The notes beneath the pieces were generated by a model that ran no database searches, was not told the origin of the DNA, and was given only the letters and a program-made list of their open reading frames with translations. A program made the translations under genes and the position numbers. A stretch of 64,000 bases of DNA from Natronomonas gomsonensis (GTDB taxonomy: Archaea > Halobacteriota > Halobacteria > Halobacteriales > Haloarculaceae), in NCBI RefSeq assembly GCF_024300825.1, contig NZ_CP101323.1, positions 3,162,001-3,226,000 of the forward strand. The letters run 5' to 3'. This document shows, one piece after another, positions 1 to 64,000 of this stretch (position 1 is the stretch's first letter; each line of letters begins with the position of its first letter).

Positions 1-181
1 CGTAGGCGCTGTAGAGCGCCCAACCGACAGCAGCGCCGCCGGCAGCGACGAAGATGGGAGCGACAGCTTTCGAGCGACCAACGGGTTCGAGGTCGAGCGT
101 CGATGCGCCCGCGCCCGTCGCGGCGACACCTGTGGCTACCCCCGCGCCTTTGATGAACGTCCGACGGTCGATCTCGCTCAC
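1..181 (-). CDS. Tat-exported protein, N-terminus only (VP4 spike-like candidate)
   Basis: The first 60 codons of a gene running off the left edge are visible, starting with GTG at 181. The start overlaps the stop of the 36-aa gene by GTGA, which supports translational coupling. The N-terminus has a twin-arginine motif (RRTFIK), a small-residue hydrophobic stretch, then a second hydrophobic Ala/Gly-rich segment at about residues 40-58. Haloarchaeal pleolipovirus spike proteins often start with a Tat-like signal followed by such a segment, and the position after a VP3-like gene fits. The remaining sequence is needed to decide; it could be another exported protein. Confidence 0.5.
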   Translation of the reverse strand, partial: MSEIDRRTFIKGAGVATGVAATGAGASTLDLEPVGRSKAVAPIFVAAGGAAVGWALYSAY

Positions 182-288
182 AGGACACCTCCAGCGGCGA
201 AGAACATCCCGGCGGTCGAGGCCGCCGCGCCCGCCGCGAACATGACGATCTCGTCGGTCGAGAGATGCCGGTCGATGGGGTCGGTCAT
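178..288 (-). CDS. 36-aa small membrane protein
   Basis: This short gene encodes 36 residues: a charged N-terminus (MTDPIDRHLSTDEIV) followed by one Ala/Gly-rich hydrophobic segment. Its start overlaps the upstream gene's stop (ATGA) and its stop overlaps the downstream GTG start (GTGA). Those precise overlaps, rather than any similarity, are the evidence that it is real. It lies between the VP3-like gene and the putative spike gene, so a virion-membrane or assembly role is possible. No known family is recognised. Confidence 0.6.
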   Translation of the reverse strand: MTDPIDRHLSTDEIVMFAAGAAASTAGMFFAAGGVL

Positions 289-689
289 CGGACGGCAACA
301 CCCCACGACAGCACCGAGACGGCAAAGGCGAGGATGTGCAGGGTCGGGGAATTCGCCGCGAATTGGTCTTGAACGAACCCGATGTACTGATAGGAGACTA
401 TCAGAATCGGGGCAGCCGCGATCAGTAGTTTCTCCCAGTCCTCGTAGCGGTCGAAGGCCTTCGTCTCACTTGATGCGAACGCCGTAGCGAAGACGACCAG
501 CGAGACGATGGTCGCGTGTTCTGTCGTCAGCGTGTACCCGACGCCCCACTGGAGCGTGGGCGCGGAGATGCCGCCGAACTGGAAGGCGGAAGCGACCACG
601 AACACCACGGACAGCAGGGCCGGGAGCGTCCGCAGGTGCGCGTAGTCGTTCATCAGCCCGCTCATGCGGTTCGATGCCGACGCCATCAC
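285..689 (-). CDS. Four-helix membrane protein (pleolipovirus VP3-like)
   Basis: The 134-residue protein has about four predicted membrane segments: near residues 20-42, 55-73, 85-105 and 115-132. Its start overlaps the acidic gene upstream by ATGA. Pleolipoviruses encode a small internal membrane protein (VP3) of similar size with four helices, directly before the spike gene, and here a Tat-exported protein follows after one tiny gene. Topology and order therefore suggest a VP3-like virion protein. This is inferred; no sequence signature of the family was identified by eye. Confidence 0.6.
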   Translation of the reverse strand: MMASASNRMSGLMNDYAHLRTLPALLSVVFVVASAFQFGGISAPTLQWGVGYTLTTEHATIVSLVVFATAFASSETKAFDRYEDWEKLLIAAAPILIVSYQYIGFVQDQFAANSPTLHILAFAVSVLSWGVAVR

Positions 690-1042
690 CGGACCCCCAC
701 GGTGAAGCCTTTGCCAGTGTGGCCGTCGTCGGTTTCGTACTCACCGTCGTACCGGAGTTTCACCACGTCACCGATCTCGACGCCGAGCCTGTCGAAGTCG
801 TTGGTGATGGAAGCGCAGTGCCACACCATCACGTACTCGCCCGGTGCCGTCGACAGCTTGTAGACGCGATTGTTGTTCGCGCCAGCGTTCTCGATGATGT
901 CTCGAAGTTCTCCTTCGAGAACTTCGTCCTCTTCCCATTCGTCTTTCCACTCTACGTCTTCGTCGTCGTCGTACTCCGAGCCGACGGTCTGGAAGCCAGC
1001 GAACTCGGGGTCGGATTCTTCGGTCGCCATTGCACTAGACAT
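686..1042 (-). CDS. Acidic soluble protein of the element's virion-type operon
   Basis: The 118-residue protein has an Asp/Glu-rich first half (residues 1-50) and a more regular beta-rich second half with VYKLSTAPGEYVMVWHCASI and a VVKLRYDGEYET segment. It is the first gene of the overlapping minus-strand operon and begins with ATG at 1042, directly below an AT-rich control region and a GTTTAC/GTAAAC inverted repeat. No family is recognised. Small soluble proteins of this kind precede the membrane protein gene in several haloarchaeal pleolipoviruses and plasmids. Confidence 0.65.
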   Translation of the reverse strand: MSSAMATEESDPEFAGFQTVGSEYDDDEDVEWKDEWEEDEVLEGELRDIIENAGANNNRVYKLSTAPGEYVMVWHCASITNDFDRLGVEIGDVVKLRYDGEYETDDGHTGKGFTVGVR

Positions 1043-1329
1043 ACTAGTTTACTGGGGGGTAAACCTCCGATTAACCCGAGTGAAAGTGAAAACCAGTATC
1101 TAGTAACTATATCATGTATCGCAGTCATTCAGCTCTGTTGAAATCCTTAGGAACTGATAGGATCTGCGTGCGACATACAGAGGATGAGTTCTGCACTGTA
1201 ACGGCGTTTGTTTCACTCTGAAAGAGATGAACCGTCCGCTCACTACACATGCATATTGAGCAGAGGATTAGGATGTCACTCAGTTACTCAATTGAAGGTT
1301 TGGCGTGAAAACCAGCGGATATCATACCT
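1043..1329. promoter_or_regulatory. AT-rich divergent control region with repeats
   Basis: This stretch between the minus-strand virion-type operon and the plus-strand small gene is visibly richer in A and T than its surroundings. It holds an inverted repeat GTTTAC-N6-GTAAAC at 1047-1064, just upstream of the ATG at 1042, and a TTAAT box near 1070 suited to a leaderless minus-strand transcript. An 11-bp direct repeat GTGAAAACCAG occurs at 1086-1096 and 1305-1315. The layout suits repressor control of the operon, or an origin region for the nearby Rep. Function is inferred. Confidence 0.45.
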
Positions 1330-1548
1330 TTGCGGGATGAACAGAAATTGATGGCCGGAAAAGAATCTGTCAAACTCAATGACGACCAACCACCCTCTGC
1401 CGATGAGGAAGTAGCAAGACTGCGCTTGCAACTAAATCAAAAATCCTTGAAGGAGTTGGTGAGGCTGGGTTTAGTCGAATGGGATAGGGAGAATCATGTG
1501 ATTAAGAAAGGCCCCAACTTCGACAGGGAACGCCCTTTTAGGAAGTAA
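1330..1548 (+). CDS. Small winged-helix-like protein (DUF7344-type), possible repressor
   Basis: The 72-residue protein lies opposite to the rest of the element and divergent from the virion-type operon, the usual place for a repressor. The C-terminal half (KELVRLGLVEWDRENHVIKK) looks like the end of a winged helix: a recognition helix followed by a beta-wing, as in the haloarchaeal DUF7344 family. The N-terminal part of the usual domain is short, so it may be a reduced form. A later ATG at 1357 is an alternative start. The gene is AT-richer than its neighbours. Confidence 0.5.
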   Translation: MRDEQKLMAGKESVKLNDDQPPSADEEVARLRLQLNQKSLKELVRLGLVEWDRENHVIKKGPNFDRERPFRK

Positions 1549-1612
1549 TCCATCGATATCCATACAATCTGTATTCAGCACGTCTCCAAGAACATATCAC
1601 CGATTGAGGATT

Positions 1613-3544
1613 TCAACAGAGCCAGTCATTCGAGTATGGATACTCAGTTTCCGGTCGCTTCGACCCGAACTTGTCGTGGTAATGTTGGTAGTGAAGCACC
1701 CGATCTGCAGCCTCCGGCTCTTCGAGACCGTGTTCGTAGAAATGCATCGCCATCGTTCGAGCTTCGTGCGAGGAGAACCCGCACTTCCGACAACGGTACA
1801 CCTCTGCCTTCTGGAGCGGAATCGACAACCGAGTCTCTTCCTGGAGGCGCTTCAGAGGAAGGTGTAGTGGAACGACATCGACACCGCCGCCACCGGGATC
1901 GTGTTCCTCACCGTCGCGGTCGATAACCGCGTCGAGTTCCCACTGGTCGGTCAACGGTTCCGGCTTTTCGAATTCATTGGACTCCGGTTCGGTGGCCCGA
2001 CTCTCCAGCACGTCCTCGACGAACGAACGGTCGGACGGCGAGACACCGAGACGACCCATCACCTTTGGAACCGACCAGTTCTTACCCGGTCGGTCCTCGA
2101 TGAGCGACAGAATCTCATCACGTAACTGGGTCCGTTTCAGATTCTCACCAGTCGACCCGCCAGCTCGGGCTGACGGCCACCGCTCAGACATTGGTTTATC
2201 GAAGTGGGAAACTGGAGTGTTGCCACTCTCGGTTTCGTCACCCACCGAGCCGAGGGCGTCGTCAGGTGGGTCGAGGCGATCTTGGTCAATTCGCCACGCC
2301 GAATCACAACACGCGCAGACGACATCCGCACCACGGCCGTCGTTCCAATAGACGTGTTCGCCGTGCGGAACGTCTTGGTCCGCGCGAGATGATTCGAACC
2401 GCTGTTCACACGCATCAGCGGTTATGGCGTTATTGACGATTTGAGACCGAGAAACCCGGCGACGAGATCCGGACCAGTACAACGCACCCCACGCGAGATA
2501 TTCGACCGGCTTCTCCAGTAGGTCCTCTGTGTAGCCGCCCATGTAGGCGGCCATGTACGAACCCATGTTTTCGACCTCTGGATTCAGCGAGATACACCCA
2601 TCCGACTCTTCTACGTACGAATCTATTGCAGTGTAATCGTGAGCAGAGAAGCCCGCCGGTTCACATTTCTCGATATGCGCGTCTATCACGCGTTCTAGTT
2701 CACGACCAACGTCTTCGAGGGAGATCGAGGGCGCGAGGGCATCCCGGTCGAAGTAGATACCGACGTGCAGGTGAGTATAGCAGGCGTTCGCACCGGGGGC
2801 CTTGTCAGCATCGGAAGCTGCACCCATGCCGTGCGGTTCGGCCTGACTCCAGTATGCCCAGTCGTCGGAGTCGAGGTCGAGGTGATATTCCATTGTATTG
2901 CGAAGCGCGTCCCGAACACCGTGTTTCGAGAAGGCGTCGTGAATGGCGTCGAGGTGGTCGACCGGCGGTAGGCGAGAACCTTTCGGCGTCGACGATGCAG
3001 TTAGAGTGAGCATCGCAGTCACCGGGTTCTCCCATTGGCCGACGGACGAACCGCCGGTCGGTCGTTCGCCGCCACCCATCTCCCGTTCGAGCGCACGCGC
3101 ACGAGCGTACTCTTTCTTCGAGTACGATTCACTCCAGGCGTCCATCAGCGGTATCTCGAACGTCTCTCCGTGTTGATTTGAGAACCGAGCAGTCAACCCA
3201 CGGTACTCCGTGTGCGCGAAGAGGAACGATGAGACGGCATCGGCCCAGGTCACCGACTCACGGCGCTGGAGTTCGGACACCTGGAAGTTCTGTTCGACCT
3301 CTTTCTCGGTTTCAACGTACACGTCTTGATACTCAGCTTCGGTCACGACCCGACGGAGTGACCTCCCGTGTTGTTCGGAGATCTGGAGGTCGGCCTTGTT
3401 TGGATACGCATCGATGAAATCGAGAACCCGTTCGTGTACCTTCTGTTCGTACTCGTCATACTCAGAATCGGCCGCAGAGGGTTCTACAGAGTTAATCTGA
3501 TTGGAGGGCCGAGAGGCCGCCGGTGGTTGATCGGCCCCGCTCAT
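1613..3544 (-). CDS. Large HUH-endonuclease replication initiator (Rep)
   Basis: The 643-residue protein carries rolling-circle Rep motifs in order: motif 1 (TAMLTLTASS, about residues 176-185), the metal-binding HUH motif (THLHVGIYFD, about 257-266) and motif 3 with three tyrosines spaced by four (SYMAAYMGGY, Y330, Y334, Y338). It is expected to nick an origin and stay covalently bound through a tyrosine. The C-terminal region adds a CxxC cluster (CACC) and a C2H2-like finger near residue 590 (CRKC...HFYEH), probably for DNA binding. It is much larger than the Reps of small haloarchaeal plasmids. The start overlaps the HNH gene's stop by ATGA. Confidence 0.85.
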   Translation of the reverse strand: MSGADQPPAASRPSNQINSVEPSAADSEYDEYEQKVHERVLDFIDAYPNKADLQISEQHGRSLRRVVTEAEYQDVYVETEKEVEQNFQVSELQRRESVTWADAVSSFLFAHTEYRGLTARFSNQHGETFEIPLMDAWSESYSKKEYARARALEREMGGGERPTGGSSVGQWENPVTAMLTLTASSTPKGSRLPPVDHLDAIHDAFSKHGVRDALRNTMEYHLDLDSDDWAYWSQAEPHGMGAASDADKAPGANACYTHLHVGIYFDRDALAPSISLEDVGRELERVIDAHIEKCEPAGFSAHDYTAIDSYVEESDGCISLNPEVENMGSYMAAYMGGYTEDLLEKPVEYLAWGALYWSGSRRRVSRSQIVNNAITADACEQRFESSRADQDVPHGEHVYWNDGRGADVVCACCDSAWRIDQDRLDPPDDALGSVGDETESGNTPVSHFDKPMSERWPSARAGGSTGENLKRTQLRDEILSLIEDRPGKNWSVPKVMGRLGVSPSDRSFVEDVLESRATEPESNEFEKPEPLTDQWELDAVIDRDGEEHDPGGGGVDVVPLHLPLKRLQEETRLSIPLQKAEVYRCRKCGFSSHEARTMAMHFYEHGLEEPEAADRVLHYQHYHDKFGSKRPETEYPYSNDWLC

Positions 3545-3813
3545 GGAGAGGAAGCAAGAGAATCGTCGTGCAGATGATGCCGCGAATGGGCCTCCGGTTC
3601 GACTGCAACGAGGTTACCGGGAACGTTCAGCCAGGGTACAGACTGCCGGTGATGCACCTCGTAGTGAGCAGGGAGAGCATCGAAGCCGTGTTCCGCAACG
3701 TACAGAAGCCGGTGGATGTAGACCGTATCGTCGGCACCGTTCGCACGGCACCGAACGTACTCGTAGCCCTCGCCGGTGGACTGGAGCGACGGGGCGTCAC
3801 TCACGCTGACCAC
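3541..3813 (-). CDS. Small HNH endonuclease-like protein
   Basis: The 90-residue protein ends in an HNH-type beta-beta-alpha metal motif: EVHHRQSVPWLNVPGNL (about residues 52-68) followed by a HxxHH group near 76-80. The two histidines, the asparagines and the later histidine match the pattern of HNH nucleases of phages and plasmids. It overlaps the Rep gene by ATGA, so the two are probably made together. A role in element replication, packaging or host DNA cleavage is possible. Confidence 0.7.
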   Translation of the reverse strand: MVSVSDAPSLQSTGEGYEYVRCRANGADDTVYIHRLLYVAEHGFDALPAHYEVHHRQSVPWLNVPGNLVAVEPEAHSRHHLHDDSLASSP

Positions 3814-4183
3814 CGTCGGTACGAGCTTCCGAATCGCTCAAACGCCGCTGTGGCTTCCCGCGCGGCGTCGTTGGGTCCGTCCCTGCGGTCGGACCCTGCG
3901 CGCCGGCTTCCGGGTCGACCCACGAGGGGTCGCTTCCGGCCGCTCCGCTCGGGGGTGCCCGTCGCTCCGCTCTTCCGGCGCTTGCGTCAGCTGGGCAGGC
4001 GTCGAGGTCGAGGCCGGATGCCCAGTGAAGCGACGGGAGTAGGTGGTCGACGAGTTCACGCTGGAGATCGGGAGCGCGGAAGCAGCTCCGGCATTCTCGA
4101 TAGCGGGTAGCCGGTTCTCGTCGAGGATTGAGACACCAGTCGTGGCAACTCTGACAGCGATATTCGACGAGAGAAGGGGTCAA
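3797..4183 (-). CDS. Zinc-ribbon protein with low-complexity tail
   Basis: The 128-residue protein begins with a zinc-ribbon pattern: CQSCHDWC, then 16 residues later CRSC. The last 70 residues are Arg/Ala/Pro/Gly-rich with little predicted structure. The only in-frame start before the zinc motif is TTG at 4183, since a stop lies upstream without ATG or GTG. The gene overlaps the HNH gene by 17 bases and is the element gene nearest the tRNA. The zinc ribbon is convincing; the length of the tail in the real protein is less certain. Confidence 0.5.
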   Translation of the reverse strand: MTPSLVEYRCQSCHDWCLNPRREPATRYRECRSCFRAPDLQRELVDHLLPSLHWASGLDLDACPADASAGRAERRAPPSGAAGSDPSWVDPEAGAQGPTAGTDPTTPRGKPQRRLSDSEARTDGGQRE

Positions 4184-4300
4184 CGCCGACCACCCCGGAA
4201 AGTATCCGCGCGCTGGTAGTTATTTGGGGGTGAGCCGGCCGATTCTGCAGAAGATACTTGTGAGTGCTTACTTGAGGTACCGAAAGTGTTAGAAGTCGGA

Positions 4301-4375
4301 TGGGTTCGGGCAGATTTGAACTGCCGGCCTCCTCCATGTCAAGGAGGTGTCATAACCAGCCTAGACCACGAACCC
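4301..4375 (-). tRNA. tRNA-Val (GAC)
   Basis: A full cloverleaf reads on the minus strand. The acceptor stem GGGTTCG pairs with CGAACCC, the anticodon arm is CCTCC-TTGACAT-GGAGG with anticodon GAC, and the T-arm has loop TTCAAAT. The discriminator base is A at 4301; CCA is not encoded. The integrated element starts at its 3' end, which marks this gene as the probable attachment site. Confidence 0.95.
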
Positions 4376-4488
4376 ACGCTGGTGTCTGCCTGCACTTCTT
4401 CGTATCCCGGTGAGGTAATTGAAGGTTTCGGAATGGTCGCCGAGAACTGGAGGGTGTTTCCCGAACCGTTCGGCTCATGGCGGGGGAG

Positions 4489-4499
4489 TATAAAAATAA
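4489..4499 (+). promoter_or_regulatory. TATA box for the secreted protein gene at 4552
   Basis: The sequence TATAAAAATAA stands out in GC-rich surroundings and lies about 55-63 bases before the ATG at 4552. A transcript starting about 25 bases downstream would have a leader of about 35 nucleotides. Confidence 0.6.
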
Positions 4500-4551
4500 C
4501 CGGTTATCTCGGGCGTCATCCTGTTCCTTGTAGCTGTACTTTCAGAAATAT

Positions 4552-5892
4552 ATGCGACAAAGAGTTCGGCAACTGTTAGTGGTCGTCACGGCAGTTTCGG
4601 TTTTCGCGTCCTTCGCCGTGGCTCCGGCCGCGGCGCAGTTGGGCGGTAGTGGTGACGGAATCAACATCGGTGGCGACGAAGGAATCAGCATCGGTGCCGA
4701 CGGCGTCAACGTCGGTGGCGAGGAGGGTGTCGACGTCGAAGCCGGCACTGACGGTGTCAACGCCACGGTCGGCGGCGACGACGCGGTCGCTGCCGAGGCC
4801 GGAACCGACGGGGCCGGCGCACAGGTCGGCGGCGTCGAAGCAAGCGATGACGGCGTTTCCGTGGGCGACCGAGAGGTCTCCCCCGACACCGGCGGCGGTG
4901 ACCTCCCGCTTCCCGACGACGCCGGTGACATCGGCGGCGATTCAGGTGGGCTCCCCGTTGGCGATTCGGGCAGTCTGCCGCTTCCCGACGACGCCGGTGA
5001 CATCGGAAGCGGCGACGGCGTCCCGACCGACCCGACCGAATTAGACAGCAGCTCCGACGATATTCCGCAGGAGCTTCGAGTTCTGGAGCAAATCCTCGAG
5101 AACGCGGAAATCAATCAGACGGGGCCCGAAGACGTTCCCATCGGTGACGAGAACGCACAGGTGAACGTCTGTGAGCCTCTCAACGTTGAATCCAGTGACC
5201 TTCCTGCCGAGGCCCTTCCCTCGATTCAGGACCTCCCGCAGGAGGCTGTCCCCTCTGGCGTTCCGACGAGCATTCTCTCCAACGACGCGGTCCTCGGCAT
5301 CGCACTCGGCCTCGTTCCGGCGCCGTGTGACATCCAGACGCCGAACGACCCCTCGGTTGACCCGACCGACCCGCCGTCCGAGCCGGCTTACGACTTCGAC
5401 GTTCAGCGCTTCGGACAGTACGAAGACGGCGGTGTCGCACTCATCACGTACGACGGTACCCTGAACGAGTCCGGTGAGGGTCCCGGTGTCTCCGGTATGC
5501 TCGGCGGTCTGACGACCTCGGAGTTCGGCGACCTCGACGGTGAACTCGTCGTCAACGACGGCGAGAACGATTACGGTGTCGACCCACGCGTCCGGTACAA
5601 CGACGACAGTTTCGAGGGTGAAGCGGTACTCCTCATCTTCGGAAACCAGGCCGGCATCGACGGCGAGTGTAACGACCTCACGGAGTTCGACGGCGACTTC
5701 AGCGACGTCCAGGAGAACCCGCTCGGTCCCTGCGAGTACGAACTCGTCGGGCTCCCGAACGCCGTCGGCCCCGCTGACGCGGTTTCTATCATCACCAGCG
5801 CGACCGAGGGTGGCGCTCCGGGCCTGCCGGAACTCGGCGGGTCGGGACTCCCCACCGGCAGCGTGACCTCGCTGACGTCCGGTGGCCTCTAA
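4552..5892 (+). CDS. Secreted acidic protein with N-terminal repeats, copy 1
   Basis: The 446-residue protein starts with a Sec signal peptide (cleavage likely after APAAA near residue 29). A repeat region follows (about 30-165) of short DGVxVG-type units, ending in a 24-residue motif LPLPDDAGDIG present twice, like a low-complexity stalk or beta-solenoid. Residues about 165-446 form a conserved domain shared with the next gene: a PxGVPTSI segment, CDIQ, a PNDPSVDPTDPP hinge and GVSGMLGGLTTSEFGD. Four cysteines could form disulfides outside the cell. Function is unknown; a cell-surface or secreted structural role is the safest guess. Confidence 0.85.
   Translation: MRQRVRQLLVVVTAVSVFASFAVAPAAAQLGGSGDGINIGGDEGISIGADGVNVGGEEGVDVEAGTDGVNATVGGDDAVAAEAGTDGAGAQVGGVEASDDGVSVGDREVSPDTGGGDLPLPDDAGDIGGDSGGLPVGDSGSLPLPDDAGDIGSGDGVPTDPTELDSSSDDIPQELRVLEQILENAEINQTGPEDVPIGDENAQVNVCEPLNVESSDLPAEALPSIQDLPQEAVPSGVPTSILSNDAVLGIALGLVPAPCDIQTPNDPSVDPTDPPSEPAYDFDVQRFGQYEDGGVALITYDGTLNESGEGPGVSGMLGGLTTSEFGDLDGELVVNDGENDYGVDPRVRYNDDSFEGEAVLLIFGNQAGIDGECNDLTEFDGDFSDVQENPLGPCEYELVGLPNAVGPADAVSIITSATEGGAPGLPELGGSGLPTGSVTSLTSGGL
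4906..4934 (+). repeat. 29-bp direct repeat, unit 1
   Basis: This 29-base stretch inside the secreted protein gene recurs without change at 4978-5006, a period of 72 bases (24 codons). It encodes the repeated LPLPDDAGDIG motif. Identity at the DNA level suggests a recent in-frame duplication. Confidence 0.85.
4978..5006 (+). repeat. 29-bp direct repeat, unit 2
   Basis: Second identical copy of the 29-base repeat at 4906-4934, in the same reading frame. Confidence 0.85.
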
Positions 5893-6051
5893 CTCCGAAC
5901 TGACGAACTGACCGGATTTGTCGGTTGCTATCAAACGTTTCTTTTCGTCTGTTTCGGACCCGCTTCCCCGCGGATTCGTCATTTACGTATAAAGTCCCGT
6001 GCATGGGGGGCGTAACTGTAAATACGTTGACTAAGCTATCCACTGATAGAA

Positions 6052-6978
6052 ATGGGAGAATCCAGCATAGCGAGAGCAACACTGTCCTGTCTCGTCGCCG
6101 TTTTGATGGTCGTGGGTTTCACGGCCGCGCCGGCGGCGGCGGTTGACGACGGCATCTCGGTGAGCGACGACGGCGTCTCGGTCGGACTTGACGGTAACGG
6201 AGTCGAAGTCGACGACGATGGCGGTGTCACGGTGGAGAACGATACTAGTGTGGAGTCGGTCGAAGACTCCCTTCCGGGAGAGGACGACGCGCCCGACGGT
6301 GACACGCTTCCGGACGACGGGGGCGATTCTGACCCGTCGGTCGACTACAGCGACATCCCGATAGAGGAGTCCCCGGTCGACCCATGTCGTGACCTCGGCG
6401 GCGATGTCCAAGAGAACGTGCCGTTCGAGCAGGTGCCGTGGTTCGATGACCTGCCGAAGCAGGCCCAGCCGCCGGGCGTGCCAACGAGTCTGATTACGCC
6501 GGAGGTCGTCGCGGGAATCGTCTTCGGTGCGACTCCGAACCAGTGCGATATTCAAGACCCCAACGACCCCTCGGTCGACCCCACGGACCCACCGAATGAC
6601 CCGGGATACAGCGTGGAGAATCAGCGTATGGGCCAGTACCGTGACGGAGCAGTTGGATTGGTGTACTACGAGGTGACGGCCAACGAATCCGGTGAGGGTC
6701 TCGGTGTTTCGGGCATGGTCGGTGGTCTCACAACCTCGGAGTTCGGTGACATCGACGCGGAACTGACAGTCAACGACGGGGAGAAGGACTACACGGTTGA
6801 CCCGCGCGTTCGCTATTTCGACGGCGGACGCACGGGTATGGCGGAGACGAACGTCGAGTTGCTCGGCACGCGACTCGGTGTCGTGATGGACTGCAACGGT
6901 GAGGAGTGCCAGCCGGGGACGCGTGGTCTCCCCGAGTTCCAGAAACCGCCTGCAATCCCTGCACCGACGGGCGAATAG
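6052..6978 (+). CDS. Secreted acidic protein, copy 2 (paralogue of 4552-5892)
   Basis: The 308-residue protein has a signal peptide (hydrophobic segment at residues 9-30 ending APAAA), a short DDGVSV-type repeat region (about 32-62) and the same C-terminal domain as the preceding gene. The shared landmarks are PPGVPTSLI, CDIQ, the PNDPSVDPTDPP hinge, NESGEG, GVSGM-GGLTTSEFGD and VDPRVRY. The repeat region is much shorter than in copy 1 and the C-terminus is different. A TGTAAATA box near 6017 gives a nearly leaderless transcript, so it probably has its own promoter. Function is unknown. Confidence 0.85.
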   Translation: MGESSIARATLSCLVAVLMVVGFTAAPAAAVDDGISVSDDGVSVGLDGNGVEVDDDGGVTVENDTSVESVEDSLPGEDDAPDGDTLPDDGGDSDPSVDYSDIPIEESPVDPCRDLGGDVQENVPFEQVPWFDDLPKQAQPPGVPTSLITPEVVAGIVFGATPNQCDIQDPNDPSVDPTDPPNDPGYSVENQRMGQYRDGAVGLVYYEVTANESGEGLGVSGMVGGLTTSEFGDIDAELTVNDGEKDYTVDPRVRYFDGGRTGMAETNVELLGTRLGVVMDCNGEECQPGTRGLPEFQKPPAIPAPTGE

Positions 6979-7051
6979 GCTCTCGCGTTCTCTGCGTCGA
7001 TTTTCTTGGTTTCACCGAAGAGCGCCCGCTGTAGCGACAGCCTTATACTGG

Positions 7052-7067
7052 TGTACGAATTTGTACA
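7052..7067 (+). promoter_or_regulatory. TGTAC palindrome, putative trp operator
   Basis: TGTACGAATTTGTACA is a palindrome with 14 of 16 positions symmetrical. It lies between one TATA-like box (TTATA, 7043-7047) and another (ATTATA, 7067-7072) upstream of trpD at 7100, so a bound protein would cover the promoter. TGTACA is the TRP box bound by the TrpY repressor in Methanothermobacter; whether a TrpY-like protein acts here is not known. Confidence 0.5.
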
Positions 7068-7099
7068 TTATAGCGCAAAACTGGTCATTGGTGTCCACA

Positions 7100-8101
7100 A
7101 TGAAAGAACATATTCGACGAGTTACTGACGGCGAAGACCTCTCGATGTCGGAGGCACGGGACGCTGCGGCGACGGTCTTCGAGGAGGCGACGGAGGCACA
7201 AATTGGGGCGCTGTTGGCGGGACTGCGCTCGAAAGGGGAGACGGAAGCGGAAATCGCCGGGTTCGCACAGGGGATGCGGGATGCGGCCCGACGCATCGAC
7301 CCCGACCGCGAACCGCTCGTCGACACCTGCGGGACGGGCGGCGACGGCCACGACACCATCAACGTCTCGACGACGAGTTCCTTCGTCGTCGCGGGTGCCG
7401 GCGTCCCCGTCGCGAAACACGGCAACTACTCGGTGTCGTCGTCGTCGGGAAGCGCAGACGTACTTGAAGAAATCGGCGTCACCATCGACGCCGAACCGCC
7501 GGCCGTCGAGCAGTGCATCGAAGAGACCGGGATGGGGTTCATGCTCGCCCCTGTGTTCCACCCGGCGATGAAGGCCGTCATTGGACCGCGGAAGGAACTC
7601 GGGATGCGGACGATATTCAACGTTCTCGGGCCACTGACGAACCCGGCCGGTGCGGACGCCCAAGTCGTCGGCGTCTACGACGAGGCCCTCGTTCCCGTGT
7701 TGGCCGATGCGCTCTCGCAGATGACCGTCGAGCGCGCGCTCGTCGTCCACGGCGCTGGCCTCGACGAAATCGGTGTCCACGGGGAGTCGACCGTCGCCGA
7801 AGTCGATGGCGACGACGTGACCGAGTACACGGTCACACCGAGTGACCTCGGTGTCGGCACTCACGACCTCTCGGCGGTCGGCGGTGGCTCACCGACCGAG
7901 AACGCTGCGGACATGCGCGGTATCCTCGAAGGCGATGTCGACGGCGCGAAACGCGACATCATCCTCGCGAACGCTGGGGCTGCCATCTACATCTCCGGGG
8001 AGGCCGACAGCCTCGAGGCGGGCGTCGACGCCGCACGCGAGTCCATCGATTCCGGGGCTGCGGCCGCCCAACTCGACTCGCTGCGGGAGTTCGAGCCATG
8101 A
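7100..8101 (+). CDS. trpD: Anthranilate phosphoribosyltransferase
   Basis: The 333-residue protein joins anthranilate to phosphoribosyl pyrophosphate, the second step of tryptophan synthesis. The PRPP-binding GTGGD motif (about residues 76-80), the KHGNYS segment and NVLGPLTNP are all present, and the length is normal. The ATG at 7100 is chosen because family similarity begins there, although the frame is open further upstream. It is the first gene of a trpDFEG operon with 4-base overlaps throughout, the arrangement known in other haloarchaea, where trpCBA is elsewhere. Confidence 0.97.
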   Translation: MKEHIRRVTDGEDLSMSEARDAAATVFEEATEAQIGALLAGLRSKGETEAEIAGFAQGMRDAARRIDPDREPLVDTCGTGGDGHDTINVSTTSSFVVAGAGVPVAKHGNYSVSSSSGSADVLEEIGVTIDAEPPAVEQCIEETGMGFMLAPVFHPAMKAVIGPRKELGMRTIFNVLGPLTNPAGADAQVVGVYDEALVPVLADALSQMTVERALVVHGAGLDEIGVHGESTVAEVDGDDVTEYTVTPSDLGVGTHDLSAVGGGSPTENAADMRGILEGDVDGAKRDIILANAGAAIYISGEADSLEAGVDAARESIDSGAAAAQLDSLREFEP

Positions 8102-8724
8102 CGCGCGTGAAGGTCTGCGGGACGACGACCCACGAGGATCTCGATGCAGTGGTCGAGGCGGGAGCCGACGCCGTCGGTTTCATCGTCGACGTGTCGGTCG
8201 ACACGCCGCGTGAGATCCCGGCCAAACGAGCCGTGGAGTTGGCTCGGGCCGCACCGCCGTTCGTGACAACGGTGCTCGTAACGATGCCCGAATCACCTGA
8301 GGAAACCGTCGAACTCGCGTCTCGCGTTCAGCCCGACGTGGTGCAGGTCCACGGCGAACTGACGCCCGGCGACTTGGCCTTTCTGTCGGCGAAGGTTCAC
8401 GGCGATGTCGTGAAGGCCGTCTCCCCCAAATCGGCCCCTGCCTACGACACCATCGCCGACGCACTGTTAGTCGATTCTCTTGATGCCGACGGCGCTGGCG
8501 GGACCGGGGAAACTCACGACTGGGAACGGACGCGCGGACTCGTCGAGACGCTGGATTCGCCGGTCGTACTGGCGGGTGGGTTGACACCCGACAACGTCGC
8601 CGAGGCGGTCGAAACCGTCCGCCCGTTCGGTGTCGATGTCGCAAGCGGCGTCGAGAGCGGCCCGGGACGGAAAGATGCAGACGCGGTTTCGGCATTCGTT
8701 CGAGCCGCAGGGGGCCGACCGTGA
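8098..8724 (+). CDS. trpF: Phosphoribosylanthranilate isomerase
   Basis: The 208-residue TIM-barrel enzyme performs the Amadori rearrangement of phosphoribosylanthranilate, the third step of tryptophan synthesis. Seen are the catalytic-cysteine motif KVCGTT at the N-terminus, VQVHG in the middle, and the phosphate-binding LAGGLTPDNV and DVASGVESGPG near the C-terminus. The start overlaps the trpD stop by ATGA and the end overlaps trpE by GTGA, so the genes are probably translationally coupled. Confidence 0.96.
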   Translation: MTRVKVCGTTTHEDLDAVVEAGADAVGFIVDVSVDTPREIPAKRAVELARAAPPFVTTVLVTMPESPEETVELASRVQPDVVQVHGELTPGDLAFLSAKVHGDVVKAVSPKSAPAYDTIADALLVDSLDADGAGGTGETHDWERTRGLVETLDSPVVLAGGLTPDNVAEAVETVRPFGVDVASGVESGPGRKDADAVSAFVRAAGGRP

Positions 8725-10295
8725 TTTCGAAAGACGAGTTCGTGGCGCTCGCAGGGGAGGGTCCGGTCGTCGTCCGGGCGGTGGAGAAACTCGACGTGAC
8801 GCCGGAACCGCTCGTTGCCTACGCGGCGCTGACGGGCCGGACGACCGACGCCGACAGCGCCGACCACGCCTTCCTCCTGGAGAGCGCCGAGAAGGTCGCC
8901 TCCAGCGACCCCGACGGCGCATTCACGGCGGGTCACGGCGCGGACCGCCACGCCCGGTACTCCTTCGTCGGCTACGACCCCGCAGCGGTCGTCACCGTCG
9001 ACGGTGAGGCCTCGGTCGACGTGATAGACGACCGCTACGAGGGACTGCTCGATCCCAACGGCGGCGACACGGTGGCCAAGCTCCGCGAATCCCTACCCGA
9101 CGTTCCATTGCGGAACTTCCCCGAAACCGAACGACAGCAGTTACAGGGCGGACTCGTGGGCTTTCTCGCCTACGACGCGGTGTACGACCTCTGGCTGGAC
9201 GAGGTCGGCATCGACCGACCCGATTCGCGATTCCCCGACGCGCAGTTCGTCCTCACCACGAAGACAGTCGTCTTCGACGATGCCGCCGGCACCGTCGAGT
9301 TGGTGTTTACGCCCGTCGTTCGAAAAGGCGAGGACCCAGGGGCGGTGTACGACCGACTTCGCGAGGAGGTCGACCGCGTCGAGTCGCTGCTTGCCGACGC
9401 CGAGGAATTGACGACGGGCGGCTACCGCCCCGTCGCCGAGCGTGCGGGACCGAAAGCCGACTACGAGGCCGCGGTCCGGACGGCCAAAGAGCACGTCCTC
9501 GACGGTGACATCTATCAGGGCGTCATCTCCCGGACGCGGGAACTCGACGGCGAAATCGACCCGCTCGGTCTGTACGAGGCCCTCCGAGAAATCAACCCCT
9601 CGCCGTACATGTACGTCCTCGATTACGACGACCTCACGGTCGTCGGTGCCTCCCCGGAGACGCTGGTGTCCGTCCGGGGCCGTGAGGTGATGAGTAATCC
9701 CATCGCGGGGACGTGTGCCCGCGGCACCAGCCCGGTCGAGGACCGACGGTTGGCCGGTGAGATGCTCGCCGACGACAAGGAGCGGGCCGAACACACGATG
9801 CTCGTCGACCTCGCGCGAAACGATGTCCGTCGGGTCGGTGAGGCCGGCAGCGTCCGCGTCGAGGAGTTCATGAACGTCCTGAAGTACAGCCACGTCCAGC
9901 ACATCGAATCGACGGTGACGGGGACGCTCGCCGACGACTGCGACGCCTTCGATGCCACGCGGGCGGCGTTCCCGGCTGGGACGCTCTCGGGGGCGCCGAA
10001 GATACGGGCGATGGAGATAATCGACGACCTCGAACGGAAGCCACGCGGCGTCTACGGCGGCGGCGTGGGCTATTACTCTTGGACCGGCGATGCGGACTTC
10101 GCCATCGTCATCCGGACGGCGACGGTCGAAGACGGCGTCGGCGAGGGTGGGTCGGCCCGAATCACGGTGCAGGCGGGTGCGGGAATCGTCGCCGATTCGG
10201 ACCCCGAAAGCGAGTTCGAGGAGACCGAAAAGAAGATGGACGGCGTCCTCGCCGCCTTGGAGCGAATCGAGGCCTCCGAGGAGGTTCCGCGATGA
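8721..10295 (+). CDS. trpE: Anthranilate synthase component I
   Basis: The 524-residue protein converts chorismate and ammonia to anthranilate. Chorismate-enzyme landmarks are clear: NPIAGTCARG, the DDKERAEHTMLVDLARND segment, FPAGTLSGAPKIRAM and YGGGVGYYSW. It works with the TrpG glutaminase encoded next. The GTG start at 8721 overlaps the trpF stop. The N-terminal domain is the likely place for tryptophan feedback binding. Confidence 0.97.
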   Translation: MISKDEFVALAGEGPVVVRAVEKLDVTPEPLVAYAALTGRTTDADSADHAFLLESAEKVASSDPDGAFTAGHGADRHARYSFVGYDPAAVVTVDGEASVDVIDDRYEGLLDPNGGDTVAKLRESLPDVPLRNFPETERQQLQGGLVGFLAYDAVYDLWLDEVGIDRPDSRFPDAQFVLTTKTVVFDDAAGTVELVFTPVVRKGEDPGAVYDRLREEVDRVESLLADAEELTTGGYRPVAERAGPKADYEAAVRTAKEHVLDGDIYQGVISRTRELDGEIDPLGLYEALREINPSPYMYVLDYDDLTVVGASPETLVSVRGREVMSNPIAGTCARGTSPVEDRRLAGEMLADDKERAEHTMLVDLARNDVRRVGEAGSVRVEEFMNVLKYSHVQHIESTVTGTLADDCDAFDATRAAFPAGTLSGAPKIRAMEIIDDLERKPRGVYGGGVGYYSWTGDADFAIVIRTATVEDGVGEGGSARITVQAGAGIVADSDPESEFEETEKKMDGVLAALERIEASEEVPR

Positions 10296-10876
10296 CGCGC
10301 GTGCTGTTCATCGACAACTTCGATTCGTTCACGTACAACCTCGTGGAGTACGTCAGCCAACACGACGACACCGAAGTCGAGGTGTTGCGGAACACGGCAT
10401 CCTTGGAGGAGGTCCGTTCGGTCGACCCCGACGCGATTATCATCTCCCCGGGGCCGGGACATCCGAAGAACGACCGAGACGTGGGCGTGACACTTGAGGT
10501 GCTCCGGGAACTGAGTCCCGAGGTGCCGACCCTTGGCGTCTGTCTCGGCCTCGAAGCGGCCGTCTACGAGTACGGCGGCTCGGTCGGTCGTGCGCCGGAA
10601 CCTATCCACGGCAAGGCGTTCCCCGTCGACCACGACGGTGCGGGCGTGTACGCGGGACTCGAAGACGGTTTCCAGGGCGGACGGTATCACTCGCTCGTCG
10701 CCCTCGAGGTGCCGACGTGTTTCGAGGTGACGGCGACGACCGACCACGACGGCGAGGAGTTGGTGATGGGCGTCCGTCACCGCGAACACCCCATCGAGTG
10801 CGTCCAGTTCCATCCCGAATCGGTGTTGACCGCCGCCGGCCACGATGTCATCGCGAACTTCCTCGCGGATGTCTGA
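10292..10876 (+). CDS. trpG: Anthranilate synthase glutamine amidotransferase subunit
   Basis: This 194-residue class I glutamine amidotransferase supplies ammonia to TrpE. It shows IDNFDSFTYN at the N-terminus, the nucleophile motif GVCLGLEA (Cys near residue 83) and the catalytic His and Glu in QFHPES near the C-terminus. The residues after the nucleophile are LE rather than the common HQ. It overlaps trpE by ATGA and is the last gene of the operon. A PabA-like role is possible but the context favours TrpG. Confidence 0.95.
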   Translation: MTRVLFIDNFDSFTYNLVEYVSQHDDTEVEVLRNTASLEEVRSVDPDAIIISPGPGHPKNDRDVGVTLEVLRELSPEVPTLGVCLGLEAAVYEYGGSVGRAPEPIHGKAFPVDHDGAGVYAGLEDGFQGGRYHSLVALEVPTCFEVTATTDHDGEELVMGVRHREHPIECVQFHPESVLTAAGHDVIANFLADV

Positions 10877-11447
10877 CGGTATCGTCGTTCGCCGTCGAGG
10901 GAGCGACCTCGGTTCGATAGAGAACCCACTGTAGTGTGTGCCTCGCCCGGGTTTCGCGACTGTCACGAGTCATCAACACAGCACCGGAAATATATGACAG
11001 AATAATTCTATAAACTGTGAGTTAGACAGCAACCGCCTCGGTTCGTTTCGGGAGGTTGGCGTTCGTGTTGCTCGTTTCACCGACCGCCTGTCGGCTTTTT
11101 GCTGCCCATGAGTGCCGGGGAAAACCCCCGATTATTTCCAATGGAAACAACGGTTCAGTCTGGTGGTTCCGTTCGGCCAAATTTCACTTTCACCGCGGTC
11201 TATCAACCCTTATGAGAGTTGCCCCGAATGCAACTTGTCGTACGCGCACAGGCACGCGCAACTGCTGAGCCAGAAAACCAACACGTGCCTCCATCTCAAT
11301 GTCGAAGCGTCGACACGAACGCCCGTCGAATGCCGCGGGTCATATGGCATTCGAGCACGAACACGCTACCATGACGATTTGCACCACCCATCTCGCTGCT
11401 GACGGAACTGTAGGGGAACCGACTACTTTCACACGGGGGGCTGAGTG
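10877..11447 (+). promoter_or_regulatory. Long non-coding region upstream of ribonucleotide reductase
   Basis: No credible gene is seen in these 571 bases. TATA-like sequences occur at about 10989-10995 and 11008-11016, and a weaker one near 11208. A near-perfect palindrome TTTCCAATGGAAA is at 11135-11147, and a hairpin with a perfect 9-bp stem (TCGAATGCC/GGCATTCGA, 11-base loop) at 11326-11354. No clear TATA box is close to the ATG at 11448, so the reductase message may have an unusually long leader for a haloarchaeon. Confidence 0.5.
11326..11354 (+). promoter_or_regulatory. 9-bp inverted repeat upstream of nrdJ
   Basis: TCGAATGCC at 11326-11334 and GGCATTCGA at 11346-11354 are exact reverse complements around an 11-base spacer, about 95 bases before the reductase start. 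It could be a dimer-binding operator or an RNA hairpin in the leader. Confidence 0.45.
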
Positions 11448-14400
11448 ATGTCCGGGGCGGACCTCTCCGCGGACGAACTGACGCTTCCGGTCAAGCGAAC
11501 CGAAGGTGACTCCCTCGAAGAGCGCCTCACCGGCAACGCCTACCACAACATCCTGCCGGCGCGTTATCTCCGGAAGGACGCCAACGGCGACCCCGTCGAA
11601 CAGCAGGAAGACCTCTTCGAGCGCGTCGGCAAGAACATCGCCCTCGCCGAGGCCGTCTTCGAGGCCCGAAAACGCGACGTCGAGGTGACGGTTATGCCCG
11701 AACAGCTCAAGCCCGACCATCCGCGCCGCGACGAACTCGCCGAGGAAGTGTTCGGCAAGGGCGTTTCCGCGGGCGATGCCGTCGAGACGGAACTCTCCAT
11801 CTACAACGTCAACAAGTTCGCCTACGAGACGCTGGTCCCCGAACTTCCCGATGACATCCGGAGCCACGTCGAGGAGAAAGCCGACGAGTTCCAAGAGGCC
11901 ATGGAGATGCTCTCCTTCATGCCGAACTCCCCGACCCTGATGAACGCTGGCGACGAACTCCAGCAACTCTCGGCGTGTTTCGTCGACTCCCCGGAGGACG
12001 ACATCGACGACATCCACCAGACCGCAAAGGAGGCCGCACAGGTGTTCCAGAGCGGCGGTGGCATGGGGTATGCCTTCTGGCGGCTCCGCCCCTACGGCGA
12101 CGCCGTCGGCTCCACCGGTGGCATCGCCAGCGGCCCGATTACGTTCATGCGAACGTACGACCAGATGTGTGAGACCATCGCGCAGGGTGGTGCCCGTCGC
12201 GGCGCCCAGATGGGCGTCATGCGCGTCTCACACCCCGACGTGATTCAGTTCCTCCACGCGAAGAACAAGGACGTCTCCCTCGCCGAGACGCTTCGACTCA
12301 ACGACCCCGACGACTTCACGCACAACTCCTTCGCCGAAGCGCTCGAAGAGGCCCGCGAACTCATCGACGACGAGGGGCGTGTCCCCAAACACCTCCGCAA
12401 CGCCGTCGAAGGCCACCTCTCGAACTTCAACATCTCCGTCGGCATCACCGACGAGTTCATGGAGTGTGTGAAAAACGGCGAGGAGTTCACGTTCACGAAT
12501 CCCCGAACCGGCGAACCCCACGTCGCCACCCCCGAGACCAAGGAACTGTACGACATGTTCGGTCTGGGCGAACACGTTGAGGTCGGCGAGGTGCTGTCGG
12601 TCCCCGCCGAGAAACTGTGGAACCACATCGTCGAGGGTGCCCACGAGAACGGCGAACCGGGCGTCATCTACCTCGAACGGGTGAACAAACAGCACTCCTT
12701 CGACGTGGAGAAACACCCCGACCACCGCATCCTCGCGACGAACCCCTGTGGCGAACAGCCTCTCGAGGAGTACGAGGCCTGTAACCTCGGTCACATCAAC
12801 CTCTCGACGCTCGCGGACCTCGAAACGCCGGACTGGCGCGTCTGGCACGCCGAACACGCCGACGAGTACGACTCGACGGAAGCCGCCGTCGAGGCGTTCC
12901 TCGAGGAAGCCATCGACTTCGAGGAGTTCGACCGACGCATCGAACTCGGGACGCGGTTCCTCGAGAACGTCGTCACGATGTCGGACTTCCCGGTGCCGAA
13001 AATCGAGGAGAAGGTCCGCGAGATGCGGAAAATCGGTCTCGGCATCATGGGGCTGGCGCAGTTGTACATCCAACTCGGCATCCGCTACGGGAGCGAGGAG
13101 GGCAACGAGGTCGCCCGCCAGTTGATGACCCACATCAACCACGGCTCGAAGTGGGCCTCCCACGAACTGGCCGAACAGCGCGGCGCCTTCGACGAGTGGG
13201 ACAACTCCAAGTACGCCAACCCCACGGAGTACCGCGAGTGGTTCGAGAAACAGACCGGTCTCGACGCCGACGAGTGGTCCGATGGCTTCCCCATCCGCAA
13301 CCACAACACGACGACCATCGCGCCGACCGGCACGACGTCGATGATCGGCAACACGACCGGCGGCTGTGAACCCATCTACAACGTCGCCTTCTACAAGAAC
13401 GTCTCCGACGACGTCCAGGGCGACGAGATGCTCGTGGAGTTCGACGACTACTTCCTCCGCGTGCTGGAGGAAAACGACATCGACGTCGACGCGGTCAAAC
13501 AGGAAGCCCAAGAGCAGATGGCGAACAACGCCTTCGACGGCGTCGATGGGCTCTCGACGGTTCCCGACGCGGTCGGCGAACTGTTCGTGACGACCGGCGC
13601 GCTTTCGGCGAAAGAACACGCCGGCGTGCAGGTCGCCTGTCAGAAGGGCGTCGACTCGGCCATCTCGAAGACGGTCAACGCGCCCAACGACTCCACGGTC
13701 GAGGACGCGAAGGAAGTGTTCGAGTACATCTACGAACACGGCGGGAAGGGAGTCACCTACTACCGCGACGGCACCCGCTCGAAGCAGGTGTTGACGACCC
13801 GTGCGAAGAACGCCGAGTTCTCCGACTTGAACGAAGACGAGGCCGCCGCGGCCATCGTCGAGAACATCGAGGAACTGTTCGGCGGTATCGAAGGCTTCCT
13901 CGACAACGAGGAGGTCCGTGCGGCACTCGAGTCCGACGTGGAGTCGCTGCTCGACATCGACTCGGGCGAGTTCGGCGAGAAACAGCCGCGTCCCGACGTG
14001 CTCCACGGCGTCACCCAGCGCATCGACACCGGCTACGGCAAACTGTACGTCAACATCAACGAGGACCCCGCCCAGGAGCGGCCCTTCGAGCTGTTCGCCA
14101 ACATCGGCAACTCCGGCGGCTTCACCGCCTCTTTCACCGAGGCGCTGGCGAAGACCATCTCGACGGCGCTGCGCTCGGGCGTCGACCCCGAGGAAATCGC
14201 CGACGAACTGCAGGGCATCCGGTCGCCGAAGGTCGCCTGGGACAAAGGCGAGCAAATCAACTCCATCCCCGACGCCATCGGGACGGCGATGCGTCGATAC
14301 CTCGACGGCGACGTTGACAAGGCCTACCCCGACCAGACCACGCTCGACCAGACGGCCCAGCAGGCCGAAGAGCAGGCGGAGCGAGAGGCCCGCGAGGCGC

Positions 14401-14609
14401 CGGAAACCGACGGCGGTGCGGCGAGTGCCGCAAGCAGTGCCTCGTCGGCCGCCACCCATTCGACGGCTTCGCCGAACGACGACGCCTCCGACACCCAGTC
14501 GCTCATCGACGCCGGGGAATCCCCCGAGTGCCCCGAATGCAGCAGCATGACGCTGTACTACTCCGAGGGCTGTAAGACGTGTGAGTCCTGCGGCTGGTCG
14601 GAGTGCTGA
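11448..14609 (+). CDS. nrdJ: Adenosylcobalamin-dependent (class II) ribonucleotide reductase
   Basis: The 1053-residue enzyme reduces ribonucleotides to deoxyribonucleotides using vitamin B12 coenzyme and needs no oxygen. Visible are the first redox cysteine (QLSACFVDSPE, about C177), the radical-site motif NPCGEQPLEEYEACN (about 432-446), APTGTTSMIGNTTGG and a C-terminal cysteine cluster (CPECSSM...CKTCESC) after an Ala/Ser-rich linker. No intein interrupts it, although some haloarchaeal homologues carry them. ATG at 11448 is preferred over the GTG three bases earlier. The long upstream region suggests leader-level control. Confidence 0.96.
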   Translation: MSGADLSADELTLPVKRTEGDSLEERLTGNAYHNILPARYLRKDANGDPVEQQEDLFERVGKNIALAEAVFEARKRDVEVTVMPEQLKPDHPRRDELAEEVFGKGVSAGDAVETELSIYNVNKFAYETLVPELPDDIRSHVEEKADEFQEAMEMLSFMPNSPTLMNAGDELQQLSACFVDSPEDDIDDIHQTAKEAAQVFQSGGGMGYAFWRLRPYGDAVGSTGGIASGPITFMRTYDQMCETIAQGGARRGAQMGVMRVSHPDVIQFLHAKNKDVSLAETLRLNDPDDFTHNSFAEALEEARELIDDEGRVPKHLRNAVEGHLSNFNISVGITDEFMECVKNGEEFTFTNPRTGEPHVATPETKELYDMFGLGEHVEVGEVLSVPAEKLWNHIVEGAHENGEPGVIYLERVNKQHSFDVEKHPDHRILATNPCGEQPLEEYEACNLGHINLSTLADLETPDWRVWHAEHADEYDSTEAAVEAFLEEAIDFEEFDRRIELGTRFLENVVTMSDFPVPKIEEKVREMRKIGLGIMGLAQLYIQLGIRYGSEEGNEVARQLMTHINHGSKWASHELAEQRGAFDEWDNSKYANPTEYREWFEKQTGLDADEWSDGFPIRNHNTTTIAPTGTTSMIGNTTGGCEPIYNVAFYKNVSDDVQGDEMLVEFDDYFLRVLEENDIDVDAVKQEAQEQMANNAFDGVDGLSTVPDAVGELFVTTGALSAKEHAGVQVACQKGVDSAISKTVNAPNDSTVEDAKEVFEYIYEHGGKGVTYYRDGTRSKQVLTTRAKNAEFSDLNEDEAAAAIVENIEELFGGIEGFLDNEEVRAALESDVESLLDIDSGEFGEKQPRPDVLHGVTQRIDTGYGKLYVNINEDPAQERPFELFANIGNSGGFTASFTEALAKTISTALRSGVDPEEIADELQGIRSPKVAWDKGEQINSIPDAIGTAMRRYLDGDVDKAYPDQTTLDQTAQQAEEQAEREAREAPETDGGAASAASSASSAATHSTASPNDDASDTQSLIDAGESPECPECSSMTLYYSEGCKTCESCGWSEC

Positions 14610-14656
14610 CGTAGACGCTACGGAGTCTTTTTGGGTTCGTCGCCCCCCGTTTTCGT

Positions 14657-14782
14657 ATGGACGGTGACCGAAGCGGCCGACGGTGTCCGATGTGTGAGAC
14701 GCCGATGTACAAGCGTCACTGCAAGTACGTCTGCCCGCAACACGGCGTCGTCGTCGACTGCTCGGACCCCTTCACGTTCTAG
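14657..14782 (+). CDS. 41-aa zinc-finger micro-protein (HVO_2523-type)
   Basis: A complete 41-codon gene shows CPMC, then HCKYVCPQHG and VDCSDPF, matching the zinc micro-protein pattern that is widespread in haloarchaea (similar to the HVO_2523 family). The cysteines and histidines probably hold one zinc ion. It starts 47 bases after the reductase gene, behind a T-rich stretch, and ends against the convergent TVP38-like gene with a 4-base overlap. Its role is unknown. Confidence 0.8.
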   Translation: MDGDRSGRRCPMCETPMYKRHCKYVCPQHGVVVDCSDPFTF

Positions 14783-15459
14783 AACGTCGTCCCGTCCGAG
14801 AGACGCCTGTAGGCCGGTCCCGAAAGGACCAGCAGTGCCGCAAGCGCGACGGCGGTGACGACGACGAGTGGGTCGGCGGCGCTTCCGGCGGCGGTCAACT
14901 CGCCGGCGGAGGCACCGAGCAAGACGGCGGCGACGACCCACGGCGCTTCGCCGATGGCCGTCCCCAGAATGTAGGGACGCAGCGGCACCTCGGCCAATCC
15001 AGCGCCGTAGGAGACGGGGTCGGTCGGCAGCGGCGCGAGTCGAACCGCGATGATGCCGCGGAGGTCGCCGGCGGTCTTCCGGACGGCGCCACCGGCGTCG
15101 CCGACTCGGGCCAGCAGGCCGGCGTCGTGGCCGAGATACCCCGCCAGCGTGTAGGCGGGCAGCGTCGTCACGACCGCACCGGCAAGCGCGACCGGAATCG
15201 CCGTCGGCCCGTAGAGGTAGCCGAGCAACACTGACAGCGCGCTGATGGGCCACGCCAACAGCGGGCGAACGAGATACAGCACGAGGAGCGCGACCCCGAG
15301 AACCACGGGTCGCGAGGCGAGTCCCTCGGCGTGGACGAACAGCCGCTCCGGGGGGACCGTCAGGGCGGCGGTGGCGGCGACGACACAGACGACGGCGATA
15401 CCGGCCACCTGACGGGCGGTCGCGCGCTTCACGTCGGCGGGAAGCCGCCCGGTGGACAA
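14779..15459 (-). CDS. TVP38/TMEM64-family (VTT domain) membrane protein
   Basis: The 226-residue integral membrane protein has about six hydrophobic segments and VTT/SNARE-associated landmarks: a GYLYGPTAIPVALAGA stretch in the middle and GTAIGEAPWVVAA later. Bacterial and archaeal relatives (DedA/TVP38) act in membrane homeostasis and may move lipids or ions; the substrate here is unknown. TTG at 15459 follows an AGAGG-like site; GTG at 15432 is an alternative start. Confidence 0.8.
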   Translation of the reverse strand: MSTGRLPADVKRATARQVAGIAVVCVVAATAALTVPPERLFVHAEGLASRPVVLGVALLVLYLVRPLLAWPISALSVLLGYLYGPTAIPVALAGAVVTTLPAYTLAGYLGHDAGLLARVGDAGGAVRKTAGDLRGIIAVRLAPLPTDPVSYGAGLAEVPLRPYILGTAIGEAPWVVAAVLLGASAGELTAAGSAADPLVVVTAVALAALLVLSGPAYRRLSDGTTF

Positions 15460-15516
15460 ACCTCTTGTGGTCGGATTACCCGGTCGTTTTTATTCCGACG
15501 CCGCCGAGGAGTCTCC

Positions 15517-15879
15517 GTGACCCGCGACGACGACCCCGTCGAACTCGGGGTGCAGTTGCTCGCCCGCCTCGAACACGAGGAGTTGTCGCTGGCCGACATC
15601 ATCGACCGCATCGAGACGATTACCACTCACCCCGAGACGACGCGAGCCATCCTCGAGGAGGCCGAAAAGAGGGGTCACATCACCCGCGACGGCGACACGG
15701 TCAAACCCACCGCCGGCCGGTTTCTCAGCTTCGAAAGCGAAGTCGTCTCCCGGGAGGGCGACTTCGACTGCCAGCGCTGTGGGGCGTCCATCTCGACGGG
15801 TTACTTCATGAAGCTACAGGCCGGCGAACACGGACCGTTCGGGTCGTCGTGCATCCGGAAAGTGACCGGCCGGGAGTGA
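15517..15879 (+). CDS. DUF5830-type haloarchaeal protein with zinc-binding cysteines
   Basis: The 120-residue protein has a helical N-terminal half resembling a small helix-turn-helix (ADIIDRIETITTHPETTRAI, then EEAEKRGHITRDGD). The C-terminal half has a metal-site pattern: CQRCGASISTGYF and CIRKVTGRE. This is the signature of a family found across haloarchaea (DUF5830). GTG at 15517 is the start; the frame continues upstream but similarity does not. The role is unknown; DNA or RNA binding is plausible. Confidence 0.75.
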   Translation: MTRDDDPVELGVQLLARLEHEELSLADIIDRIETITTHPETTRAILEEAEKRGHITRDGDTVKPTAGRFLSFESEVVSREGDFDCQRCGASISTGYFMKLQAGEHGPFGSSCIRKVTGRE

Positions 15880-15923
15880 CTCCCACCACAACTGATTCGA
15901 CGCCGGGGCTGTTATCCCTCCCT

Positions 15924-16328
15924 ATGTCAGCCCTCCCCTTCCAGCGCAACTCGTGGCTCGGTGCGACCGTCGACGTACTGCTTGCGAGTGCCGTCCTCGG
16001 TGTGCTGTGGTATCCAGCGCTTTCGGTCGGCAACGAGCTACTCGGGTCGCCACTCGCGGCCTCGACGGTGACGCTGCTCGCCGGGACGCTCGCCATCGGA
16101 AGCACTTACCCGTTCGTGGCGGGTCCGTGGTCGCTGGGACGGCTCGGCGAGTTCCTCTTCGCTTTCGTCGTCGCCGTCTTCGCTTTCGGTATCGTCGGTG
16201 CGGCGGTGGTCGTCGTCGCTGGATTGGAGCTTTCGGGCAGCAACCCCCTCCCGAGTGCGGTGCTGTTGGGAGCCGCTTACCTCGCCGCCTTCGTGGCTGA
16301 CATCTGGGGGCCGCAGTTGTTCGAGTAA
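15924..16328 (+). CDS. Four-helix membrane protein, unknown function
   Basis: The 134-residue protein consists mainly of four hydrophobic segments (about residues 14-34, 45-65, 78-103 and 113-130). A TATCCC box near 15912 sits just upstream. No family signature is recognised beyond its being a typical small haloarchaeal membrane protein. Confidence 0.7.
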   Translation: MSALPFQRNSWLGATVDVLLASAVLGVLWYPALSVGNELLGSPLAASTVTLLAGTLAIGSTYPFVAGPWSLGRLGEFLFAFVVAVFAFGIVGAAVVVVAGLELSGSNPLPSAVLLGAAYLAAFVADIWGPQLFE

Positions 16329-16361
16329 CCGAACGTCTCGACGACCGGTTGGACCAACAGC

Positions 16362-17336
16362 CTACCGTCCCCGTCGGAGTTCGTCGACGAGCTGTTCGAT
16401 GGTCTCCCCTTGGGCTTCGAGCAGTTCCGTCTGATACTCGACGGTCTCTCTGAGGGCTTCGACCTCTTCGGCGAGTTCCTCGATGTCGACCTCGGCCGTT
16501 TCCCGAACGTCGCCGGTCGGTCCCTCGTCGTCGGTCGACTCCGCGCTATTCATCCCTTGTCTGCCGGTCACGTCCTGGTCGGCGGGCGGCGACCAGTCAC
16601 TGGAGACGAAGCCGTCGTCCGCCACCTCGGAGTCGTCGGTTGTCCCGTTGTCGTCCGCGTCGGCCGCTTCGCCGGGGGCGGTCTCGTCGTTGGACCCGTC
16701 TTCGATGGCGGCCCGAAGCCCGCCGAGCGAGGAGACGCCGTGGAACTCGAAGACAGCGCTCTGTACGTCCTCGCGGACGCGGCCGGCGTGTTCGTTCGGC
16801 ACCTTGACCCGTTGTTTTCGGCCGTCGGCCTCGACGACGACCTGTGTGGCGACGCTTCCCTCCTCGAAGTCGAGGTCGGCGAGGTTCTCGTAGCGGAACG
16901 CCTCGAACTCCTCGTCCCAGACCGCGCTGCCGACGTGTTTCAGCAGTTGTCTGTCGGTGACGACGAGCGTGAGTTCGCTGAATCGGAACGTCGCGTCGAC
17001 GGCTTCGTCTTCGGCGACGACGCCGGTCGCTCCGAGAACGCCTTCGAGGACGGCCTCGATGACGCTGTCGGCGACGCTTCCGGGAACGGTGAAACTCCGC
17101 TCGCCGTCGATGCCGTCGAGTCGAATCGTCGATTTGCGCCGGCCGGTGTCGACGGCGAAGCGCTCGACGTCGTGGTCGTAGCTGTCGAGTGATTCGTCGG
17201 ACAGCAGCCCCTCGGAGCGATACACGTGCGTCGCCTCGGGGGTGACGACGACGGCGTCTCCACCGCCGACGTCGACGATTTCGATGACCGTCGCGTCGCC
17301 GACGGCCTCGGTTACCAGCGCCGGAAGCTCGTCCAT
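16362..17336 (-). CDS. Haloarchaeal PH-like domain protein (DUF7115) with coiled-coil tail
   Basis: The 324-residue protein has two repeated beta-rich units in its first 210 residues. Each looks like a bPH/PH-like fold: VVVTPEATHVYRSEGLLSDE opens the first and LTLVVTDRQLLKHVGSAVWD the second. A very acidic linker follows (about 215-270), then a C-terminal coiled coil (about 280-322) rich in Glu and Leu. This matches the haloarchaeal DUF7115 family as remembered. The coiled coil suggests oligomerisation; the function is unknown. Confidence 0.75.
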   Translation of the reverse strand: MDELPALVTEAVGDATVIEIVDVGGGDAVVVTPEATHVYRSEGLLSDESLDSYDHDVERFAVDTGRRKSTIRLDGIDGERSFTVPGSVADSVIEAVLEGVLGATGVVAEDEAVDATFRFSELTLVVTDRQLLKHVGSAVWDEEFEAFRYENLADLDFEEGSVATQVVVEADGRKQRVKVPNEHAGRVREDVQSAVFEFHGVSSLGGLRAAIEDGSNDETAPGEAADADDNGTTDDSEVADDGFVSSDWSPPADQDVTGRQGMNSAESTDDEGPTGDVRETAEVDIEELAEEVEALRETVEYQTELLEAQGETIEQLVDELRRGR

Positions 17337-17453
17337 GCGTGTGGTGTCCCCGCACGGTAGCTTAAAACCGCTGGCTGACTACGCTACTGACCCGCACAAC
17401 CACCCGACGGAGATAGGAAGGTTGAAGGGCGAAAGCGGGCAACGAGGAAGTGA

Positions 17454-17586
17454 GCCCGGGTGGCTTAGCTGGACATAGCGCCGCACTCATAGGGTTACGA
17501 GGCGGTACCCGCGATGTCCTGAGACGGTGCCTACGTCTCGTTCCTGGGACATGCGGAGATCGAGGGTTCGGAGCCCTCCCCGGGCA
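17454..17586 (+). tRNA. tRNA-Met elongator (CAT) with intron
   Basis: The acceptor stem GCCCGGG pairs with CCCGGGC, and the T-arm is GAGGG-TTCGGAG-CCCTC. The anticodon stem CCGCA/TGCGG is interrupted after position 37 by an intron at 17492-17550 (59 bases). The anticodon CAT is at 17488-17490. ATGTCC and GGACAT pair across the intron and the 3' splice site, giving the helix expected of a bulge-helix-bulge motif. Haloarchaeal elongator tRNA-Met genes commonly carry an intron here. CCA is not encoded. Confidence 0.92.
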
Positions 17587-17665
17587 CTCCTATTTCGAGA
17601 ACTCACGTCGAACAGCCGCCGCTTTGCGCACCGAGACGGTAGCGTTAACCCGACAACCCGATTAC

Positions 17666-18106
17666 ATGCGGGAAATGAGCGACGGACGCGACCTGTTAGG
17701 TGCGCTTCGGCGACTGAAACACCCGCTTCTGTACGTGATGGGACCTGCCTACATTGTCGCAGGAATCCTGCACTTCGTCGTTCCGGAGTTGTACGTCCAA
17801 ATCGTGCCACCCACCCTCCCGTTTCGGCTCGAACTCGTCTATCTCTCCGGTATCGCGGAAGTCCTCGTCGGCGTCGGCGTGTTGGTTCCACGAACGCGTC
17901 GCATCGCGGCGTGGGGGACCGTCGCGCTACTCGTGGCAATCTTCCCCGCGAACATCTACATGGCGACCCAGGGTGTGGTCATCGAGGGCGCACCCGGTGG
18001 CGGCGACCCCTCCCAACTCGTCCGATGGGGCAGACTCCCGTTGCAGGCCGTCCTTATCGCGTGGGCGTGGTGGTACACGCAGTCACCGCCCGAGGAGGCG
18101 CTGTAA
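17666..18106 (+). CDS. DoxX-like small membrane protein
   Basis: The 146-residue protein has four membrane segments, and its landmarks (YIVAGILHFVVPELYVQIVP, then SGIAEVLVGVGVLVPRTRR) are typical of DoxX-like proteins. These are small quinone- or redox-linked membrane proteins whose exact role is often unclear. ATG at 17666 is used; a second ATG at 17675 is possible. A run of nine T at 18162-18170 downstream probably ends its transcript. Confidence 0.8.
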   Translation: MREMSDGRDLLGALRRLKHPLLYVMGPAYIVAGILHFVVPELYVQIVPPTLPFRLELVYLSGIAEVLVGVGVLVPRTRRIAAWGTVALLVAIFPANIYMATQGVVIEGAPGGGDPSQLVRWGRLPLQAVLIAWAWWYTQSPPEEAL

Positions 18107-18161
18107 CAGTCGTCGCGGGCGGTCGAAACTTCCACTGCATCGGCTTCGATGACTGGCGATG

Positions 18162-18170
18162 TTTTTTTTT
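18162..18170 (+). terminator. T9 tract after the DoxX-like gene
   Basis: Nine consecutive T residues 55 bases after the stop form a typical archaeal intrinsic termination signal. The tract also lies 28-36 bases before the lipoprotein ATG at 18198, so it may shape that promoter too. Confidence 0.6.
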
Positions 18171-18197
18171 ACGTAGGGCGTGCTGAATAGTTACTGC

Positions 18198-18965
18198 ATG
18201 AAACGCATCGCCCTCCTCGCCGTCCTGTGTCTGTCGGTCTCCATCTCGGGGTGTTCGATGGTGGCTCCGGACGGGGAATCCGAACCCGAACCGGTCGCGC
18301 CGGGGCTCTCCGAAACCGGCATTGAGGACTCCGACGCACTGACGGATGCCCACGGCGATTTCCTCGAAAACACCTCCTTCACGGTTATCACAACCGAAAC
18401 GGTCGCCCACGAAAACGGGACGGTCCTCGAAGAACGACGGTCTCGGACGGCGGTGGAATCAGGATTCAGCGCCTACGAGGCCGAACGCTACGCCTCGACT
18501 GGAAACGAATCCCGTCCCGATGTCGCGCTGTACTTCGACGGAGAGACGGGGGGGTCGGCCCGCCAAACCGACGATGGACGGGTGGTGGAGTCGTTCTCCG
18601 CGGAGAGTCCGCTGAGCGAATACGTGACTCGGTCGACACAGACCGACTCCCTCCGTCCGGTTCTGGACTCGTTCACGACGACAGTCAGCGGAGGGACCGA
18701 ACTGAACGGGAAGACTCTCTACTACGTTCAGTCGACGGACTTTCACAACCGATACGGCTACCTCGGCCCGAGACAGCACGTATCGAAACTTCAGTACGCC
18801 GAGTTCAGTGGTAGCGTCGATTCTGAGGGCTTCGTCCACGAGTATCGGCTCATCCAGCGAGGCCCCGGAAACGAGATCGGTGAGACGTTGACCGTCGAAC
18901 GACGGGTTCGATACACCGACGTCGGCGAGACGACCGTCGAACGGCCGGAATGGGCCGAGGAATGA
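18198..18965 (+). CDS. Haloarchaeal lipoprotein (DUF7537-type)
   Basis: The 255-residue protein begins with a short signal peptide and a lipobox (SISGCS, Cys near residue 18), so it is probably lipid-anchored on the outer face of the membrane. An acidic spacer precedes a beta-rich domain with repeated antiparallel-strand patterns, like the DUF7537 lipoproteins that are abundant in haloarchaea. ATG at 18198 is chosen because the signal peptide starts there. Ligand and function are unknown. Confidence 0.8.
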   Translation: MKRIALLAVLCLSVSISGCSMVAPDGESEPEPVAPGLSETGIEDSDALTDAHGDFLENTSFTVITTETVAHENGTVLEERRSRTAVESGFSAYEAERYASTGNESRPDVALYFDGETGGSARQTDDGRVVESFSAESPLSEYVTRSTQTDSLRPVLDSFTTTVSGGTELNGKTLYYVQSTDFHNRYGYLGPRQHVSKLQYAEFSGSVDSEGFVHEYRLIQRGPGNEIGETLTVERRVRYTDVGETTVERPEWAEE

Positions 18966-18979
18966 TATCGATGTGTGGG

Positions 18980-19195
18980 TTAGATGAGTGCCCGCATCAC
19001 CAACAGCAGGAACATGACCCCGAGGATGGTGAGGGCAGCGGTGGCGACTATCCAGAGGTTGCTGCCCGCGGCGGCGGCCGCAAACGGTGCAGGGAGAACC
19101 GTGGGTGCGACGAAGGCGACGGCCGCCAGTAGCGTCGCCACGACGCAGGCGACGATGAGGAGGCCGTACAGCGAATCCCGCAGGAGTCGGGCCAT
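18980..19195 (-). CDS. 71-aa two-helix membrane protein
   Basis: Two strongly hydrophobic segments (about residues 8-33 and 45-68) are joined by an Ala-rich loop. The gene lies tail-to-tail with the lipoprotein gene, 14 bases apart. No family is recognised. Confidence 0.6.
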   Translation of the reverse strand: MARLLRDSLYGLLIVACVVATLLAAVAFVAPTVLPAPFAAAAAGSNLWIVATAALTILGVMFLLLVMRALI

Positions 19196-19280
19196 GGACG
19201 TGTTGATTGGCCAAACATAAAGAGCGTGTCGGGACCGACGGAAGCGAAACGCCCTTCGGCGACACGGACGGGTCGTGCGT

Positions 19281-19691
19281 ATGGACCGAGAGTTCCCGTT
19301 TCACGTCGAGTTGCCAGTCAGATACAGAGACCTCGACACGCTCGAACACGTCAACAACGCCGTCTACGGGACGTACCTCGAACAGGCCCGTATCGAGTAC
19401 TTCGAGGACGTCCTCGGCGTCGGCTTCGATGAGTTGGGGATGGTGCTGGCGTCGATAGAGATGGATTTCCGGCGGGCAATCGTCCTCGACGACGAGTCGG
19501 TTCGAATCGAGTGTGGCGTCACCGACCTCGGGGAATCCAGTTTCCGAATGGGATACCGTGTGTACGCCGCCGGGGCCGACGACCCCGCGGCGACCGGGGA
19601 GACGACGCTCGTGGTCGTCGACGAGACGGGGACGAAGCCGGTTCCCGAGTCGTGGCGAGAAGCGTTCCGCGAGTTCGAACCGGGGCTTTGA
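19281..19691 (+). CDS. Acyl-CoA thioesterase, hotdog fold
   Basis: The 136-residue protein shows the 4-hydroxybenzoyl-CoA thioesterase pattern: RYRDLDTLEHVNNAVYGTYL, in which the Asp and the HVNN group shape the active site, followed by a long helix with RIEYFED. Members hydrolyse acyl-CoA esters. ATG at 19281 is chosen since the conserved region begins directly after it. It ends 3 bases from the convergent gene. The natural substrate cannot be told from sequence. Confidence 0.85.
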   Translation: MDREFPFHVELPVRYRDLDTLEHVNNAVYGTYLEQARIEYFEDVLGVGFDELGMVLASIEMDFRRAIVLDDESVRIECGVTDLGESSFRMGYRVYAAGADDPAATGETTLVVVDETGTKPVPESWREAFREFEPGL

Positions 19692-19694
19692 GCG

Positions 19695-20294
19695 TCAGCG
19701 ACGCTTGACTTCCCAACCCGAATCGGTGTGGCGGGCAATCGCCTGAAACGTCGAGGTAATCGTCGAGACAGTCTGTTTGTCCTGCGTATCGGGGTCGAGA
19801 TGGAAGTGTGCGCGGGCGTCGGCCCCGGAGATGCGTGTCGTGATGAGATGGAGGAAGCGGTAGATGCTGTGGGTCTCGCCGTACTGCAACAGCGTCGTCA
19901 GCGAGTCGAAACAGACGGCCATCTCCCGGTCGGCTTCGTGCCAGCGTTCGAGGTACTTGCTGACGACCATTCCGATGCCCGTGAGGTCGCCGGGACTGGA
20001 GAGGTATTCGACGGTTACGGAGTCGGGAAGGTTTTCTTCGGTCTCCCCTGGTTGGGTGAAGGCGTCGCTGGTCGTGACGACGACGAGTTCCTCGGGGAGG
20101 TCGCCGACGCGTTCAATCCAGCCCTCGACCCACTGCTTTGGTGACAGCATGAAACTCACGACGAGTACCGCCTCCTCTTCGCCGGCCGTCAGGAGGCGCT
20201 TACAGCCGATGTCGACCGATTCGTCGACACTCGGGCCGAGAACGAGCACGTTCGACACGTCGGCGATGTCGTCGAGTGCTCCCGCAGATGACAT
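19695..20294 (-). CDS. RecA/KaiC-fold protein lacking a clear P-loop (DUF7504, HTR-like)
   Basis: The 199-residue protein has alternating strands and helices as in RecA-like ATPases (NVLVLGPSVDES, VLVVSFMLSP, LVVVTTSD, MAVCFDSLTTLLQYG). It lacks a canonical Walker A at the first loop, so nucleotide binding may be lost. This fits the haloarchaeal HTR-like family (DUF7504), often linked to signalling. The role is unknown. Confidence 0.7.
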   Translation of the reverse strand: MSSAGALDDIADVSNVLVLGPSVDESVDIGCKRLLTAGEEEAVLVVSFMLSPKQWVEGWIERVGDLPEELVVVTTSDAFTQPGETEENLPDSVTVEYLSSPGDLTGIGMVVSKYLERWHEADREMAVCFDSLTTLLQYGETHSIYRFLHLITTRISGADARAHFHLDPDTQDKQTVSTITSTFQAIARHTDSGWEVKRR

Positions 20295-20390
20295 GCTGGC
20301 CCTCGGTCGCCATCGGATAAAAACGATTGGGCCGACACGGATGCGGGTGGTCGACCAACCGTTTTTGTCGGTCGCTATCGTGTGGCATCC

Positions 20391-20795
20391 ATGGCACTGA
20401 CGGGCGATTCGGAATTGGCGGAGTTCGACGCCGAGGCCGCGCTCGAACGAGCGCGAGACGTCTGTGGCGACGGCGTCCAGTCGTTCATGGAGTTCTCACA
20501 GAACGAGTACAACATCCTCTACGTCCACGACGACATCGTCGAGATGTATCGCGACGAACAGCACCTCCGGGAGCACTACGCACGCGTGTTGGACCACCTG
20601 CACATGGACTTCATGGAGCGTGACACCTACGAGAACACGCTGTTACCGAACGCCGGCCACGTCACCTCGCTCGTCACCCACACCGAGGAGTTGACCCTGC
20701 TCAGACTGCTCGGAGAGACGACCGGACTGTACATCGCCTTGGACCCCGACTGCTCTGCGGAGGCTGTCTCCGAGGCCATCGGGCCGCTACGCTGA
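20391..20795 (+). CDS. Small haloarchaeal protein (DUF7522-like)
   Basis: The 134-residue acidic protein contains NEYNILYVHDDIVEMYRDEQ and a region around ELTLLRLLGETTGLYIALDP, resembling a compact alpha/beta sensor-like domain found only in haloarchaea. ATG at 20391 is chosen; GTG at 20382 is three codons earlier in frame. A short TTTTT-containing element near 20362 may be its promoter. It is divergent from the HTR-like gene, and such pairs suggest a common regulatory role, which is inferred. Confidence 0.7.
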   Translation: MALTGDSELAEFDAEAALERARDVCGDGVQSFMEFSQNEYNILYVHDDIVEMYRDEQHLREHYARVLDHLHMDFMERDTYENTLLPNAGHVTSLVTHTEELTLLRLLGETTGLYIALDPDCSAEAVSEAIGPLR

Positions 20796-20999
20796 GCGCC
20801 ACTCCTCGGCCCGGGTTTCGGCCGCTTCGCGGTCCTCGAAGGTCTCGTGGCGGTACGTCTCCCCGTCGGGGGCCTGCTCGAGTCGGTCGAGGGTCACCGC
20901 CCATCGGTCGTCGGCGGTGTGCCGGAGGCGGACGAAGGCGTTGCGGTCGCTTCGACTCCAGACGGCGCCGTCGTCTCGCTCTTCGTGCGTCCAGTCCAT
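20787..20999 (-). CDS. 70-aa haloarchaeal protein (DUF7543-type)
   Basis: The small protein starts MDWTHEER and contains LDRLEQAPDGETYRHETFED, a beta-beta-alpha pattern seen in the short haloarchaeal DUF7543 family. The frame is open further upstream but ATG at 20999 gives the family length. It overlaps the convergent gene end by 9 bases. Confidence 0.7.
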   Translation of the reverse strand: MDWTHEERDDGAVWSRSDRNAFVRLRHTADDRWAVTLDRLEQAPDGETYRHETFEDREAAETRAEEWRSA

Positions 21000-21070
21000 G
21001 CGACCGAATCGACCGCCGGCGGGGAAAAGTCCGCCGACACGCTCATTGGCGCTCGGGTCCGTTCTCCGCT

Positions 21071-21496
21071 GTGGCGACCGACGACCCGACATCGATACGC
21101 ACGCTCGCGGTGACGACCGACGACGTGGTGGCCGCACTCGAAGCCAACGAGCGCCGCGGCGCCGGGGCGGTTCTCCGGGTGACGCCGCCGTTCAGCGGTC
21201 GGATGCGCGCCCGGTTACACCTCGCGGGCACCGAACAGGAGTACGACGACCCGGCACCACTCCACCTGCCGCCGGAGGTGTTCGTCGACTCCGTGCCCCA
21301 GTTCCCGACGGCGGACCGAACCGAAGACGCCCTCCGTTCACACCCCGAGCGAACGTACGCTCCCGAAACACACCGCGAGTACCACGAACGGGCGGTGGCG
21401 GCGTGGCGACGCGCCGTCCGCGACCGACTCCGCGAGGCGACGACCATCCGGACGCCGAAGGGCCCCCACCAGGTCGACCTCGCGATGCTCGGGTGA
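21071..21496 (+). CDS. Haloarchaeal protein of unknown function (DUF8009-like)
   Basis: The 141-residue protein starts at GTG 21071. Its conserved-looking parts are VLRVTPPFSGRMRARLH, PLHLPPEVFVD and a helical C-terminus with EYHERAVAAWRRAVRDRLRE. Homologues are recalled only from haloarchaea. No motif suggests an activity. It is divergent from the 70-aa gene with 71 bases between the two starts. Confidence 0.65.
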   Translation: MATDDPTSIRTLAVTTDDVVAALEANERRGAGAVLRVTPPFSGRMRARLHLAGTEQEYDDPAPLHLPPEVFVDSVPQFPTADRTEDALRSHPERTYAPETHREYHERAVAAWRRAVRDRLREATTIRTPKGPHQVDLAMLG

Positions 21497-21642
21497 CGGA
21501 CTGTCCGCTAGTGACCGTCTCAGCGGCGCGGATAAAATCTCTCGTCCGCGCTGGCGTGTCCGTGAAAGGTCAGAGCCTCTGTGAAATGTGTGAAATGTTC
21601 GCGTGGTTATTAGTGGGTTTCGCGTGTGTTGTCGGATAGACG

Positions 21643-21876
21643 ATGAGTCCCTCCACGTTCCCCGACGACTCCCTGATTGGGGTGGTCAAGTCGGCACGGT
21701 CGTACCTCAGTGGGCCACTGGAGGCACTCGCCTTCTGGAGTGCGGTGTTCCTGCCGTTCTGTCTGCTCGGACTCTTCATGAGTGGGTTCGACGGTCCAAC
21801 GGACTATTTCGTGTTCACTGCCCTCGTCGTCGCCAACGTCGCCGCGGTCGTCGTCGGTCACGACTACCGACAGTAA
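21643..21876 (+). CDS. 77-aa two-helix membrane protein
   Basis: Two hydrophobic segments lie at about residues 26-48 and 54-72, behind a short polar N-terminus. The gene is tail-to-tail with the EamA transporter gene. No family is recognised. Confidence 0.65.
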   Translation: MSPSTFPDDSLIGVVKSARSYLSGPLEALAFWSAVFLPFCLLGLFMSGFDGPTDYFVFTALVVANVAAVVVGHDYRQ

Positions 21877-21891
21877 CGGGTCGTTACCCGG

Positions 21892-22809
21892 TCACAGATG
21901 TCGGTCCAGTTCGGTACGGATTTCCCGTCGTTTGATGAGCAGAAAGCCGACGAGGATGACGAGGAAACCGAGGACCGTCGGCGCGTCGATGACTTCCTGA
22001 AGGAAGAGGAAGCCGGCGACGGCGGCGAAGACGGGGGCGACGTAGGAGACGAGATTGATTTCGATGGGGCCGAGGCGTTCGAGCAAGTCGAAGTAGATGA
22101 GGAAGCCGGCGGCGCTGGCGACGACGGCGAGATACACCAGCGCGACCGTCGCACGCAGCGGCGGGAATCCCGAGACGGACTCGCCGAGACCAAGGCTGAG
22201 GGCATGCATCAGCGCGGCGCCGCCGACCATCGACCACGCTTCCATCGTCTCGATTGGGAGGTCGGTATCGAGTCGGCGCGTGAGGACGCTCCCGAGGGCG
22301 AAACACAGCGTGGCGCCGAAGACGAGCGCCTCGAACCGCGACCCGACGAGGTTCGCCGGGTCGGGTCGGGCGAGAATCGTGACGCCGACGAGACCGAGAA
22401 TCATTCCGACCAACCCGACGACGGTGAGCCGTTCTTGGGGGAGGAGAGCGCGCGCGAAGGCGGTCGTGAGGACGGGCGATAGAGAGACGATGACGGCCGC
22501 GGCGGCGCTCGTCGTCCCGCGTTCGCCGATGAACAACAGGGCGTGATATCCGGCGATGAGAAACACCGCTCCGACGGCAACGAGGAGCCACTCCGAGCGC
22601 CCGCGCGGCCGCCAGCGGTCGACGGTCCACGCTGCGTACCCGAGCATCAACACGCCGGCGATGTCGTAGCGAACGGCGGCGAACAGCACCGGCGCGTCGA
22701 AGAAGTACGCCGGGTTCCCGGGTTCGCCCAGTCCCGCTTTGATGGCCATGAACGCAGACCCCCACGCGGCGGCGAGCGCACAGAACAACACCAGGTTTCG
22801 ATAGCGCAC
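21892..22809 (-). CDS. EamA/DMT-family transporter
   Basis: The 305-residue protein has ten membrane segments arranged as two EamA repeats. The landmarks are AAAWGSAFMAIKAGL near the N-terminus, PVLTTAFARALLPQERLTVV at the end of repeat one, and APVFAAVAGFLFLQEVI in repeat two. Such drug/metabolite transporters export amino acids, sugars or other small molecules; the substrate is unknown. GTG at 22809 starts similarity; the open frame upstream is not family-like. Confidence 0.88.
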   Translation of the reverse strand: MRYRNLVLFCALAAAWGSAFMAIKAGLGEPGNPAYFFDAPVLFAAVRYDIAGVLMLGYAAWTVDRWRPRGRSEWLLVAVGAVFLIAGYHALLFIGERGTTSAAAAVIVSLSPVLTTAFARALLPQERLTVVGLVGMILGLVGVTILARPDPANLVGSRFEALVFGATLCFALGSVLTRRLDTDLPIETMEAWSMVGGAALMHALSLGLGESVSGFPPLRATVALVYLAVVASAAGFLIYFDLLERLGPIEINLVSYVAPVFAAVAGFLFLQEVIDAPTVLGFLVILVGFLLIKRREIRTELDRHL

Positions 22810-22887
22810 GACGGAACGGCGTCGGCCGTCGGCCTCAAGTTTTCGGGATGGAGTAAGAGGTAAGTTCGTCGGCCGTCGGGAGGTGAT

Positions 22888-23304
22888 ATGGAGAGGGAGG
22901 TGGGCGGTGGAAACCCGAAAATACGACTCGTTGCTGCCGGCGTTCTCGTCGTCGTCATTGTGGTGGTCGGGGCCTACGCGGGGTCGATGCTCGTCGGCGA
23001 TTTGACCGACCCGACGCCGAACGCGTCGTTCACCCACGAGTACGACGACGGCACCGTAACGGTAACACACGCTGGCGGCGATTCGTTCACGACCGTCGAG
23101 ACAGCCCGACTCGAGGTGTCGTCACCGGAGGCGGAAGTGACGACGACGTGGGCGGCGGATGATGAGTCCTTCCCCGTCGAGGAGGGCGACAGCGTCCGTT
23201 TGTCGGGCGTCGAACCGGGCGTGACGGTCCGCGTAATCTGGACCGGAACCGGAGAGGAGTCGTCGTTTCGCGTGCTCGAAGCGTTCGAAATCAGCGCCGA
23301 GTGA
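22888..23304 (+). CDS. Membrane-anchored pilin-like extracellular protein
   Basis: The 138-residue protein has one N-terminal membrane helix (about residues 12-37) and an extracellular beta-sandwich with FTHEYDDGTVTVTHAGGDSF, the pattern common in haloarchaeal type IV pilin-related (DUF1628) proteins. The classical pilin cleavage motif is not obvious, so it may be an anchored relative rather than a pilus subunit. It is divergent from the EamA gene, 78 bases apart. Confidence 0.7.
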   Translation: MEREVGGGNPKIRLVAAGVLVVVIVVVGAYAGSMLVGDLTDPTPNASFTHEYDDGTVTVTHAGGDSFTTVETARLEVSSPEAEVTTTWAADDESFPVEEGDSVRLSGVEPGVTVRVIWTGTGEESSFRVLEAFEISAE

Positions 23305-23491
23305 ACATCGCGAGCAGAACCGCCCCCAATATCAAGCCCAGCACACCGGTGATTGGGGATTCGGCTTCGACGCCGACGGCGAGCAACCCGAACACGGCGA
23401 GAACGGCGATTGCCACGCCCAGCAGTTCCAGCACACGGGTGATGCGACGCTGCCAGTCGGTCGGCTCTCGGCTCCCGTCGGCTGAATCCAT
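23291..23491 (-). CDS. 66-aa two-helix membrane protein
   Basis: A polar N-terminus is followed by two hydrophobic segments (about residues 20-42 and 46-63). It overlaps the convergent pilin-like gene by 14 bases and lies 6 bases downstream of the CBS gene, so it is probably cotranscribed with that gene. No known family. Confidence 0.6.
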   Translation of the reverse strand: MDSADGSREPTDWQRRITRVLELLGVAIAVLAVFGLLAVGVEAESPITGVLGLILGAVLLAMFTRR

Positions 23492-23497
23492 CCCGTC

Positions 23498-23989
23498 TCA
23501 GGCGTCCCGTTCGTCGCGGAGTGCTCGAAGCAAGTCCTCTCGGGTGACGATACCGAGTAGGGCGTCGGCCTCGTCGACGATCGGGAGCCGGTTGATGTCG
23601 CGTTCCTCGTCGGCGAGGATAGCGAGCATCTCGTCGAGGTCGGCCTTCGGGCCGACGGTCACGACTTCGGTCGTCATCACCTCGCTAACCGGGCGGCCGG
23701 CGTTCCGAAGCATGTCGACGCCGACGTCGAAGTCATCCCACGAGAGGTCGACGGCGTAGGTGAGTGATTCGAGAAACGGCGGGAACCCGACGGGAATCCA
23801 CAGCGTCCGGTCGGACGGCTGGAACAAATCGACCAAATCGCCCTGCGTGACGATGCCGACGACGAGGCCGTCTTCGGTGACGGGAAAGCCGTTGAAATCG
23901 GCGCGGGCGAGTCGCGTCAACACTTCACTCACGTCGTCCTCCGGGGAGACCGTCTCCACGTCGCGCGTCATGATGTCGCGGGCCTGCAT
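23498..23989 (-). CDS. Tandem CBS-domain protein
   Basis: The 163-residue protein is a pair of CBS domains: MQARDIMTRDVETVSPEDDV opens the first and VSEVMTTEVVTVGPKADLDE the second, each closing with a GIVT motif. CBS pairs bind adenosine nucleotides or similar ligands and regulate partner proteins. No partner domain is attached. The gene lies 47 bases downstream of the metal ABC permease in the same orientation but is probably independent. Confidence 0.92.
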   Translation of the reverse strand: MQARDIMTRDVETVSPEDDVSEVLTRLARADFNGFPVTEDGLVVGIVTQGDLVDLFQPSDRTLWIPVGFPPFLESLTYAVDLSWDDFDVGVDMLRNAGRPVSEVMTTEVVTVGPKADLDEMLAILADEERDINRLPIVDEADALLGIVTREDLLRALRDERDA

Positions 23990-24036
23990 GTGCCGACGTA
24001 CAGCGTCCCGTCCGATGTGTGTTCCGGTCGTCGGGG

Positions 24037-25059
24037 TCAGTCGGTCGCCGGTTCGGCCTCCGAGTCGGTGCTACTGGCGTCGATGCGTGCGGTCTCCGCC
24101 GCCGACTCCTCTCCGAGCGCGGTCCGAAGGCGCCCGAAAACGATACAGGCGACGTAGATGGCGACGGCGACGAGGACGATGACGCCGCCGGCGGTCGCCT
24201 CGCCGTAGTACGACAGTCCGATGCCGACGATGACGGCCAACTCCGCGAGGACGACCGACGAGAGCAGCGACCCGGTGAAACTCCGGGAGACCTGCGCCGC
24301 GCCGGCGACGGGGACGACGAGCATCGCCGCGACGAGGATGACGCCCATTATCTGCATCGCGCCGACGACGACGAGCGCCGTCAGCACGACCATCGTTCGG
24401 TTGTACCAGTTGACGGGAATGCCCGCGACCTCGGCGGCGGTCTCGTCGAAGGTGACGTACAGCAGTTGGTTCCGGGTGAGTGCGACGGTGCCGACGATGA
24501 CGACGAACAGCACGAGCAGTATCGCCGCGTTCTCACGGGAGACCGTCGCGAGGTTTCCGAAGAGATACTGGTCGATGCCGACCGATAGGCCGCCGGCGTT
24601 GAGACTGATGAGCGTCGTCCCCAGCGCGAACCCAGTCGAGAGGACGATGGCCATCGACACGTCGTTGTAGGCGTCAGTCACCTCCGAGATGAGTTCGATA
24701 CTTAACGCCGCTATCATCGCGACGATGATGGCGGTGAGATACGGCGAGACGCCGAAATCCAACACGGCGTTCAGGAACAGACCGACGGCGACGCCGGCGA
24801 AGGCGGTGTGGGCCAGGGCGTCACCGATGAGTGCGAGTTGGCGATGAACGAGGAACGTCCCGATGAGCGGCGCCATTACGCCGATACACAGTCCGACGAG
24901 TACCGCCCGATGCATGTACTGGTACTGGAGGAGTCCCAGGCCGGTCCACCGGGCCACATCAAACATGAACTCCGACCACTCTGCCAAGAGCCAGTAGGCG
25001 GGCGCGAGGGCGGCATCCAGTAGACTCGTCCCGGCGAGGAACGCGGGGGACGCGGTCAT
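24037..25059 (-). CDS. znuB: Zinc/manganese-type ABC transporter permease
   Basis: The 340-residue protein has about nine membrane helices and ABC-3 (ZnuB/TroC/MntB) landmarks: VLVGLCIGVMAPLIGTFLVH, LIGDALAHTAFAGVAVG and a GAMQIMGVILVAAMLVVP segment. It forms the channel of a metal importer with the ATPase and binding protein encoded upstream. The start overlaps the ATPase gene by ATGA. A C-terminal acidic tail of about 30 residues is extra. Zn versus Mn specificity cannot be decided from sequence. Confidence 0.93.
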   Translation of the reverse strand: MTASPAFLAGTSLLDAALAPAYWLLAEWSEFMFDVARWTGLGLLQYQYMHRAVLVGLCIGVMAPLIGTFLVHRQLALIGDALAHTAFAGVAVGLFLNAVLDFGVSPYLTAIIVAMIAALSIELISEVTDAYNDVSMAIVLSTGFALGTTLISLNAGGLSVGIDQYLFGNLATVSRENAAILLVLFVVIVGTVALTRNQLLYVTFDETAAEVAGIPVNWYNRTMVVLTALVVVGAMQIMGVILVAAMLVVPVAGAAQVSRSFTGSLLSSVVLAELAVIVGIGLSYYGEATAGGVIVLVAVAIYVACIVFGRLRTALGEESAAETARIDASSTDSEAEPATD

Positions 25060-25802
25060 CCGCTCTCACCAACGGCGCTGACGGCCGTTCCGAACGTCTC
25101 CGCGAGGGCGTCGCTGTCGACGAACTCCTCGGTCGGGCCGTCGAACCGAAGCCGGCGGTTCAGACAGACGACTCGTTCGGCGTGGTCGGTGACCGCACGC
25201 AGGTCGTGTTCGACCAACAGGACGGTGATGCCGTCGTCGTTGAGCGTTTCGAGCAGTGCGTAGAAGGCGTCGACCGACTCGGCGTCGACGCCGACAGTCG
25301 GTTCGTCGAGGACGAGCAGGTCGGCCTCGCCGGCCAGCGCTCGTGCGATGAAGGCACGCTGTCGTTGCCCGCCGGAGAGTTGGGTCACGGGGCGGTCGGC
25401 GAAGGCGCTCATCCCGACGACGTCGAGAGCGCGGTCGACGATTTCCCAGTCTTCGGCAGAGAGGAGGCCGTACCCCACGTGGGGAAACCGACCCATCTTC
25501 ACCACCTCACGGACGGTAATCGGCATCTCCTTTGCGGCGTTCGCCTGCTGGGCGACGTATCCGACTCGGGACCCCTCGTCGAAGCGATGGGCGGGTTCGC
25601 CGAACAGCCGGACCGAACCGCTGTCGGGTTCGAGCAGACCGAGGACGAGACGCATCAGCGTCGACTTCCCGGAACCGTTCGGGCCGACGATTGCGGCGTA
25701 CTCGCCGGGGTCGATGCGGAGCGAGACGTTCTCGACGACCGGCGTCGCGGTGTAGCCGAACGTCACGTCGTCGAGTTCGGCGATGGGTCCCTCGGTCGTC
25801 AT
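25056..25802 (-). CDS. znuC: Zinc/manganese-type ABC transporter ATP-binding protein
   Basis: The 248-residue ATPase powers metal import. Walker A (GPNGSGKS, about residues 40-47), the Q-loop (VAQQANAAKEMPIT), the signature LSGGQRQRAF and Walker B (LLVLDEPTVGVD) are all intact. ATG at 25802 overlaps the stop of the binding-protein gene by ATGA, giving a znuA-znuC-znuB operon on the minus strand. The frame is open upstream, but those codons belong to the preceding gene's region. Confidence 0.95.
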   Translation of the reverse strand: MTTEGPIAELDDVTFGYTATPVVENVSLRIDPGEYAAIVGPNGSGKSTLMRLVLGLLEPDSGSVRLFGEPAHRFDEGSRVGYVAQQANAAKEMPITVREVVKMGRFPHVGYGLLSAEDWEIVDRALDVVGMSAFADRPVTQLSGGQRQRAFIARALAGEADLLVLDEPTVGVDAESVDAFYALLETLNDDGITVLLVEHDLRAVTDHAERVVCLNRRLRFDGPTEEFVDSDALAETFGTAVSAVGESG

Positions 25803-26863
25803 TCGAAGTTCCTCCACTCCTCGGCCCAGCCGTCGGGACCGGCGTCTTCGGGCGCTTTGTTTCCGAGGACAACTTCGAACGTCGGCATGTTGATGTTGTA
25901 CGCGATTTCCTCGTATCCCCAGTCGTTTTTGACCCACTCCTCACGGACGCCGGCGTAGGGCGTCACCGGGAAGTACGCCGACACGTCCGTCTCGGCGATG
26001 AGCTGTTTGGCGGGTCGGCGGGTCTCGAAGACGCCGGCACCGACGTACTCGATGTCGTTTTCCTCGATGACGCGCTTTGCCTCCCTGATGTCGGAGGGCT
26101 TTACGTCACCGCTGGCTGCAAGATTGACGACGAGCGGCCGCATCTCGACGCCGTAGCGCGTTCCGATGTACTGGAAGGCGTTGTGTGCGGCCAACTGGAC
26201 TACGTCCCGCGTCGCGGCGTCGAATATCGCCTCGTAGTCGCCGTCGATGCGGTCGAGTACGTCGCTCTTGTAGGTCTCGGCGTTGTCGCGGAGCGTCGCC
26301 TCGTGGTCGGGAGCGAGTTCGACGAACCCCTCGGTGATGTTGTCGACGGACTGCTTGGCTCGCTGGGGGTCGAGCCAGAAGTGGGGGTCCTTGCCGCGGT
26401 TCTCGCCGACGCCCTCCTCGTCGCGGTCGAGACTCGCCGCGAGGTCGACCAACTCGACGCCCTCCCGGACGTTGATGAGTTTGGTGTCGATGCCGTCGTC
26501 TTTCAGCGTCCGAATCGTCCGGTCGGCCCACGGCTGGAACTCCTCTCCGACGTGGACGAACGCGTCCGCCTCGATTACCTCTCTGGTGATACTGGAGTTC
26601 GGCTGCCAGCCGTGGCCGTGGAGTCCCGTCGGAATCAGGTTTCGGACCTCTATCGGCGTCTCTCGGGCGATTTTCCGACCGAAGTCGTAGAAACTGAAGA
26701 ACGACGCGACCGCGACCGGTCCGTCGTCGCCGGCTCCCCCGGGTGCACTCGCCTCGCCGAGGCAGCCGGCGAGGCCGGCGGCTAACAGTCCGCCGCCCCC
26801 GGCGACTGCCTGCCGCCGGGTGAGGACCGGCCGGTCGCGGCCGCCGGTTCCGTGATGTGTCAT
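25799..26863 (-). CDS. znuA: Zinc/manganese-type ABC transporter substrate-binding lipoprotein
   Basis: The 354-residue protein has a Tat signal (TRRQAVAG) and a lipobox (LAGCLG), so it is exported folded and anchored by a lipid. The cluster A-1 features are present: a histidine site around GLHGHGWQPNSS and VHVGEEFQPW, then DPHFWLDPQRA, which supply metal ligands. It lacks the long His-rich loop of many zinc-specific ZnuA proteins, so manganese or another metal is possible. Two TTAG...CTAA palindromes upstream suggest metal-dependent repression. Confidence 0.92.
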   Translation of the reverse strand: MTHHGTGGRDRPVLTRRQAVAGGGGLLAAGLAGCLGEASAPGGAGDDGPVAVASFFSFYDFGRKIARETPIEVRNLIPTGLHGHGWQPNSSITREVIEADAFVHVGEEFQPWADRTIRTLKDDGIDTKLINVREGVELVDLAASLDRDEEGVGENRGKDPHFWLDPQRAKQSVDNITEGFVELAPDHEATLRDNAETYKSDVLDRIDGDYEAIFDAATRDVVQLAAHNAFQYIGTRYGVEMRPLVVNLAASGDVKPSDIREAKRVIEENDIEYVGAGVFETRRPAKQLIAETDVSAYFPVTPYAGVREEWVKNDWGYEEIAYNINMPTFEVVLGNKAPEDAGPDGWAEEWRNFE

Positions 26864-26890
26864 TACGAAGACTTAGCCACCAGTTCATAT

Positions 26891-26908
26891 TTAGGACTTA
26901 TGGTCTAA
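26891..26908 (-). promoter_or_regulatory. TTAG-N10-CTAA operator-like site upstream of znuA
   Basis: TTAGGACTTATGGTCTAA is an imperfect inverted repeat that shares the GTCTAA half-site with the perfect palindrome at 26917-26930. It lies 28-45 bases before the znuA start and next to an ATATAG box. Confidence 0.5.
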
Positions 26909-26916
26909 TATAGAAT

Positions 26917-26930
26917 TTAGACTAGTCTAA
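26917..26930 (-). promoter_or_regulatory. Perfect 14-bp palindrome TTAGACTAGTCTAA upstream of znuA
   Basis: The 14 bases are exactly self-complementary and lie 54-67 bases before the znuA start, beyond the probable TATA box. TTAG...CTAA arms are typical of DtxR/MntR-family metalloregulator operators in bacteria, and haloarchaea have DtxR-family regulators such as SirR and TroR. The regulator is inferred. Confidence 0.6.
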
Positions 26931-26998
26931 TCCTCTCGATTGAGGGTTCGGTGCCGAGCGCCCGTGGATTTATGTACTGTGCGGGCCGAAACTCGCAT

Positions 26999-27664
26999 AT
27001 GGCCGCGCACTGCCGGCCGGTATTGCGGAACCTGTTCGACGACTCACCGACCCCCCACATCGCGCATCCGCCGCGCACCCATCGCCGAGACTTCTACCTC
27101 GCCACCGACGGGTCCTACCGTGCGGACGGTGCTGGCGGGTTGGGTGTCGTCATCGAAACGCGCGACGGCGAGCGTGTCGCTCGCCTCTCGGTGCCCGACG
27201 CGGTACCGGACAACAACGTCGCCGAGTATCGGGCCCTCCATCTCGGTCTCGACGTGTTGGCGGCACGAGCGCCCCGAAACGCCCGCGTGGGTGTCCTCAT
27301 CGACCACGACGACCTCGCGGCGAACGTCAACCGCGCGACGCTCGCCACACGGGGCCCCGACGGTCGGCCACCGCATCCGTTCCGCGTCCCCACCGAAAGC
27401 ACCACCCACTGGCGGGGCATCCGTGCCCGCGTCGCCGGCTTCGGCGAACTCCGTGCGGCCCGCATCGACAGCGGCGACAACCCGGCTCATCCGCTCGCGA
27501 ACACGCCCGACCAGTACGCCCACGTCAACCGCGAACCCGACCGCTGTGTCCTCCCGCGCGACGAGCGCTGGCGAGCGCCCGACGACGACCGGTACCCGCC
27601 ACCGTCCCGTGCCGACCGCGACCGCTCCAACAACTTCGTCGGCGGCGGGTCGGCTAGCGATTAA
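26999..27664 (+). CDS. rnhA: RNase HI-like ribonuclease
   Basis: The 221-residue protein has an RNase H fold with acidic active-site residues in YLATDGSYRADGAGGLGVVI and NNVAEYRALHLGL, plus a later Asp in VLIDHDD. It cuts RNA in RNA-DNA hybrids. The C-terminal third is Arg/Asp/Pro-rich and unlike the short bacterial enzyme. A TTTATG box near 26970 places the transcript start close to ATG 26999, so the mRNA is probably leaderless; earlier in-frame GTG and ATG codons are less likely. Confidence 0.82.
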   Translation: MAAHCRPVLRNLFDDSPTPHIAHPPRTHRRDFYLATDGSYRADGAGGLGVVIETRDGERVARLSVPDAVPDNNVAEYRALHLGLDVLAARAPRNARVGVLIDHDDLAANVNRATLATRGPDGRPPHPFRVPTESTTHWRGIRARVAGFGELRAARIDSGDNPAHPLANTPDQYAHVNREPDRCVLPRDERWRAPDDDRYPPPSRADRDRSNNFVGGGSASD

Positions 27665-28102
27665 AAACCCAGCTTACTAACACCCACTTTTTACTCCCTC
27701 GGGTGTCCTCGCGCGCCTCCGGCGCGCTGCGGGCACCACTCGGTCGCAAAAACTTGGGGAAAAACGACCCGACGCCTCGCTACGCTCGGCGTCGGCGAAC
27801 CGCTCGCTCCCTACGGTCGCTCGCGGATGCCTACCCGCTACCGATGTAGAATATCCGCGCGAGCGAAGCGAGCGCGGTTCGCGGCGACGAACGATAGCGA
27901 GACGCGACCGGAGGGAGCGTCTCGGAAAAGCGAACGGCGAACGAAGTGAGCCGTGAGCCAAGTGAGTCGCCGTAGCGAGTGCCGACTAACGCGCCCGTAG
28001 GGCGCGGCTGGAGGCTCTCGCGCATATTTTCCCCAAGTTTTTGCCGAGAACCGGTGTCGCGCGCCGGATGGCGCGCGACCCGCGTTCTCGTGCAAAAAGT
28101 GG
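27665..28102. repeat. Hairpin-rich spacer between rnhA and hemA
   Basis: No gene is seen. The spacer is a series of perfect short inverted repeats: GCGCGCC-TCC-GGCGCGC (27711-27727), then an 8-bp stem CGAGACGC/GCGTCTCG, GCGCCC-GTA-GGGCGC, and TCGCGCGCC-GGAT-GGCGCGCGA nested in GAGAAC/GTTCTC. An 18-bp inverted repeat encloses most of it (27746-27763 and 28027-28044). It lies between convergent genes, so it may act in termination or be a relic of a small palindromic element. Confidence 0.75.
27746..28044. repeat. 299-bp segment bounded by perfect 18-bp inverted repeats
   Basis: GCAAAAACTTGGGGAAAA at 27746-27763 is the exact reverse complement of 28027-28044. No gene lies inside. The size and ends recall a MITE-like non-autonomous element, but no clear target duplication was found. 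Confidence 0.6.
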
Positions 28103-29458
28103 CTAGTCGTCGTCGACCGTCAACTGCTCTAAGACGGCGTCGGGCATCTGTCGCCGCATCTCGTCGGGAATCCCGTCGGGCGCATCCGGGCGGTTGGCGG
28201 GTTCGGGTTTCAGTCCGGGGCCGAACAACTGAAGGGCGGTGTTGATGGTCGTCCAGTCGTCGTTCTCGGCGGCGTCCCGGAGGCTCTGTGTCGGCGCGGA
28301 GAGAATCTGCCCGACGAGCGCGTCGGCCATCGATTCGAGGATTTCCTGCTGTTCGTCGGTGAGGCCGTCGTCGGACTCGGCTTCGAGTTTCGAGACGGCG
28401 GTTCGGAGTTCTCGGGCTTTGATGCGCTCTGCGCCCTCGTACATCGCCCCGATGACCTGGTCGGCGCGCTTGCGCTTGTACTGGGCGATGAGGTGGTCGA
28501 ACTCCTCGTCTATCATCGCTTCGACGGTTTCTGCGGCTTCACGCCGCTGGCTACGCGTTTCGTCGGTGACCGACTGCAGCGAATCGAGGTCGTGGAGTTC
28601 GACCTCGTCGACGGTTCGCGCCGCCGGCGTCACGTCACGCGGCTGGGCGATGTCGATGATGAGCGTCTCGCCGACCTCTTCGAGCGTGTCGCTGTCGAGG
28701 ACGTGGTCGTCGCTGCCCGTCGCGGTGACGACGATGTCGGCCTCTTCGACGGCAATCGGGAGGGCGGCGAGGCCGACGGCAGCGGCAGAATCGGTGTCGA
28801 GTTCCTCAACGATGTGTTCGGCGTGTGGGAGCGTCCGGTTGGCGACGACGACACGGTTGACGGCGTCGTCGAGCGCGCGGGCCGCCAGCGTCGCCATCTT
28901 TCCGGCGCCGACGACGAGTGCGGTCGCGTCGGCGAGGTCACGCTCGCTTTCGGCGAGTTCGACGGCGGCCGACCCAAGCGAGACGACGCCCTCGTTGATT
29001 GCGGTCTCGCTGCGGGCGCGTTCGCCGACGTGCAGCGCCTTCAGTACGGCGTCGTCGAGCGTCGACCCGATGCCGCCAGCGCCCCGAGCAGCCTCGTAGG
29101 CTTCCCGGACCTGTCCGATAATCTGGTCTTCGCCGATGACGAGCGATTCGAGGCCGCAGGCGACCCGCATCAGGTGCCGGAGGCTCTCTTCGTGGCCCAA
29201 CTCGCGGGTCGCCCCCGGGTCGACGCCGACGAGGTACTCGTCGAGCGCCTCGCGGGCGGTTTCGGCCTCGTCGGCGACGACGTAGGCCTCCGCGCGATTG
29301 CAGGTCTGGAGGACGAACGCCTCCGAGACACCGGGACGCTTCAGAAGCGCCTCGACGGCCTCGCGTTCGGAGGTCTCGCAGGCGGCTTCGATTTGCTCGA
29401 CGCTCGCGTGGCTGTATGAGACGCTGACCCCAGCGATGATTCCGGTTCCGATGTTCAC
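28103..29458 (-). CDS. hemA: Glutamyl-tRNA reductase
   Basis: The 451-residue enzyme reduces glutamyl-tRNA(Glu) to glutamate-1-semialdehyde, the first committed step of tetrapyrrole synthesis. It has the catalytic cysteine motif QTCNRAEAYV (about residues 49-58), GLESLVIGEDQIIGQVREAY, an NADPH-binding GAGKM and a C-terminal dimerisation helix, followed by an extra polar tail. The GTG start overlaps the sirC stop by GTGA. It is the last gene of an ahbAB-sirC-hemA operon. Confidence 0.96.
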   Translation of the reverse strand: MNIGTGIIAGVSVSYSHASVEQIEAACETSEREAVEALLKRPGVSEAFVLQTCNRAEAYVVADEAETAREALDEYLVGVDPGATRELGHEESLRHLMRVACGLESLVIGEDQIIGQVREAYEAARGAGGIGSTLDDAVLKALHVGERARSETAINEGVVSLGSAAVELAESERDLADATALVVGAGKMATLAARALDDAVNRVVVANRTLPHAEHIVEELDTDSAAAVGLAALPIAVEEADIVVTATGSDDHVLDSDTLEEVGETLIIDIAQPRDVTPAARTVDEVELHDLDSLQSVTDETRSQRREAAETVEAMIDEEFDHLIAQYKRKRADQVIGAMYEGAERIKARELRTAVSKLEAESDDGLTDEQQEILESMADALVGQILSAPTQSLRDAAENDDWTTINTALQLFGPGLKPEPANRPDAPDGIPDEMRRQMPDAVLEQLTVDDD

Positions 29459-30102
29459 TCCTTGTCACCCAACGCCGATTCGACGACGGCGTCTACTGTT
29501 CGTCGTGGCTTAGCCCCGCCTGTACCTAAAACCTTCCAAACACGCGGCGATTGCACGACGGCTCGGACTGCATCCCGACGAGCACTCGCGTCGACGCCGC
29601 GTCGTTTCAGTTCCTCGCGCACCTCGGCGGTCAACGTCGCCAACTCACCCGCGCCGTCGATGTCCGACTGGATGCGCTTTCGGAGTTCCTTCGATAGCGC
29701 GGGACTCGCACCGCTGGTCGACACCGAGACGACCACGTCGTCGTCCCGGACCGTCGCGGGAACGACCACGCTGCCCACCTCGCGGTCCCCGGAGCGGTCG
29801 GCGCGGTTGATGAGAACCGAACGCTCCTGTGCGGCCGCCTCGACGGCGTCGTTGACCGCCGCGTCGTCTGTCGCCGCCACCACGAGCGCCGGGTCGACTC
29901 GTTCGACCCACACCGGCACGTCCTCGGCGGTCGGCGCCGCTCGTACTCGGTCCGCGTCGCCGTAGTCGTCGGCCGGGAACTCGGGGCTGACGACGACGAC
30001 GCGCGCCTCGCGGGCGAATCGCCTGGCCTTCCTGGCCCCGACCGGCCCGCCGCCGACGACGAGCACCGTCTCGTCCGTAAAGTCGTGATACAGCGGTATC
30101 AT
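29455..30102 (-). CDS. sirC: Precorrin-2 dehydrogenase (siroheme synthase, SirC/CysG-N type)
   Basis: The 215-residue protein oxidises precorrin-2 to sirohydrochlorin with NAD. The N-terminus has the nucleotide motif VLVVGGGPVGARKARR; NRADRS and VSVSTSGASPALSKELRKRI are typical of the family's later parts. It lies 9 bases after ahbAB and overlaps hemA, placing it in the siroheme-to-heme route. Whether it also inserts iron is not clear from sequence. Confidence 0.92.
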   Translation of the reverse strand: MIPLYHDFTDETVLVVGGGPVGARKARRFAREARVVVVSPEFPADDYGDADRVRAAPTAEDVPVWVERVDPALVVAATDDAAVNDAVEAAAQERSVLINRADRSGDREVGSVVVPATVRDDDVVVSVSTSGASPALSKELRKRIQSDIDGAGELATLTAEVREELKRRGVDASARRDAVRAVVQSPRVWKVLGTGGAKPRRTVDAVVESALGDKE

Positions 30103-30111
30103 CGGGTTCGG

Positions 30112-31170
30112 CTACTCCGTGTTCGCATCGGCGCGTTCGTCCAGTCGGATACCGGTCTTCTTCAGTATCTGCGTCGAGAACAGCGTATCCCAGTCGTCGT
30201 CGCCGACGTCCCAGAAGGACTCCATCGTCTCTTTGACCTGCTGGATGCGCTGTTGACTTTCTTCTTCGCTCCGGCCGTGTGTCATCGCGAAGAAGTTGTA
30301 CGGCCAGACGCCCTCGTGACGCGGCCGACGGTAGCAGTGCGTGACGAAATCCAGCGACGCGACTTCCGGCCCGACCTCCGAGACGAGGTCGTCGGGGACG
30401 TTCCAGACGGTCATCCCGTTTTCCGTGTAGCCGAGACTGTAGTGGTTCGGAATCACACCGACACGGCGGACCTTCCCCTCCTCGTTGAATCGCTTGATTG
30501 TGCTGGTGACCCACTCGGTGTCGACGCCGAGTTCTTCGGCCACGTCGGCGTACGGCGTCGCGGTGACGGGCAGGCCGCCCTGAACCTCGACGATGAGGTC
30601 CCGCTCTTCGGGGGTGAGCGTGTCCCGTTCGACCGGTTCGACGGCAGGGCCGAGGTCCGAGCAATCGAGGTCGCCGTCGGGAATCGGGCCGTCGAGGAGG
30701 AACTTCGCCTCGACGCGGAACTCCTCGCGCTTCGGGAGGTTGTACGTCTCTTGGCCGGTTTCAGCTTCGATGTCTGCCAACACGCGGTCGACGGCGTCGG
30801 GGTCGGCCACCGAGACGACGAACCACATGTTGAGATGGGGGTGTTCCCGTTCGTAGTTGTGGGCGACCTCTCTGTGGGCGTTGACCTGGTCGGCCACCTC
30901 CTCGAAGCGCTCCTCGGGTGCGTGCATCGCCACGAGCGTCGCCGCACCGCCGATTTCCTGGGCGTTGATGAGCGCGCCGAAGCGCGTCAACACGCCGTCG
31001 TCATCGAGTCGTTGGACCCGTTCAAGGAGTTCCTCGCCAGTCACGCCGATGCCGCGCGCCCGAAGCGCTTCGGCGGCGGGGTCGAACGGGGATTCGACGA
31101 CGGGAAAGCCGCCCTGGAAGGCGTTGATGATGGCCCGGTCGATGCGGTCCAGTCCGGCGGTGGCGCTCAT
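30112..31170 (-). CDS. ahbAB: Siroheme decarboxylase, fused AhbA-AhbB
   Basis: The 352-residue protein contains two Lrp/AsnC-like halves, each a helix-turn-helix followed by a ferredoxin-like domain. The first begins near residue 8 (DRIDRAIINAFQGGFP) and the second near 178 (TPEERDLIVEVQGGLPVTAT). AhbA and AhbB, separate in many prokaryotes, form the complex that removes carboxyl groups from siroheme in the alternative heme pathway. Its place before sirC and hemA supports this over a transcription-factor role. ATG at 31170 begins the similarity; upstream codons in frame are not family-like. Confidence 0.88.
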   Translation of the reverse strand: MSATAGLDRIDRAIINAFQGGFPVVESPFDPAAEALRARGIGVTGEELLERVQRLDDDGVLTRFGALINAQEIGGAATLVAMHAPEERFEEVADQVNAHREVAHNYEREHPHLNMWFVVSVADPDAVDRVLADIEAETGQETYNLPKREEFRVEAKFLLDGPIPDGDLDCSDLGPAVEPVERDTLTPEERDLIVEVQGGLPVTATPYADVAEELGVDTEWVTSTIKRFNEEGKVRRVGVIPNHYSLGYTENGMTVWNVPDDLVSEVGPEVASLDFVTHCYRRPRHEGVWPYNFFAMTHGRSEEESQQRIQQVKETMESFWDVGDDDWDTLFSTQILKKTGIRLDERADANTE

Positions 31171-31296
31171 TGTCGGTACTCGGAGTTTCGGGACAATAAC
31201 GGCGTCGGCTAGCGACGGTTTCGGGGGCGTTCGGAACCCTGTAGCGGTTGCCTCGCCACGACCCTTTATACGGTCTCCGCGAGTACGAAAGAGTGT

Positions 31297-32298
31297 ATGC
31301 GCATCCTTGTCGTCGGCGGTACGGGCTTCATCGGCGAGAACCTGTGTCGAGAGTTGCACCGGCGGGGACACGACGTGACGGCGCTGTCGCGTTCCCCGAA
31401 CGAGGCCGACCTGCCGAGTGGCGTCGAAACCGCCATGGGCGACGTGGCGGCGTACGACTCCATCGAAGCCGCCTTCGAGAGCCAAGACGCCGCCATCAAC
31501 CTCGTCGCGTTGTCGCCGCTGTTCCGCCCGAAAGGCGGCAACGACAAACACTTCGAAGTCCATCGCGATGGCACCGAAAACGTCGTCCGCGCGGCCGAGG
31601 AACACGGCGTCGGAAAACTGGTCCAGATGAGTGCCCTCGGCGCCGACCCCGACGGGAACACGGCCTACATCCAATCGAAGGGCCTCGCCGAGGCCATCGT
31701 CAAGGAGTCGGGACTCGATTGGGTCATCTTCCGACCCTCCGTCGTCTTCGGGGACGGCGGCGAGTTCGTCTCCTTTACGAAGAAACTCGCTCCGCCGTAT
31801 CTCACCCCGCTTCCCGGTGGCGGGAAGACCCGGTTCCAGCCCATCTGGGTCGGCGACCTCGTTCCGATGCTCGCCGATGGGCTGGAGGGTGTCGAACCGA
31901 CCAACGAAGACGACACCGAAGACGAGGGACCGACGCCGGCCATCCGTCGTGTCGACGACTCGGAGGACGCGGGTGCCGAAGAGCAGGAGCCACACGTCGG
32001 CGAAACCTATGACATCGGCGGCCCGGAGGTGTTGACGCTGGCGGAAGTCGCGAAACTGGCCCACGCGGCCGACGACAAGCCTATCGACGTGGTGCCGGTT
32101 CCGATGGCGCTGACGAAAATCGGGCTGCGACTCGCCGATTTCGTCCCCGGTGCGCCGATGGGGTCGGACCAGTACCGTTCGCTGCAGTTCGACAACACCA
32201 CCGACGACAACGACATCGACGCCTTCGGCCTCACTCCCGAGGACATGACGACGCTGGCCGACTATCTCGGCGTCGACCCCGAGACGTTGGACGACTGA
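31297..32298 (+). CDS. NAD(P)-binding protein of the complex I NDUFA9-like family
   Basis: The 333-residue protein is an atypical short-chain dehydrogenase with a Rossmann motif GGTGFIGENL at the N-terminus, SALGADPDGNTAY in the middle and FRPSVVFGDGGE. An acidic insertion at about residues 205-235 is typical of halophilic adaptation. Eukaryotic relatives belong to complex I assembly; archaeal members are of unknown substrate. It is divergent from ahbAB with 126 bases between starts. Confidence 0.85.
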   Translation: MRILVVGGTGFIGENLCRELHRRGHDVTALSRSPNEADLPSGVETAMGDVAAYDSIEAAFESQDAAINLVALSPLFRPKGGNDKHFEVHRDGTENVVRAAEEHGVGKLVQMSALGADPDGNTAYIQSKGLAEAIVKESGLDWVIFRPSVVFGDGGEFVSFTKKLAPPYLTPLPGGGKTRFQPIWVGDLVPMLADGLEGVEPTNEDDTEDEGPTPAIRRVDDSEDAGAEEQEPHVGETYDIGGPEVLTLAEVAKLAHAADDKPIDVVPVPMALTKIGLRLADFVPGAPMGSDQYRSLQFDNTTDDNDIDAFGLTPEDMTTLADYLGVDPETLDD

Positions 32299-32390
32299 TA
32301 CGTAGAGGGCGGTCGAATCGTCATCTCAGCGTCTGACTCGGGCCGAAAGCTTATCCTTCCCGTGGGACGCTATCCGGGACAAGTGACGTT

Positions 32391-33560
32391 ATGAAACTCG
32401 CAATGATCGGCTTCGGGCAGGCCGGCGGGAAAATTCTCGACCGGTTCCTCGAATACGACTCTACCCGCGGGACGGGCATCATCGGCCACGCCGTCGCCGT
32501 CAACACGGCGAAGGCGGATTTGATGGGCCTGGACTACGTACCGAACGAGAACCGGGTTCTCATCGGCCAATCGGTCGTGAAGGGCCACGGTGCCGGCACC
32601 GAACCGGAGCTGGGCGAACGATGCGCCCGCGAGGACATGGAGGAGATTCAGACGGCCATCGACACCATGACGAGCAGCGAAATCGACGCGTTCCTCATCA
32701 TGGCCGGCCTCGGCGGCGGCACCGGCAGCGGTGGTGCGCCCATCTTGGCCGAACACCTCCAGCGACTGTACGTCGAACCCGTCTACGGGCTCGGTATCCT
32801 CCCTGCCCGCGACGAGGGAGGCATCTACAACCGCAACGCGGCGCGGTCGTTCCAGGAGTTCGCCGAAAGCGTCGACAATCTGCTCACCTTCGACAACGAC
32901 GCGTTCAAAACCGGCGGCGAGAGCCTCGGCGAGGGGTACGCCGAAATCAATCAGGAAATCGTCGCTCGCTTCGGCGCGCTGTTCTCCGCGGGCGAGGTCG
33001 AGGCGATGGGCGACGACGTGGCCGAAAGCGTCGTCGACGCCTCCGAAATCATCAACACCCTCGGCGACCACGGCATCACCTCTATCGGCTACGCCAGCGA
33101 GGAAGTCGAATCCCAGAGCAAGGGACTGCTCGATAGGTTCCGCGGCAACAACGACGGCGACGGCCTCGAAAGCTCCGGCGACGCGACGAACCGAATCACC
33201 TCACTCGTTCGTCGGGCAACGCTCGGAAAGCTCACGCTGCAGTGTGAAGTCGACAGCACCGAACGGGCGCTGTTGCTCGTCTCCGGTCCGCCGAAGGCGC
33301 TCAATCGAAAGGGCATAGACAAAGCGCGGAAGTGGCTCGAGGAGACCACCGGCTGTATGGAGGTGCGGGCCGGCGACTACCCGCTCCCCAACGAGAACCG
33401 GGTGGCGGCAATCGTCGTCCTCTCGGGGGTGACCGACGTCCCGCGCGTCAAGGAGATGCAGCGGATGGCCATCGAGGCCGAGGAGAACGTCGAACAGCTC
33501 CGAGCGAAGAGCGAGGAGGACTTAGACGACCTCATAGAGTACGGCGACGATGAGGAGTAG
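32391..33560 (+). CDS. cetZ1: CetZ tubulin-like GTPase
   Basis: The 389-residue protein belongs to the archaeal tubulin/FtsZ superfamily and shapes the cell rather than dividing it. The N-terminus MIGFGQAGGKILDRF and the tubulin signature GLGGGTGSGGAPIL (about residues 106-119) bind GTP; an NRNAARSF helix and a C-terminal acidic tail follow. The sequence is CetZ-like, not FtsZ-like, and its neighbour cofC matches the remembered surroundings of cetZ1 in Haloferax volcanii. The number is therefore inferred from context. Confidence 0.92.
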   Translation: MKLAMIGFGQAGGKILDRFLEYDSTRGTGIIGHAVAVNTAKADLMGLDYVPNENRVLIGQSVVKGHGAGTEPELGERCAREDMEEIQTAIDTMTSSEIDAFLIMAGLGGGTGSGGAPILAEHLQRLYVEPVYGLGILPARDEGGIYNRNAARSFQEFAESVDNLLTFDNDAFKTGGESLGEGYAEINQEIVARFGALFSAGEVEAMGDDVAESVVDASEIINTLGDHGITSIGYASEEVESQSKGLLDRFRGNNDGDGLESSGDATNRITSLVRRATLGKLTLQCEVDSTERALLLVSGPPKALNRKGIDKARKWLEETTGCMEVRAGDYPLPNENRVAAIVVLSGVTDVPRVKEMQRMAIEAEENVEQLRAKSEEDLDDLIEYGDDEE

Positions 33561-34308
33561 CCAGTTCATCGCGGGCCTGTTCGCCTGCCTGCTCGTCGGT
33601 GCGCTGTTCGCCGGGCCGGCGGCAGCCGTCGACAGCACCAGCGACGACATGCCCGAGGAGGCCGAGGTCGGAACCACCGTCGAGGCAACCGTCGAACTCA
33701 CGCAGTTGTTCGACGAGTTCGAACAGTGGACGCTGCGCGCGGAGACGAACATGACGAACGTGACGTGGACAGTCCGGCAGTTCGACCAGGCGGGCAATCA
33801 GGTCGACCAGACGTCCGCCGACGGCCAGTCCGTCGAGACGCAGGTCGACATCGAGGACGGCACGAACCGAATCGAGGTCGAAATCCGTGGGACTGCGCCC
33901 GAAATCGAGAACCTGAGCTACGACCCGCCACAGCAGTTCCGGTTCGCCGAGTTCACGCAGGTCCGCGAGGGCGGCACGACCAACGCCATCGACAGCTACG
34001 AGGTCCACCACTACACGACCGACAGCAAGGAGGCCCGCGAAGCCATCGACAGCGCCCGCGAGGCCACCGGAAGTTCGGGCTCCGGCGACGCCCAGGAATC
34101 CCTCGATAGCGCCATCGACGCCTACGAGGCCGGGAACTTCGACAACGCGATTCGAAACGCCGAACGGGCCGAGAACGAAGCCTCCCAGAGCGCGACGCTC
34201 CGAACCGGCCTCATCGTCGGTGCCGTCGTCGTCGTCGCCTTGCTCCTCGTCGGCGGGGGTTACTACCTGTATAAATCCCGCCAGCAGGCCCCGAGCAGAC
34301 TGCGGTAG
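33550..34308 (+). CDS. Exported protein with C-terminal membrane anchor, CetZ-linked
   Basis: The 252-residue protein has a signal peptide (ending GPAAAV near residue 27), an extracellular beta-rich domain with a TNMTNVTW N-glycosylation-type site, a helical segment with two degenerate repeats (about 150-220) and a C-terminal membrane helix followed by a basic tail. It overlaps cetZ by 11 bases and abuts cofC. The overlap suggests a functional tie with CetZ, for example an envelope anchor, which is inferred. Confidence 0.8.
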   Translation: MRSSQFIAGLFACLLVGALFAGPAAAVDSTSDDMPEEAEVGTTVEATVELTQLFDEFEQWTLRAETNMTNVTWTVRQFDQAGNQVDQTSADGQSVETQVDIEDGTNRIEVEIRGTAPEIENLSYDPPQQFRFAEFTQVREGGTTNAIDSYEVHHYTTDSKEAREAIDSAREATGSSGSGDAQESLDSAIDAYEAGNFDNAIRNAERAENEASQSATLRTGLIVGAVVVVALLLVGGGYYLYKSRQQAPSRLR

Positions 34309-34914
34309 ATGAACGTCTACGTCCCGTTCGCGGCGCGGGAGCCGAAGACGCGACTCGCCGACGCCTTCGAACCGGACGAACGGGCCACCTTCGCCCGCGC
34401 GCTGCTTCTCGACGTGTGTGATGCGATTTCTCGAACCGGTCGAGAACCGACCGTGCTGGCGACCGACTCGGTCGACTGTCCGTACCCGGTCGTCGTCGAC
34501 GACCGGCTGCTCACCGACGCGGTGAACGCCCGTCTCGACTCGCCGGTCGCCGTCGTGATGGCCGACCTCGGGTTGGCGAACGCCGTGGCGCTGGAACGGC
34601 TCTTCGAGGCCGACGGCGACGTCGTCATCGCCCCGGGACTCGGCGGCGGGACGAACGCCCTCGTCGTCCGACACCCCGACTTCGAAGTCGACTACCACGG
34701 CGCCTCGGTTCGGGACCACCGCCGTATCGCCCGCGGAATCGGCACGGAGGCGACGATGGTCGACTCCTTCCGGCTGGCCGTCGACATCGACGAACCACGC
34801 GACCTCGTCGAACTGCTCCTCCACGGCGAGGGACGGGCCCGCGAGTGGCTCGAAGACGCCGGGTTCGCCGTCCAGCGCCGCGACGGGCGGGTGGGTATCG
34901 GCCGGGACGCCTGA
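34309..34914 (+). CDS. cofC: 2-phospho-L-lactate guanylyltransferase
   Basis: The 201-residue enzyme activates 2-phospholactate (or a similar C3 acid) with GTP in coenzyme F420 synthesis. The N-terminus VYVPFAAREPKTRLADAF resembles the guanylyltransferase PxKxxxKTRL pattern, and PGLGGGTNALVVRHPDF is a family landmark. It starts directly after the preceding stop and precedes cofG, so the F420 genes are linked. Confidence 0.92.
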   Translation: MNVYVPFAAREPKTRLADAFEPDERATFARALLLDVCDAISRTGREPTVLATDSVDCPYPVVVDDRLLTDAVNARLDSPVAVVMADLGLANAVALERLFEADGDVVIAPGLGGGTNALVVRHPDFEVDYHGASVRDHRRIARGIGTEATMVDSFRLAVDIDEPRDLVELLLHGEGRAREWLEDAGFAVQRRDGRVGIGRDA

Positions 34915-34974
34915 GACCCACGCCGCCCCGCCGCAGGCGAGTCCTTTAATGCACTCTCCCTCCGACCGAGGAGT

Positions 34975-36057
34975 GTGTTCGGAGCAGGCGAGTACGGTGT
35001 CGAGGTAACCGTCGAGGAGGCGGCCGTCGAGCGACTGCTCGATACCACGCCCGCCGACGTTTCGAGCGCTCCCGAGTTGACGTTCGCGCGCAACGTATTC
35101 GTCCCGCTGACGACCGCCTGTCGCTATACATGTACCTACTGCACCTACTACGACCCACCGGGACAGGCGTCGCTGCTGTCGCCTGAAGAAATCCGCGACA
35201 TCTGCCAGCGCGGTGCCGACGCGGGGTGTACGGAGGCGCTTTTCACCTTCGGCGACGACCCCGACGACCGGTACACGGCGATTCACGAGCAACTCGCGGA
35301 GTGGGGTCACGACTCGATTCACGCCTACCTCCGGGAGGCCTGCGAAATCGCTCTCGACGTGGGACTGTTGCCCCACGCCAACCCCGGCGACCAGACCCGC
35401 GAGCAGATGGAACTGGTCGCCGACGTGAACGCCTCGATGGGCGTGATGTTGGAGACCACCGCCGAAGTGCAGGCCCACGGCGGGCCGCGGGCGAAGGAGC
35501 CGGGCCAGCGACTCGCCACCCTCGCTACCGCGGGGGAACTCGGCGTCCCGTTCACGACGGGCATCCTCGTCGGCATCGGCGAATCCTGGCAGGACCGCGC
35601 CGAGAGCATCCTTGCGATTCGGGACCTCCAGGAGCGCTACGGCCACATCCAAGAGGTCATCGTCCAGCCCGTCGTGAACAACGACCGCTGGCAGAGCGGG
35701 TCGCCGGACGTCGAAACCATGCGCAGAGTGACGGCGATGGCACGGGTCGGCCTTCCCGAGGAAGTGAGCGTCCAGTCGCCGCCGAATCTCGCGCCCGTTC
35801 GGGAGTTACTCGACTGCGGCATCGACGATTTGGGCGGCGTCTCGCCGGTCACCGACGACCACATCAACCCCGAGTACGCGTGGCCACAACTGCGTGAACT
35901 GGAGTCAATCGCCGAGGAGGCCGGCGTCCCGCTGAACGAGCGGCTTCCGGTGTACGAACGGTACATCGAAGACGGGTGGCTCTCCGAGCGCATCGAGGCG
36001 GCGCTGGACGCCGACGATGCCGCCGGGGAACGCTACCGGGCGCTGTTGGTTGATTAA
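34975..36057 (+). CDS. cofG: FO synthase subunit 1, radical SAM
   Basis: The 360-residue protein with CofH forms FO (the deazaflavin core of F420) from tyrosine and a pyrimidine precursor. The radical SAM cluster motif CRYTCTYC (C-x3-C-x2-C, about residues 47-54) is intact. Translation starts at GTG 34975 with no good ATG nearby. The 3' end overlaps cofH by 4 bases in convergent orientation. Confidence 0.94.
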   Translation: MFGAGEYGVEVTVEEAAVERLLDTTPADVSSAPELTFARNVFVPLTTACRYTCTYCTYYDPPGQASLLSPEEIRDICQRGADAGCTEALFTFGDDPDDRYTAIHEQLAEWGHDSIHAYLREACEIALDVGLLPHANPGDQTREQMELVADVNASMGVMLETTAEVQAHGGPRAKEPGQRLATLATAGELGVPFTTGILVGIGESWQDRAESILAIRDLQERYGHIQEVIVQPVVNNDRWQSGSPDVETMRRVTAMARVGLPEEVSVQSPPNLAPVRELLDCGIDDLGGVSPVTDDHINPEYAWPQLRELESIAEEAGVPLNERLPVYERYIEDGWLSERIEAALDADDAAGERYRALLVD

Positions 36058-37409
36058 CGCGACACCAGGGGCGTGCCGTCGGCGTTCAGCCCCAACTCCG
36101 GCCCGTGGGGGCCGTCCTCGGGGTCGATGCGGCGGCGTTTCTCGTAGTCCGTCGAGCGCTCGACGGGAACGCGTCCGATGGCCGAAATCATGTCCACGTA
36201 CTCCTGGAACGACCGGAACTCCCCGTACTCGCCGCCGGCGCGTTTCGTGATTTCCTCCGAGAGGATGGTGCCCATGAAGTCGTCGGCGCCACAGGAGAGC
36301 ATCTTCAGCCCTTGAGCGTCGCCGTATTTCACCCACGACGACTGGATGTGCTCGACGTTGTCGAGATACAGCCGTGAGACGGCTATCATCAGTTCGTCCT
36401 CGTGGACGGTCGCCCCGGAGTCGACCATTCCGCGTTCGGCCAGCGGGGTGTCGTGGTGGACGAACGACAGCGGGACGAACTCGGTGATGTTCCCGGTTCG
36501 GTCCTGTAACTCTCGAATCCGGTCGAGGTGCAGCGCGCGGTGGGCCTCGTTGTCGACGTGGCCGTACATGATGGTCGCGGTGGTGTCTAACCCCACGTTG
36601 GCGGCGGCTTCCATCGCCTCAAGCCACTCGCCGGTATCGATTTTCGCCGGACAGATGACCTCCCGGACTTCGTCGACGAGGATTTCGGCGGCGGTGCCTG
36701 GTACGGAGTCGAGGCCGGCGTTCTTCAGACGGCGGAACACCTCTTCGTAACTCCAGTCGGTGCCGCGGCGGGCGTGGTAGGCCTCCTCGGGCGTCATCGA
36801 GTGGACGTGGACGCCGTCGACGGCCATCGCCCGAATCTGTTCGACGTACGTTCGGGGGTCGACCTCGTACTCTTCGGGTGGGCGGTAGTTGAGGTCGCCG
36901 CGGTCGCTCGATTCGAGTATTTCGCGGTGTTCGTCGTCGAGCGCGAAGGCGGGGTGGAGTCCCGACACCGAAGTCACCTCGTAGATGCCGCGTTCGACGG
37001 CATCTCGGACGATTTCCCGCGACTCGTCGGGCGTCTTCGTGAAGCCGCCGTGGTCGTCCTGGTAGGTCGTGCGGAACTGCTCGGAGCGGTCCTTGAAGTT
37101 ACAGAACAGACACCCGGTGTTGCAGGCGGTCGTGATGTTGTTGTTGAGGTTGGCGACGAACGTGACTTCCTCGCCGACGACCTCGGCGCGACGGCGGTCG
37201 GCGGCCTCTAACACTTGCTCTTTGCGTTCGAGGTCGATGCCGTCCCGCTCGGTTCCGGTGGTCAACAACTCGATGGCATCGTCGACGTCGAGTCGGTCGC
37301 CGCTCCGTGCCTTCGCGAGGGCGTTCTCGAAGGATTGCTCCGTCTCGGGGCGGTGTTCGAACTCGAAGGAATCCCGCGGGACGTTCGCCGACGCCTCGAA
37401 CGCGTCCAT
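36054..37409 (-). CDS. cofH: FO synthase subunit 2, radical SAM
   Basis: The 451-residue protein is the partner of CofG and has its own radical SAM motif CNTGCLFC near residue 96, after a helical N-terminal region. Landmarks include [11 protein letters not shown] and [17 protein letters not shown]. It condenses the tyrosine-derived radical with the pyrimidine. It is convergent with cofG and probably has a separate promoter. Confidence 0.94.
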
Positions 37410-37529
37410 ACCTCACCTCTCCACTCGAACGTCAAAACCCCACCGGGTAGCGGCAGTCCGGTCAGTTGTCGGCGGGCCGTCGTCGGAGAGACCGCCCAAC
37501 TGATATGCGCCGGCACCGACGGGCCGGAT

Positions 37530-38111
37530 ATGCTCATCACGCTCGAAGGTATCGACGGCAGCGGGAAGACGACCGTCCGGGAGGCGCTGGCCGACAGCCA
37601 TCCCGAGGCGGTGTTCACCCGCGAGCCGACCGAGTCGTGGTACGGTGAGGCCGTCAACCGCTCCATCAACGACGACGCTGCCGACCCGATGGCGGAGTTG
37701 TTCCTCTACACCGCCGACCACGCCGACCACCTCTCCCGTGTTGTTCGCCCGGCGCTGAACGAGGGCAAGACCGTCATTTCCGACCGGTATTCGGATTCCC
37801 GGTACGCCTATCAGGGGGCGACGCTTTCGGGTGTCGTCAAACAGCCGATGGCGTACATCAAGGGCGTCCACGAGCCGTTCACCCGGAAGCCCGACGCGAC
37901 GCTGTACTTCGACGTGCCGCCGAAGACGGGTGCCGACCGCGCGGGCGCGACGAACAAGTTCGAGGCCGCCGACTACCTCGAAGCAGTCCAGCAGAACTAC
38001 GAACGACTCATCGACGCCGAACCGAACCGGTTCGTCCGTATCGACGCCACCCAGTCGCCGGAGGAAGTCATCGCGTCGGCCGAGCGAGTGGTCGCCGACC
38101 TCCTCGATTAG
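37530..38111 (+). CDS. tmk: Thymidylate kinase
   Basis: The 193-residue kinase phosphorylates dTMP to dTDP. The P-loop [10 protein letters not shown], the substrate motif [11 protein letters not shown] and [13 protein letters not shown] are present. ATG at 37530 starts the family sequence; the frame is open upstream across the cofH start region. The stop overlaps the next, convergent gene by 4 bases. Confidence 0.95.
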
Positions 38112-38419
38112 AGCGTATCGGGAACCTCGACTTCGTCGGGCGAGGGCATCCAGAAGTAATCGAAGGCGACGCCGAGCGTCAACGGTAGCAGGATGGCGAC
38201 GCCGACGACCGTCGTCGTCGACCCGAGGTTCGGACCGAGGGCCTGCCCCAACACGAGCGTGAGGACGACCAATGCGAGCGGCGTGAGCAACAGCGTGTAG
38301 AGGGCACCGCCCCACCGGGTGTTCAGTCGGACGCGGAACACGCGCGTGAGGACGGCGGCGACGAGCGTGTTGACGCCGATGAGGACGAGCAATCCCACGG
38401 CTTCGAACACCGAGACCAT
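38108..38419 (-). CDS. 103-aa three-helix membrane protein (DUF7534-like)
   Basis: The protein has hydrophobic segments near residues 4-25, 40-62 and 70-90 and ends with an acidic tail. ATG at 38419 is chosen; the open frame upstream runs into the promoter of the divergent gene. It resembles a haloarchaeal small membrane protein family (DUF7534 as recalled). Function is unknown. Confidence 0.65.
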
Positions 38420-38497
38420 ACCGTCCGTAGGTGGTCGAGACTCTTTGCTCTGTCTCTCCGGCGTCACCTCTTTGCTCGCCGCCCGCGGAGGGGGCGT

Positions 38498-39538
38498 ATG
38501 CACCGTGTCCTCGGCGAGCGGGACCTCTCGGCGGTCGATTCCGACCTCGCGCGACGCCTGTTGTGCGAGATGGTTCGGGCTCGCATCTTCGACGAACGAG
38601 CCTTTGCGCTCCAGCGACAGGGGTGGATGAGCGGCTATCCGCCGTTTCGCGGACAGGAGGCCTCACAGGTCGGCGCGGCGACGGCGATGGCCGACGGCGA
38701 CTGGCTGGTGCCGACGTATCGTACCAACGCCGCCCAGTTGACCCGCGGTGTCCCGATGGCCGACATCCTTCGATTTCGGCGTGGCTACCCGGAGTTCGGG
38801 TCGGACCACGACCTGTCCATTCTGCCGCAGGCGGTCCCCATCGCCTCCCAGATCCCACACGCCGTCGGCGTCGGGATGGCCGCGACCCATCGCGACACGG
38901 ACGAGGCGGTGCTGTGTTACTTCGGCGATGGCGCGACCTCAGAGGGGGATTTCCACGAAGGGCTGAACTTCGCGGGGGTCTTCGAGGCGCCGGTCGTCTT
39001 CTTCTGTGAGAACAACGGCTGGGCCATCTCGACACCGGAATCCGCCCAGACTGCAAGCGACACCATCGCAAAAAAGGCCGACGCCTACGGAATCGAGGGC
39101 GTTCGTGTCGATGGCAACGACCCGCTTGCGACCTACGAGGTCGTCACCGAGGCGCTGTCGATGGCCCGCGAAGGACGGCCCGTCCTCGTCGAGAGTCTCA
39201 CCTACCGACAGGGGCCCCACACCACCAGCGACGACCCCGAACGCTACGCGGACCGAGACACGTTCCCCGAGTGGCGGACGGCCGACCCAATCGAGCGCTT
39301 CGAGGCGGCACTCGGTGAGGCCGGCATCGTCGACGAGGGGTTCATCGAGGACACCCGCGGGCGGGCCGAGGAAACCTTTGCGGCCGCCAAACGTGAGGCC
39401 GAAACCGCCGACTCGACCCGCGACCCCGAGGACCTCTTCGATTCGGTGTACGAGATGGCTCCGCCGATTTTCGAGGCTCAGCGGAGGGAACTGAGCGAGT
39501 GGTTCGAGCGCCACGGCGACCCCTACGAGAACGAGTAG
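38498..39538 (+). CDS. Thiamine-dependent 2-oxoacid dehydrogenase E1 alpha subunit
   Basis: The 346-residue protein carries the thiamine diphosphate motif CYFGDGATSEGDFHEG...FFCENNGWAIS (GDG to NN spacing normal) and a histidine-containing RQGPHTTSDD loop. It should decarboxylate pyruvate or a branched-chain 2-oxoacid together with a beta subunit. No E1 beta, E2 or E3 gene is beside it, which is unusual because these are normally in one operon. The partner must be elsewhere, or the protein has another role. Confidence 0.88.
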   Translation: MHRVLGERDLSAVDSDLARRLLCEMVRARIFDERAFALQRQGWMSGYPPFRGQEASQVGAATAMADGDWLVPTYRTNAAQLTRGVPMADILRFRRGYPEFGSDHDLSILPQAVPIASQIPHAVGVGMAATHRDTDEAVLCYFGDGATSEGDFHEGLNFAGVFEAPVVFFCENNGWAISTPESAQTASDTIAKKADAYGIEGVRVDGNDPLATYEVVTEALSMAREGRPVLVESLTYRQGPHTTSDDPERYADRDTFPEWRTADPIERFEAALGEAGIVDEGFIEDTRGRAEETFAAAKREAETADSTRDPEDLFDSVYEMAPPIFEAQRRELSEWFERHGDPYENE

Positions 39539-39557
39539 CCGACGGTGCCTTCGGTCG

Positions 39558-39788
39558 TCACTCCAGACAGACGTAGGTCTTGGTGTCGTCGACGTTGTCG
39601 AGTTCTCGAACCTTCGTGGCCACGCCGTTGATAACGTCGTACACTTCCTCGGCCTCGGCCTCGACGATGACGTCGAAATCGCCGGCCACGACGTTCGCGT
39701 CGGCGACGTGTCTCAGTCCGCGAACCGTCCCCAAGAGCGACTCGGCGTGTCCCGAACCTGCCTTCACCATGATGAACGCACGGACCAT
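39558..39788 (-). CDS. Stand-alone Lrp/AsnC ligand-binding (RAM) domain protein
   Basis: The 76-residue protein has only the RAM (Lrp effector) fold: MVRAFIMVKAGSGHAESLL at the start and DDTKTYVCLE at the end, without a DNA-binding domain. RAM domains bind amino acids and oligomerise. A close relative lies at 40600-40830, with trkA between them, which suggests effector-dependent control of TrkA or the channel. ATG at 39788 gives the normal length. Confidence 0.88.
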   Translation of the reverse strand: MVRAFIMVKAGSGHAESLLGTVRGLRHVADANVVAGDFDVIVEAEAEEVYDVINGVATKVRELDNVDDTKTYVCLE

Positions 39789-39910
39789 GGTACCGATTCG
39801 CAGGGACTGGCGAAAAAACTTTCCCGCCGCTGTGTTCCGCGAGCGGTGAGGTTCTCCCCTCCCCATGACACGGAGTAACATTATTGGGGCCGGTCGGCGT
39901 ACGGTATGCC

Positions 39911-40597
39911 ATGAGATTCGTTATCGTTGGTGCCGGTCGGGTCGGAATGCGGACCGCCCGGGTGCTGCGTGAGGAGGACCACGACGTCGTCATCATCGAA
40001 CCCGACGAGACGAAGGTGAGCAGACTCGACGACGAGGGGTTCGATGTCGTGCAGGGCGACGGCAGCGACGAGGAGACGCTGTTGGCGGTCGGCCTCGAGG
40101 ATGCCGACGGCATCGCCGGCCTCTCCGGTGACCTCGTCGTCAACTTCGTCGCCTGCATGATAGGGAAGACCCACGACTGCCGGACGGTCCTCAGGGTCGA
40201 CGACGACTACCGCGAATACGTCGTCCAGAAGTACGCCTCCGACGTCGACGAGGTCATCTACCCCGAGCGACTCGGTGCCATCGCCGCGAAGAACGCTCTC
40301 GTCGGCGGCAACATCCGTGCCGTCGCCGACATCGCCCAGAACCTCCAACTCGTCCAGTTGACCATCACGCCGGAGTCGCCGATGCGTGGCTACTCGTTGA
40401 CGGAACTCGAACTGCCGGCTGACTCCCGACTGCTCGCCTTCGGGAAAGCCGACGGCAGGCTAGAACTCCCCGGTCCCGACGATTCACTGGAGGCCGGCGA
40501 CCGGGTCGTCATCATCGCCGACTTCAGTGTCCTCCGCGACGTCGAACAGATTATCGTGGGTGAAACGAGTCAAGTTACGGCAACGGGGGGTGCCTGA
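39911..40597 (+). CDS. trkA: TrkA-type potassium uptake regulatory protein
   Basis: The 228-residue protein has an RCK_N domain with the dinucleotide motif IVGAGRVGMRTARVL at the N-terminus and an RCK_C domain after about residue 140 (QLTITPESPMRGYSLTEL). Such subunits bind NAD(H) or nucleotides and gate a Trk/Ktr potassium transporter. No membrane subunit is adjacent, but a RAM-domain gene follows directly 2 bases later and is almost certainly cotranscribed. Confidence 0.92.
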   Translation: MRFVIVGAGRVGMRTARVLREEDHDVVIIEPDETKVSRLDDEGFDVVQGDGSDEETLLAVGLEDADGIAGLSGDLVVNFVACMIGKTHDCRTVLRVDDDYREYVVQKYASDVDEVIYPERLGAIAAKNALVGGNIRAVADIAQNLQLVQLTITPESPMRGYSLTELELPADSRLLAFGKADGRLELPGPDDSLEAGDRVVIIADFSVLRDVEQIIVGETSQVTATGGA

Positions 40598-40599
40598 CC

Positions 40600-40830
40600 A
40601 TGGTCGTCGCCTACGTGATGGTGAAAGCCCACACCGGGGAGGCCGACCGACTGAAAAACGACATCGAGGCCATCGACGGCGTCGTCTCGGCGCACATCGT
40701 CGCGGGCGACGTTGACATCATCGCCAAAGTGGAGGTCGATTCCCCCGCCGACGTCAAGGACATCGCGGCCACCACCGTCCAGAACCTCGACGGCGTCGAG
40801 GACACGCGGACGTACGTGGCGATGGAGTGA
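40600..40830 (+). CDS. Stand-alone Lrp/AsnC RAM-domain protein, trkA-linked
   Basis: The 76-residue protein (MVVAYVMVKAHTGEADRL at the start, EDTRTYVAME at the end) has the same fold and length as the gene at 39558-39788. It is the second gene of the trkA operon. Its likely role is ligand sensing or oligomer control of TrkA, inferred from the operon. Confidence 0.88.
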   Translation: MVVAYVMVKAHTGEADRLKNDIEAIDGVVSAHIVAGDVDIIAKVEVDSPADVKDIAATTVQNLDGVEDTRTYVAME

Positions 40831-40893
40831 CGAGACATCCGAAGACGTCCCCGCCGCCGTACGCTTTTTATCCGTCCCTGCCGTAGTGTGTGT

Positions 40894-41241
40894 ATGATTC
40901 ACGTTCGGGGGTCGGCACGGGGGACCGATTTGACCGGGACGCTGTTCGAGCGTGGTGAGGACCCACCGGAGTTCCGGGGGGCGCCCGACGACGACGCGCC
41001 GTACGTCTGGGTGTGTGATGCCTTCTATCAGGTCGACAGCGGCGGGACGACCCAAGAACTCGGCGAGGAGGAGGTCCAAATCGCCTTCGAATCGCCGATG
41101 CCGCGGGGGTTCGAGACGCGGGAAGACGCAATCGAGGCCGCCAAAGAACACGTTCGGACGCAGTTCGCTCGCCTCGGCGTTCCCGAAGAGGAGGTGACCG
41201 TCGAGGTCATCGAAGTCGCAGACGAGGTCGCAGGCGCCTAA
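40894..41241 (+). CDS. Haloarchaeal protein of unknown function (DUF7113-like)
   Basis: The 115-residue protein begins MIHVRGSARGTDLTGTLFER and includes YVWVCDAFYQVDSGG. It is acidic, with an alpha/beta pattern and a helical C-terminus. A CTTTTTA box about 30 bases upstream predicts a nearly leaderless message. It overlaps nurA by 4 bases tail-to-tail. Homologues are recalled only from haloarchaea. Confidence 0.7.
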   Translation: MIHVRGSARGTDLTGTLFERGEDPPEFRGAPDDDAPYVWVCDAFYQVDSGGTTQELGEEEVQIAFESPMPRGFETREDAIEAAKEHVRTQFARLGVPEEEVTVEVIEVADEVAGA

Positions 41242-42482
41242 GCGACCAGTCCCCAACGTTCGTCGTCGTAACTGCGGTCGCGTTCGGCGTCGAAGCGCTC
41301 CTCGATTGCACGCCCGAGTGCGGCTTTCTCCTCGCGGCTGATGCGGGCGAGTTCGTCGGCCTTGGCGACGGCGAGCGGCGGGCCGCGTTCGTGGGCCACG
41401 TCCCGGAGCAACTGCATCGCAATCGCCTCCCGTGTCGTTTCGTCGCGGGTGAAGACGGCGGGGGCCTCCACGCGAAAGAGGAGTTCGTCTCGGGGGTCGT
41501 AGATGCAGAAGAACGTCACCTCGTAGTCGGCGGGGTCGCGTTCGCGTTCGACGCCGACGGCGTCGCCGTCGGCCGACAGCGGTTCGTCGACGCCGCACCG
41601 GGAGACGAACCAGTTGGTGAACGTGAGACAGTCGGTCCGGGTTTCTCCCTCGTCGTCGGTCCGGCGGAGCGCCCGCTCGAAGAACGCGCCGTCGTCGACC
41701 CACGGGGCGCGCTCTTTGTTGCGGACCGCGCGGGTGATGGCCTTTGAGGCGCTGTTCTTGACGAAGCCGACAAGTGGAACGCCGCGGTCGGCGAACGTCT
41801 CGACCAACTCGACGTACCCCTCGATTACGTCCCGCGGGCGTTCGTCCTCGATGAGTAGGTCGGCGAGTTCCGGGTGTCGGTCGGCCCACGCGAGCAGTCC
41901 TTTCGGGTAGATGGGGCCGTCGAGAATGAGCAAGTCGTCGACCACCTCCGACTGCGTTCGGGCGTGGGTCACCTCCGCGAGATACAAAGACAGCGCGTGG
42001 ACGACTGCCTCCTCGTAGCGGTTGACGTGCGGCGCCTGCAGGATACGACCGCGGGAGTATCCGCCGTCGAACACCGTCCAGTCGTCCTCGCCACAGTCGA
42101 CGGTCGCGTCGTTGGAGTGAACCGTCGCGACGACCGACCGGGCACGATGGAGGTCGAGTTCGGAGGGGACGGCGGCCATCGCCGCCTGTGCCACGTCGAG
42201 AACGAGGCCGTTCGTGAACGTCGTCGGGTTGATGGTGCCGGAATCGAGGCCGTGTTGGGTCGGGAACGGGGCTTCCTGGAGGGCGGCATCCTCGGCGTCG
42301 ATGCGGCGGCGTCGCAACTCACCCACGGGTTCGATGACGCGCCGGCCGTCGTACCACAGCGGGTCGAGGAACTCCTCGAACACCGTCTCGGCGAAGGAGT
42401 CATGGTCCGTGGCGTCGACCTGCTGGCTGATGCGCCCCGCCAGTTGGGCGATGCCGTCGAAGTGGACCGGGTCGAGGGTCAT
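41238..42482 (-). CDS. nurA: NurA 5'-3' nuclease for DNA end resection
   Basis: The 414-residue protein is a NurA-family nuclease. Metal-ligand acidic motifs are seen in WTVFDGGYSRGR (about residues 138-149) and LLILDGPIYPKGLL. It works with the HerA translocase, Mre11 and Rad50 in double-strand break repair. In many archaea herA and nurA are adjacent; here herA is about 12 kb away on the other strand. Confidence 0.9.
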   Translation of the reverse strand: MTLDPVHFDGIAQLAGRISQQVDATDHDSFAETVFEEFLDPLWYDGRRVIEPVGELRRRRIDAEDAALQEAPFPTQHGLDSGTINPTTFTNGLVLDVAQAAMAAVPSELDLHRARSVVATVHSNDATVDCGEDDWTVFDGGYSRGRILQAPHVNRYEEAVVHALSLYLAEVTHARTQSEVVDDLLILDGPIYPKGLLAWADRHPELADLLIEDERPRDVIEGYVELVETFADRGVPLVGFVKNSASKAITRAVRNKERAPWVDDGAFFERALRRTDDEGETRTDCLTFTNWFVSRCGVDEPLSADGDAVGVERERDPADYEVTFFCIYDPRDELLFRVEAPAVFTRDETTREAIAMQLLRDVAHERGPPLAVAKADELARISREEKAALGRAIEERFDAERDRSYDDERWGLVA

Positions 42483-42533
42483 GGGCTATCTGTGTCGCTT
42501 TCGGTGTTAAATGGTCGGTGGCCAGGCGTTCAC

Positions 42534-43703
42534 TCAGTCCCCGAGGTCGAGTATCTGTCCCAGCGTGCGCTCGGGGTCGTCGTTGCCGAGCGCCGACTCG
42601 ACGAGGAGCCGACCGCCGAGAACGGAGGGACTCAACACCACGTCGGCGCCCGCTCGGCGGAGTTTCCGGACGTTCTCGCGGTCGGTGGCCGCGGCGACGA
42701 TGCGGAGGTCGGGGTTGAGTTCGCGTGCGGTCAGAATCGACAGCGCGTCCTGTGCGTCGTCGTTCGTCGCGGCGATGAGCGCCGTCGCCCGCTCGATGTG
42801 GACGCGCTGGAGCGGCTCCTCGTCGCTGGGGTTGCCGGTGACGACCTCGAACCCGTGGTCCCGGAGGTGTTTGGCCTTCTCGGTGTCGCGGGTGACGACC
42901 ACCGAGGCGTCGCGGTTGAGGTTTTCGAGTATCGGTTCGGTCAGTTCGCCGTATCCGAGGACGATGTAGTGGTCGTCCAACAGGTCGAGTTGTTTGTCGC
43001 TCATGTTTCCGAGTGCGGTCGCGAGGCGGGCCTCGATGAGTGGGCCGAGCAGAGTACCGAGGGCGACACCGAAACTGGCGACGCCGGTGAGCAGGACCGA
43101 CATCGAGAACAGTCGCCCGAGCTGTGTCGTCGCCGTGATGTCGCCGTAGCCGACGGTCGAAGCGGTGACGAGCGTGAAGTAGAAGGCATCGAGGACGGTG
43201 TTCACCTGCGGGAACTCATCGCGCAGCGCGTACGTGCCGATGGTGCCGTAGGCTTGGACGCCGACGATGGCCGCCAGCGAGGCCAACTGTGTCGTGTTGA
43301 GGTCGACGCGCCGGTCGAAGTACCGGCGGTTGAGGAGGACTGCTGGAAGGGAAAGCACCGACAGGGCGACGAGCGGAAGCGAGAGGACGCTCGACTGCGC
43401 CAACCCCTGAAGGGCCGTCACGGGCAGTAAAACGACCGTCGACGACCACGCCACTCGGTAGCCGCGTCGGAGACCGTAGACGCTGACAAGCATGCCGAAC
43501 CCCGTCATCGTCCCGGTGAACCCGGCCGTCCGAGCGACGTACCCCGGAATGATGGTGGCGAGCGGCCCGGAAATCGTCGTCGCACCGATGTTGACGAGGC
43601 CGGTGACGACCGACAGCACGGCGACGACCGTCGTCGACAGCACCGCCGCTTGGGTCCGTAACAGCGTCGGTGTCTCGTGTCGTCTCTCCGGTTCGGCCGC
43701 CAT
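42534..43703 (-). CDS. Potassium channel with RCK/TrkA domain
   Basis: The 389-residue protein has about four N-terminal membrane segments, then a pore unit with selectivity filter TASTVGYGDI (near residue 178), followed by an RCK domain (YIVLGYGELTEPILENL) and a C-terminal tail. It is a ligand-gated potassium channel. It is divergent from two membrane proteins ending in RCK_C domains, 108 bases apart, and close to trkA. This strongly suggests a potassium-handling neighbourhood. Confidence 0.92.
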   Translation of the reverse strand: MAAEPERRHETPTLLRTQAAVLSTTVVAVLSVVTGLVNIGATTISGPLATIIPGYVARTAGFTGTMTGFGMLVSVYGLRRGYRVAWSSTVVLLPVTALQGLAQSSVLSLPLVALSVLSLPAVLLNRRYFDRRVDLNTTQLASLAAIVGVQAYGTIGTYALRDEFPQVNTVLDAFYFTLVTASTVGYGDITATTQLGRLFSMSVLLTGVASFGVALGTLLGPLIEARLATALGNMSDKQLDLLDDHYIVLGYGELTEPILENLNRDASVVVTRDTEKAKHLRDHGFEVVTGNPSDEEPLQRVHIERATALIAATNDDAQDALSILTARELNPDLRIVAAATDRENVRKLRRAGADVVLSPSVLGGRLLVESALGNDDPERTLGQILDLGD

Positions 43704-43811
43704 ACTGTCGTCTCAGCTACGGCCACGATAAAACCTCTCCGCTCTCGTCCGACTACGGTTCGCCGCTGTCGGAGCGGTAGTAGTTTAACGTCGCGGGGTC
43801 TCAGGGGGTCC

Positions 43812-45014
43812 ATGGTTCAAGCGCTCCCCGTCGAGATTCTGCTGGGTATCTATCTCGGCATCCTGACGGGAATCTTCCCGGCGCTCATTGCGTGGGGGCT
43901 CGGATTCATCTTCAAATATTTCACCGGTGTCTCCATCCCTGCCTTCGGTGTCATCGTTCTCTCGCTGGCGATTGCGGGTATCAACGGCGGACTGCTGGCA
44001 CTGAACGACCCGGCGGTTCTCGCCTCCGGTCCCCGAGTCGTCATCGCACTCGTCGTCGTGTTGATGGTCTCGATGTACGCCCACTCGAAGGGCGACCAGA
44101 TGGGTGCGACGTTCCCGAAACGGCTGTCGCTGTCGAAGTTGCGGGAGCGGACGCTGTCGAGCGACGTGGTCGACCTCGTCGGCTCCCGCGGCGAAGTCCG
44201 TGTCGAGGTCATCGGCGAGGTCATCGACATGGAGGGGTATCCGCCGCTGTCCGAGGAGACGCGAACGGCCATCAAGACCGGCGAGTGGCGGCTCCCTGCG
44301 GACCTCCCGATTTCGGAACTCGAGACGCGCTTCGCCGACCGACTGAAGACGGAACTTGACCTCGCCGACGTTTCGGTGTCGATCGACGAGCGTGGGCGAG
44401 CGACGGTCATCGCCGCGCCGCCGCTGTCGGGCATCTCCAAGCGAGTCCCGACCGGTAAACGGGCCGTCTCCCTCGACGTGCTCGTCCCCACGGGGGTCGC
44501 TCGGGGTGACGAGGTACTCGTCGTCGCGGATGGGCTCTCCGTCGAGGGGACCGTCGTCGCCGCCCGCTCCGGGACGAAAAAAGAGGAGTTGAAGACCGAC
44601 GGCGGAACTGAGGAGGTCACACCCCCCGTCAACGTCCCGACGACGACGGGTGGGGATGGCCGTGTCACCGTCGCGGTCGCTCGCAGCGACGCCGAGAAAC
44701 TGCTCTCGGCCCAGCGGCCGAAAATCGTCGTGACCGCCCGTGGAACCCGCCGGGAGTTCGAACTCATCTCGTTGCTTCGACAGGCCGGCAAGCGTTTCCG
44801 GAAATTCACGGTCAAGCCGACCAGTTCCCTTGCGGGGTCGACGCTGGCTGGGGCCAATGTCCGTGATAACCACGATGTCGCAGTACTGGCGGTCAAGCGC
44901 CCCAACGGCTGGCTGGTCGCCCCGCGTGGGGCGACGGAGCTATCGGCCGGCGACGAACTGTTCGTCGTCGGGACACGCGAGGCGCTCAACGCCTTCGAGG
45001 GGGTGGTCGGATGA
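43812..45014 (+). CDS. Membrane protein with C-terminal RCK_C domain, copy 1
   Basis: The 400-residue protein has three N-terminal membrane segments (about residues 7-30, 42-62 and 72-92), then a large soluble region and a C-terminal RCK_C (TrkA_C) domain with GSTLAGANVRDNHDVAVLAV and ELSAGDELFVVGTREAL. No RCK_N, pore loop or selectivity filter is visible. It is paralogous to the next gene, overlapping by ATGA. The pair probably senses a ligand and acts with the neighbouring channel or TrkA, which is inferred from context. Confidence 0.82.
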   Translation: MVQALPVEILLGIYLGILTGIFPALIAWGLGFIFKYFTGVSIPAFGVIVLSLAIAGINGGLLALNDPAVLASGPRVVIALVVVLMVSMYAHSKGDQMGATFPKRLSLSKLRERTLSSDVVDLVGSRGEVRVEVIGEVIDMEGYPPLSEETRTAIKTGEWRLPADLPISELETRFADRLKTELDLADVSVSIDERGRATVIAAPPLSGISKRVPTGKRAVSLDVLVPTGVARGDEVLVVADGLSVEGTVVAARSGTKKEELKTDGGTEEVTPPVNVPTTTGGDGRVTVAVARSDAEKLLSAQRPKIVVTARGTRREFELISLLRQAGKRFRKFTVKPTSSLAGSTLAGANVRDNHDVAVLAVKRPNGWLVAPRGATELSAGDELFVVGTREALNAFEGVVG

Positions 45015-46174
45015 CCCTTGCACAACTCGCCATCGTCGAGGGGTTCCTCGTCGACGTGGCGCGTGTCGCGGTGTTGGTGCTGCTCGCTGGGGTGTTAGGC
45101 GCAATCGTGGGACTGATTCATCGGTGGTACGCCAACGAACAGGTTCCGGACGGTCTGACGGTACTCATAGGGCTCAGCAGCGTCGCACTGTATCTGAACA
45201 CTGCCGGTGCGCTCGGTGAGGTCATTGGCGGTACCGGCGGGGACTTACTCGCTTTGGAGATGGTGGCCTACAACACCATCACGCTCTTCCTTTCGGGTGT
45301 CACGGCGAGTGCGGGTGGGCGAGTCGGCGACCGAGCAGGTATCAGCGTCTTCGCCGTCTCGGGACGGAAATCCGTCGAGCAGGACGTGAGTCGCATCGTC
45401 AAGTCCGTCGGCCGGGTGACCACCGTCGAGGTGCCGGACGACATCGAGGACATTGACGGCTACGAACCCGTCGACTCGGCGACGAAGGACAAACTCGCCG
45501 GTCAGACGCTGCTGTTCCCCCGGCGACTCACCGTCGAAGAGTTACAGACACGGTTCGTCGAGCGGCTCCGCATCGACTACGACGTCGGGTACGTCGACGT
45601 GGAGTTCGCCGAGGACGCGAGCATCGAATACCTCGCGTTGGGACGGCGGGAATCCGGTCTCGGACCGACGCTACCGCCCGGTAGTGCTGCCGTCGCCGTC
45701 AGGGCGGACCCGCCGAACAACGCCAGTCCCGGCGACGCCGTTCAGGTCTGGACGACCGGCGACGGGGAGGAAGCGTCGCCACACCGGGTGACGAACGCGG
45801 AGCTCCGGGGCACGGCCGAGGACGTGGTGACCCTGACGATGGACGAGCGGGATGCACGGCGCTTCGACACCGAGCGCCGATATCGACTCGTCACTCTCCC
45901 CGTCGAGGCTCGAACAGACAGGGAGTTCGCCGCCCAGTTGCGCGCCGCCGAGGAGACGACGACTGCAGTCACAATCGAGTCAGGAAGTCCCCTCGTCAAC
46001 TCCAGTGTCGGCGCACTCGACATCGCCGTCGTCGCGGTCCGAACGTCTGCTGGCGATATCGAGGCGATTCCGCCGCGAAGGCGACCACTCGCTCCCGGCG
46101 AGACGGTGTACGCTATCGCTCGTCCGGCACAACTCCGTCAACTGGAGGCGGCTGCCGCGGTGGACGGCCAGTAG
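45011..46174 (+). CDS. Membrane protein with C-terminal RCK_C domain, copy 2
   Basis: The 387-residue protein has three N-terminal membrane segments (about residues 15-40, 48-68 and 78-98), a soluble region and a C-terminal RCK_C-type domain (SSVGALDIAVVAV, then LAPGETVYAIARPAQL). Domain order equals that of the preceding gene but sequence identity is modest, so they are old paralogues probably forming a heteromer. No ion filter is seen. Its start overlaps the preceding stop by ATGA. Confidence 0.82.
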   Translation: MTLAQLAIVEGFLVDVARVAVLVLLAGVLGAIVGLIHRWYANEQVPDGLTVLIGLSSVALYLNTAGALGEVIGGTGGDLLALEMVAYNTITLFLSGVTASAGGRVGDRAGISVFAVSGRKSVEQDVSRIVKSVGRVTTVEVPDDIEDIDGYEPVDSATKDKLAGQTLLFPRRLTVEELQTRFVERLRIDYDVGYVDVEFAEDASIEYLALGRRESGLGPTLPPGSAAVAVRADPPNNASPGDAVQVWTTGDGEEASPHRVTNAELRGTAEDVVTLTMDERDARRFDTERRYRLVTLPVEARTDREFAAQLRAAEETTTAVTIESGSPLVNSSVGALDIAVVAVRTSAGDIEAIPPRRRPLAPGETVYAIARPAQLRQLEAAAAVDGQ

Positions 46175-46211
46175 TCGTTACAGACAAACCTACCCGCCTC
46201 CCAGTAGGAGT

Positions 46212-46547
46212 ATGGCCGACGACCCGATAGACCCAAGCGACATCGGCGAAGGGGATGCACCCCCAATCGAGGAGGCACCATACAAAATCATCTTCGAGGC
46301 GAACAAGTGCATCGCCGCGGGCAAGTGTGCGGAGGTGTCGACTAACTGGGAGATGGACATCACGACCGGCATCGCCAAGCCGGACGTGTACTTCTTCGGA
46401 GAGGGGAACCTCGAACACAACATCCGTGCGGCCGAGGCCTGTCCGGCGAAGAAGGACCGAGGCGTCATCCACGTGGTCGACCGTCGAACGAACGAAGAAA
46501 TCGCTCCCGACCCCCACGGTGACGGCACGCTGTCGGTCGACTGGTAA
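46212..46547 (+). CDS. Ferredoxin-like iron-sulfur protein
   Basis: The 111-residue protein has CIAAGKC and a later CPAK, a C-x5-C...CP pattern as in [3Fe-4S] or single-cluster ferredoxins; a fourth ligand is not evident. Cys residues sit near positions 36, 42 and 79. It should carry electrons between soluble enzymes. It stands alone, 37 bases after the RCK_C pair, and is followed by a strong hairpin before the peptide-transport operon. Confidence 0.82.
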   Translation: MADDPIDPSDIGEGDAPPIEEAPYKIIFEANKCIAAGKCAEVSTNWEMDITTGIAKPDVYFFGEGNLEHNIRAAEACPAKKDRGVIHVVDRRTNEEIAPDPHGDGTLSVDW

Positions 46548-46625
46548 CCACGAAAGCAGCAGTTTTGACGAACACAGGTGGCCGTTCGTAGCCCGAACAC
46601 CACCATTCTCGTTCACCAGTCCGCT

Positions 46626-46649
46626 TTCTTCGGCAACAGGGCCGAAGAA
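46626..46649 (+). terminator. 9-bp hairpin between ferredoxin and dppA
   Basis: TTCTTCGGC and GCCGAAGAA are exact reverse complements around a 6-base loop. It lies after the ferredoxin gene and before the dpp TATA box. No T-run follows, so termination is uncertain and an operator role is possible. Confidence 0.4.
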
Positions 46650-46677
46650 CGTGTAACATCAGTGTGGTTGTTTCCCC

Positions 46678-46690
46678 TATATATTTATAT
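46678..46690 (+). promoter_or_regulatory. TATA box of the dpp operon
   Basis: TATATATTTATAT is a very strong AT-only box ending 21 bases before the dppA ATG at 46712, so the transcript is expected to have a leader of only a few bases or none. Confidence 0.7.
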
Positions 46691-46711
46691 CCAGAACGCA
46701 GGTGGGCAAGT

Positions 46712-48469
46712 ATGGCGCGAAACGACAGCCAGGACAACGTCAATCAGAACCGGCGGCGGCTCCTCCAAGCGATGGGCGCCGCCGGTGCGGCTGGACTCGC
46801 CGGTTGTTCCGGTCTCGGTGGCAACGGAAACGGCAACGGCGACGGAAGCGGTCTCCCGGACGACCTCCAACAGCAACTCAGCGACGGCTTCGAGGAGGCG
46901 GGCTTCGAGACGCCGTGGGAAGGCGAAATCATCACCAACGAAAACCCCGAACGCGTCCAGTGGGCGCAGGTCATCCAAGAGGAACTCAACGCCACGGAGT
47001 TCTTCGACATCGAACTGAACCAGTTCGAGTGGACGACCTACGTTGGCCGCGTACTGGCCGAGGATTCCGCCGAAGACGAGGCGCTCGTCTGTCTCGGTTG
47101 GTCTGCCGGCTGGGACCCCGACGCGTACATCCGGAACCTGTTTCACAGCGACCAGCACACGCCTGCCTGTTGTAACGTCAACCACTTCTCCGACGAGGAA
47201 ATCGACACCCTCATCGACGAGGGGACGTCGACGACCGACATCGACGAGCGGGCCGACATCTATCAGGATGCCCAGGAATCTATCGTCGAGTCCTCGCCGG
47301 TGGCGTTCATCCGCTACGGCGAGGAAATCGACGCCTTCCGGTCGGCGGCGGTCGAGGGCTGGCAGACCTACCCCATCAACGGCGGCAAGTACTACAGCGT
47401 CTACGCGCCGTGGGCGGGCGTTCACGCGGAAGTCATGGGTGACAACGCCGGCGACGAGAACGAACTCATCGCGACGTTCTCCGCCGACGTGGCCAACACC
47501 GACCCAACCGAGCAGAACGACACCACCTCGACGATGTCGACGAACCTCGTCTACGAGGGTGTGATGGGCGTCGACTACAACGGCGAACCGCAGATGATGC
47601 TCGCCGAGGACCTCGAACAGGTCAGCGAGACGGAGTACGTGTTCACGCTTCGTGAGGGCGTCCAGTTCCACCCCAGCCAAGAGTTCGACTTCGACGGCCG
47701 CGAGTTGACCGCCGAAGACGTGAAGTTCTCCTGGGAGCGGTATCTCGGCACGACGCGAGAGGCCGACGTCGGCGACTGGCTCGGCGTCCCCGACACGCCC
47801 GAGGGCGAATCCGCCGACTCCTTCGAGGGAACGCTCACCGTCGAAGGCGACTACACGCTGCGAGTCGAACTGCCCGAGGTGTACGCGCCGTTCCAGTTCA
47901 CCGTCGGCGATGCACTCATCGTGCCGCGGGAGGCTGGCGAGGACGGCCCCCTCGACCTCTCGACGGAGCCCATCGGGACGGGTCCTTACCGCCTGGACCA
48001 GTACGACCCCGACGAGCTGTGGCGTCTGACGGCGTTCGACGACCACTGGTACGACGGCTCCGGCGACGTGCCGGCCGACCAGCCCATCGAGACGGCGACG
48101 TTCCGCATCATCACCGAGAGTTCCGCTCGCGAGGCTGCACTCCGCGGTGGCGACGTGGACCTCGCCCAGCCGCCGCAGGGCAGCGTCTCGGCGCTCCAAG
48201 AGGAGAGCGACTTCTCGGTCACGAGCCGCATCGCCGGCGGCTTCGACATGTTCATCTACCCGATGAACGCCGATACGCCGTTCCAGAGTCAGGACGTCCG
48301 ACTCGCGGCCAACCGACTCATCAACCGGCCCGGCATCGTCAGCGCCGTCTACGACGGCATCGGTACCCCAGCGTACTCACCGATTTCGCCACTGGCGGGG
48401 TCGTTCACATCCGAAGAGTTCAACCAACGCATGGGTGACGAGTACTCGCGGTACTACGGCGCCGAATAA
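46712..48469 (+). CDS. dppA: Peptide-type ABC transporter binding lipoprotein, circularly permuted
   Basis: The 585-residue lipoprotein has a Tat signal (NRRRLLQAMG) and lipobox (LAGCSG, C32). Its family-5 binding domain appears in swapped order. Residues about 50-240 correspond to the usual C-terminal half (ERVQWAQVIQEEL, LGWSAGWDPDAYIRNLFHS, EEIDTLIDEG). Residues about 250-585 correspond to the usual N-terminal half (LVYEGVMGVDYNGEPQMMLA, YVFTLREGVQF, LTAEDVKFSWERYL), ending with QDVRLAANRLINRPGIVSAV. This is what a circular permutation gives. It is the first gene of dppABCDF and probably captures peptides. Confidence 0.93.
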   Translation: MARNDSQDNVNQNRRRLLQAMGAAGAAGLAGCSGLGGNGNGNGDGSGLPDDLQQQLSDGFEEAGFETPWEGEIITNENPERVQWAQVIQEELNATEFFDIELNQFEWTTYVGRVLAEDSAEDEALVCLGWSAGWDPDAYIRNLFHSDQHTPACCNVNHFSDEEIDTLIDEGTSTTDIDERADIYQDAQESIVESSPVAFIRYGEEIDAFRSAAVEGWQTYPINGGKYYSVYAPWAGVHAEVMGDNAGDENELIATFSADVANTDPTEQNDTTSTMSTNLVYEGVMGVDYNGEPQMMLAEDLEQVSETEYVFTLREGVQFHPSQEFDFDGRELTAEDVKFSWERYLGTTREADVGDWLGVPDTPEGESADSFEGTLTVEGDYTLRVELPEVYAPFQFTVGDALIVPREAGEDGPLDLSTEPIGTGPYRLDQYDPDELWRLTAFDDHWYDGSGDVPADQPIETATFRIITESSAREAALRGGDVDLAQPPQGSVSALQEESDFSVTSRIAGGFDMFIYPMNADTPFQSQDVRLAANRLINRPGIVSAVYDGIGTPAYSPISPLAGSFTSEEFNQRMGDEYSRYYGAE

Positions 48470-48495
48470 CCCGGCCCCGCGATTACCACCCCTAC

Positions 48496-49446
48496 ATGTC
48501 CCTACGCAGGTACGTCGTCAAGCGACTGTTACTCACCATCCCAATACTGCTGGGTGTGACGGCCATCACGTTCGCGATGGTCCACCTCCAACCCGGTGAC
48601 GTCATCGACGTACTCGTCGGATTCAACGACGTCAGCGCCGAGACGGAACGGCAGTTGCGGGAACAGTACAACCTCGATGAGCCGATATACGTCCAGTACG
48701 TCCTGTGGCTCAGAGACGCCATGGTACTCGACTTCGGACAGTCGTTCATCTCCGAGCGGAGCGTCGGCGAGGCGATTTCGACCCGCCTCCCCTATACCGT
48801 GCTACTCGGCATCCTCGCGCTCTTCATCTCCATCGCCATCGGCGTTCCGGCCGGCATCATCGCCGCGGTCAAGAAGGGCGAGCAGGCCGACGAGGTCAGC
48901 CGCGTCGCCGCCCTCCTCGGCGTCGCGACGCCGAACTTCTGGCTCGGACTGATGTTGCTGCTCGTCTTCAGCGTCCAGTTGGGGTGGTTCCGAACCATCC
49001 CGCCCTCGGACGTGGCGGTGTACGACCCGGCGTTGTTGAAGTTCATGGTCCTCCCGGCGATTACGCTGGGGACGGCCTCTGCGGCGCTTCTGATGCGCAT
49101 CATGCGGTCGTCGATGCTCGAAGAGTTGAACAAGGAGTACGTGAAGATGGCCCGCGCGAAGGGGCTCCCCGAGCGGACCGTCATCACCAAACACGTCGTC
49201 CGGAACTCACTGATTTCCGTCGTGACGGTGGCGGCGCTTCAAATCGCGTTCATCGTCGACGGCGCGGTCGTCATCGAGCAGGTCTTCTCGGTTCGGGGCA
49301 TCGGGCGCCTCCTGCTCGGTGCGATTCTCCAGCGTGACTTCCCCATCATTCAGGCGTCGGTCCTGATGATCGGTGTGACTATCGTCTTCGCCAACCTCTT
49401 GGCTGACATCATCTACTCCTATCTCGACCCACGAATTCGCTACTAA
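48496..49446 (+). CDS. dppB: Peptide ABC transporter permease B
   Basis: The 316-residue permease has six membrane helices. Landmarks are the N-terminal RRYVVKRLLLTIPILLGVTA, PGDVIDVLVG and the EAA loop (EYVKMARAKGLPERTVITKH) that docks onto the ATPases. It forms half of the channel with DppC. The gene starts 26 bases after dppA. The domain order is normal, unlike the binding protein. Confidence 0.94.
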   Translation: MSLRRYVVKRLLLTIPILLGVTAITFAMVHLQPGDVIDVLVGFNDVSAETERQLREQYNLDEPIYVQYVLWLRDAMVLDFGQSFISERSVGEAISTRLPYTVLLGILALFISIAIGVPAGIIAAVKKGEQADEVSRVAALLGVATPNFWLGLMLLLVFSVQLGWFRTIPPSDVAVYDPALLKFMVLPAITLGTASAALLMRIMRSSMLEELNKEYVKMARAKGLPERTVITKHVVRNSLISVVTVAALQIAFIVDGAVVIEQVFSVRGIGRLLLGAILQRDFPIIQASVLMIGVTIVFANLLADIIYSYLDPRIRY

Positions 49447-49449
49447 ACT

Positions 49450-50484
49450 ATGGCTACGAGAGACAAGACTTCCGAACGCGGCCGGATTCAGGTGACTGGG
49501 TTCGACGCCTCGATAGTGACCGAACGCGACGAACTCGTCGACTGGGAAGCAGCCGAGGGATCCAAAAGCGGTACCAGCAGACGCGCGAAAGCGTGGTACC
49601 GGTTCAAACAGAACCGGTCGGCGTTTCTCGGCATCGGCATCCTCGCGTTCATGCTGCTCGTCGCGGTTTTCGCACGACCGATAGAGGTCGCCGTCGCCGG
49701 CCAATCGATTCCCATCCAGCCGATTCAACTGGCTCCACACAGCACCGACACCAGCCTCATCGCGAGCAACACCCCACCCAACGCCGAACACCCGTTCGGG
49801 ACGACGCAACTCGGTCGCGACATCCTCTCGCAAGTGATGGTCGGCGCACGATACAGCCTCTCCATCGGCGTCATCGCCGTCGGACTGGCTGTTCTCGTCG
49901 GCGTCCCCATGGGCGCCATCGCCGGCTACTACGGCGGCTGGGTCGACGAGGCCATCATGCGCGTCGTCGACATTCTCTATGCGTTCCCCTTCCTCGTCCT
50001 CGCTATCGTCATCATTGCCATCCTCGGGCAGGGATTCTGGAAGATGATTCTCGCCTTGGTCATCGTCGGCTGGATTGGCTATGCGCGTCTCATCCGAGGT
50101 GAAATCCTCTCGGTGAAAGAAAACGAGTACGTGATGGCCGCGAAGGCGCTGGGCGCCCGGGACAGTTCGATTATCTTCAAACACATCGTCCCGAACGCGA
50201 TGGCGCCGGTCATCGTACAGGCGACGCTCAACGTCGGCACTATCGTCCTCGCGGCCGCCGCTCTCGGGTTCCTCGGGTTGGGTCTCCAGCCCGGTTCTCC
50301 CGAGTGGGGGACAATCCTCTCGGGCGGCCGTGACGCCGTCATTGCCGGGCGATGGTGGGTCACCGTCTTCCCCGGCCTCGCCATCGTCTTCTTCGTGCTC
50401 GCGGTCAACCTCGTCGGCGACGGCGTCCGCGACGCGATGGACCCACAGGACACCGGTGGCGACACCGGCGGAGGGTTCCGCTGA
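49450..50484 (+). CDS. dppC: Peptide ABC transporter permease C
   Basis: The 344-residue permease has an N-terminal soluble extension of about 50 residues, then six helices, with HPFGTTQLGRDILSQVMVGA and an EAA loop ENEYVMAAKALGARDSSIIF. It pairs with DppB. The stop shares one base with the dppD start (TGATG), indicating tight coupling. Confidence 0.94.
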   Translation: MATRDKTSERGRIQVTGFDASIVTERDELVDWEAAEGSKSGTSRRAKAWYRFKQNRSAFLGIGILAFMLLVAVFARPIEVAVAGQSIPIQPIQLAPHSTDTSLIASNTPPNAEHPFGTTQLGRDILSQVMVGARYSLSIGVIAVGLAVLVGVPMGAIAGYYGGWVDEAIMRVVDILYAFPFLVLAIVIIAILGQGFWKMILALVIVGWIGYARLIRGEILSVKENEYVMAAKALGARDSSIIFKHIVPNAMAPVIVQATLNVGTIVLAAAALGFLGLGLQPGSPEWGTILSGGRDAVIAGRWWVTVFPGLAIVFFVLAVNLVGDGVRDAMDPQDTGGDTGGGFR

Positions 50485-51848
50485 TGACGCTTCTGGAAGT
50501 CGAGGACCTCCGGACGCAGTTCTACACGGAGGACGGTGTCGTGCGGGCGGTCGACGGCCTCTCGTATCGCATCGAGCGCGGCGAGAAGTTCGGTATCGTC
50601 GGCGAATCGGGCGCCGGAAAGTCCGTCGCCTCGCTGTCGTTGATGCGACTCATCGACGACCCCGGTCGCGTCGCCGGCGGGTCGATTCGGTTCTACGAGG
50701 AGTCGACAGTCGAGCGCTTCGAGCGGAAGTTCCCCAAGCGCGTCGTCGACGTGGCGGACCTCCGTGCGGAACACGACGTGACCGAACTCGTCGACCAACT
50801 GCTCGAGGAGGGTGTCGCGCCGTCGTCGATAGCCGACGACCGAGTCGACGCCGACGCTGACGCGGCGACGGTGGTCAGAGACGGCGACGTCGGAATGCGC
50901 GACTTGGTCGATAGTCGTTACGGCGTCGACCTCGGTATCGTCGACGAGGACGCCGTCGTCGTCCACGACGGCTCCGAACGCTACATCGAGATTACGCGCG
51001 CCGACGGCGAACCGTTGCGCCAACTCCGTGGGAACCACATAGCGATGATTTTCCAGGATCCACAGACGGCGCTCAATCCGGTGTACACCATCGGCGAGCA
51101 GATTTCCGAGGCCATCCGGACACACATGGACCTCGACAGCGCCGCCGTCAAGGACCGCGCCATCGACATGCTCGACCAAGTTGGTATCCCCGACCCCGAG
51201 AGTCGATACGACAACTACCCCCACGAGTTCTCCGGCGGCATGCAGCAGCGGGCGGTCATCGCCGTCGCGCTGTCGTGTGACCCCGACCTCATCATCGCGG
51301 ACGAACCGACGACGGCGCTGGACGTGACCATCGAGGCCCAGATTCTCGAGTTGCTCGACGATTTGACGACCGAGACGGGAACCGCGATTCAGATGATTAC
51401 CCACGACCTCGGCGTCGTGGCGGGCGTCTGTGACCGCGTCGCGGTGATGTACGCGGGCAAGCCGGTCGAAATCGCACCGGTCGAGGAACTGTACTACGAT
51501 CCGAAACACCCCTACACCGTCGGCCTGATGGGGTCGATTCCCCGCATCGGGGACGGGCGTGAACGGCTCGACACCATCCCGGGGACGATGCCCGACCTCG
51601 TGCAGGTGCCGCCGGGCTGTAGTTTCCACCCGCGGTGTCCGTACGCCGAGGAGGCGTGTACGCGGAAGGAACCGAGCCTCACCGAGGCCGACAGCGGTGA
51701 CCGGGCGGACCCCGTCGACGACGACGCACACGCCGCGGCGTGTCTGGAGTACACCGACGACCTCCAACAGGGCCTCGACTACGAGGTCCACGTCGGCGAG
51801 GGAATCGAGACGGGCGCCGGCGGCGAGACGACGGAGGAGAACCAATGA
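50484..51848 (+). CDS. dppD: Peptide ABC transporter ATPase D with an inserted domain
   Basis: The 454-residue ATPase has Walker A (GESGAGKS, residues 40-47), Q-loop (MIFQDPQTALNP), signature FSGGMQQRAV, Walker B (LIIADEPTTALDV) and the C-terminal peptide-transporter Cys cluster. Between Walker A and the Q-loop is an extra region of about 95 residues (about 73-168) that typical DppD/OppD proteins lack. The core ATPase motifs are otherwise intact. ATG at 50484 begins the similarity and overlaps dppC. Confidence 0.93.
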   Translation: MTLLEVEDLRTQFYTEDGVVRAVDGLSYRIERGEKFGIVGESGAGKSVASLSLMRLIDDPGRVAGGSIRFYEESTVERFERKFPKRVVDVADLRAEHDVTELVDQLLEEGVAPSSIADDRVDADADAATVVRDGDVGMRDLVDSRYGVDLGIVDEDAVVVHDGSERYIEITRADGEPLRQLRGNHIAMIFQDPQTALNPVYTIGEQISEAIRTHMDLDSAAVKDRAIDMLDQVGIPDPESRYDNYPHEFSGGMQQRAVIAVALSCDPDLIIADEPTTALDVTIEAQILELLDDLTTETGTAIQMITHDLGVVAGVCDRVAVMYAGKPVEIAPVEELYYDPKHPYTVGLMGSIPRIGDGRERLDTIPGTMPDLVQVPPGCSFHPRCPYAEEACTRKEPSLTEADSGDRADPVDDDAHAAACLEYTDDLQQGLDYEVHVGEGIETGAGGETTEENQ

Positions 51849-53194
51849 GTGCTGACGACCCCCTGATTCGAACGGAGAATCTCACCAAGTACTACTCGAC
51901 GGAGAGCGGCTTCCTCGACCGACTGCTCGGCGAGGACAAGGACGTGAAGGCCGTCGACGGCGTCGACATCGAAATCAAGGAGGGTGAAACCCTCGGTTTG
52001 GTCGGCGAATCGGGCTGTGGGAAGTCCTCGCTCGGTCGAACCCTGTTGCAACTGGAAGACGTCACCGCCGGGTCGGCATACTACCGCGACGGTGACAAGG
52101 AAATCGACCTCGCGCAACTGTCCAACAGCGAGATGCGGGAGTACCGCAAGGACCTCCAGTTCATCTTCCAGAACCCGTTTGCGAGTTTGAATCCGCGGCT
52201 CACCATCGCCGACATTATCGGCGAACCGCTCGACGTTCACGGCCTCGCAAGCGGCGACGAGCGACAGGAGCGCATCGAGGAACTGCTCGAAACCGTCGGG
52301 CTACAGGCGAGTCACGCCGGCCGGTACCCCCACGAGTTCTCCGGGGGCCAACGGCAGCGAATCGGCATCGCTCGGGCGCTCGCGGTCGACCCCGATTTCA
52401 TCGTCTGTGACGAACCCGTCTCCGCGCTGGACGTGAGCGTTCAGGCCCAAATTCTCAACCTCCTCATGGACCTCCAAGAGGAGTTGGGACTGTCGTATCT
52501 GTTCATCGCCCACGACCTCAGCGTGGTCGAGCACATCGCCGACCGCATCGCGGTGATGTATCTCGGCGAAATCGTCGAGGTCGGCACGCCCGAGGAGGTG
52601 TTCACCGAACCACACCACCCATACACCGAGGCGCTGCTGTCGGCCATTCCCGAACCGGACCCGCTGTGGGAGAGCGACCGCGTCCTCCTGAAGGGGACGG
52701 TCCCCTCGCCGATGGACCCACCCTCCGGCTGTAAGTTCCACACTCGGTGCCCACGCGTGATTCCGCCCGAAGGAATGGACATCGGCCAAGAGGAGTTCCG
52801 CTCCATCATGGACCTGCGGGTCCGTATCGCCGACCGCGAAGTGGGTATCGAGTACGCCTGGGAACAGGTCGAAGAGCGCAATCCCGGAGCGAACCGGGCG
52901 GACCTCCGCGAGGAGTTCATCACGGAACTCCGCGAACACGAACTCGACACCGAACCCGACGGCGTCCACCGCCGGCGGGTCGACGAGGCCATCGAGTTCC
53001 TTGCGGACGAGGAGTACGAGGCCGCGGGCGACCTGCTCCGGGAGCACTACGAGAGCGTCTGTGAGACCCGAGAACCGACGCTCGGCGACGGCGAGAATCC
53101 CAAGTCCTGTCACCTCTTCGATGTGGACGAAACCGGCGAAATCCCCGACACCGCGGGCGATGCACACGACGGCGCTGTCGGTGCCGACGACTGA
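51845..53194 (+). CDS. dppF: Peptide ABC transporter ATPase F with a C-terminal insertion
   Basis: The 449-residue ATPase has Walker A (GESGCGKSS), Q-loop ([15 protein letters not shown]), signature [10 protein letters not shown] and Walker B ([13 protein letters not shown]). The C-terminal oligopeptide/dipeptide cysteine region is split: CKFHTRCP (from about residue 296) is separated by about 95 extra helical residues from the second half CETREP...SCHLF (from about residue 406). The start overlaps dppD by ATGA, so the two ATPases are cotranslated. Confidence 0.93.
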
Positions 53195-53239
53195 CTGTGG
53201 TCCGTACGCTTTTGTTCGCTGCAGTGTTACTGCGGGTGG

Positions 53240-53764
53240 ATGCGCCGCATCTACGAATCGCGGGCGCTGGAGTACGACGACGAGGACCCCTACGCTCCCA
53301 AGCGAACCTCCGACGACGAACGGTCGCGGAAGCCCATCGATTGGGCGTCGGCCAGCCACGCCTTCGTTCCGATGCGACTCAGGCCGCGAGCGGTCGGCGT
53401 TTCAGTCGAAACCAATCGACAGCGATACGAGTCCGACGAACCGGTTCGCTTTCGCGTGTCGTTCCGAAACCGCGTTCCGTTTCCCATCGCGCTGCGAACC
53501 GATTCGCCGGTCCGGTGGACGTGGAGCATCGACGGCGTCGACGAGGCCAGTCGGGTCACGAACCACCCCGACGACGACAGCCTCTTTCGGTTTTCGCGCT
53601 CGGAGACGAAAACGTTCGAGCGGTCGTGGTCCCAGCGATTTCAGGAGTCCGCCCGACGCTGGGAACCGGCGTCGCCCGGCGAGTACTCACTTGCGGTTCG
53701 AGTCAACGTTCCGGATGCCGACGACAAGGGGTTGACTGACGAAACGACGTTCACAATCGAGTAA
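53240..53764 (+). CDS. Haloarchaeal protein with a beta-sandwich-like domain
   Basis: The 174-residue protein has an acidic N-terminus followed by a region with alternating strands (VGVSVETNRQRYESDEPVRF, then RWTWSIDGVDEAS and GEYSLAVRVNV), like a small Ig-like or DUF7974-type domain. No signal peptide is visible. It follows the dpp operon by 45 bases, but function and transcript linkage are unknown. Confidence 0.65.
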   Translation: MRRIYESRALEYDDEDPYAPKRTSDDERSRKPIDWASASHAFVPMRLRPRAVGVSVETNRQRYESDEPVRFRVSFRNRVPFPIALRTDSPVRWTWSIDGVDEASRVTNHPDDDSLFRFSRSETKTFERSWSQRFQESARRWEPASPGEYSLAVRVNVPDADDKGLTDETTFTIE

Positions 53765-53855
53765 GCAACCACGACCTAACGTCGTGAAGTCGTCCGCGAA
53801 CTACTCGCCTGCGGACCGAAACCGATTTTCCGGGGACGGTCGGAGGTACTGATGC

Positions 53856-53940
53856 GCGAGGGTGGCTGAGCCTGGCCAAAAGCGGCGGACTTAAGATCCG
53901 CTCCCGTAGGGGTCCGTGGGTTCGAATCCCTCCCCTCGCA
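53856..53940 (+). tRNA. tRNA-Leu (TAA)
   Basis: Acceptor stem GCGAGGG pairs with CCCTCGC, and the anticodon loop CTTAAGA sits in a GCGGA/TCCGC stem with anticodon TAA. A long variable arm (CTCCCGTAGGGGT region) is typical of tRNA-Leu. The discriminator base is A at 53940 and CCA is not encoded. Confidence 0.95.
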
Positions 53941-54208
53941 CTTCGTCGATGAACGTTCCGTGAGTGGCGTGTAGCGACAGCGGAGCGCTGCGAACGTCAC
54001 CGTGAATCGCCAAATCATCGGGGGTTCGAACCCTGCCGGTCGCAGCCCACAGAGCGAACGCAGTGAGCGAGCAGGACCGTCCGGCTTCGGTTCGAATCCC
54101 GACGCGGTGACACGGCGAAATCGTGTTATCGACCGTACCGTGGAACGAACCGAACAGACACGCCTTCTCACGACGCCCTTTTGAGGCACAACGCCGTATC
54201 CGAATGCA
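53941..54208. repeat. Degenerate tRNA-3'-end-like sequences after tRNA-Leu
   Basis: No gene is seen in these 268 bases. Two stretches resemble the 3' part of tRNA-Leu. At 54025-54044 a sequence matches 15 of the last 20 bases of the tRNA (TTCGAA ... TCGCA). At 54091-54100 another repeats TTCGAATCCC exactly. This pattern would be left by elements that integrated at the tRNA and were lost, but chance similarity to a T-arm cannot be excluded. Confidence 0.4.
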
Positions 54209-54727
54209 ATGACTGACGAGCTTCCGGAGCGCGCCGTTCGGGCCTTCGAGAGCCACGACGCCTTCGAGCGAAACGGCGAGTGGTTCGAGGTAACGACGAC
54301 GCGATTCGACGGGCGGGCGACTGCCACCGAAACCGACGACTGGGACATCCGGTATACGATTGAGGTCCGTGCGCCGATGCTCTCGGCGGCGACGGAGGGC
54401 CCGGTCGGGTCGGCCGTCGAGGACGGGTGGTTCGAGACGTACGAACTCCGACTGGAAGACGCCCACATGGCCGTCCGACAGGACGTGACCTTCGACGACC
54501 AGCGGGTTATCGAGGAATCCGACGACGCGGTCGCGATTTTCGAGTTCGAGTGGGGCAACGCTGACCACGCCCCGGCGATGGTGAAGGCGATGGCCGAGTA
54601 CGTCGAGGGGACGTACATGGAGGGAATCGTTCCGGGCTACGACTACGTCCAGCCGGTTTCGGAGATGCTCTCACAGGCCCGACAAGCCGACGGCGATGGG
54701 CAGGGGAGCGGCCCGATGCCGCTCTGA
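54209..54727 (+). CDS. Haloarchaeal protein of unknown function (DUF5813-type)
   Basis: The 172-residue acidic protein has the pattern of a family recalled as DUF5813: an N-terminal RAVRAFESHDAFERNGEWFE, VGSAVEDGWFETYELRLEDA and the C-terminal YVEGTYMEGIVPGYDY. It is probably cytoplasmic. No catalytic motif is visible. Confidence 0.75.
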   Translation: MTDELPERAVRAFESHDAFERNGEWFEVTTTRFDGRATATETDDWDIRYTIEVRAPMLSAATEGPVGSAVEDGWFETYELRLEDAHMAVRQDVTFDDQRVIEESDDAVAIFEFEWGNADHAPAMVKAMAEYVEGTYMEGIVPGYDYVQPVSEMLSQARQADGDGQGSGPMPL

Positions 54728-54742
54728 GGTCGGTCGCGGCTC

Positions 54743-54776
54743 GAAGTCCGCTTTACTTCCGCTCTACCACCTGAGC
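54743..54776 (-). other. tRNA-like fragment (D-arm plus stem-loop)
   Basis: On the minus strand GCTCAGGTGGTAGAGC (54761-54776) is a standard haloarchaeal D-arm. It is followed by GAAGT-AAAGCGG-ACTTC, a 5-bp stem with a 7-base loop in the place of an anticodon arm. The loop lacks U33, and neither acceptor nor T-arm is present, so it is not a functional tRNA gene. It may be a tRNA relic. Confidence 0.35.
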
Positions 54777-54807
54777 CTTTTTAGCCGGTGGCGGACACAG
54801 CTACGGT

Positions 54808-56583
54808 ATGTCCGATTTGGGCGACTTCGCCGACCACGACCCCGACGATACCGGTGGGGAGGAGACGGCCACCGACGACGATTTCGAGGCCGTCTCGGTG
54901 ACGCCGGTCGGAACCGACCGGGGAATTGGGACGCTGTCGGCCTCCGAGGGGCTGGTCATCAGCGAGGACGACGACGAGACGCGGCTCCGGGCCTACATTA
55001 CGGTCGCAAACCGCTCTACGGTCCGTATCGGGAGTTACCTCATCGCCTCCTATCCGGACGGTGAACGGCTCTTCTGCCGCATCGTCGCACTGGAGTACGC
55101 CCAGGAGTTTCGCTCCGACGACGCGACGGAAATCCACGCCCGACGAGCGATGCGCCGCGAGGAGGTCGACGAACAGGACTACAAGTTCATGGCGACGCTC
55201 GAACCGGTCGCGGTGTTGTACTCGGAGGGCGGCGAACTCAAACGTCGGATGACCGACCGGGTTCCAAAACCGGAGACGGTGGTCCGGCAGGCCGAGGACG
55301 ACGAGGAAATCAAGACGGGGTTGAAAATCCCCGCCGAGGGTGTCTTCCTCGGTCACCTCTCGGTCGGCGGCGAGAAGGTCCGCACTGCGGCCGAACCCCC
55401 GACCATCGACTACCGCCTGAAAGACGACTACGAGGCCGGCGACCCACTCGTCTTCCGACACACCCTCGTCGCCGGAGGGACGGGGTCGGGGAAGACCCAC
55501 GCCGCCAAGAACGTCCTCCGGCAGTATCTCGCCGAGGACCGTCGCTACCCAATTGAGGACGGCCGCGACGTGGCGCCCGCCGTCGTCCAGTTCGACCCCC
55601 AAGACGAGTACGCTCAGATGCACGACGACAACCCCGACATCGACGCCGACTACGAGCGCCGCCTCGAACGGGAGGGCGTCGCCCACGGCGGCGTCGCGGA
55701 CACGAAGGCGTTCGTCCCGACGGTCGGCGACGCGACGTACGCGGCCTCCCACCACCGCGCCGAGCAGGTCGAGTTCACCATCCCCTTCTCGATGGTTCGG
55801 AATCGACCGTGGCTCATCGCGGGGTCGAAACTCAACGACAATCAGTACGGGGCGTTGCAGTACCTGTTGAAGCGCTTCTTCGACCAACACGGCTCCGGCG
55901 GCACGTACAGTCAGTTCATGTCGTTCCTCGATGACCCGGCGTTGAAGGAGGAACTCGACGAATCCGGCCGCGTCCACGAGGCCACCTTCGATGCGGTTCG
56001 GCGGCGGGCGTTCGGTTTCGGCAACGTGTTCGACCAGGACGCCCGGCCGATTACCGACCTCGTCCGGGAGTTCGTCCGCCCCGGTGGCCTGACGACGGTG
56101 CCGACCTACCACCTCAACGACTCGCGGGCGACCACGACGGTCGTGTTGGCGGTCGCCTCGCTTCTCGTCGACGAGAAACTCTCGAACGACCCTTCCTTCG
56201 AGCGCATCAAGGAGACGCCGCTCGTCTTGGGAATGGACGAGGCGCACAACTTCCTCACCGACGCCGACAGCGTCCAGGCCGACAAGGTCATCGGGAAGTT
56301 CTCCGAGGTCGCAAAGCAGGGCCGCAAGGAGCGTCTCGGCCTCTTTCTCATCACTCAGGACCCCCAAGACATCGCCGACCCCATCTTCAAGCAGGTGAAC
56401 ACGACGGTCGTGCTCAACCTCGGCGACGAGGACGCCATCAAGGCCGTCAACATCCCCTCGAACCTCGAAGGGAAGGTGCCGTACATGGAGAAGGGACAGA
56501 TGGTCGTCTACTCGCCCGATAACTCCGAACCGGTCGAACTCATCGGGTTGCCGAGGTGTCTGACTCGCCACGGGCAAGACTGA
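54808..56583 (+). CDS. herA: HerA-type hexameric DNA translocase
   Basis: The 591-residue ATPase has an N-terminal HAS-barrel-like domain, Walker A (VAGGTGSGKTHAAKN, about residues 225-239), a Walker B-like FDPQDEY and LVLGMDEAHNFLTDA, and an ITQDPQDI sensor motif. HerA works with NurA and Mre11-Rad50 to resect broken DNA ends. nurA lies about 12 kb upstream on the opposite strand. The acidic N-terminus is a haloarchaeal feature. Confidence 0.9.
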   Translation: MSDLGDFADHDPDDTGGEETATDDDFEAVSVTPVGTDRGIGTLSASEGLVISEDDDETRLRAYITVANRSTVRIGSYLIASYPDGERLFCRIVALEYAQEFRSDDATEIHARRAMRREEVDEQDYKFMATLEPVAVLYSEGGELKRRMTDRVPKPETVVRQAEDDEEIKTGLKIPAEGVFLGHLSVGGEKVRTAAEPPTIDYRLKDDYEAGDPLVFRHTLVAGGTGSGKTHAAKNVLRQYLAEDRRYPIEDGRDVAPAVVQFDPQDEYAQMHDDNPDIDADYERRLEREGVAHGGVADTKAFVPTVGDATYAASHHRAEQVEFTIPFSMVRNRPWLIAGSKLNDNQYGALQYLLKRFFDQHGSGGTYSQFMSFLDDPALKEELDESGRVHEATFDAVRRRAFGFGNVFDQDARPITDLVREFVRPGGLTTVPTYHLNDSRATTTVVLAVASLLVDEKLSNDPSFERIKETPLVLGMDEAHNFLTDADSVQADKVIGKFSEVAKQGRKERLGLFLITQDPQDIADPIFKQVNTTVVLNLGDEDAIKAVNIPSNLEGKVPYMEKGQMVVYSPDNSEPVELIGLPRCLTRHGQD

Positions 56584-56615
56584 CCTTTATCACCGGTGCC
56601 ATCGTCGGTTCTCGT

Positions 56616-57032
56616 ATGCGTGTCCTAGTGCCGATGGACGGTTCCGAGCAGTCGTGGCGAGCCTTCGAGTACGCGGCCGAGCAGTTCCCCGAGGAGACCA
56701 TCGTCTGTCTGCGGGTCATCGATCCGGTACAGGCGGGCTACGGCATCGGGGTCGGTGAGGCTGCGGCGGCCGGCGAGTGGCTCGATGCCCAACAGGAGGC
56801 CGCCGAGCGAATGTTCGAGGATGTCGAGGAACGCGCCGAAGAGGCCGGCGTCACCGCGGAGACGATGACCAAAACCGGCCGGCCGGTTCGCGCAATCACG
56901 GATGTCGCCGAGGGCTGTGACCACGTCGTCATCGGGAGCCACGGCCGGGAGGGTGTCTCCAGAATCCTGCTCGGTAGCGTCGCCGAGAGCGTCGTTCGTC
57001 GGTCGCCGGTGCCGGTGACGGTCGTTCGGTAA
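56616..57032 (+). CDS. Universal stress protein (UspA family)
   Basis: The 138-residue protein has the Usp ATP-binding pattern: VLVPMDGSEQS at the start and VIGSHGREGVSRILLGSVAE near the end, matching the G-x2-G-x9-G(S/T) motif. It probably binds ATP and acts in stress tolerance. ATG at 56616 is chosen over an upstream ATG because the family begins there. It follows herA by 32 bases. Confidence 0.93.
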   Translation: MRVLVPMDGSEQSWRAFEYAAEQFPEETIVCLRVIDPVQAGYGIGVGEAAAAGEWLDAQQEAAERMFEDVEERAEEAGVTAETMTKTGRPVRAITDVAEGCDHVVIGSHGREGVSRILLGSVAESVVRRSPVPVTVVR

Positions 57033-57241
57033 GATAGAGCATCCGCGAGGCGCGCAACGCGCGCCGAAGCAGTTCACTGCGCGCGAAGCGCGCAGGACCG
57101 AGGGCCGACCATAGGGAGGCCCGACGTGTCTTTTTCACGAACGTTCGCCAGAGCGAAGCTCTGACGCAGCCCATCAGAAATCTCCGATTTCTGAGGACGT
57201 TTTTGCCGGGTCGGCGCAGCCGACCCGTGCAAAAAGGTTCC
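57033..57241. repeat. Array of five perfect triloop hairpins
   Basis: This spacer between convergent genes has five exact inverted repeats, each with a 3-base loop: GGCGCGC-AAC-GCGCGCC (57049-57065), CTGCGCGC-GAA-GCGCGCAG (57077-57095), CAGAGC-GAA-GCTCTG (57149-57163), TCAGAAATC-TCC-GATTTCTGA (57174-57194) and CGGGTCGGC-GCA-GCCGACCCG (57207-57227). The last is enclosed by TTTTTGC/GCAAAAA. Transcription stop for both genes, or a relic of palindromic elements, is possible. Confidence 0.75.
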
Positions 57242-58075
57242 TTAGAAAATATTCGCCTGCTGGTACACCGAAATCCCGTCGCTCGTGATTTCGTAGGGTT
57301 TCGTCTCACGGGAGTGGTTGGCGTTCCGTATCTTCTGAATCTCGACGGCGAGTCGGGTTTCGCGGAACTCCGAGCGGACGTACTGCAGGACGAACACCCC
57401 GTCGGTGAGGTACTCGATGATGCCGTGGCGGGAGGCGTAGGGGTTGCCTTCGCTGGCCTCGCTCGTCAGCATCGTCGTGACGCCAGCCTTCTTCAGCGAC
57501 CGGGTGAAGTCGAACACCTCGGTACGGCGCTCGGCTTGGTTGTCGTACATCATCTCCAGCAGCGACACGGAGTCGAGAACGAGCCGTTGGGCGTCGAACT
57601 CGTCGACGAGTCGGGGGAGGTCACCGCGGATGGAGGCGAGACTGTTGGCCATCTCGATGGGGTCCAAATCGACGATGGCGAGTTTGTCGTCCTCAATGTA
57701 CTCGTCGAAGGGCCACCCCTTCTCGGTTGCGGCCTGGACGACGGCTTCCTTGTCTTCCTCGAGCGTGATGTAGATGGCTTTCTCGCCGTCCTCGATGCCA
57801 CTTTGGAGGAACTGGAGGCCGAACGTGGTTTTCCCGGTCCCGGCGGAACCCATGACGACGAGCAGCGACCGCTCTGGGACGCCGCCCTGAATCATGTCGT
57901 CGAGCCCTTCGATGCCGAGGTCGAGGCGGGGAATCTCGGATTCGAACTCCTCTTCGAAGCCGTCGCCGTCGCCGCCCTCGAAGGCGGTCGCGAAGTCGTC
58001 TTCGAACAGTTCGTCGTCGCCGTCCTCGAACGGTTCGTCGCTGGCGCTCTCGAACCAGTCGTCCTCGTCGCTCAT
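57242..58075 (-). CDS. KaiC-like RecA-fold ATPase
   Basis: The 277-residue protein has a very acidic 48-residue N-terminal region and one KaiC-type domain with Walker A (GSAGTGKTTF, about residues 75-84) and a Walker B-like LVLDSVSLL. Archaeal single-domain KaiC homologues regulate motility or other processes through ATP-dependent phosphorylation; the partner is unknown here. It is convergent with the stress protein gene across the hairpin array. Confidence 0.88.
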   Translation of the reverse strand: MSDEDDWFESASDEPFEDGDDELFEDDFATAFEGGDGDGFEEEFESEIPRLDLGIEGLDDMIQGGVPERSLLVVMGSAGTGKTTFGLQFLQSGIEDGEKAIYITLEEDKEAVVQAATEKGWPFDEYIEDDKLAIVDLDPIEMANSLASIRGDLPRLVDEFDAQRLVLDSVSLLEMMYDNQAERRTEVFDFTRSLKKAGVTTMLTSEASEGNPYASRHGIIEYLTDGVFVLQYVRSEFRETRLAVEIQKIRNANHSRETKPYEITSDGISVYQQANIF

Positions 58076-58189
58076 GTTCGCCCCCGCGACTCAGGCATAC
58101 ATCAGCGTGTTATTTCGCTACAACGTTAATGTTACCCGTCGAATCGCAGTCCGTGGGGCTTTTTGTCGTCGGGTGGCGAAGCACCGCCG

Positions 58190-59002
58190 ATGCACGTCGG
58201 CGTCGTCGCCCAACAGGACAACCCGCGGGCCGCCGAGCTCGCCGACCGGATACGGCGGAACGTCGACGCTTCGGTTTCGCTGGACGCGGCGACGGCCGAA
58301 AGCCTCGACCGCGAGGGAATGGCGGTCGGTGCGTTCGTCGACTGCGACCTCGTCGTCTCCATCGGCGGCGACGGAACGTTCCTGTTTGCCGCCCGCGAGG
58401 TGACGCCGACGCCCGTCATGGGCGTCAACCTCGGCGAGGTTGGCTTCCTCAATGCGGTTTCGCCCGGAGAGGCCGTCGAAGTCGTCCAGCGAGAAGTAAA
58501 GCGGTTCGAACGCGGCGACCGAACGTATCAGGAACTCCCGCAGGTCCAGGCCGAAGGCGACGGGTGGTCGCTGCCCGCGGCGGTCAACGAGGTGTCGATT
58601 CTCGGGCCACAGCGCGGTCGGAACAACGGTGTCGGCATCGAGGTGCGCGTCGACGGACAACTGTATTCGGGGAGCCGTGCCGACGGCGTGTTGGTGTCGA
58701 CCCCGACCGGGTCGACGGCGTACAACCTCAGCGAAGGTGGGCCGCTGGTCCATCCCGACGTGGCGACGCTCGTCGTCACCGAGATGTGTGCGGAGGGGCC
58801 GATGCCCTCGCTTGCTGCGCCGCTGGACGCCGACATCGTCGTCCGCGTCGAAGAGGCCGACCACGCCTTCGTCGTCGCCGACGGCCGGACGCGACAGCGG
58901 GTCGACCCACCGACGAACGTCCGACTGCGCCGCGCCGACGACCCCGTCAGAATCGCGGGGCCGCCGCTGGAGTTCTTCACCGCGCTCGGGAAACTGGCCT
59001 AG
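58190..59002 (+). CDS. nadK: NAD kinase
   Basis: The 270-residue enzyme phosphorylates NAD to NADP. The GGDGT motif (SIGGDGTFLFAAR, near residue 64) and NLGEVGFLN are present, as is TPTGSTAYNLSEGGP. ATG at 58190 matches the family start; an upstream GTG in frame is not needed. The gene precedes mptA by 62 bases. Confidence 0.95.
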   Translation: MHVGVVAQQDNPRAAELADRIRRNVDASVSLDAATAESLDREGMAVGAFVDCDLVVSIGGDGTFLFAAREVTPTPVMGVNLGEVGFLNAVSPGEAVEVVQREVKRFERGDRTYQELPQVQAEGDGWSLPAAVNEVSILGPQRGRNNGVGIEVRVDGQLYSGSRADGVLVSTPTGSTAYNLSEGGPLVHPDVATLVVTEMCAEGPMPSLAAPLDADIVVRVEEADHAFVVADGRTRQRVDPPTNVRLRRADDPVRIAGPPLEFFTALGKLA

Positions 59003-59064
59003 CGGCAACCGACCGAATGCCCCTTTCGAAAGCCCTAACGGCGTTCCCGACGTTTTAAATACCA

Positions 59065-59994
59065 ATGAGTCAGCAGCTGCCGGACGTACAGGCGTCGAGT
59101 CCCGACGTGAGCGTCGGTCTCAACCGCGTGGGCGTGACCGGCGTCGAGAAACTCGTAAAGCTCCACCGCGAGGAGGACCGCCCCATCGTGTTGATGGCGG
59201 AGTTCGAGGTGTTCGTCGACCTCCCGAGTTGGCGGAAGGGCGCCGACATGAGCCGGAACATGGAGGTCGTCGACGAGATGCTGGAGGAGGCCGTCTCCGA
59301 ACCGGCGATGCGCGTCGAGGACGTCTGTGGCGACGTGGCCGAACGTCTCCTCGAAAAACACGACTACACGTCGAAAGCCGAGGTGCGGATGGAAGCGGAG
59401 TACATGATTCGCGAGGAGACGCCGGCGACGAACCGCCCGACGCAGGCGACGGCGGACATCATCGCGTCGGCGACCGCCACCGAGGACGGCACCCGCGAGG
59501 AAATCGGCTGTCACGTCGTCGGCATGACGGTCTGTCCCTGCTCGCAGGGAATGAGCGAATCCCGCGCCCGCGACGTACTCGCCGACCTCGATGTCGACCG
59601 CGAAACCGTCGACGCGTTCCTCGAAGAGGTACCTCAACCCGGTCACTCCCAGCGCGGCCACGCGACGCTGACCGTCGAGACGTCGGGTGCCCCGAGCGTC
59701 GACCTCAACCGACTCATCGAGGTGGCTCGGGACTCGATGAGCGCGCGCATCTACAACCTCGCAAAGCGCCCCGACGAGGACCACATGACCTTCGAGAGTC
59801 ACAGCGACGCGAAGTTCGTCGAGGACTGCGTTCGCGCGATGGCCGACGGACTGGTCGAGGCGTATCCGGACCTCCCAGACGACGCCGTCGTCTACATGGA
59901 GCAGTCCAACGACGAGTCCATCCACCAGCACAACGCCCACGCCGAGCGAGTCGCCGAGTTCGGCCAGTTGAAGTCGGAAGTCAACGACGACTGA
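59065..59994 (+). CDS. mptA: GTP cyclohydrolase IV-type, MptA
   Basis: The 309-residue enzyme opens GTP to a dihydroneopterin cyclic phosphate, the first step of methanopterin or folate-like pterin synthesis in archaea. It has [18 protein letters not shown], whose Cys and His residues suit the metal site, and [11 protein letters not shown]. The length suits the MptA/FolE2 family. It ends 6 bases from the convergent kinase gene. Confidence 0.93.
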
Positions 59995-60000
59995 CCGGCC

Positions 60001-61395
60001 TCACTCCGCTCGTGGGAGTTTCACCGTCACGCAGTTCCCACAGTCGGGAACGTACTCGAAATTGAGGGTTCCGTCCGAAAGGTCGACTATCCAGTAGACG
60101 AGCCACAGCCCGAGACCGGTGCCGTGATACAGGTCGCTTGGCTCATCTTCGCCGAACAGCGGTTCGAACTCGTTTCGAGGAATCGGTGAAGCGTTGTCGA
60201 GGATTTCAAGCACGACGCACTCCGATTCGACGTGGAGTTCGACCTCGATATTCGGGGGACCGTCGGCGTGTCTGATTGCGTTTTCGAGTAACTCGTGGAT
60301 GGCGCGGTCGATTTCCGGTAGCGAGACGACTTCGGCCGAGGCGGGTGTGTCGGCAGTGATGATGGCGTTCGGCGCCACCTCCGCTCCGAACTCCTCGACT
60401 TTGGCCCGGAGCGTCGAAGCGAGGTCGATACACTCCACGTCGCCGACACCGACGAGTACGTCGACGATTTCCCGCTCTTTCTCGGCCGTTTCGAGCAGTC
60501 GCCACCCCGTCTCCAGTATCGTCTCCATCCCCTCTACGACCGTCCCGTCGGCCCGTTTCCGTGCCAACTCCGCGTGCCCGAGGATGACGTTCATGTCGTT
60601 GCGGAGGTTGTGTCGGAGGAGGTTGTCCATCACCTGCAGTTGTCGTTCCCGGCGACGGCGGTCGGTGACGTCTCGCGCGAAGCCGACGATGCGGGCGATG
60701 CCGCCGTTCTCGATGACGGGACGTGCCTGCACCCAGACCCACCGGCGATACCCTTTCTCGGGGTTCACGCGGTACTCCATGCTCCGCGGCGTCCCGTTCG
60801 AGAGCTGTTGCATTCCCTCGACGACGCCGTCTCTGTCGTCCGGATGGATGCCGTGGAGAAAACTCGTCGGGTCGGCCTTGACGCGTTCGACGGACATCCC
60901 CCAGAGGTCCTCGAAGGCGTCGTTGACGAACAGCAACTCGCTCCAGTCGGCGGAAAACGTCCACAGCACGTCGTCGGTGTTCGCCGCGAGTTCTTCGAGG
61001 CGAATCTCGGTCTCGCGTTGCCGGCGTTCGGCCTCCTTTCGGTCGGTGATGTCCCGAGAACTGACGACGTAGCCGCCGAGCGTCGAGTCGAGGTGGTTTT
61101 CGACGCGGCTCTCCAGCCACACCCACGAGTCGTCCTTGGCTCGGTGTCGGTATTCGATGGTTTCGGTGTCGTCGACTTCCCCTTCGAGGAGTCGCTGGAA
61201 GGCCTCCCGGACACTCCCGCGGTCGTCGGGGTGTATGTATTCGAAACTGTTGGTCCCGACGAACTCCTCGGTTGAGTACCCTAACAGACGCTCGACGGCG
61301 GCGTTGACGTATCGATACACGCCGTTCTCGTCGATGACGACGATTTTGTCTTGGGCGTGGTCGAGTAAGGCCCGCAGTTTCTCGGGGTCGTCCAT
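60001..61395 (-). CDS. PAS-domain sensor histidine kinase
   Basis: The 464-residue kinase has two PAS/PAC units (about residues 5-125 and 130-255), an H-box LLRHNLRNDMNVILGHAEL (His near 270) and a C-terminal ATPase with ENAIRHADG and GTGLGLWLVYWIV. It has no membrane segment, so it senses a cytoplasmic signal. This is the common haloarchaeal HTR-independent kinase layout. No response regulator gene is adjacent. Confidence 0.92.
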   Translation of the reverse strand: MDDPEKLRALLDHAQDKIVVIDENGVYRYVNAAVERLLGYSTEEFVGTNSFEYIHPDDRGSVREAFQRLLEGEVDDTETIEYRHRAKDDSWVWLESRVENHLDSTLGGYVVSSRDITDRKEAERRQRETEIRLEELAANTDDVLWTFSADWSELLFVNDAFEDLWGMSVERVKADPTSFLHGIHPDDRDGVVEGMQQLSNGTPRSMEYRVNPEKGYRRWVWVQARPVIENGGIARIVGFARDVTDRRRRERQLQVMDNLLRHNLRNDMNVILGHAELARKRADGTVVEGMETILETGWRLLETAEKEREIVDVLVGVGDVECIDLASTLRAKVEEFGAEVAPNAIITADTPASAEVVSLPEIDRAIHELLENAIRHADGPPNIEVELHVESECVVLEILDNASPIPRNEFEPLFGEDEPSDLYHGTGLGLWLVYWIVDLSDGTLNFEYVPDCGNCVTVKLPRAE

Positions 61396-61480
61396 TCGGT
61401 CCTCCCCGATAGTTCGACACCGAGACTCAAGTTCGTTCCGGCCGGCTCGGTTGGAAAGTTGTGGTCTTCGGCCGGAACGA

Positions 61481-62287
61481 CTAGAACGCCAACTCCTCGG
61501 CTTTCTCCCACCGTGGTTCGAACTCGGTTCTGACGTTCCCGGCGAACTCCCGGTCTTTGAGGTCTATCATGGCGAACACCTCTTGGCTCTTCAGTGGGTG
61601 CGGCACCTCGATGACGACCTCGTTTTCGTCGACGAGGGTGAACGTCCCGGAGACGTTCTCGCTGGTCCGGACGGAGAAAGCGTCGTGTTCTGTCAGGGTA
61701 CTTCGGTAGCGCTCGCCGATGGATTCGGGGAGGATGGGAACGAGGTCGGGCCGCATCAGCAACTGCACATCGACGCCGCGGTCGAGGGCCTGACTCAACT
61801 CGTCGACGATGAGCGTGCCAACCTTGTCGATGTCGAAGAACTGCTCGGTGTACGTCGACAGCACCATCACGATTCTGGAGTCGGCCGCCGAGAGCCGTTC
61901 GACGAGGAGGTCGACGGTCTCCTCGGGGCCGACGGCGGCGGTCCAGAAGGTCTCCTCGACCGGTTCGGCGGTTTCGAGCTCGCCAGTGAGTTCGTCGACG
62001 ATGTTCTCGTACTGGCTGGCCTTCTCGTTGAGTTCGCGCTTCTTGTCGTCTAAAAGGCGGTCGAGTGCGGTCGTCGGCTCGACGGCGACGTACTTCTTCG
62101 GCCGAGAGGCCGACTGCGAGCGGACGAGGTTATACTGTTCGATGCTGTTGAGTACGTCGTATATCCGGCCCATCGGGACGTCGCTGACCCGTGACAACTC
62201 TTTGGCGGTTGTGGGGCCGGTTTTCAGCAGTGCTCGGTACGCCCGAGCCTCGTACTCGGACAATCCGAGGTCTCTGAGACTTGCCAT
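61481..62287 (-). CDS. TrmB-type transcriptional regulator
   Basis: The 268-residue protein has an N-terminal winged helix (LGLSEYEARAYRALLKTGPT then ELSRVSDVPMGRIYDVLNSI, about residues 6-60), a coiled-coil linker (about 78-110) and a C-terminal effector domain with STYTEQFFDI. TrmB regulators usually bind sugars or related ligands and repress or activate genes. ATG at 62287 is used; an ATG at 62320 is an alternative. The upstream region has an ATATAAAC box. Confidence 0.88.
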   Translation of the reverse strand: MASLRDLGLSEYEARAYRALLKTGPTTAKELSRVSDVPMGRIYDVLNSIEQYNLVRSQSASRPKKYVAVEPTTALDRLLDDKKRELNEKASQYENIVDELTGELETAEPVEETFWTAAVGPEETVDLLVERLSAADSRIVMVLSTYTEQFFDIDKVGTLIVDELSQALDRGVDVQLLMRPDLVPILPESIGERYRSTLTEHDAFSVRTSENVSGTFTLVDENEVVIEVPHPLKSQEVFAMIDLKDREFAGNVRTEFEPRWEKAEELAF

Positions 62288-62391
62288 TACTCGCCTCTCT
62301 CCCTCGGGGAATATAAACACATCGTAAGTTTAGGCACGGTTGGAGTTGTTGTTACGATAGACACACGTCCCCACGGAACGGAGCGCTTTCG

Positions 62392-64000
62392 TTAGGGACT
62401 CGGCCCTTCGGAGGCGCGTTCGAGGAGTTCGTCGGGAGTCTCCGCCGGAACCGTCTCGGTTCCGCTCCGAACGACGACCGCGTTTTCGCGGTCCCCGGGG
62501 ACGACCACCTTCTCGTGGTCGGCGATGCGGAGTGCGGCGCGGTGGAGGTCCGTCCCCGCGGCGGGCGTCCGGACGACGAGCGGGTCGTAGTGGGCGCGGG
62601 CAGAGGCGGCCGCGTAGCCGGCCACCTCGACGCCCATTCGGTCGTAGGCGCCGGCGAAAGACCCGAGCGCGTCCGTCGCGGCGGTTCGGTATCGGTCCTC
62701 GTCGGTCAGCGCCCACAAATCGAGGAGCGCGTCGGCCATCTCCGCGTTGGTCTCCAGTGGCCGGAGCGGTCGGTCGAGCAGTCCGGCACCCTTCGGGTCG
62801 CCGTCGAGGAACGCGCCGTCGTCGACGAGGCGGTCGATGGCGTCGTCGGCGACTTCGCGGGCCGGCGCGAGCCAGCCGTCGGGACCGGTCACCTGTGCGG
62901 CGGCGGTCAGTCCCGACAGCACCCGCGCGTGGTCGGCGAGCAATCCGGTTTCGCTATCCTCGCCGTCGAAGTGGGTGATGTGGCCGTCATCGACGAGCGT
63001 ATCGAGAATGAACTCCAGTGCCCGCTCGGCGTAGCGGGTCGCTCCCTCGTGGTCGGTGACGGCGGCGAAGCGGAACAGCGCCTCCGCGGCCATCCCGTTT
63101 CGGTCGGCGAAGACGGTCGTATCGACGTGTGGTGGGTCGGCCTCCTCGCGGTCGGTCGGTTCCAAGAGGTAGTAGTCGCTGTCGGCTTGGCTGGCGGCGA
63201 AGGCCTCGCCGGTCCACGCTGTCGTCGTCAGGTAGTCGACCGTCCCCTCGGCGGCGTTGTGATACGATTCCTCGCCGGTGTAGAGATACCCCGAGGTGAA
63301 CGCTCCGAGGAGGGCGGCGTTCTCGTCTGTGAGTTTCTCGCGGTGGGGTTCGCCCCAACTCCGGTTCTCCGCGAAGCGATAAAATCCGCCGTCGTAGGTG
63401 TCATAGAGGTGCGTCTGGACCGCTTCGAGCGTCCGCTTTGCCCGCTGTCGGTCGCGTTTGAGTGCGAACTCGATGGTTTGGGGAAGCGGGAACTTCGCGC
63501 CGGTTCCCCACCCGCCGAACTCCTCGTCGAAGGCGGCGGCGACCTGTTCGACCATGTGCGCCTCGATGTCGGCGGTCACCTCGCCGCTCGGGAGGGCCTC
63601 ACCGGACAGCGCCCGCGGGACGCTGCCCGCGGTCGCGCCCTTCGCATCCCAGGACTCCCGAACGCTGTCGAGCACCTGTCGCATCCCATCGAGGCCGAGA
63701 TACGTCGCCCCCGACAGCACCTCGCCGTCTGGCGTCAGGAACACCGTCGTCGGGAACCCGCCCATGTTGTACCGTTCCCGAACCCGGGGGTTGCGGTCGA
63801 TGTCGACGCGGACGGGGACGAAACTGTCGCCGATGTTGGCGGCCAGTTTCGGGTCCGAGTACGTCTCCTCGTCCATCCGGTGGCACCACTCACACCACGG
63901 CGCCGTCAGCGAACACAGTACGGGCTTGCCGGTACGGTCGGCGGCCTCGAACGGGTCGGGACCCCACTCGTGCCAATCGACGAGCGTGCCGTCTCGGAAG
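62392..64000 (-). CDS. DUF255 thioredoxin-fold protein (YyaL/SSP411-like), 5' end cut
   Basis: At least 535 residues are visible. The N-terminal thioredoxin-like domain has CEWCHRM with the CxxC pair near 63880, FEAADRTGKPVLCSL before it and NMGGFPTTVFLTPDG after. A long alpha/alpha barrel follows, with FGGWGTGAKFP, TYDGGFYRFAE and NGMAAEALFRFAAV. The family is widespread but its reaction is not established. The gene begins beyond the right edge. Confidence 0.9.
   Translation of the reverse strand, partial: FRDGTLVDWHEWGPDPFEAADRTGKPVLCSLTAPWCEWCHRMDEETYSDPKLAANIGDSFVPVRVDIDRNPRVRERYNMGGFPTTVFLTPDGEVLSGATYLGLDGMRQVLDSVRESWDAKGATAGSVPRALSGEALPSGEVTADIEAHMVEQVAAAFDEEFGGWGTGAKFPLPQTIEFALKRDRQRAKRTLEAVQTHLYDTYDGGFYRFAENRSWGEPHREKLTDENAALLGAFTSGYLYTGEESYHNAAEGTVDYLTTTAWTGEAFAASQADSDYYLLEPTDREEADPPHVDTTVFADRNGMAAEALFRFAAVTDHEGATRYAERALEFILDTLVDDGHITHFDGEDSETGLLADHARVLSGLTAAAQVTGPDGWLAPAREVADDAIDRLVDDGAFLDGDPKGAGLLDRPLRPLETNAEMADALLDLWALTDEDRYRTAATDALGSFAGAYDRMGVEVAGYAAASARAHYDPLVVRTPAAGTDLHRAALRIADHEKVVVPGDRENAVVVRSGTETVPAETPDELLERASEGPSP

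Follow-up and report, generated by a model that had tools for sequence, protein, structure and literature searches.

The window, the whole 64,000-nucleotide stretch of Natronomonas gomsonensis DNA analyzed here, encodes a family-5 substrate-binding protein (SBP) whose two halves stand in exchanged order. This permutation is real, conserved, and recurrent, and the protein is very probably a working cluster-C/family-5 SBP with a circularly permuted chain. A sequence-only reading had proposed that the normal C-terminal half comes first and the N-terminal half second. Alignments to DppA, 3m8u, 8z1z, and Pfam bore this out, and the gene coordinates (46712 to 48469) and all motifs that it quoted proved correct when the sequence was read. 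The gene and its surroundings are laid out as follows.

46680..46690, + strand: TATA-box-like element tatatttatat, approximately 22 to 32 nt 5′ of the ATG, visible in the sequence; putative function
46712..48469, + strand: type A permuted family-5 substrate-binding lipoprotein of 585 aa, ATG at 46712
46751..46807, + strand: twin-arginine motif (residues 14 to 16) through the lipobox Cys (LAGC, residues 29 to 32), read from the sequence
46859..47410, + strand: normal C-terminal half, here first, residues 50 to 233, opening with helix 50-63, approximately DppA 330 to 505 (alignment and model)
47411..47458, + strand: linker AGVHAEVMGDNAGDEN (residues 234 to 249, approximately 16 residues), bridging the old C terminus to the old N terminus (compared with normal-order termini)
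47459..48445, + strand: normal N-terminal half, here second, residues 250 to 578, of which 304 to 565 match DppA 56 to 317
48496..49446, + strand: dppB-type permease, 59 to 71% identical to permeases of the closest operons whose SBP is in normal order
49450..50484, + strand: dppC-type permease
50484..51848, + strand: dppD-type ATPase, its Walker A region followed by a long insertion
51842..53194, + strand: dppF-type ATPase, its C-terminal Cys region containing a long insertion
53240..53764, + strand: conserved small gene closing the operon, in the same position with permuted and normal SBPs (operon comparison)

The operon runs SBP-dppB-dppC-dppD-dppF-small gene, with the BCDF transporter genes accompanying the SBP. 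The Tat motif reads NRRRLLQ, and both it and the lipobox are kept across the alignment of type A proteins. Judged from its sequence, the protein is predicted to be a Tat-exported lipoprotein encoded by gene 1 of a dppABCDF-type operon, and the TATA-like element would fit a leaderless transcript starting near 46712.

Several neighboring features were seen in passing. The insertion in the dppD-type ATPase spans approximately 90 residues between Walker A and the Q-loop; it splits the matches to many haloarchaeal relatives, and therefore its sequence or length varies. That in the dppF-type ATPase covers approximately 100 residues inside the C-terminal Cys (iron-sulfur/oligo_HPY) region. The small gene at the operon end had no Pfam family above the cutoff. 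Just 5′ of the operon lies a 79-aa ferredoxin-like frame (46309-46547, CIAAGKC...CP) with no match in Pfam or NCBIfam, and at 42534-46174 a potassium-channel-like protein with TrkA_N is divergent from two adjoining membrane proteins ending in TrkA_C.

Order of the two halves and position of the cut

When we searched the PDB with phmmer, E. coli DppA (1dpp) residues 56 to 317 aligned with query residues 304 to 565, while DppA 335 to 497 aligned with query residues 56 to 223. The same swapped order was repeated against 3m8u, 8z1z, and the other family-5 alignments shown. The PF00496 match (182 bits against a cutoff of 32.4) covered both halves in two stretches, with SBP_bac_5 positions 2 to 257 at residues 293 to 568 and positions 273 to 365 at residues 60 to 148, in the first half of the protein. 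The chain thus runs C-half, linker, N-half and departs from the canonical order of SBP_bac_5 and cluster C.

The cut falls between an “(E/D)EYxRY” motif and the helix that opens the C-half, at approximately 318 to 334 of mature DppA. In the window protein, “DEYSRY” is found near the end and helix 50-63 at the start. Normal-order relatives are uninterrupted across this point; in L049, for example, EEYMRY runs directly into DPEQARELLERGF (fuller stretch, SPLLSDYTSESFLQEMGEEYMRYDPEQARELLERGF). The earlier reading is corrected in one respect: the cut does not directly follow DVRLAANRLI but comes approximately 45 residues later, and those residues (INRPGIVSAVYDGIG...SPLAGSFTSEEFNQRMGDEYSRY) belong to the normal N-half.

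Two rival explanations were weighed. One is misassembly, or local alignments giving a misleading picture of a protein that is really colinear with normal SBPs; we found no supporting point for it. The full-length protein recurs at 95% identity in a same-genus genome, and 23 more genomes carry colinear matches (57% in one genome of another genus and 42 to 52% in the other 22), with the permuted order kept across haloarchaeal families. Solved SBPs matched the window protein by halves only, in swapped order. As a control, 63 of 63 bacterial SBPs adjoining related dppB genes, a set returned by a dppB-based scan of genome contigs, read as normal by the same method. With the order identical in many independent genomes at 42 to 95% identity, the control reading normal, and the halves aligning swapped, we regard this account as already refuted.

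It is also very unlikely, if a little less remote, that permuted SBPs are decaying or nonfunctional copies. Broken SBP frames do occur in one permuted case (G164) and a few normal ones, but the permuted frames stay open for hundreds of residues, their motifs are conserved at 42% identity, the signal and lipobox are retained, and the gene stands first in a transporter operon. The G164 case (L167) is a type A permuted SBP spread over two frames, by recent decay or sequencing error.

The AlphaFold model of the window protein had a pLDDT of 90.7 and a pTM of 0.88, obtained from an alignment of permuted relatives to which normal relatives had been added half by half, each half in its own row, which could have steered the model to the known fold. 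From the single sequence, the pLDDT was 33 and the model useless. Each of the best 50 matches from Foldseek, which keeps chain order, was a family-5 SBP, and all but one aligned over 253 to 283 columns with a target TM of approximately 0.40, i.e., half of the protein. None of these 50 was a full-length match, and thus no solved structure of this topology was found. We expect that the protein would fold as the usual two-lobed Venus flytrap. Taken together, three lines of evidence support circular permutation of this family-5 SBP: the half order against solved relatives, the existence of normal-order orthologues, and a confident model of which only half aligns sequentially.

Both orders in corresponding operons

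The sequence-only reading had called circular permutation rare in this family. This was not borne out: of 113 dppB-anchored operons (109 orthologous haloarchaeal operons and four type B outgroup operons), 54 encoded a permuted SBP, the four outgroup operons among them, and the other 59 a normal one. The set was partly picked by SBP similarity and does not estimate frequency. Among operons fetched by dppB search with a readable SBP, 36 of 76 were permuted. Unpermuted relatives beside similar dpp operons, which that reading had suggested seeking, were found with the same gene order, and their SBPs were approximately 54% identical to the window SBP in each half.

Permuted SBPs of type B were found on alphaproteobacterial plasmids of Nitratireductor, Maritalea, and Neorhizobium, and one-piece colinear matches occurred also in Roseomonas, Ketogulonicigenium, and many haloarchaea. 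Where annotated, permuted relatives were mostly named simply “ABC transporter substrate-binding protein.” The genus of the window has both type A (the window) and type C (L229 in G352) in corresponding operons. The window genome also carries a second permuted family-5 SBP, of type D (L003, L072), in a 724-aa frame at G000:C1, approximately 1240400 to 1242500. It adjoins a gene for a multipass membrane protein, PAP2-phosphatase-like by eye, and no dpp-type transporter genes.

Origins and probable reversion of the permuted order

All permuted cuts fell within one stretch of approximately 25 residues, on one side or the other of a particular helix. In type A, the cut precedes this helix, the one that opens the C-half; in type C, whose end reads ..NEYDPERAEELLEEV, it follows the helix, and in type B/D it follows the helix and a short hairpin. 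In the SBP tree, built with the halves restored to normal order, four order changes were needed and well-supported normal-order branches separated A from C. Forcing A and C into one clade was rejected (lnL −456; AU p = 0.00026), and type B/D formed a separate third group that reaches the alphaproteobacteria. The half swap thus arose at least three separate times in family-5 SBPs, as A, C, and B/D.

A single origin of type A was weakly rejected (p = 0.04 for the SBP and 0.0496 for the transporter), and type A may have had either one origin or two. The transporter tree alone needed seven order changes, more than the four of the SBP tree, and therefore the pattern may also reflect SBP genes being swapped from operon to operon.

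Type C was one clade except for a normal-order SBP within it, L222, the sister of permuted L200. The two were also sisters in the permease tree, and holding type C as a clade without L222 was rejected (p = 0.024). The simplest reading is that L222 is probably a reversion to normal order; the alternative is repeated gains at the same type C cut. An apparent resemblance of the L222 junction to normal-order relatives was an alignment artifact, as permuted rows have linker residues in those columns.

Could a single ancient permutation underlie all types, with every normal-order relative in the operon a reversion or replacement? Cuts that all lie near one helix, a likely reversion in L222, and the weakness of the type A rejection speak for it. 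We nonetheless find it improbable, given the strong rejection of A and C as one clade, cuts of different kinds before and after the helix, and the many reversions it requires. Separate origins remain our reading. The swaps would arise by in-frame tandem duplication and subsequent trimming, with at least one possible return to normal order (L222). Permutation by duplication is a standard model (PMC3320104); we looked for N-C-N or C-N-C intermediates and saw none.

A further reading, to which we give slightly less than even odds, is that SBP order toggles between normal and permuted in one orthologous operon, with several gains and at least one reversion, all of them close to the same helix. The reason would be that shifting the lipid anchor from lobe to lobe has almost no effect on fitness or is favored by selection because it tunes delivery to the permease.

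Anchor, ligand, and comparison with known systems

We take the cut to lie in the C-lobe, going by the domain boundaries of DppA. The lipid anchor would then hold the C-lobe rather than the N-lobe because the new N terminus lies in the C-lobe, and the window SBP is likely an ordinary flytrap SBP with its anchor so shifted. Its docking, ligand, and benefit we infer. The flytrap mechanism would be retained, with ligand handed to the neighboring DppBCDF, and both lobes could still meet DppB. In E. coli DppABCDF, the DppB scoop motif is touched by both DppA lobes (PMC12136057). Bacterial type B members have ordinary signal peptides without a lipobox and look secreted rather than lipidated, so a change of anchor cannot account for every case.

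DppA binds the dipeptide ends through R383 and D436 in precursor numbering (PMC12136057). In the alignment to 1dpp, the R383 column is T and the D436 column a gap in the window SBP. Neither residue is conserved, and a dipeptide ligand should not be assumed. The NCBIfam DppA equivalog scored 85.5 bits, below its cutoff of 1005.

Natural circular permutations are usually regarded as single old events. Orthologous operons with both orders at approximately 54% identity provide a matched natural experiment for studying the roles of chain order and anchor position in a Venus flytrap protein and also inform how permutation arises and reverts. Since normal-order relatives occupy the same operon in other species, the effect of the rewiring is directly addressable. 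Colinear profiles misread a sizeable share of the family-5 SBPs in haloarchaea and some of those in bacteria.

We found no report of permuted family-5 SBPs in the open-access literature, the scope of our search (subscription journals fell outside it). The precedent is Tp0684/TpMglB-2 of Treponema pallidum (“cluster Bc”), a natural circularly permuted SBP lipoprotein whose authors proposed a link between topology and membrane anchoring (PMC4990184). As described there, Tp0684 differs from the window SBP in being a cluster B (sugar) protein with another cut and an additional hinge crossing (PMC4990184). Unlike the window SBP, it is not known to have orthologues of normal order in a matching operon. 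The window SBP matches family 5 only, and not cluster B (type I).

Type B proteins (Nitratireductor WP_113156578.1, Maritalea WP_117397031.1, and Halalkalicoccus WP_238532955.1) show a half exchange of the same kind but are approximately 25% identical to the window SBP, are cut after the helix and short hairpin, and, in bacteria, have plain signal peptides. DppA, Bacillus subtilis AppA, and Haemophilus parasuis HbpA (cluster C, PF00496) are homologous to both halves of the window SBP (E values down to 1e-31) and share its operon type, and the window SBP is predicted to be two-lobed as they are. Compared with these proteins, its halves are exchanged, and its N terminus and lipid anchor would lie in the C-lobe.
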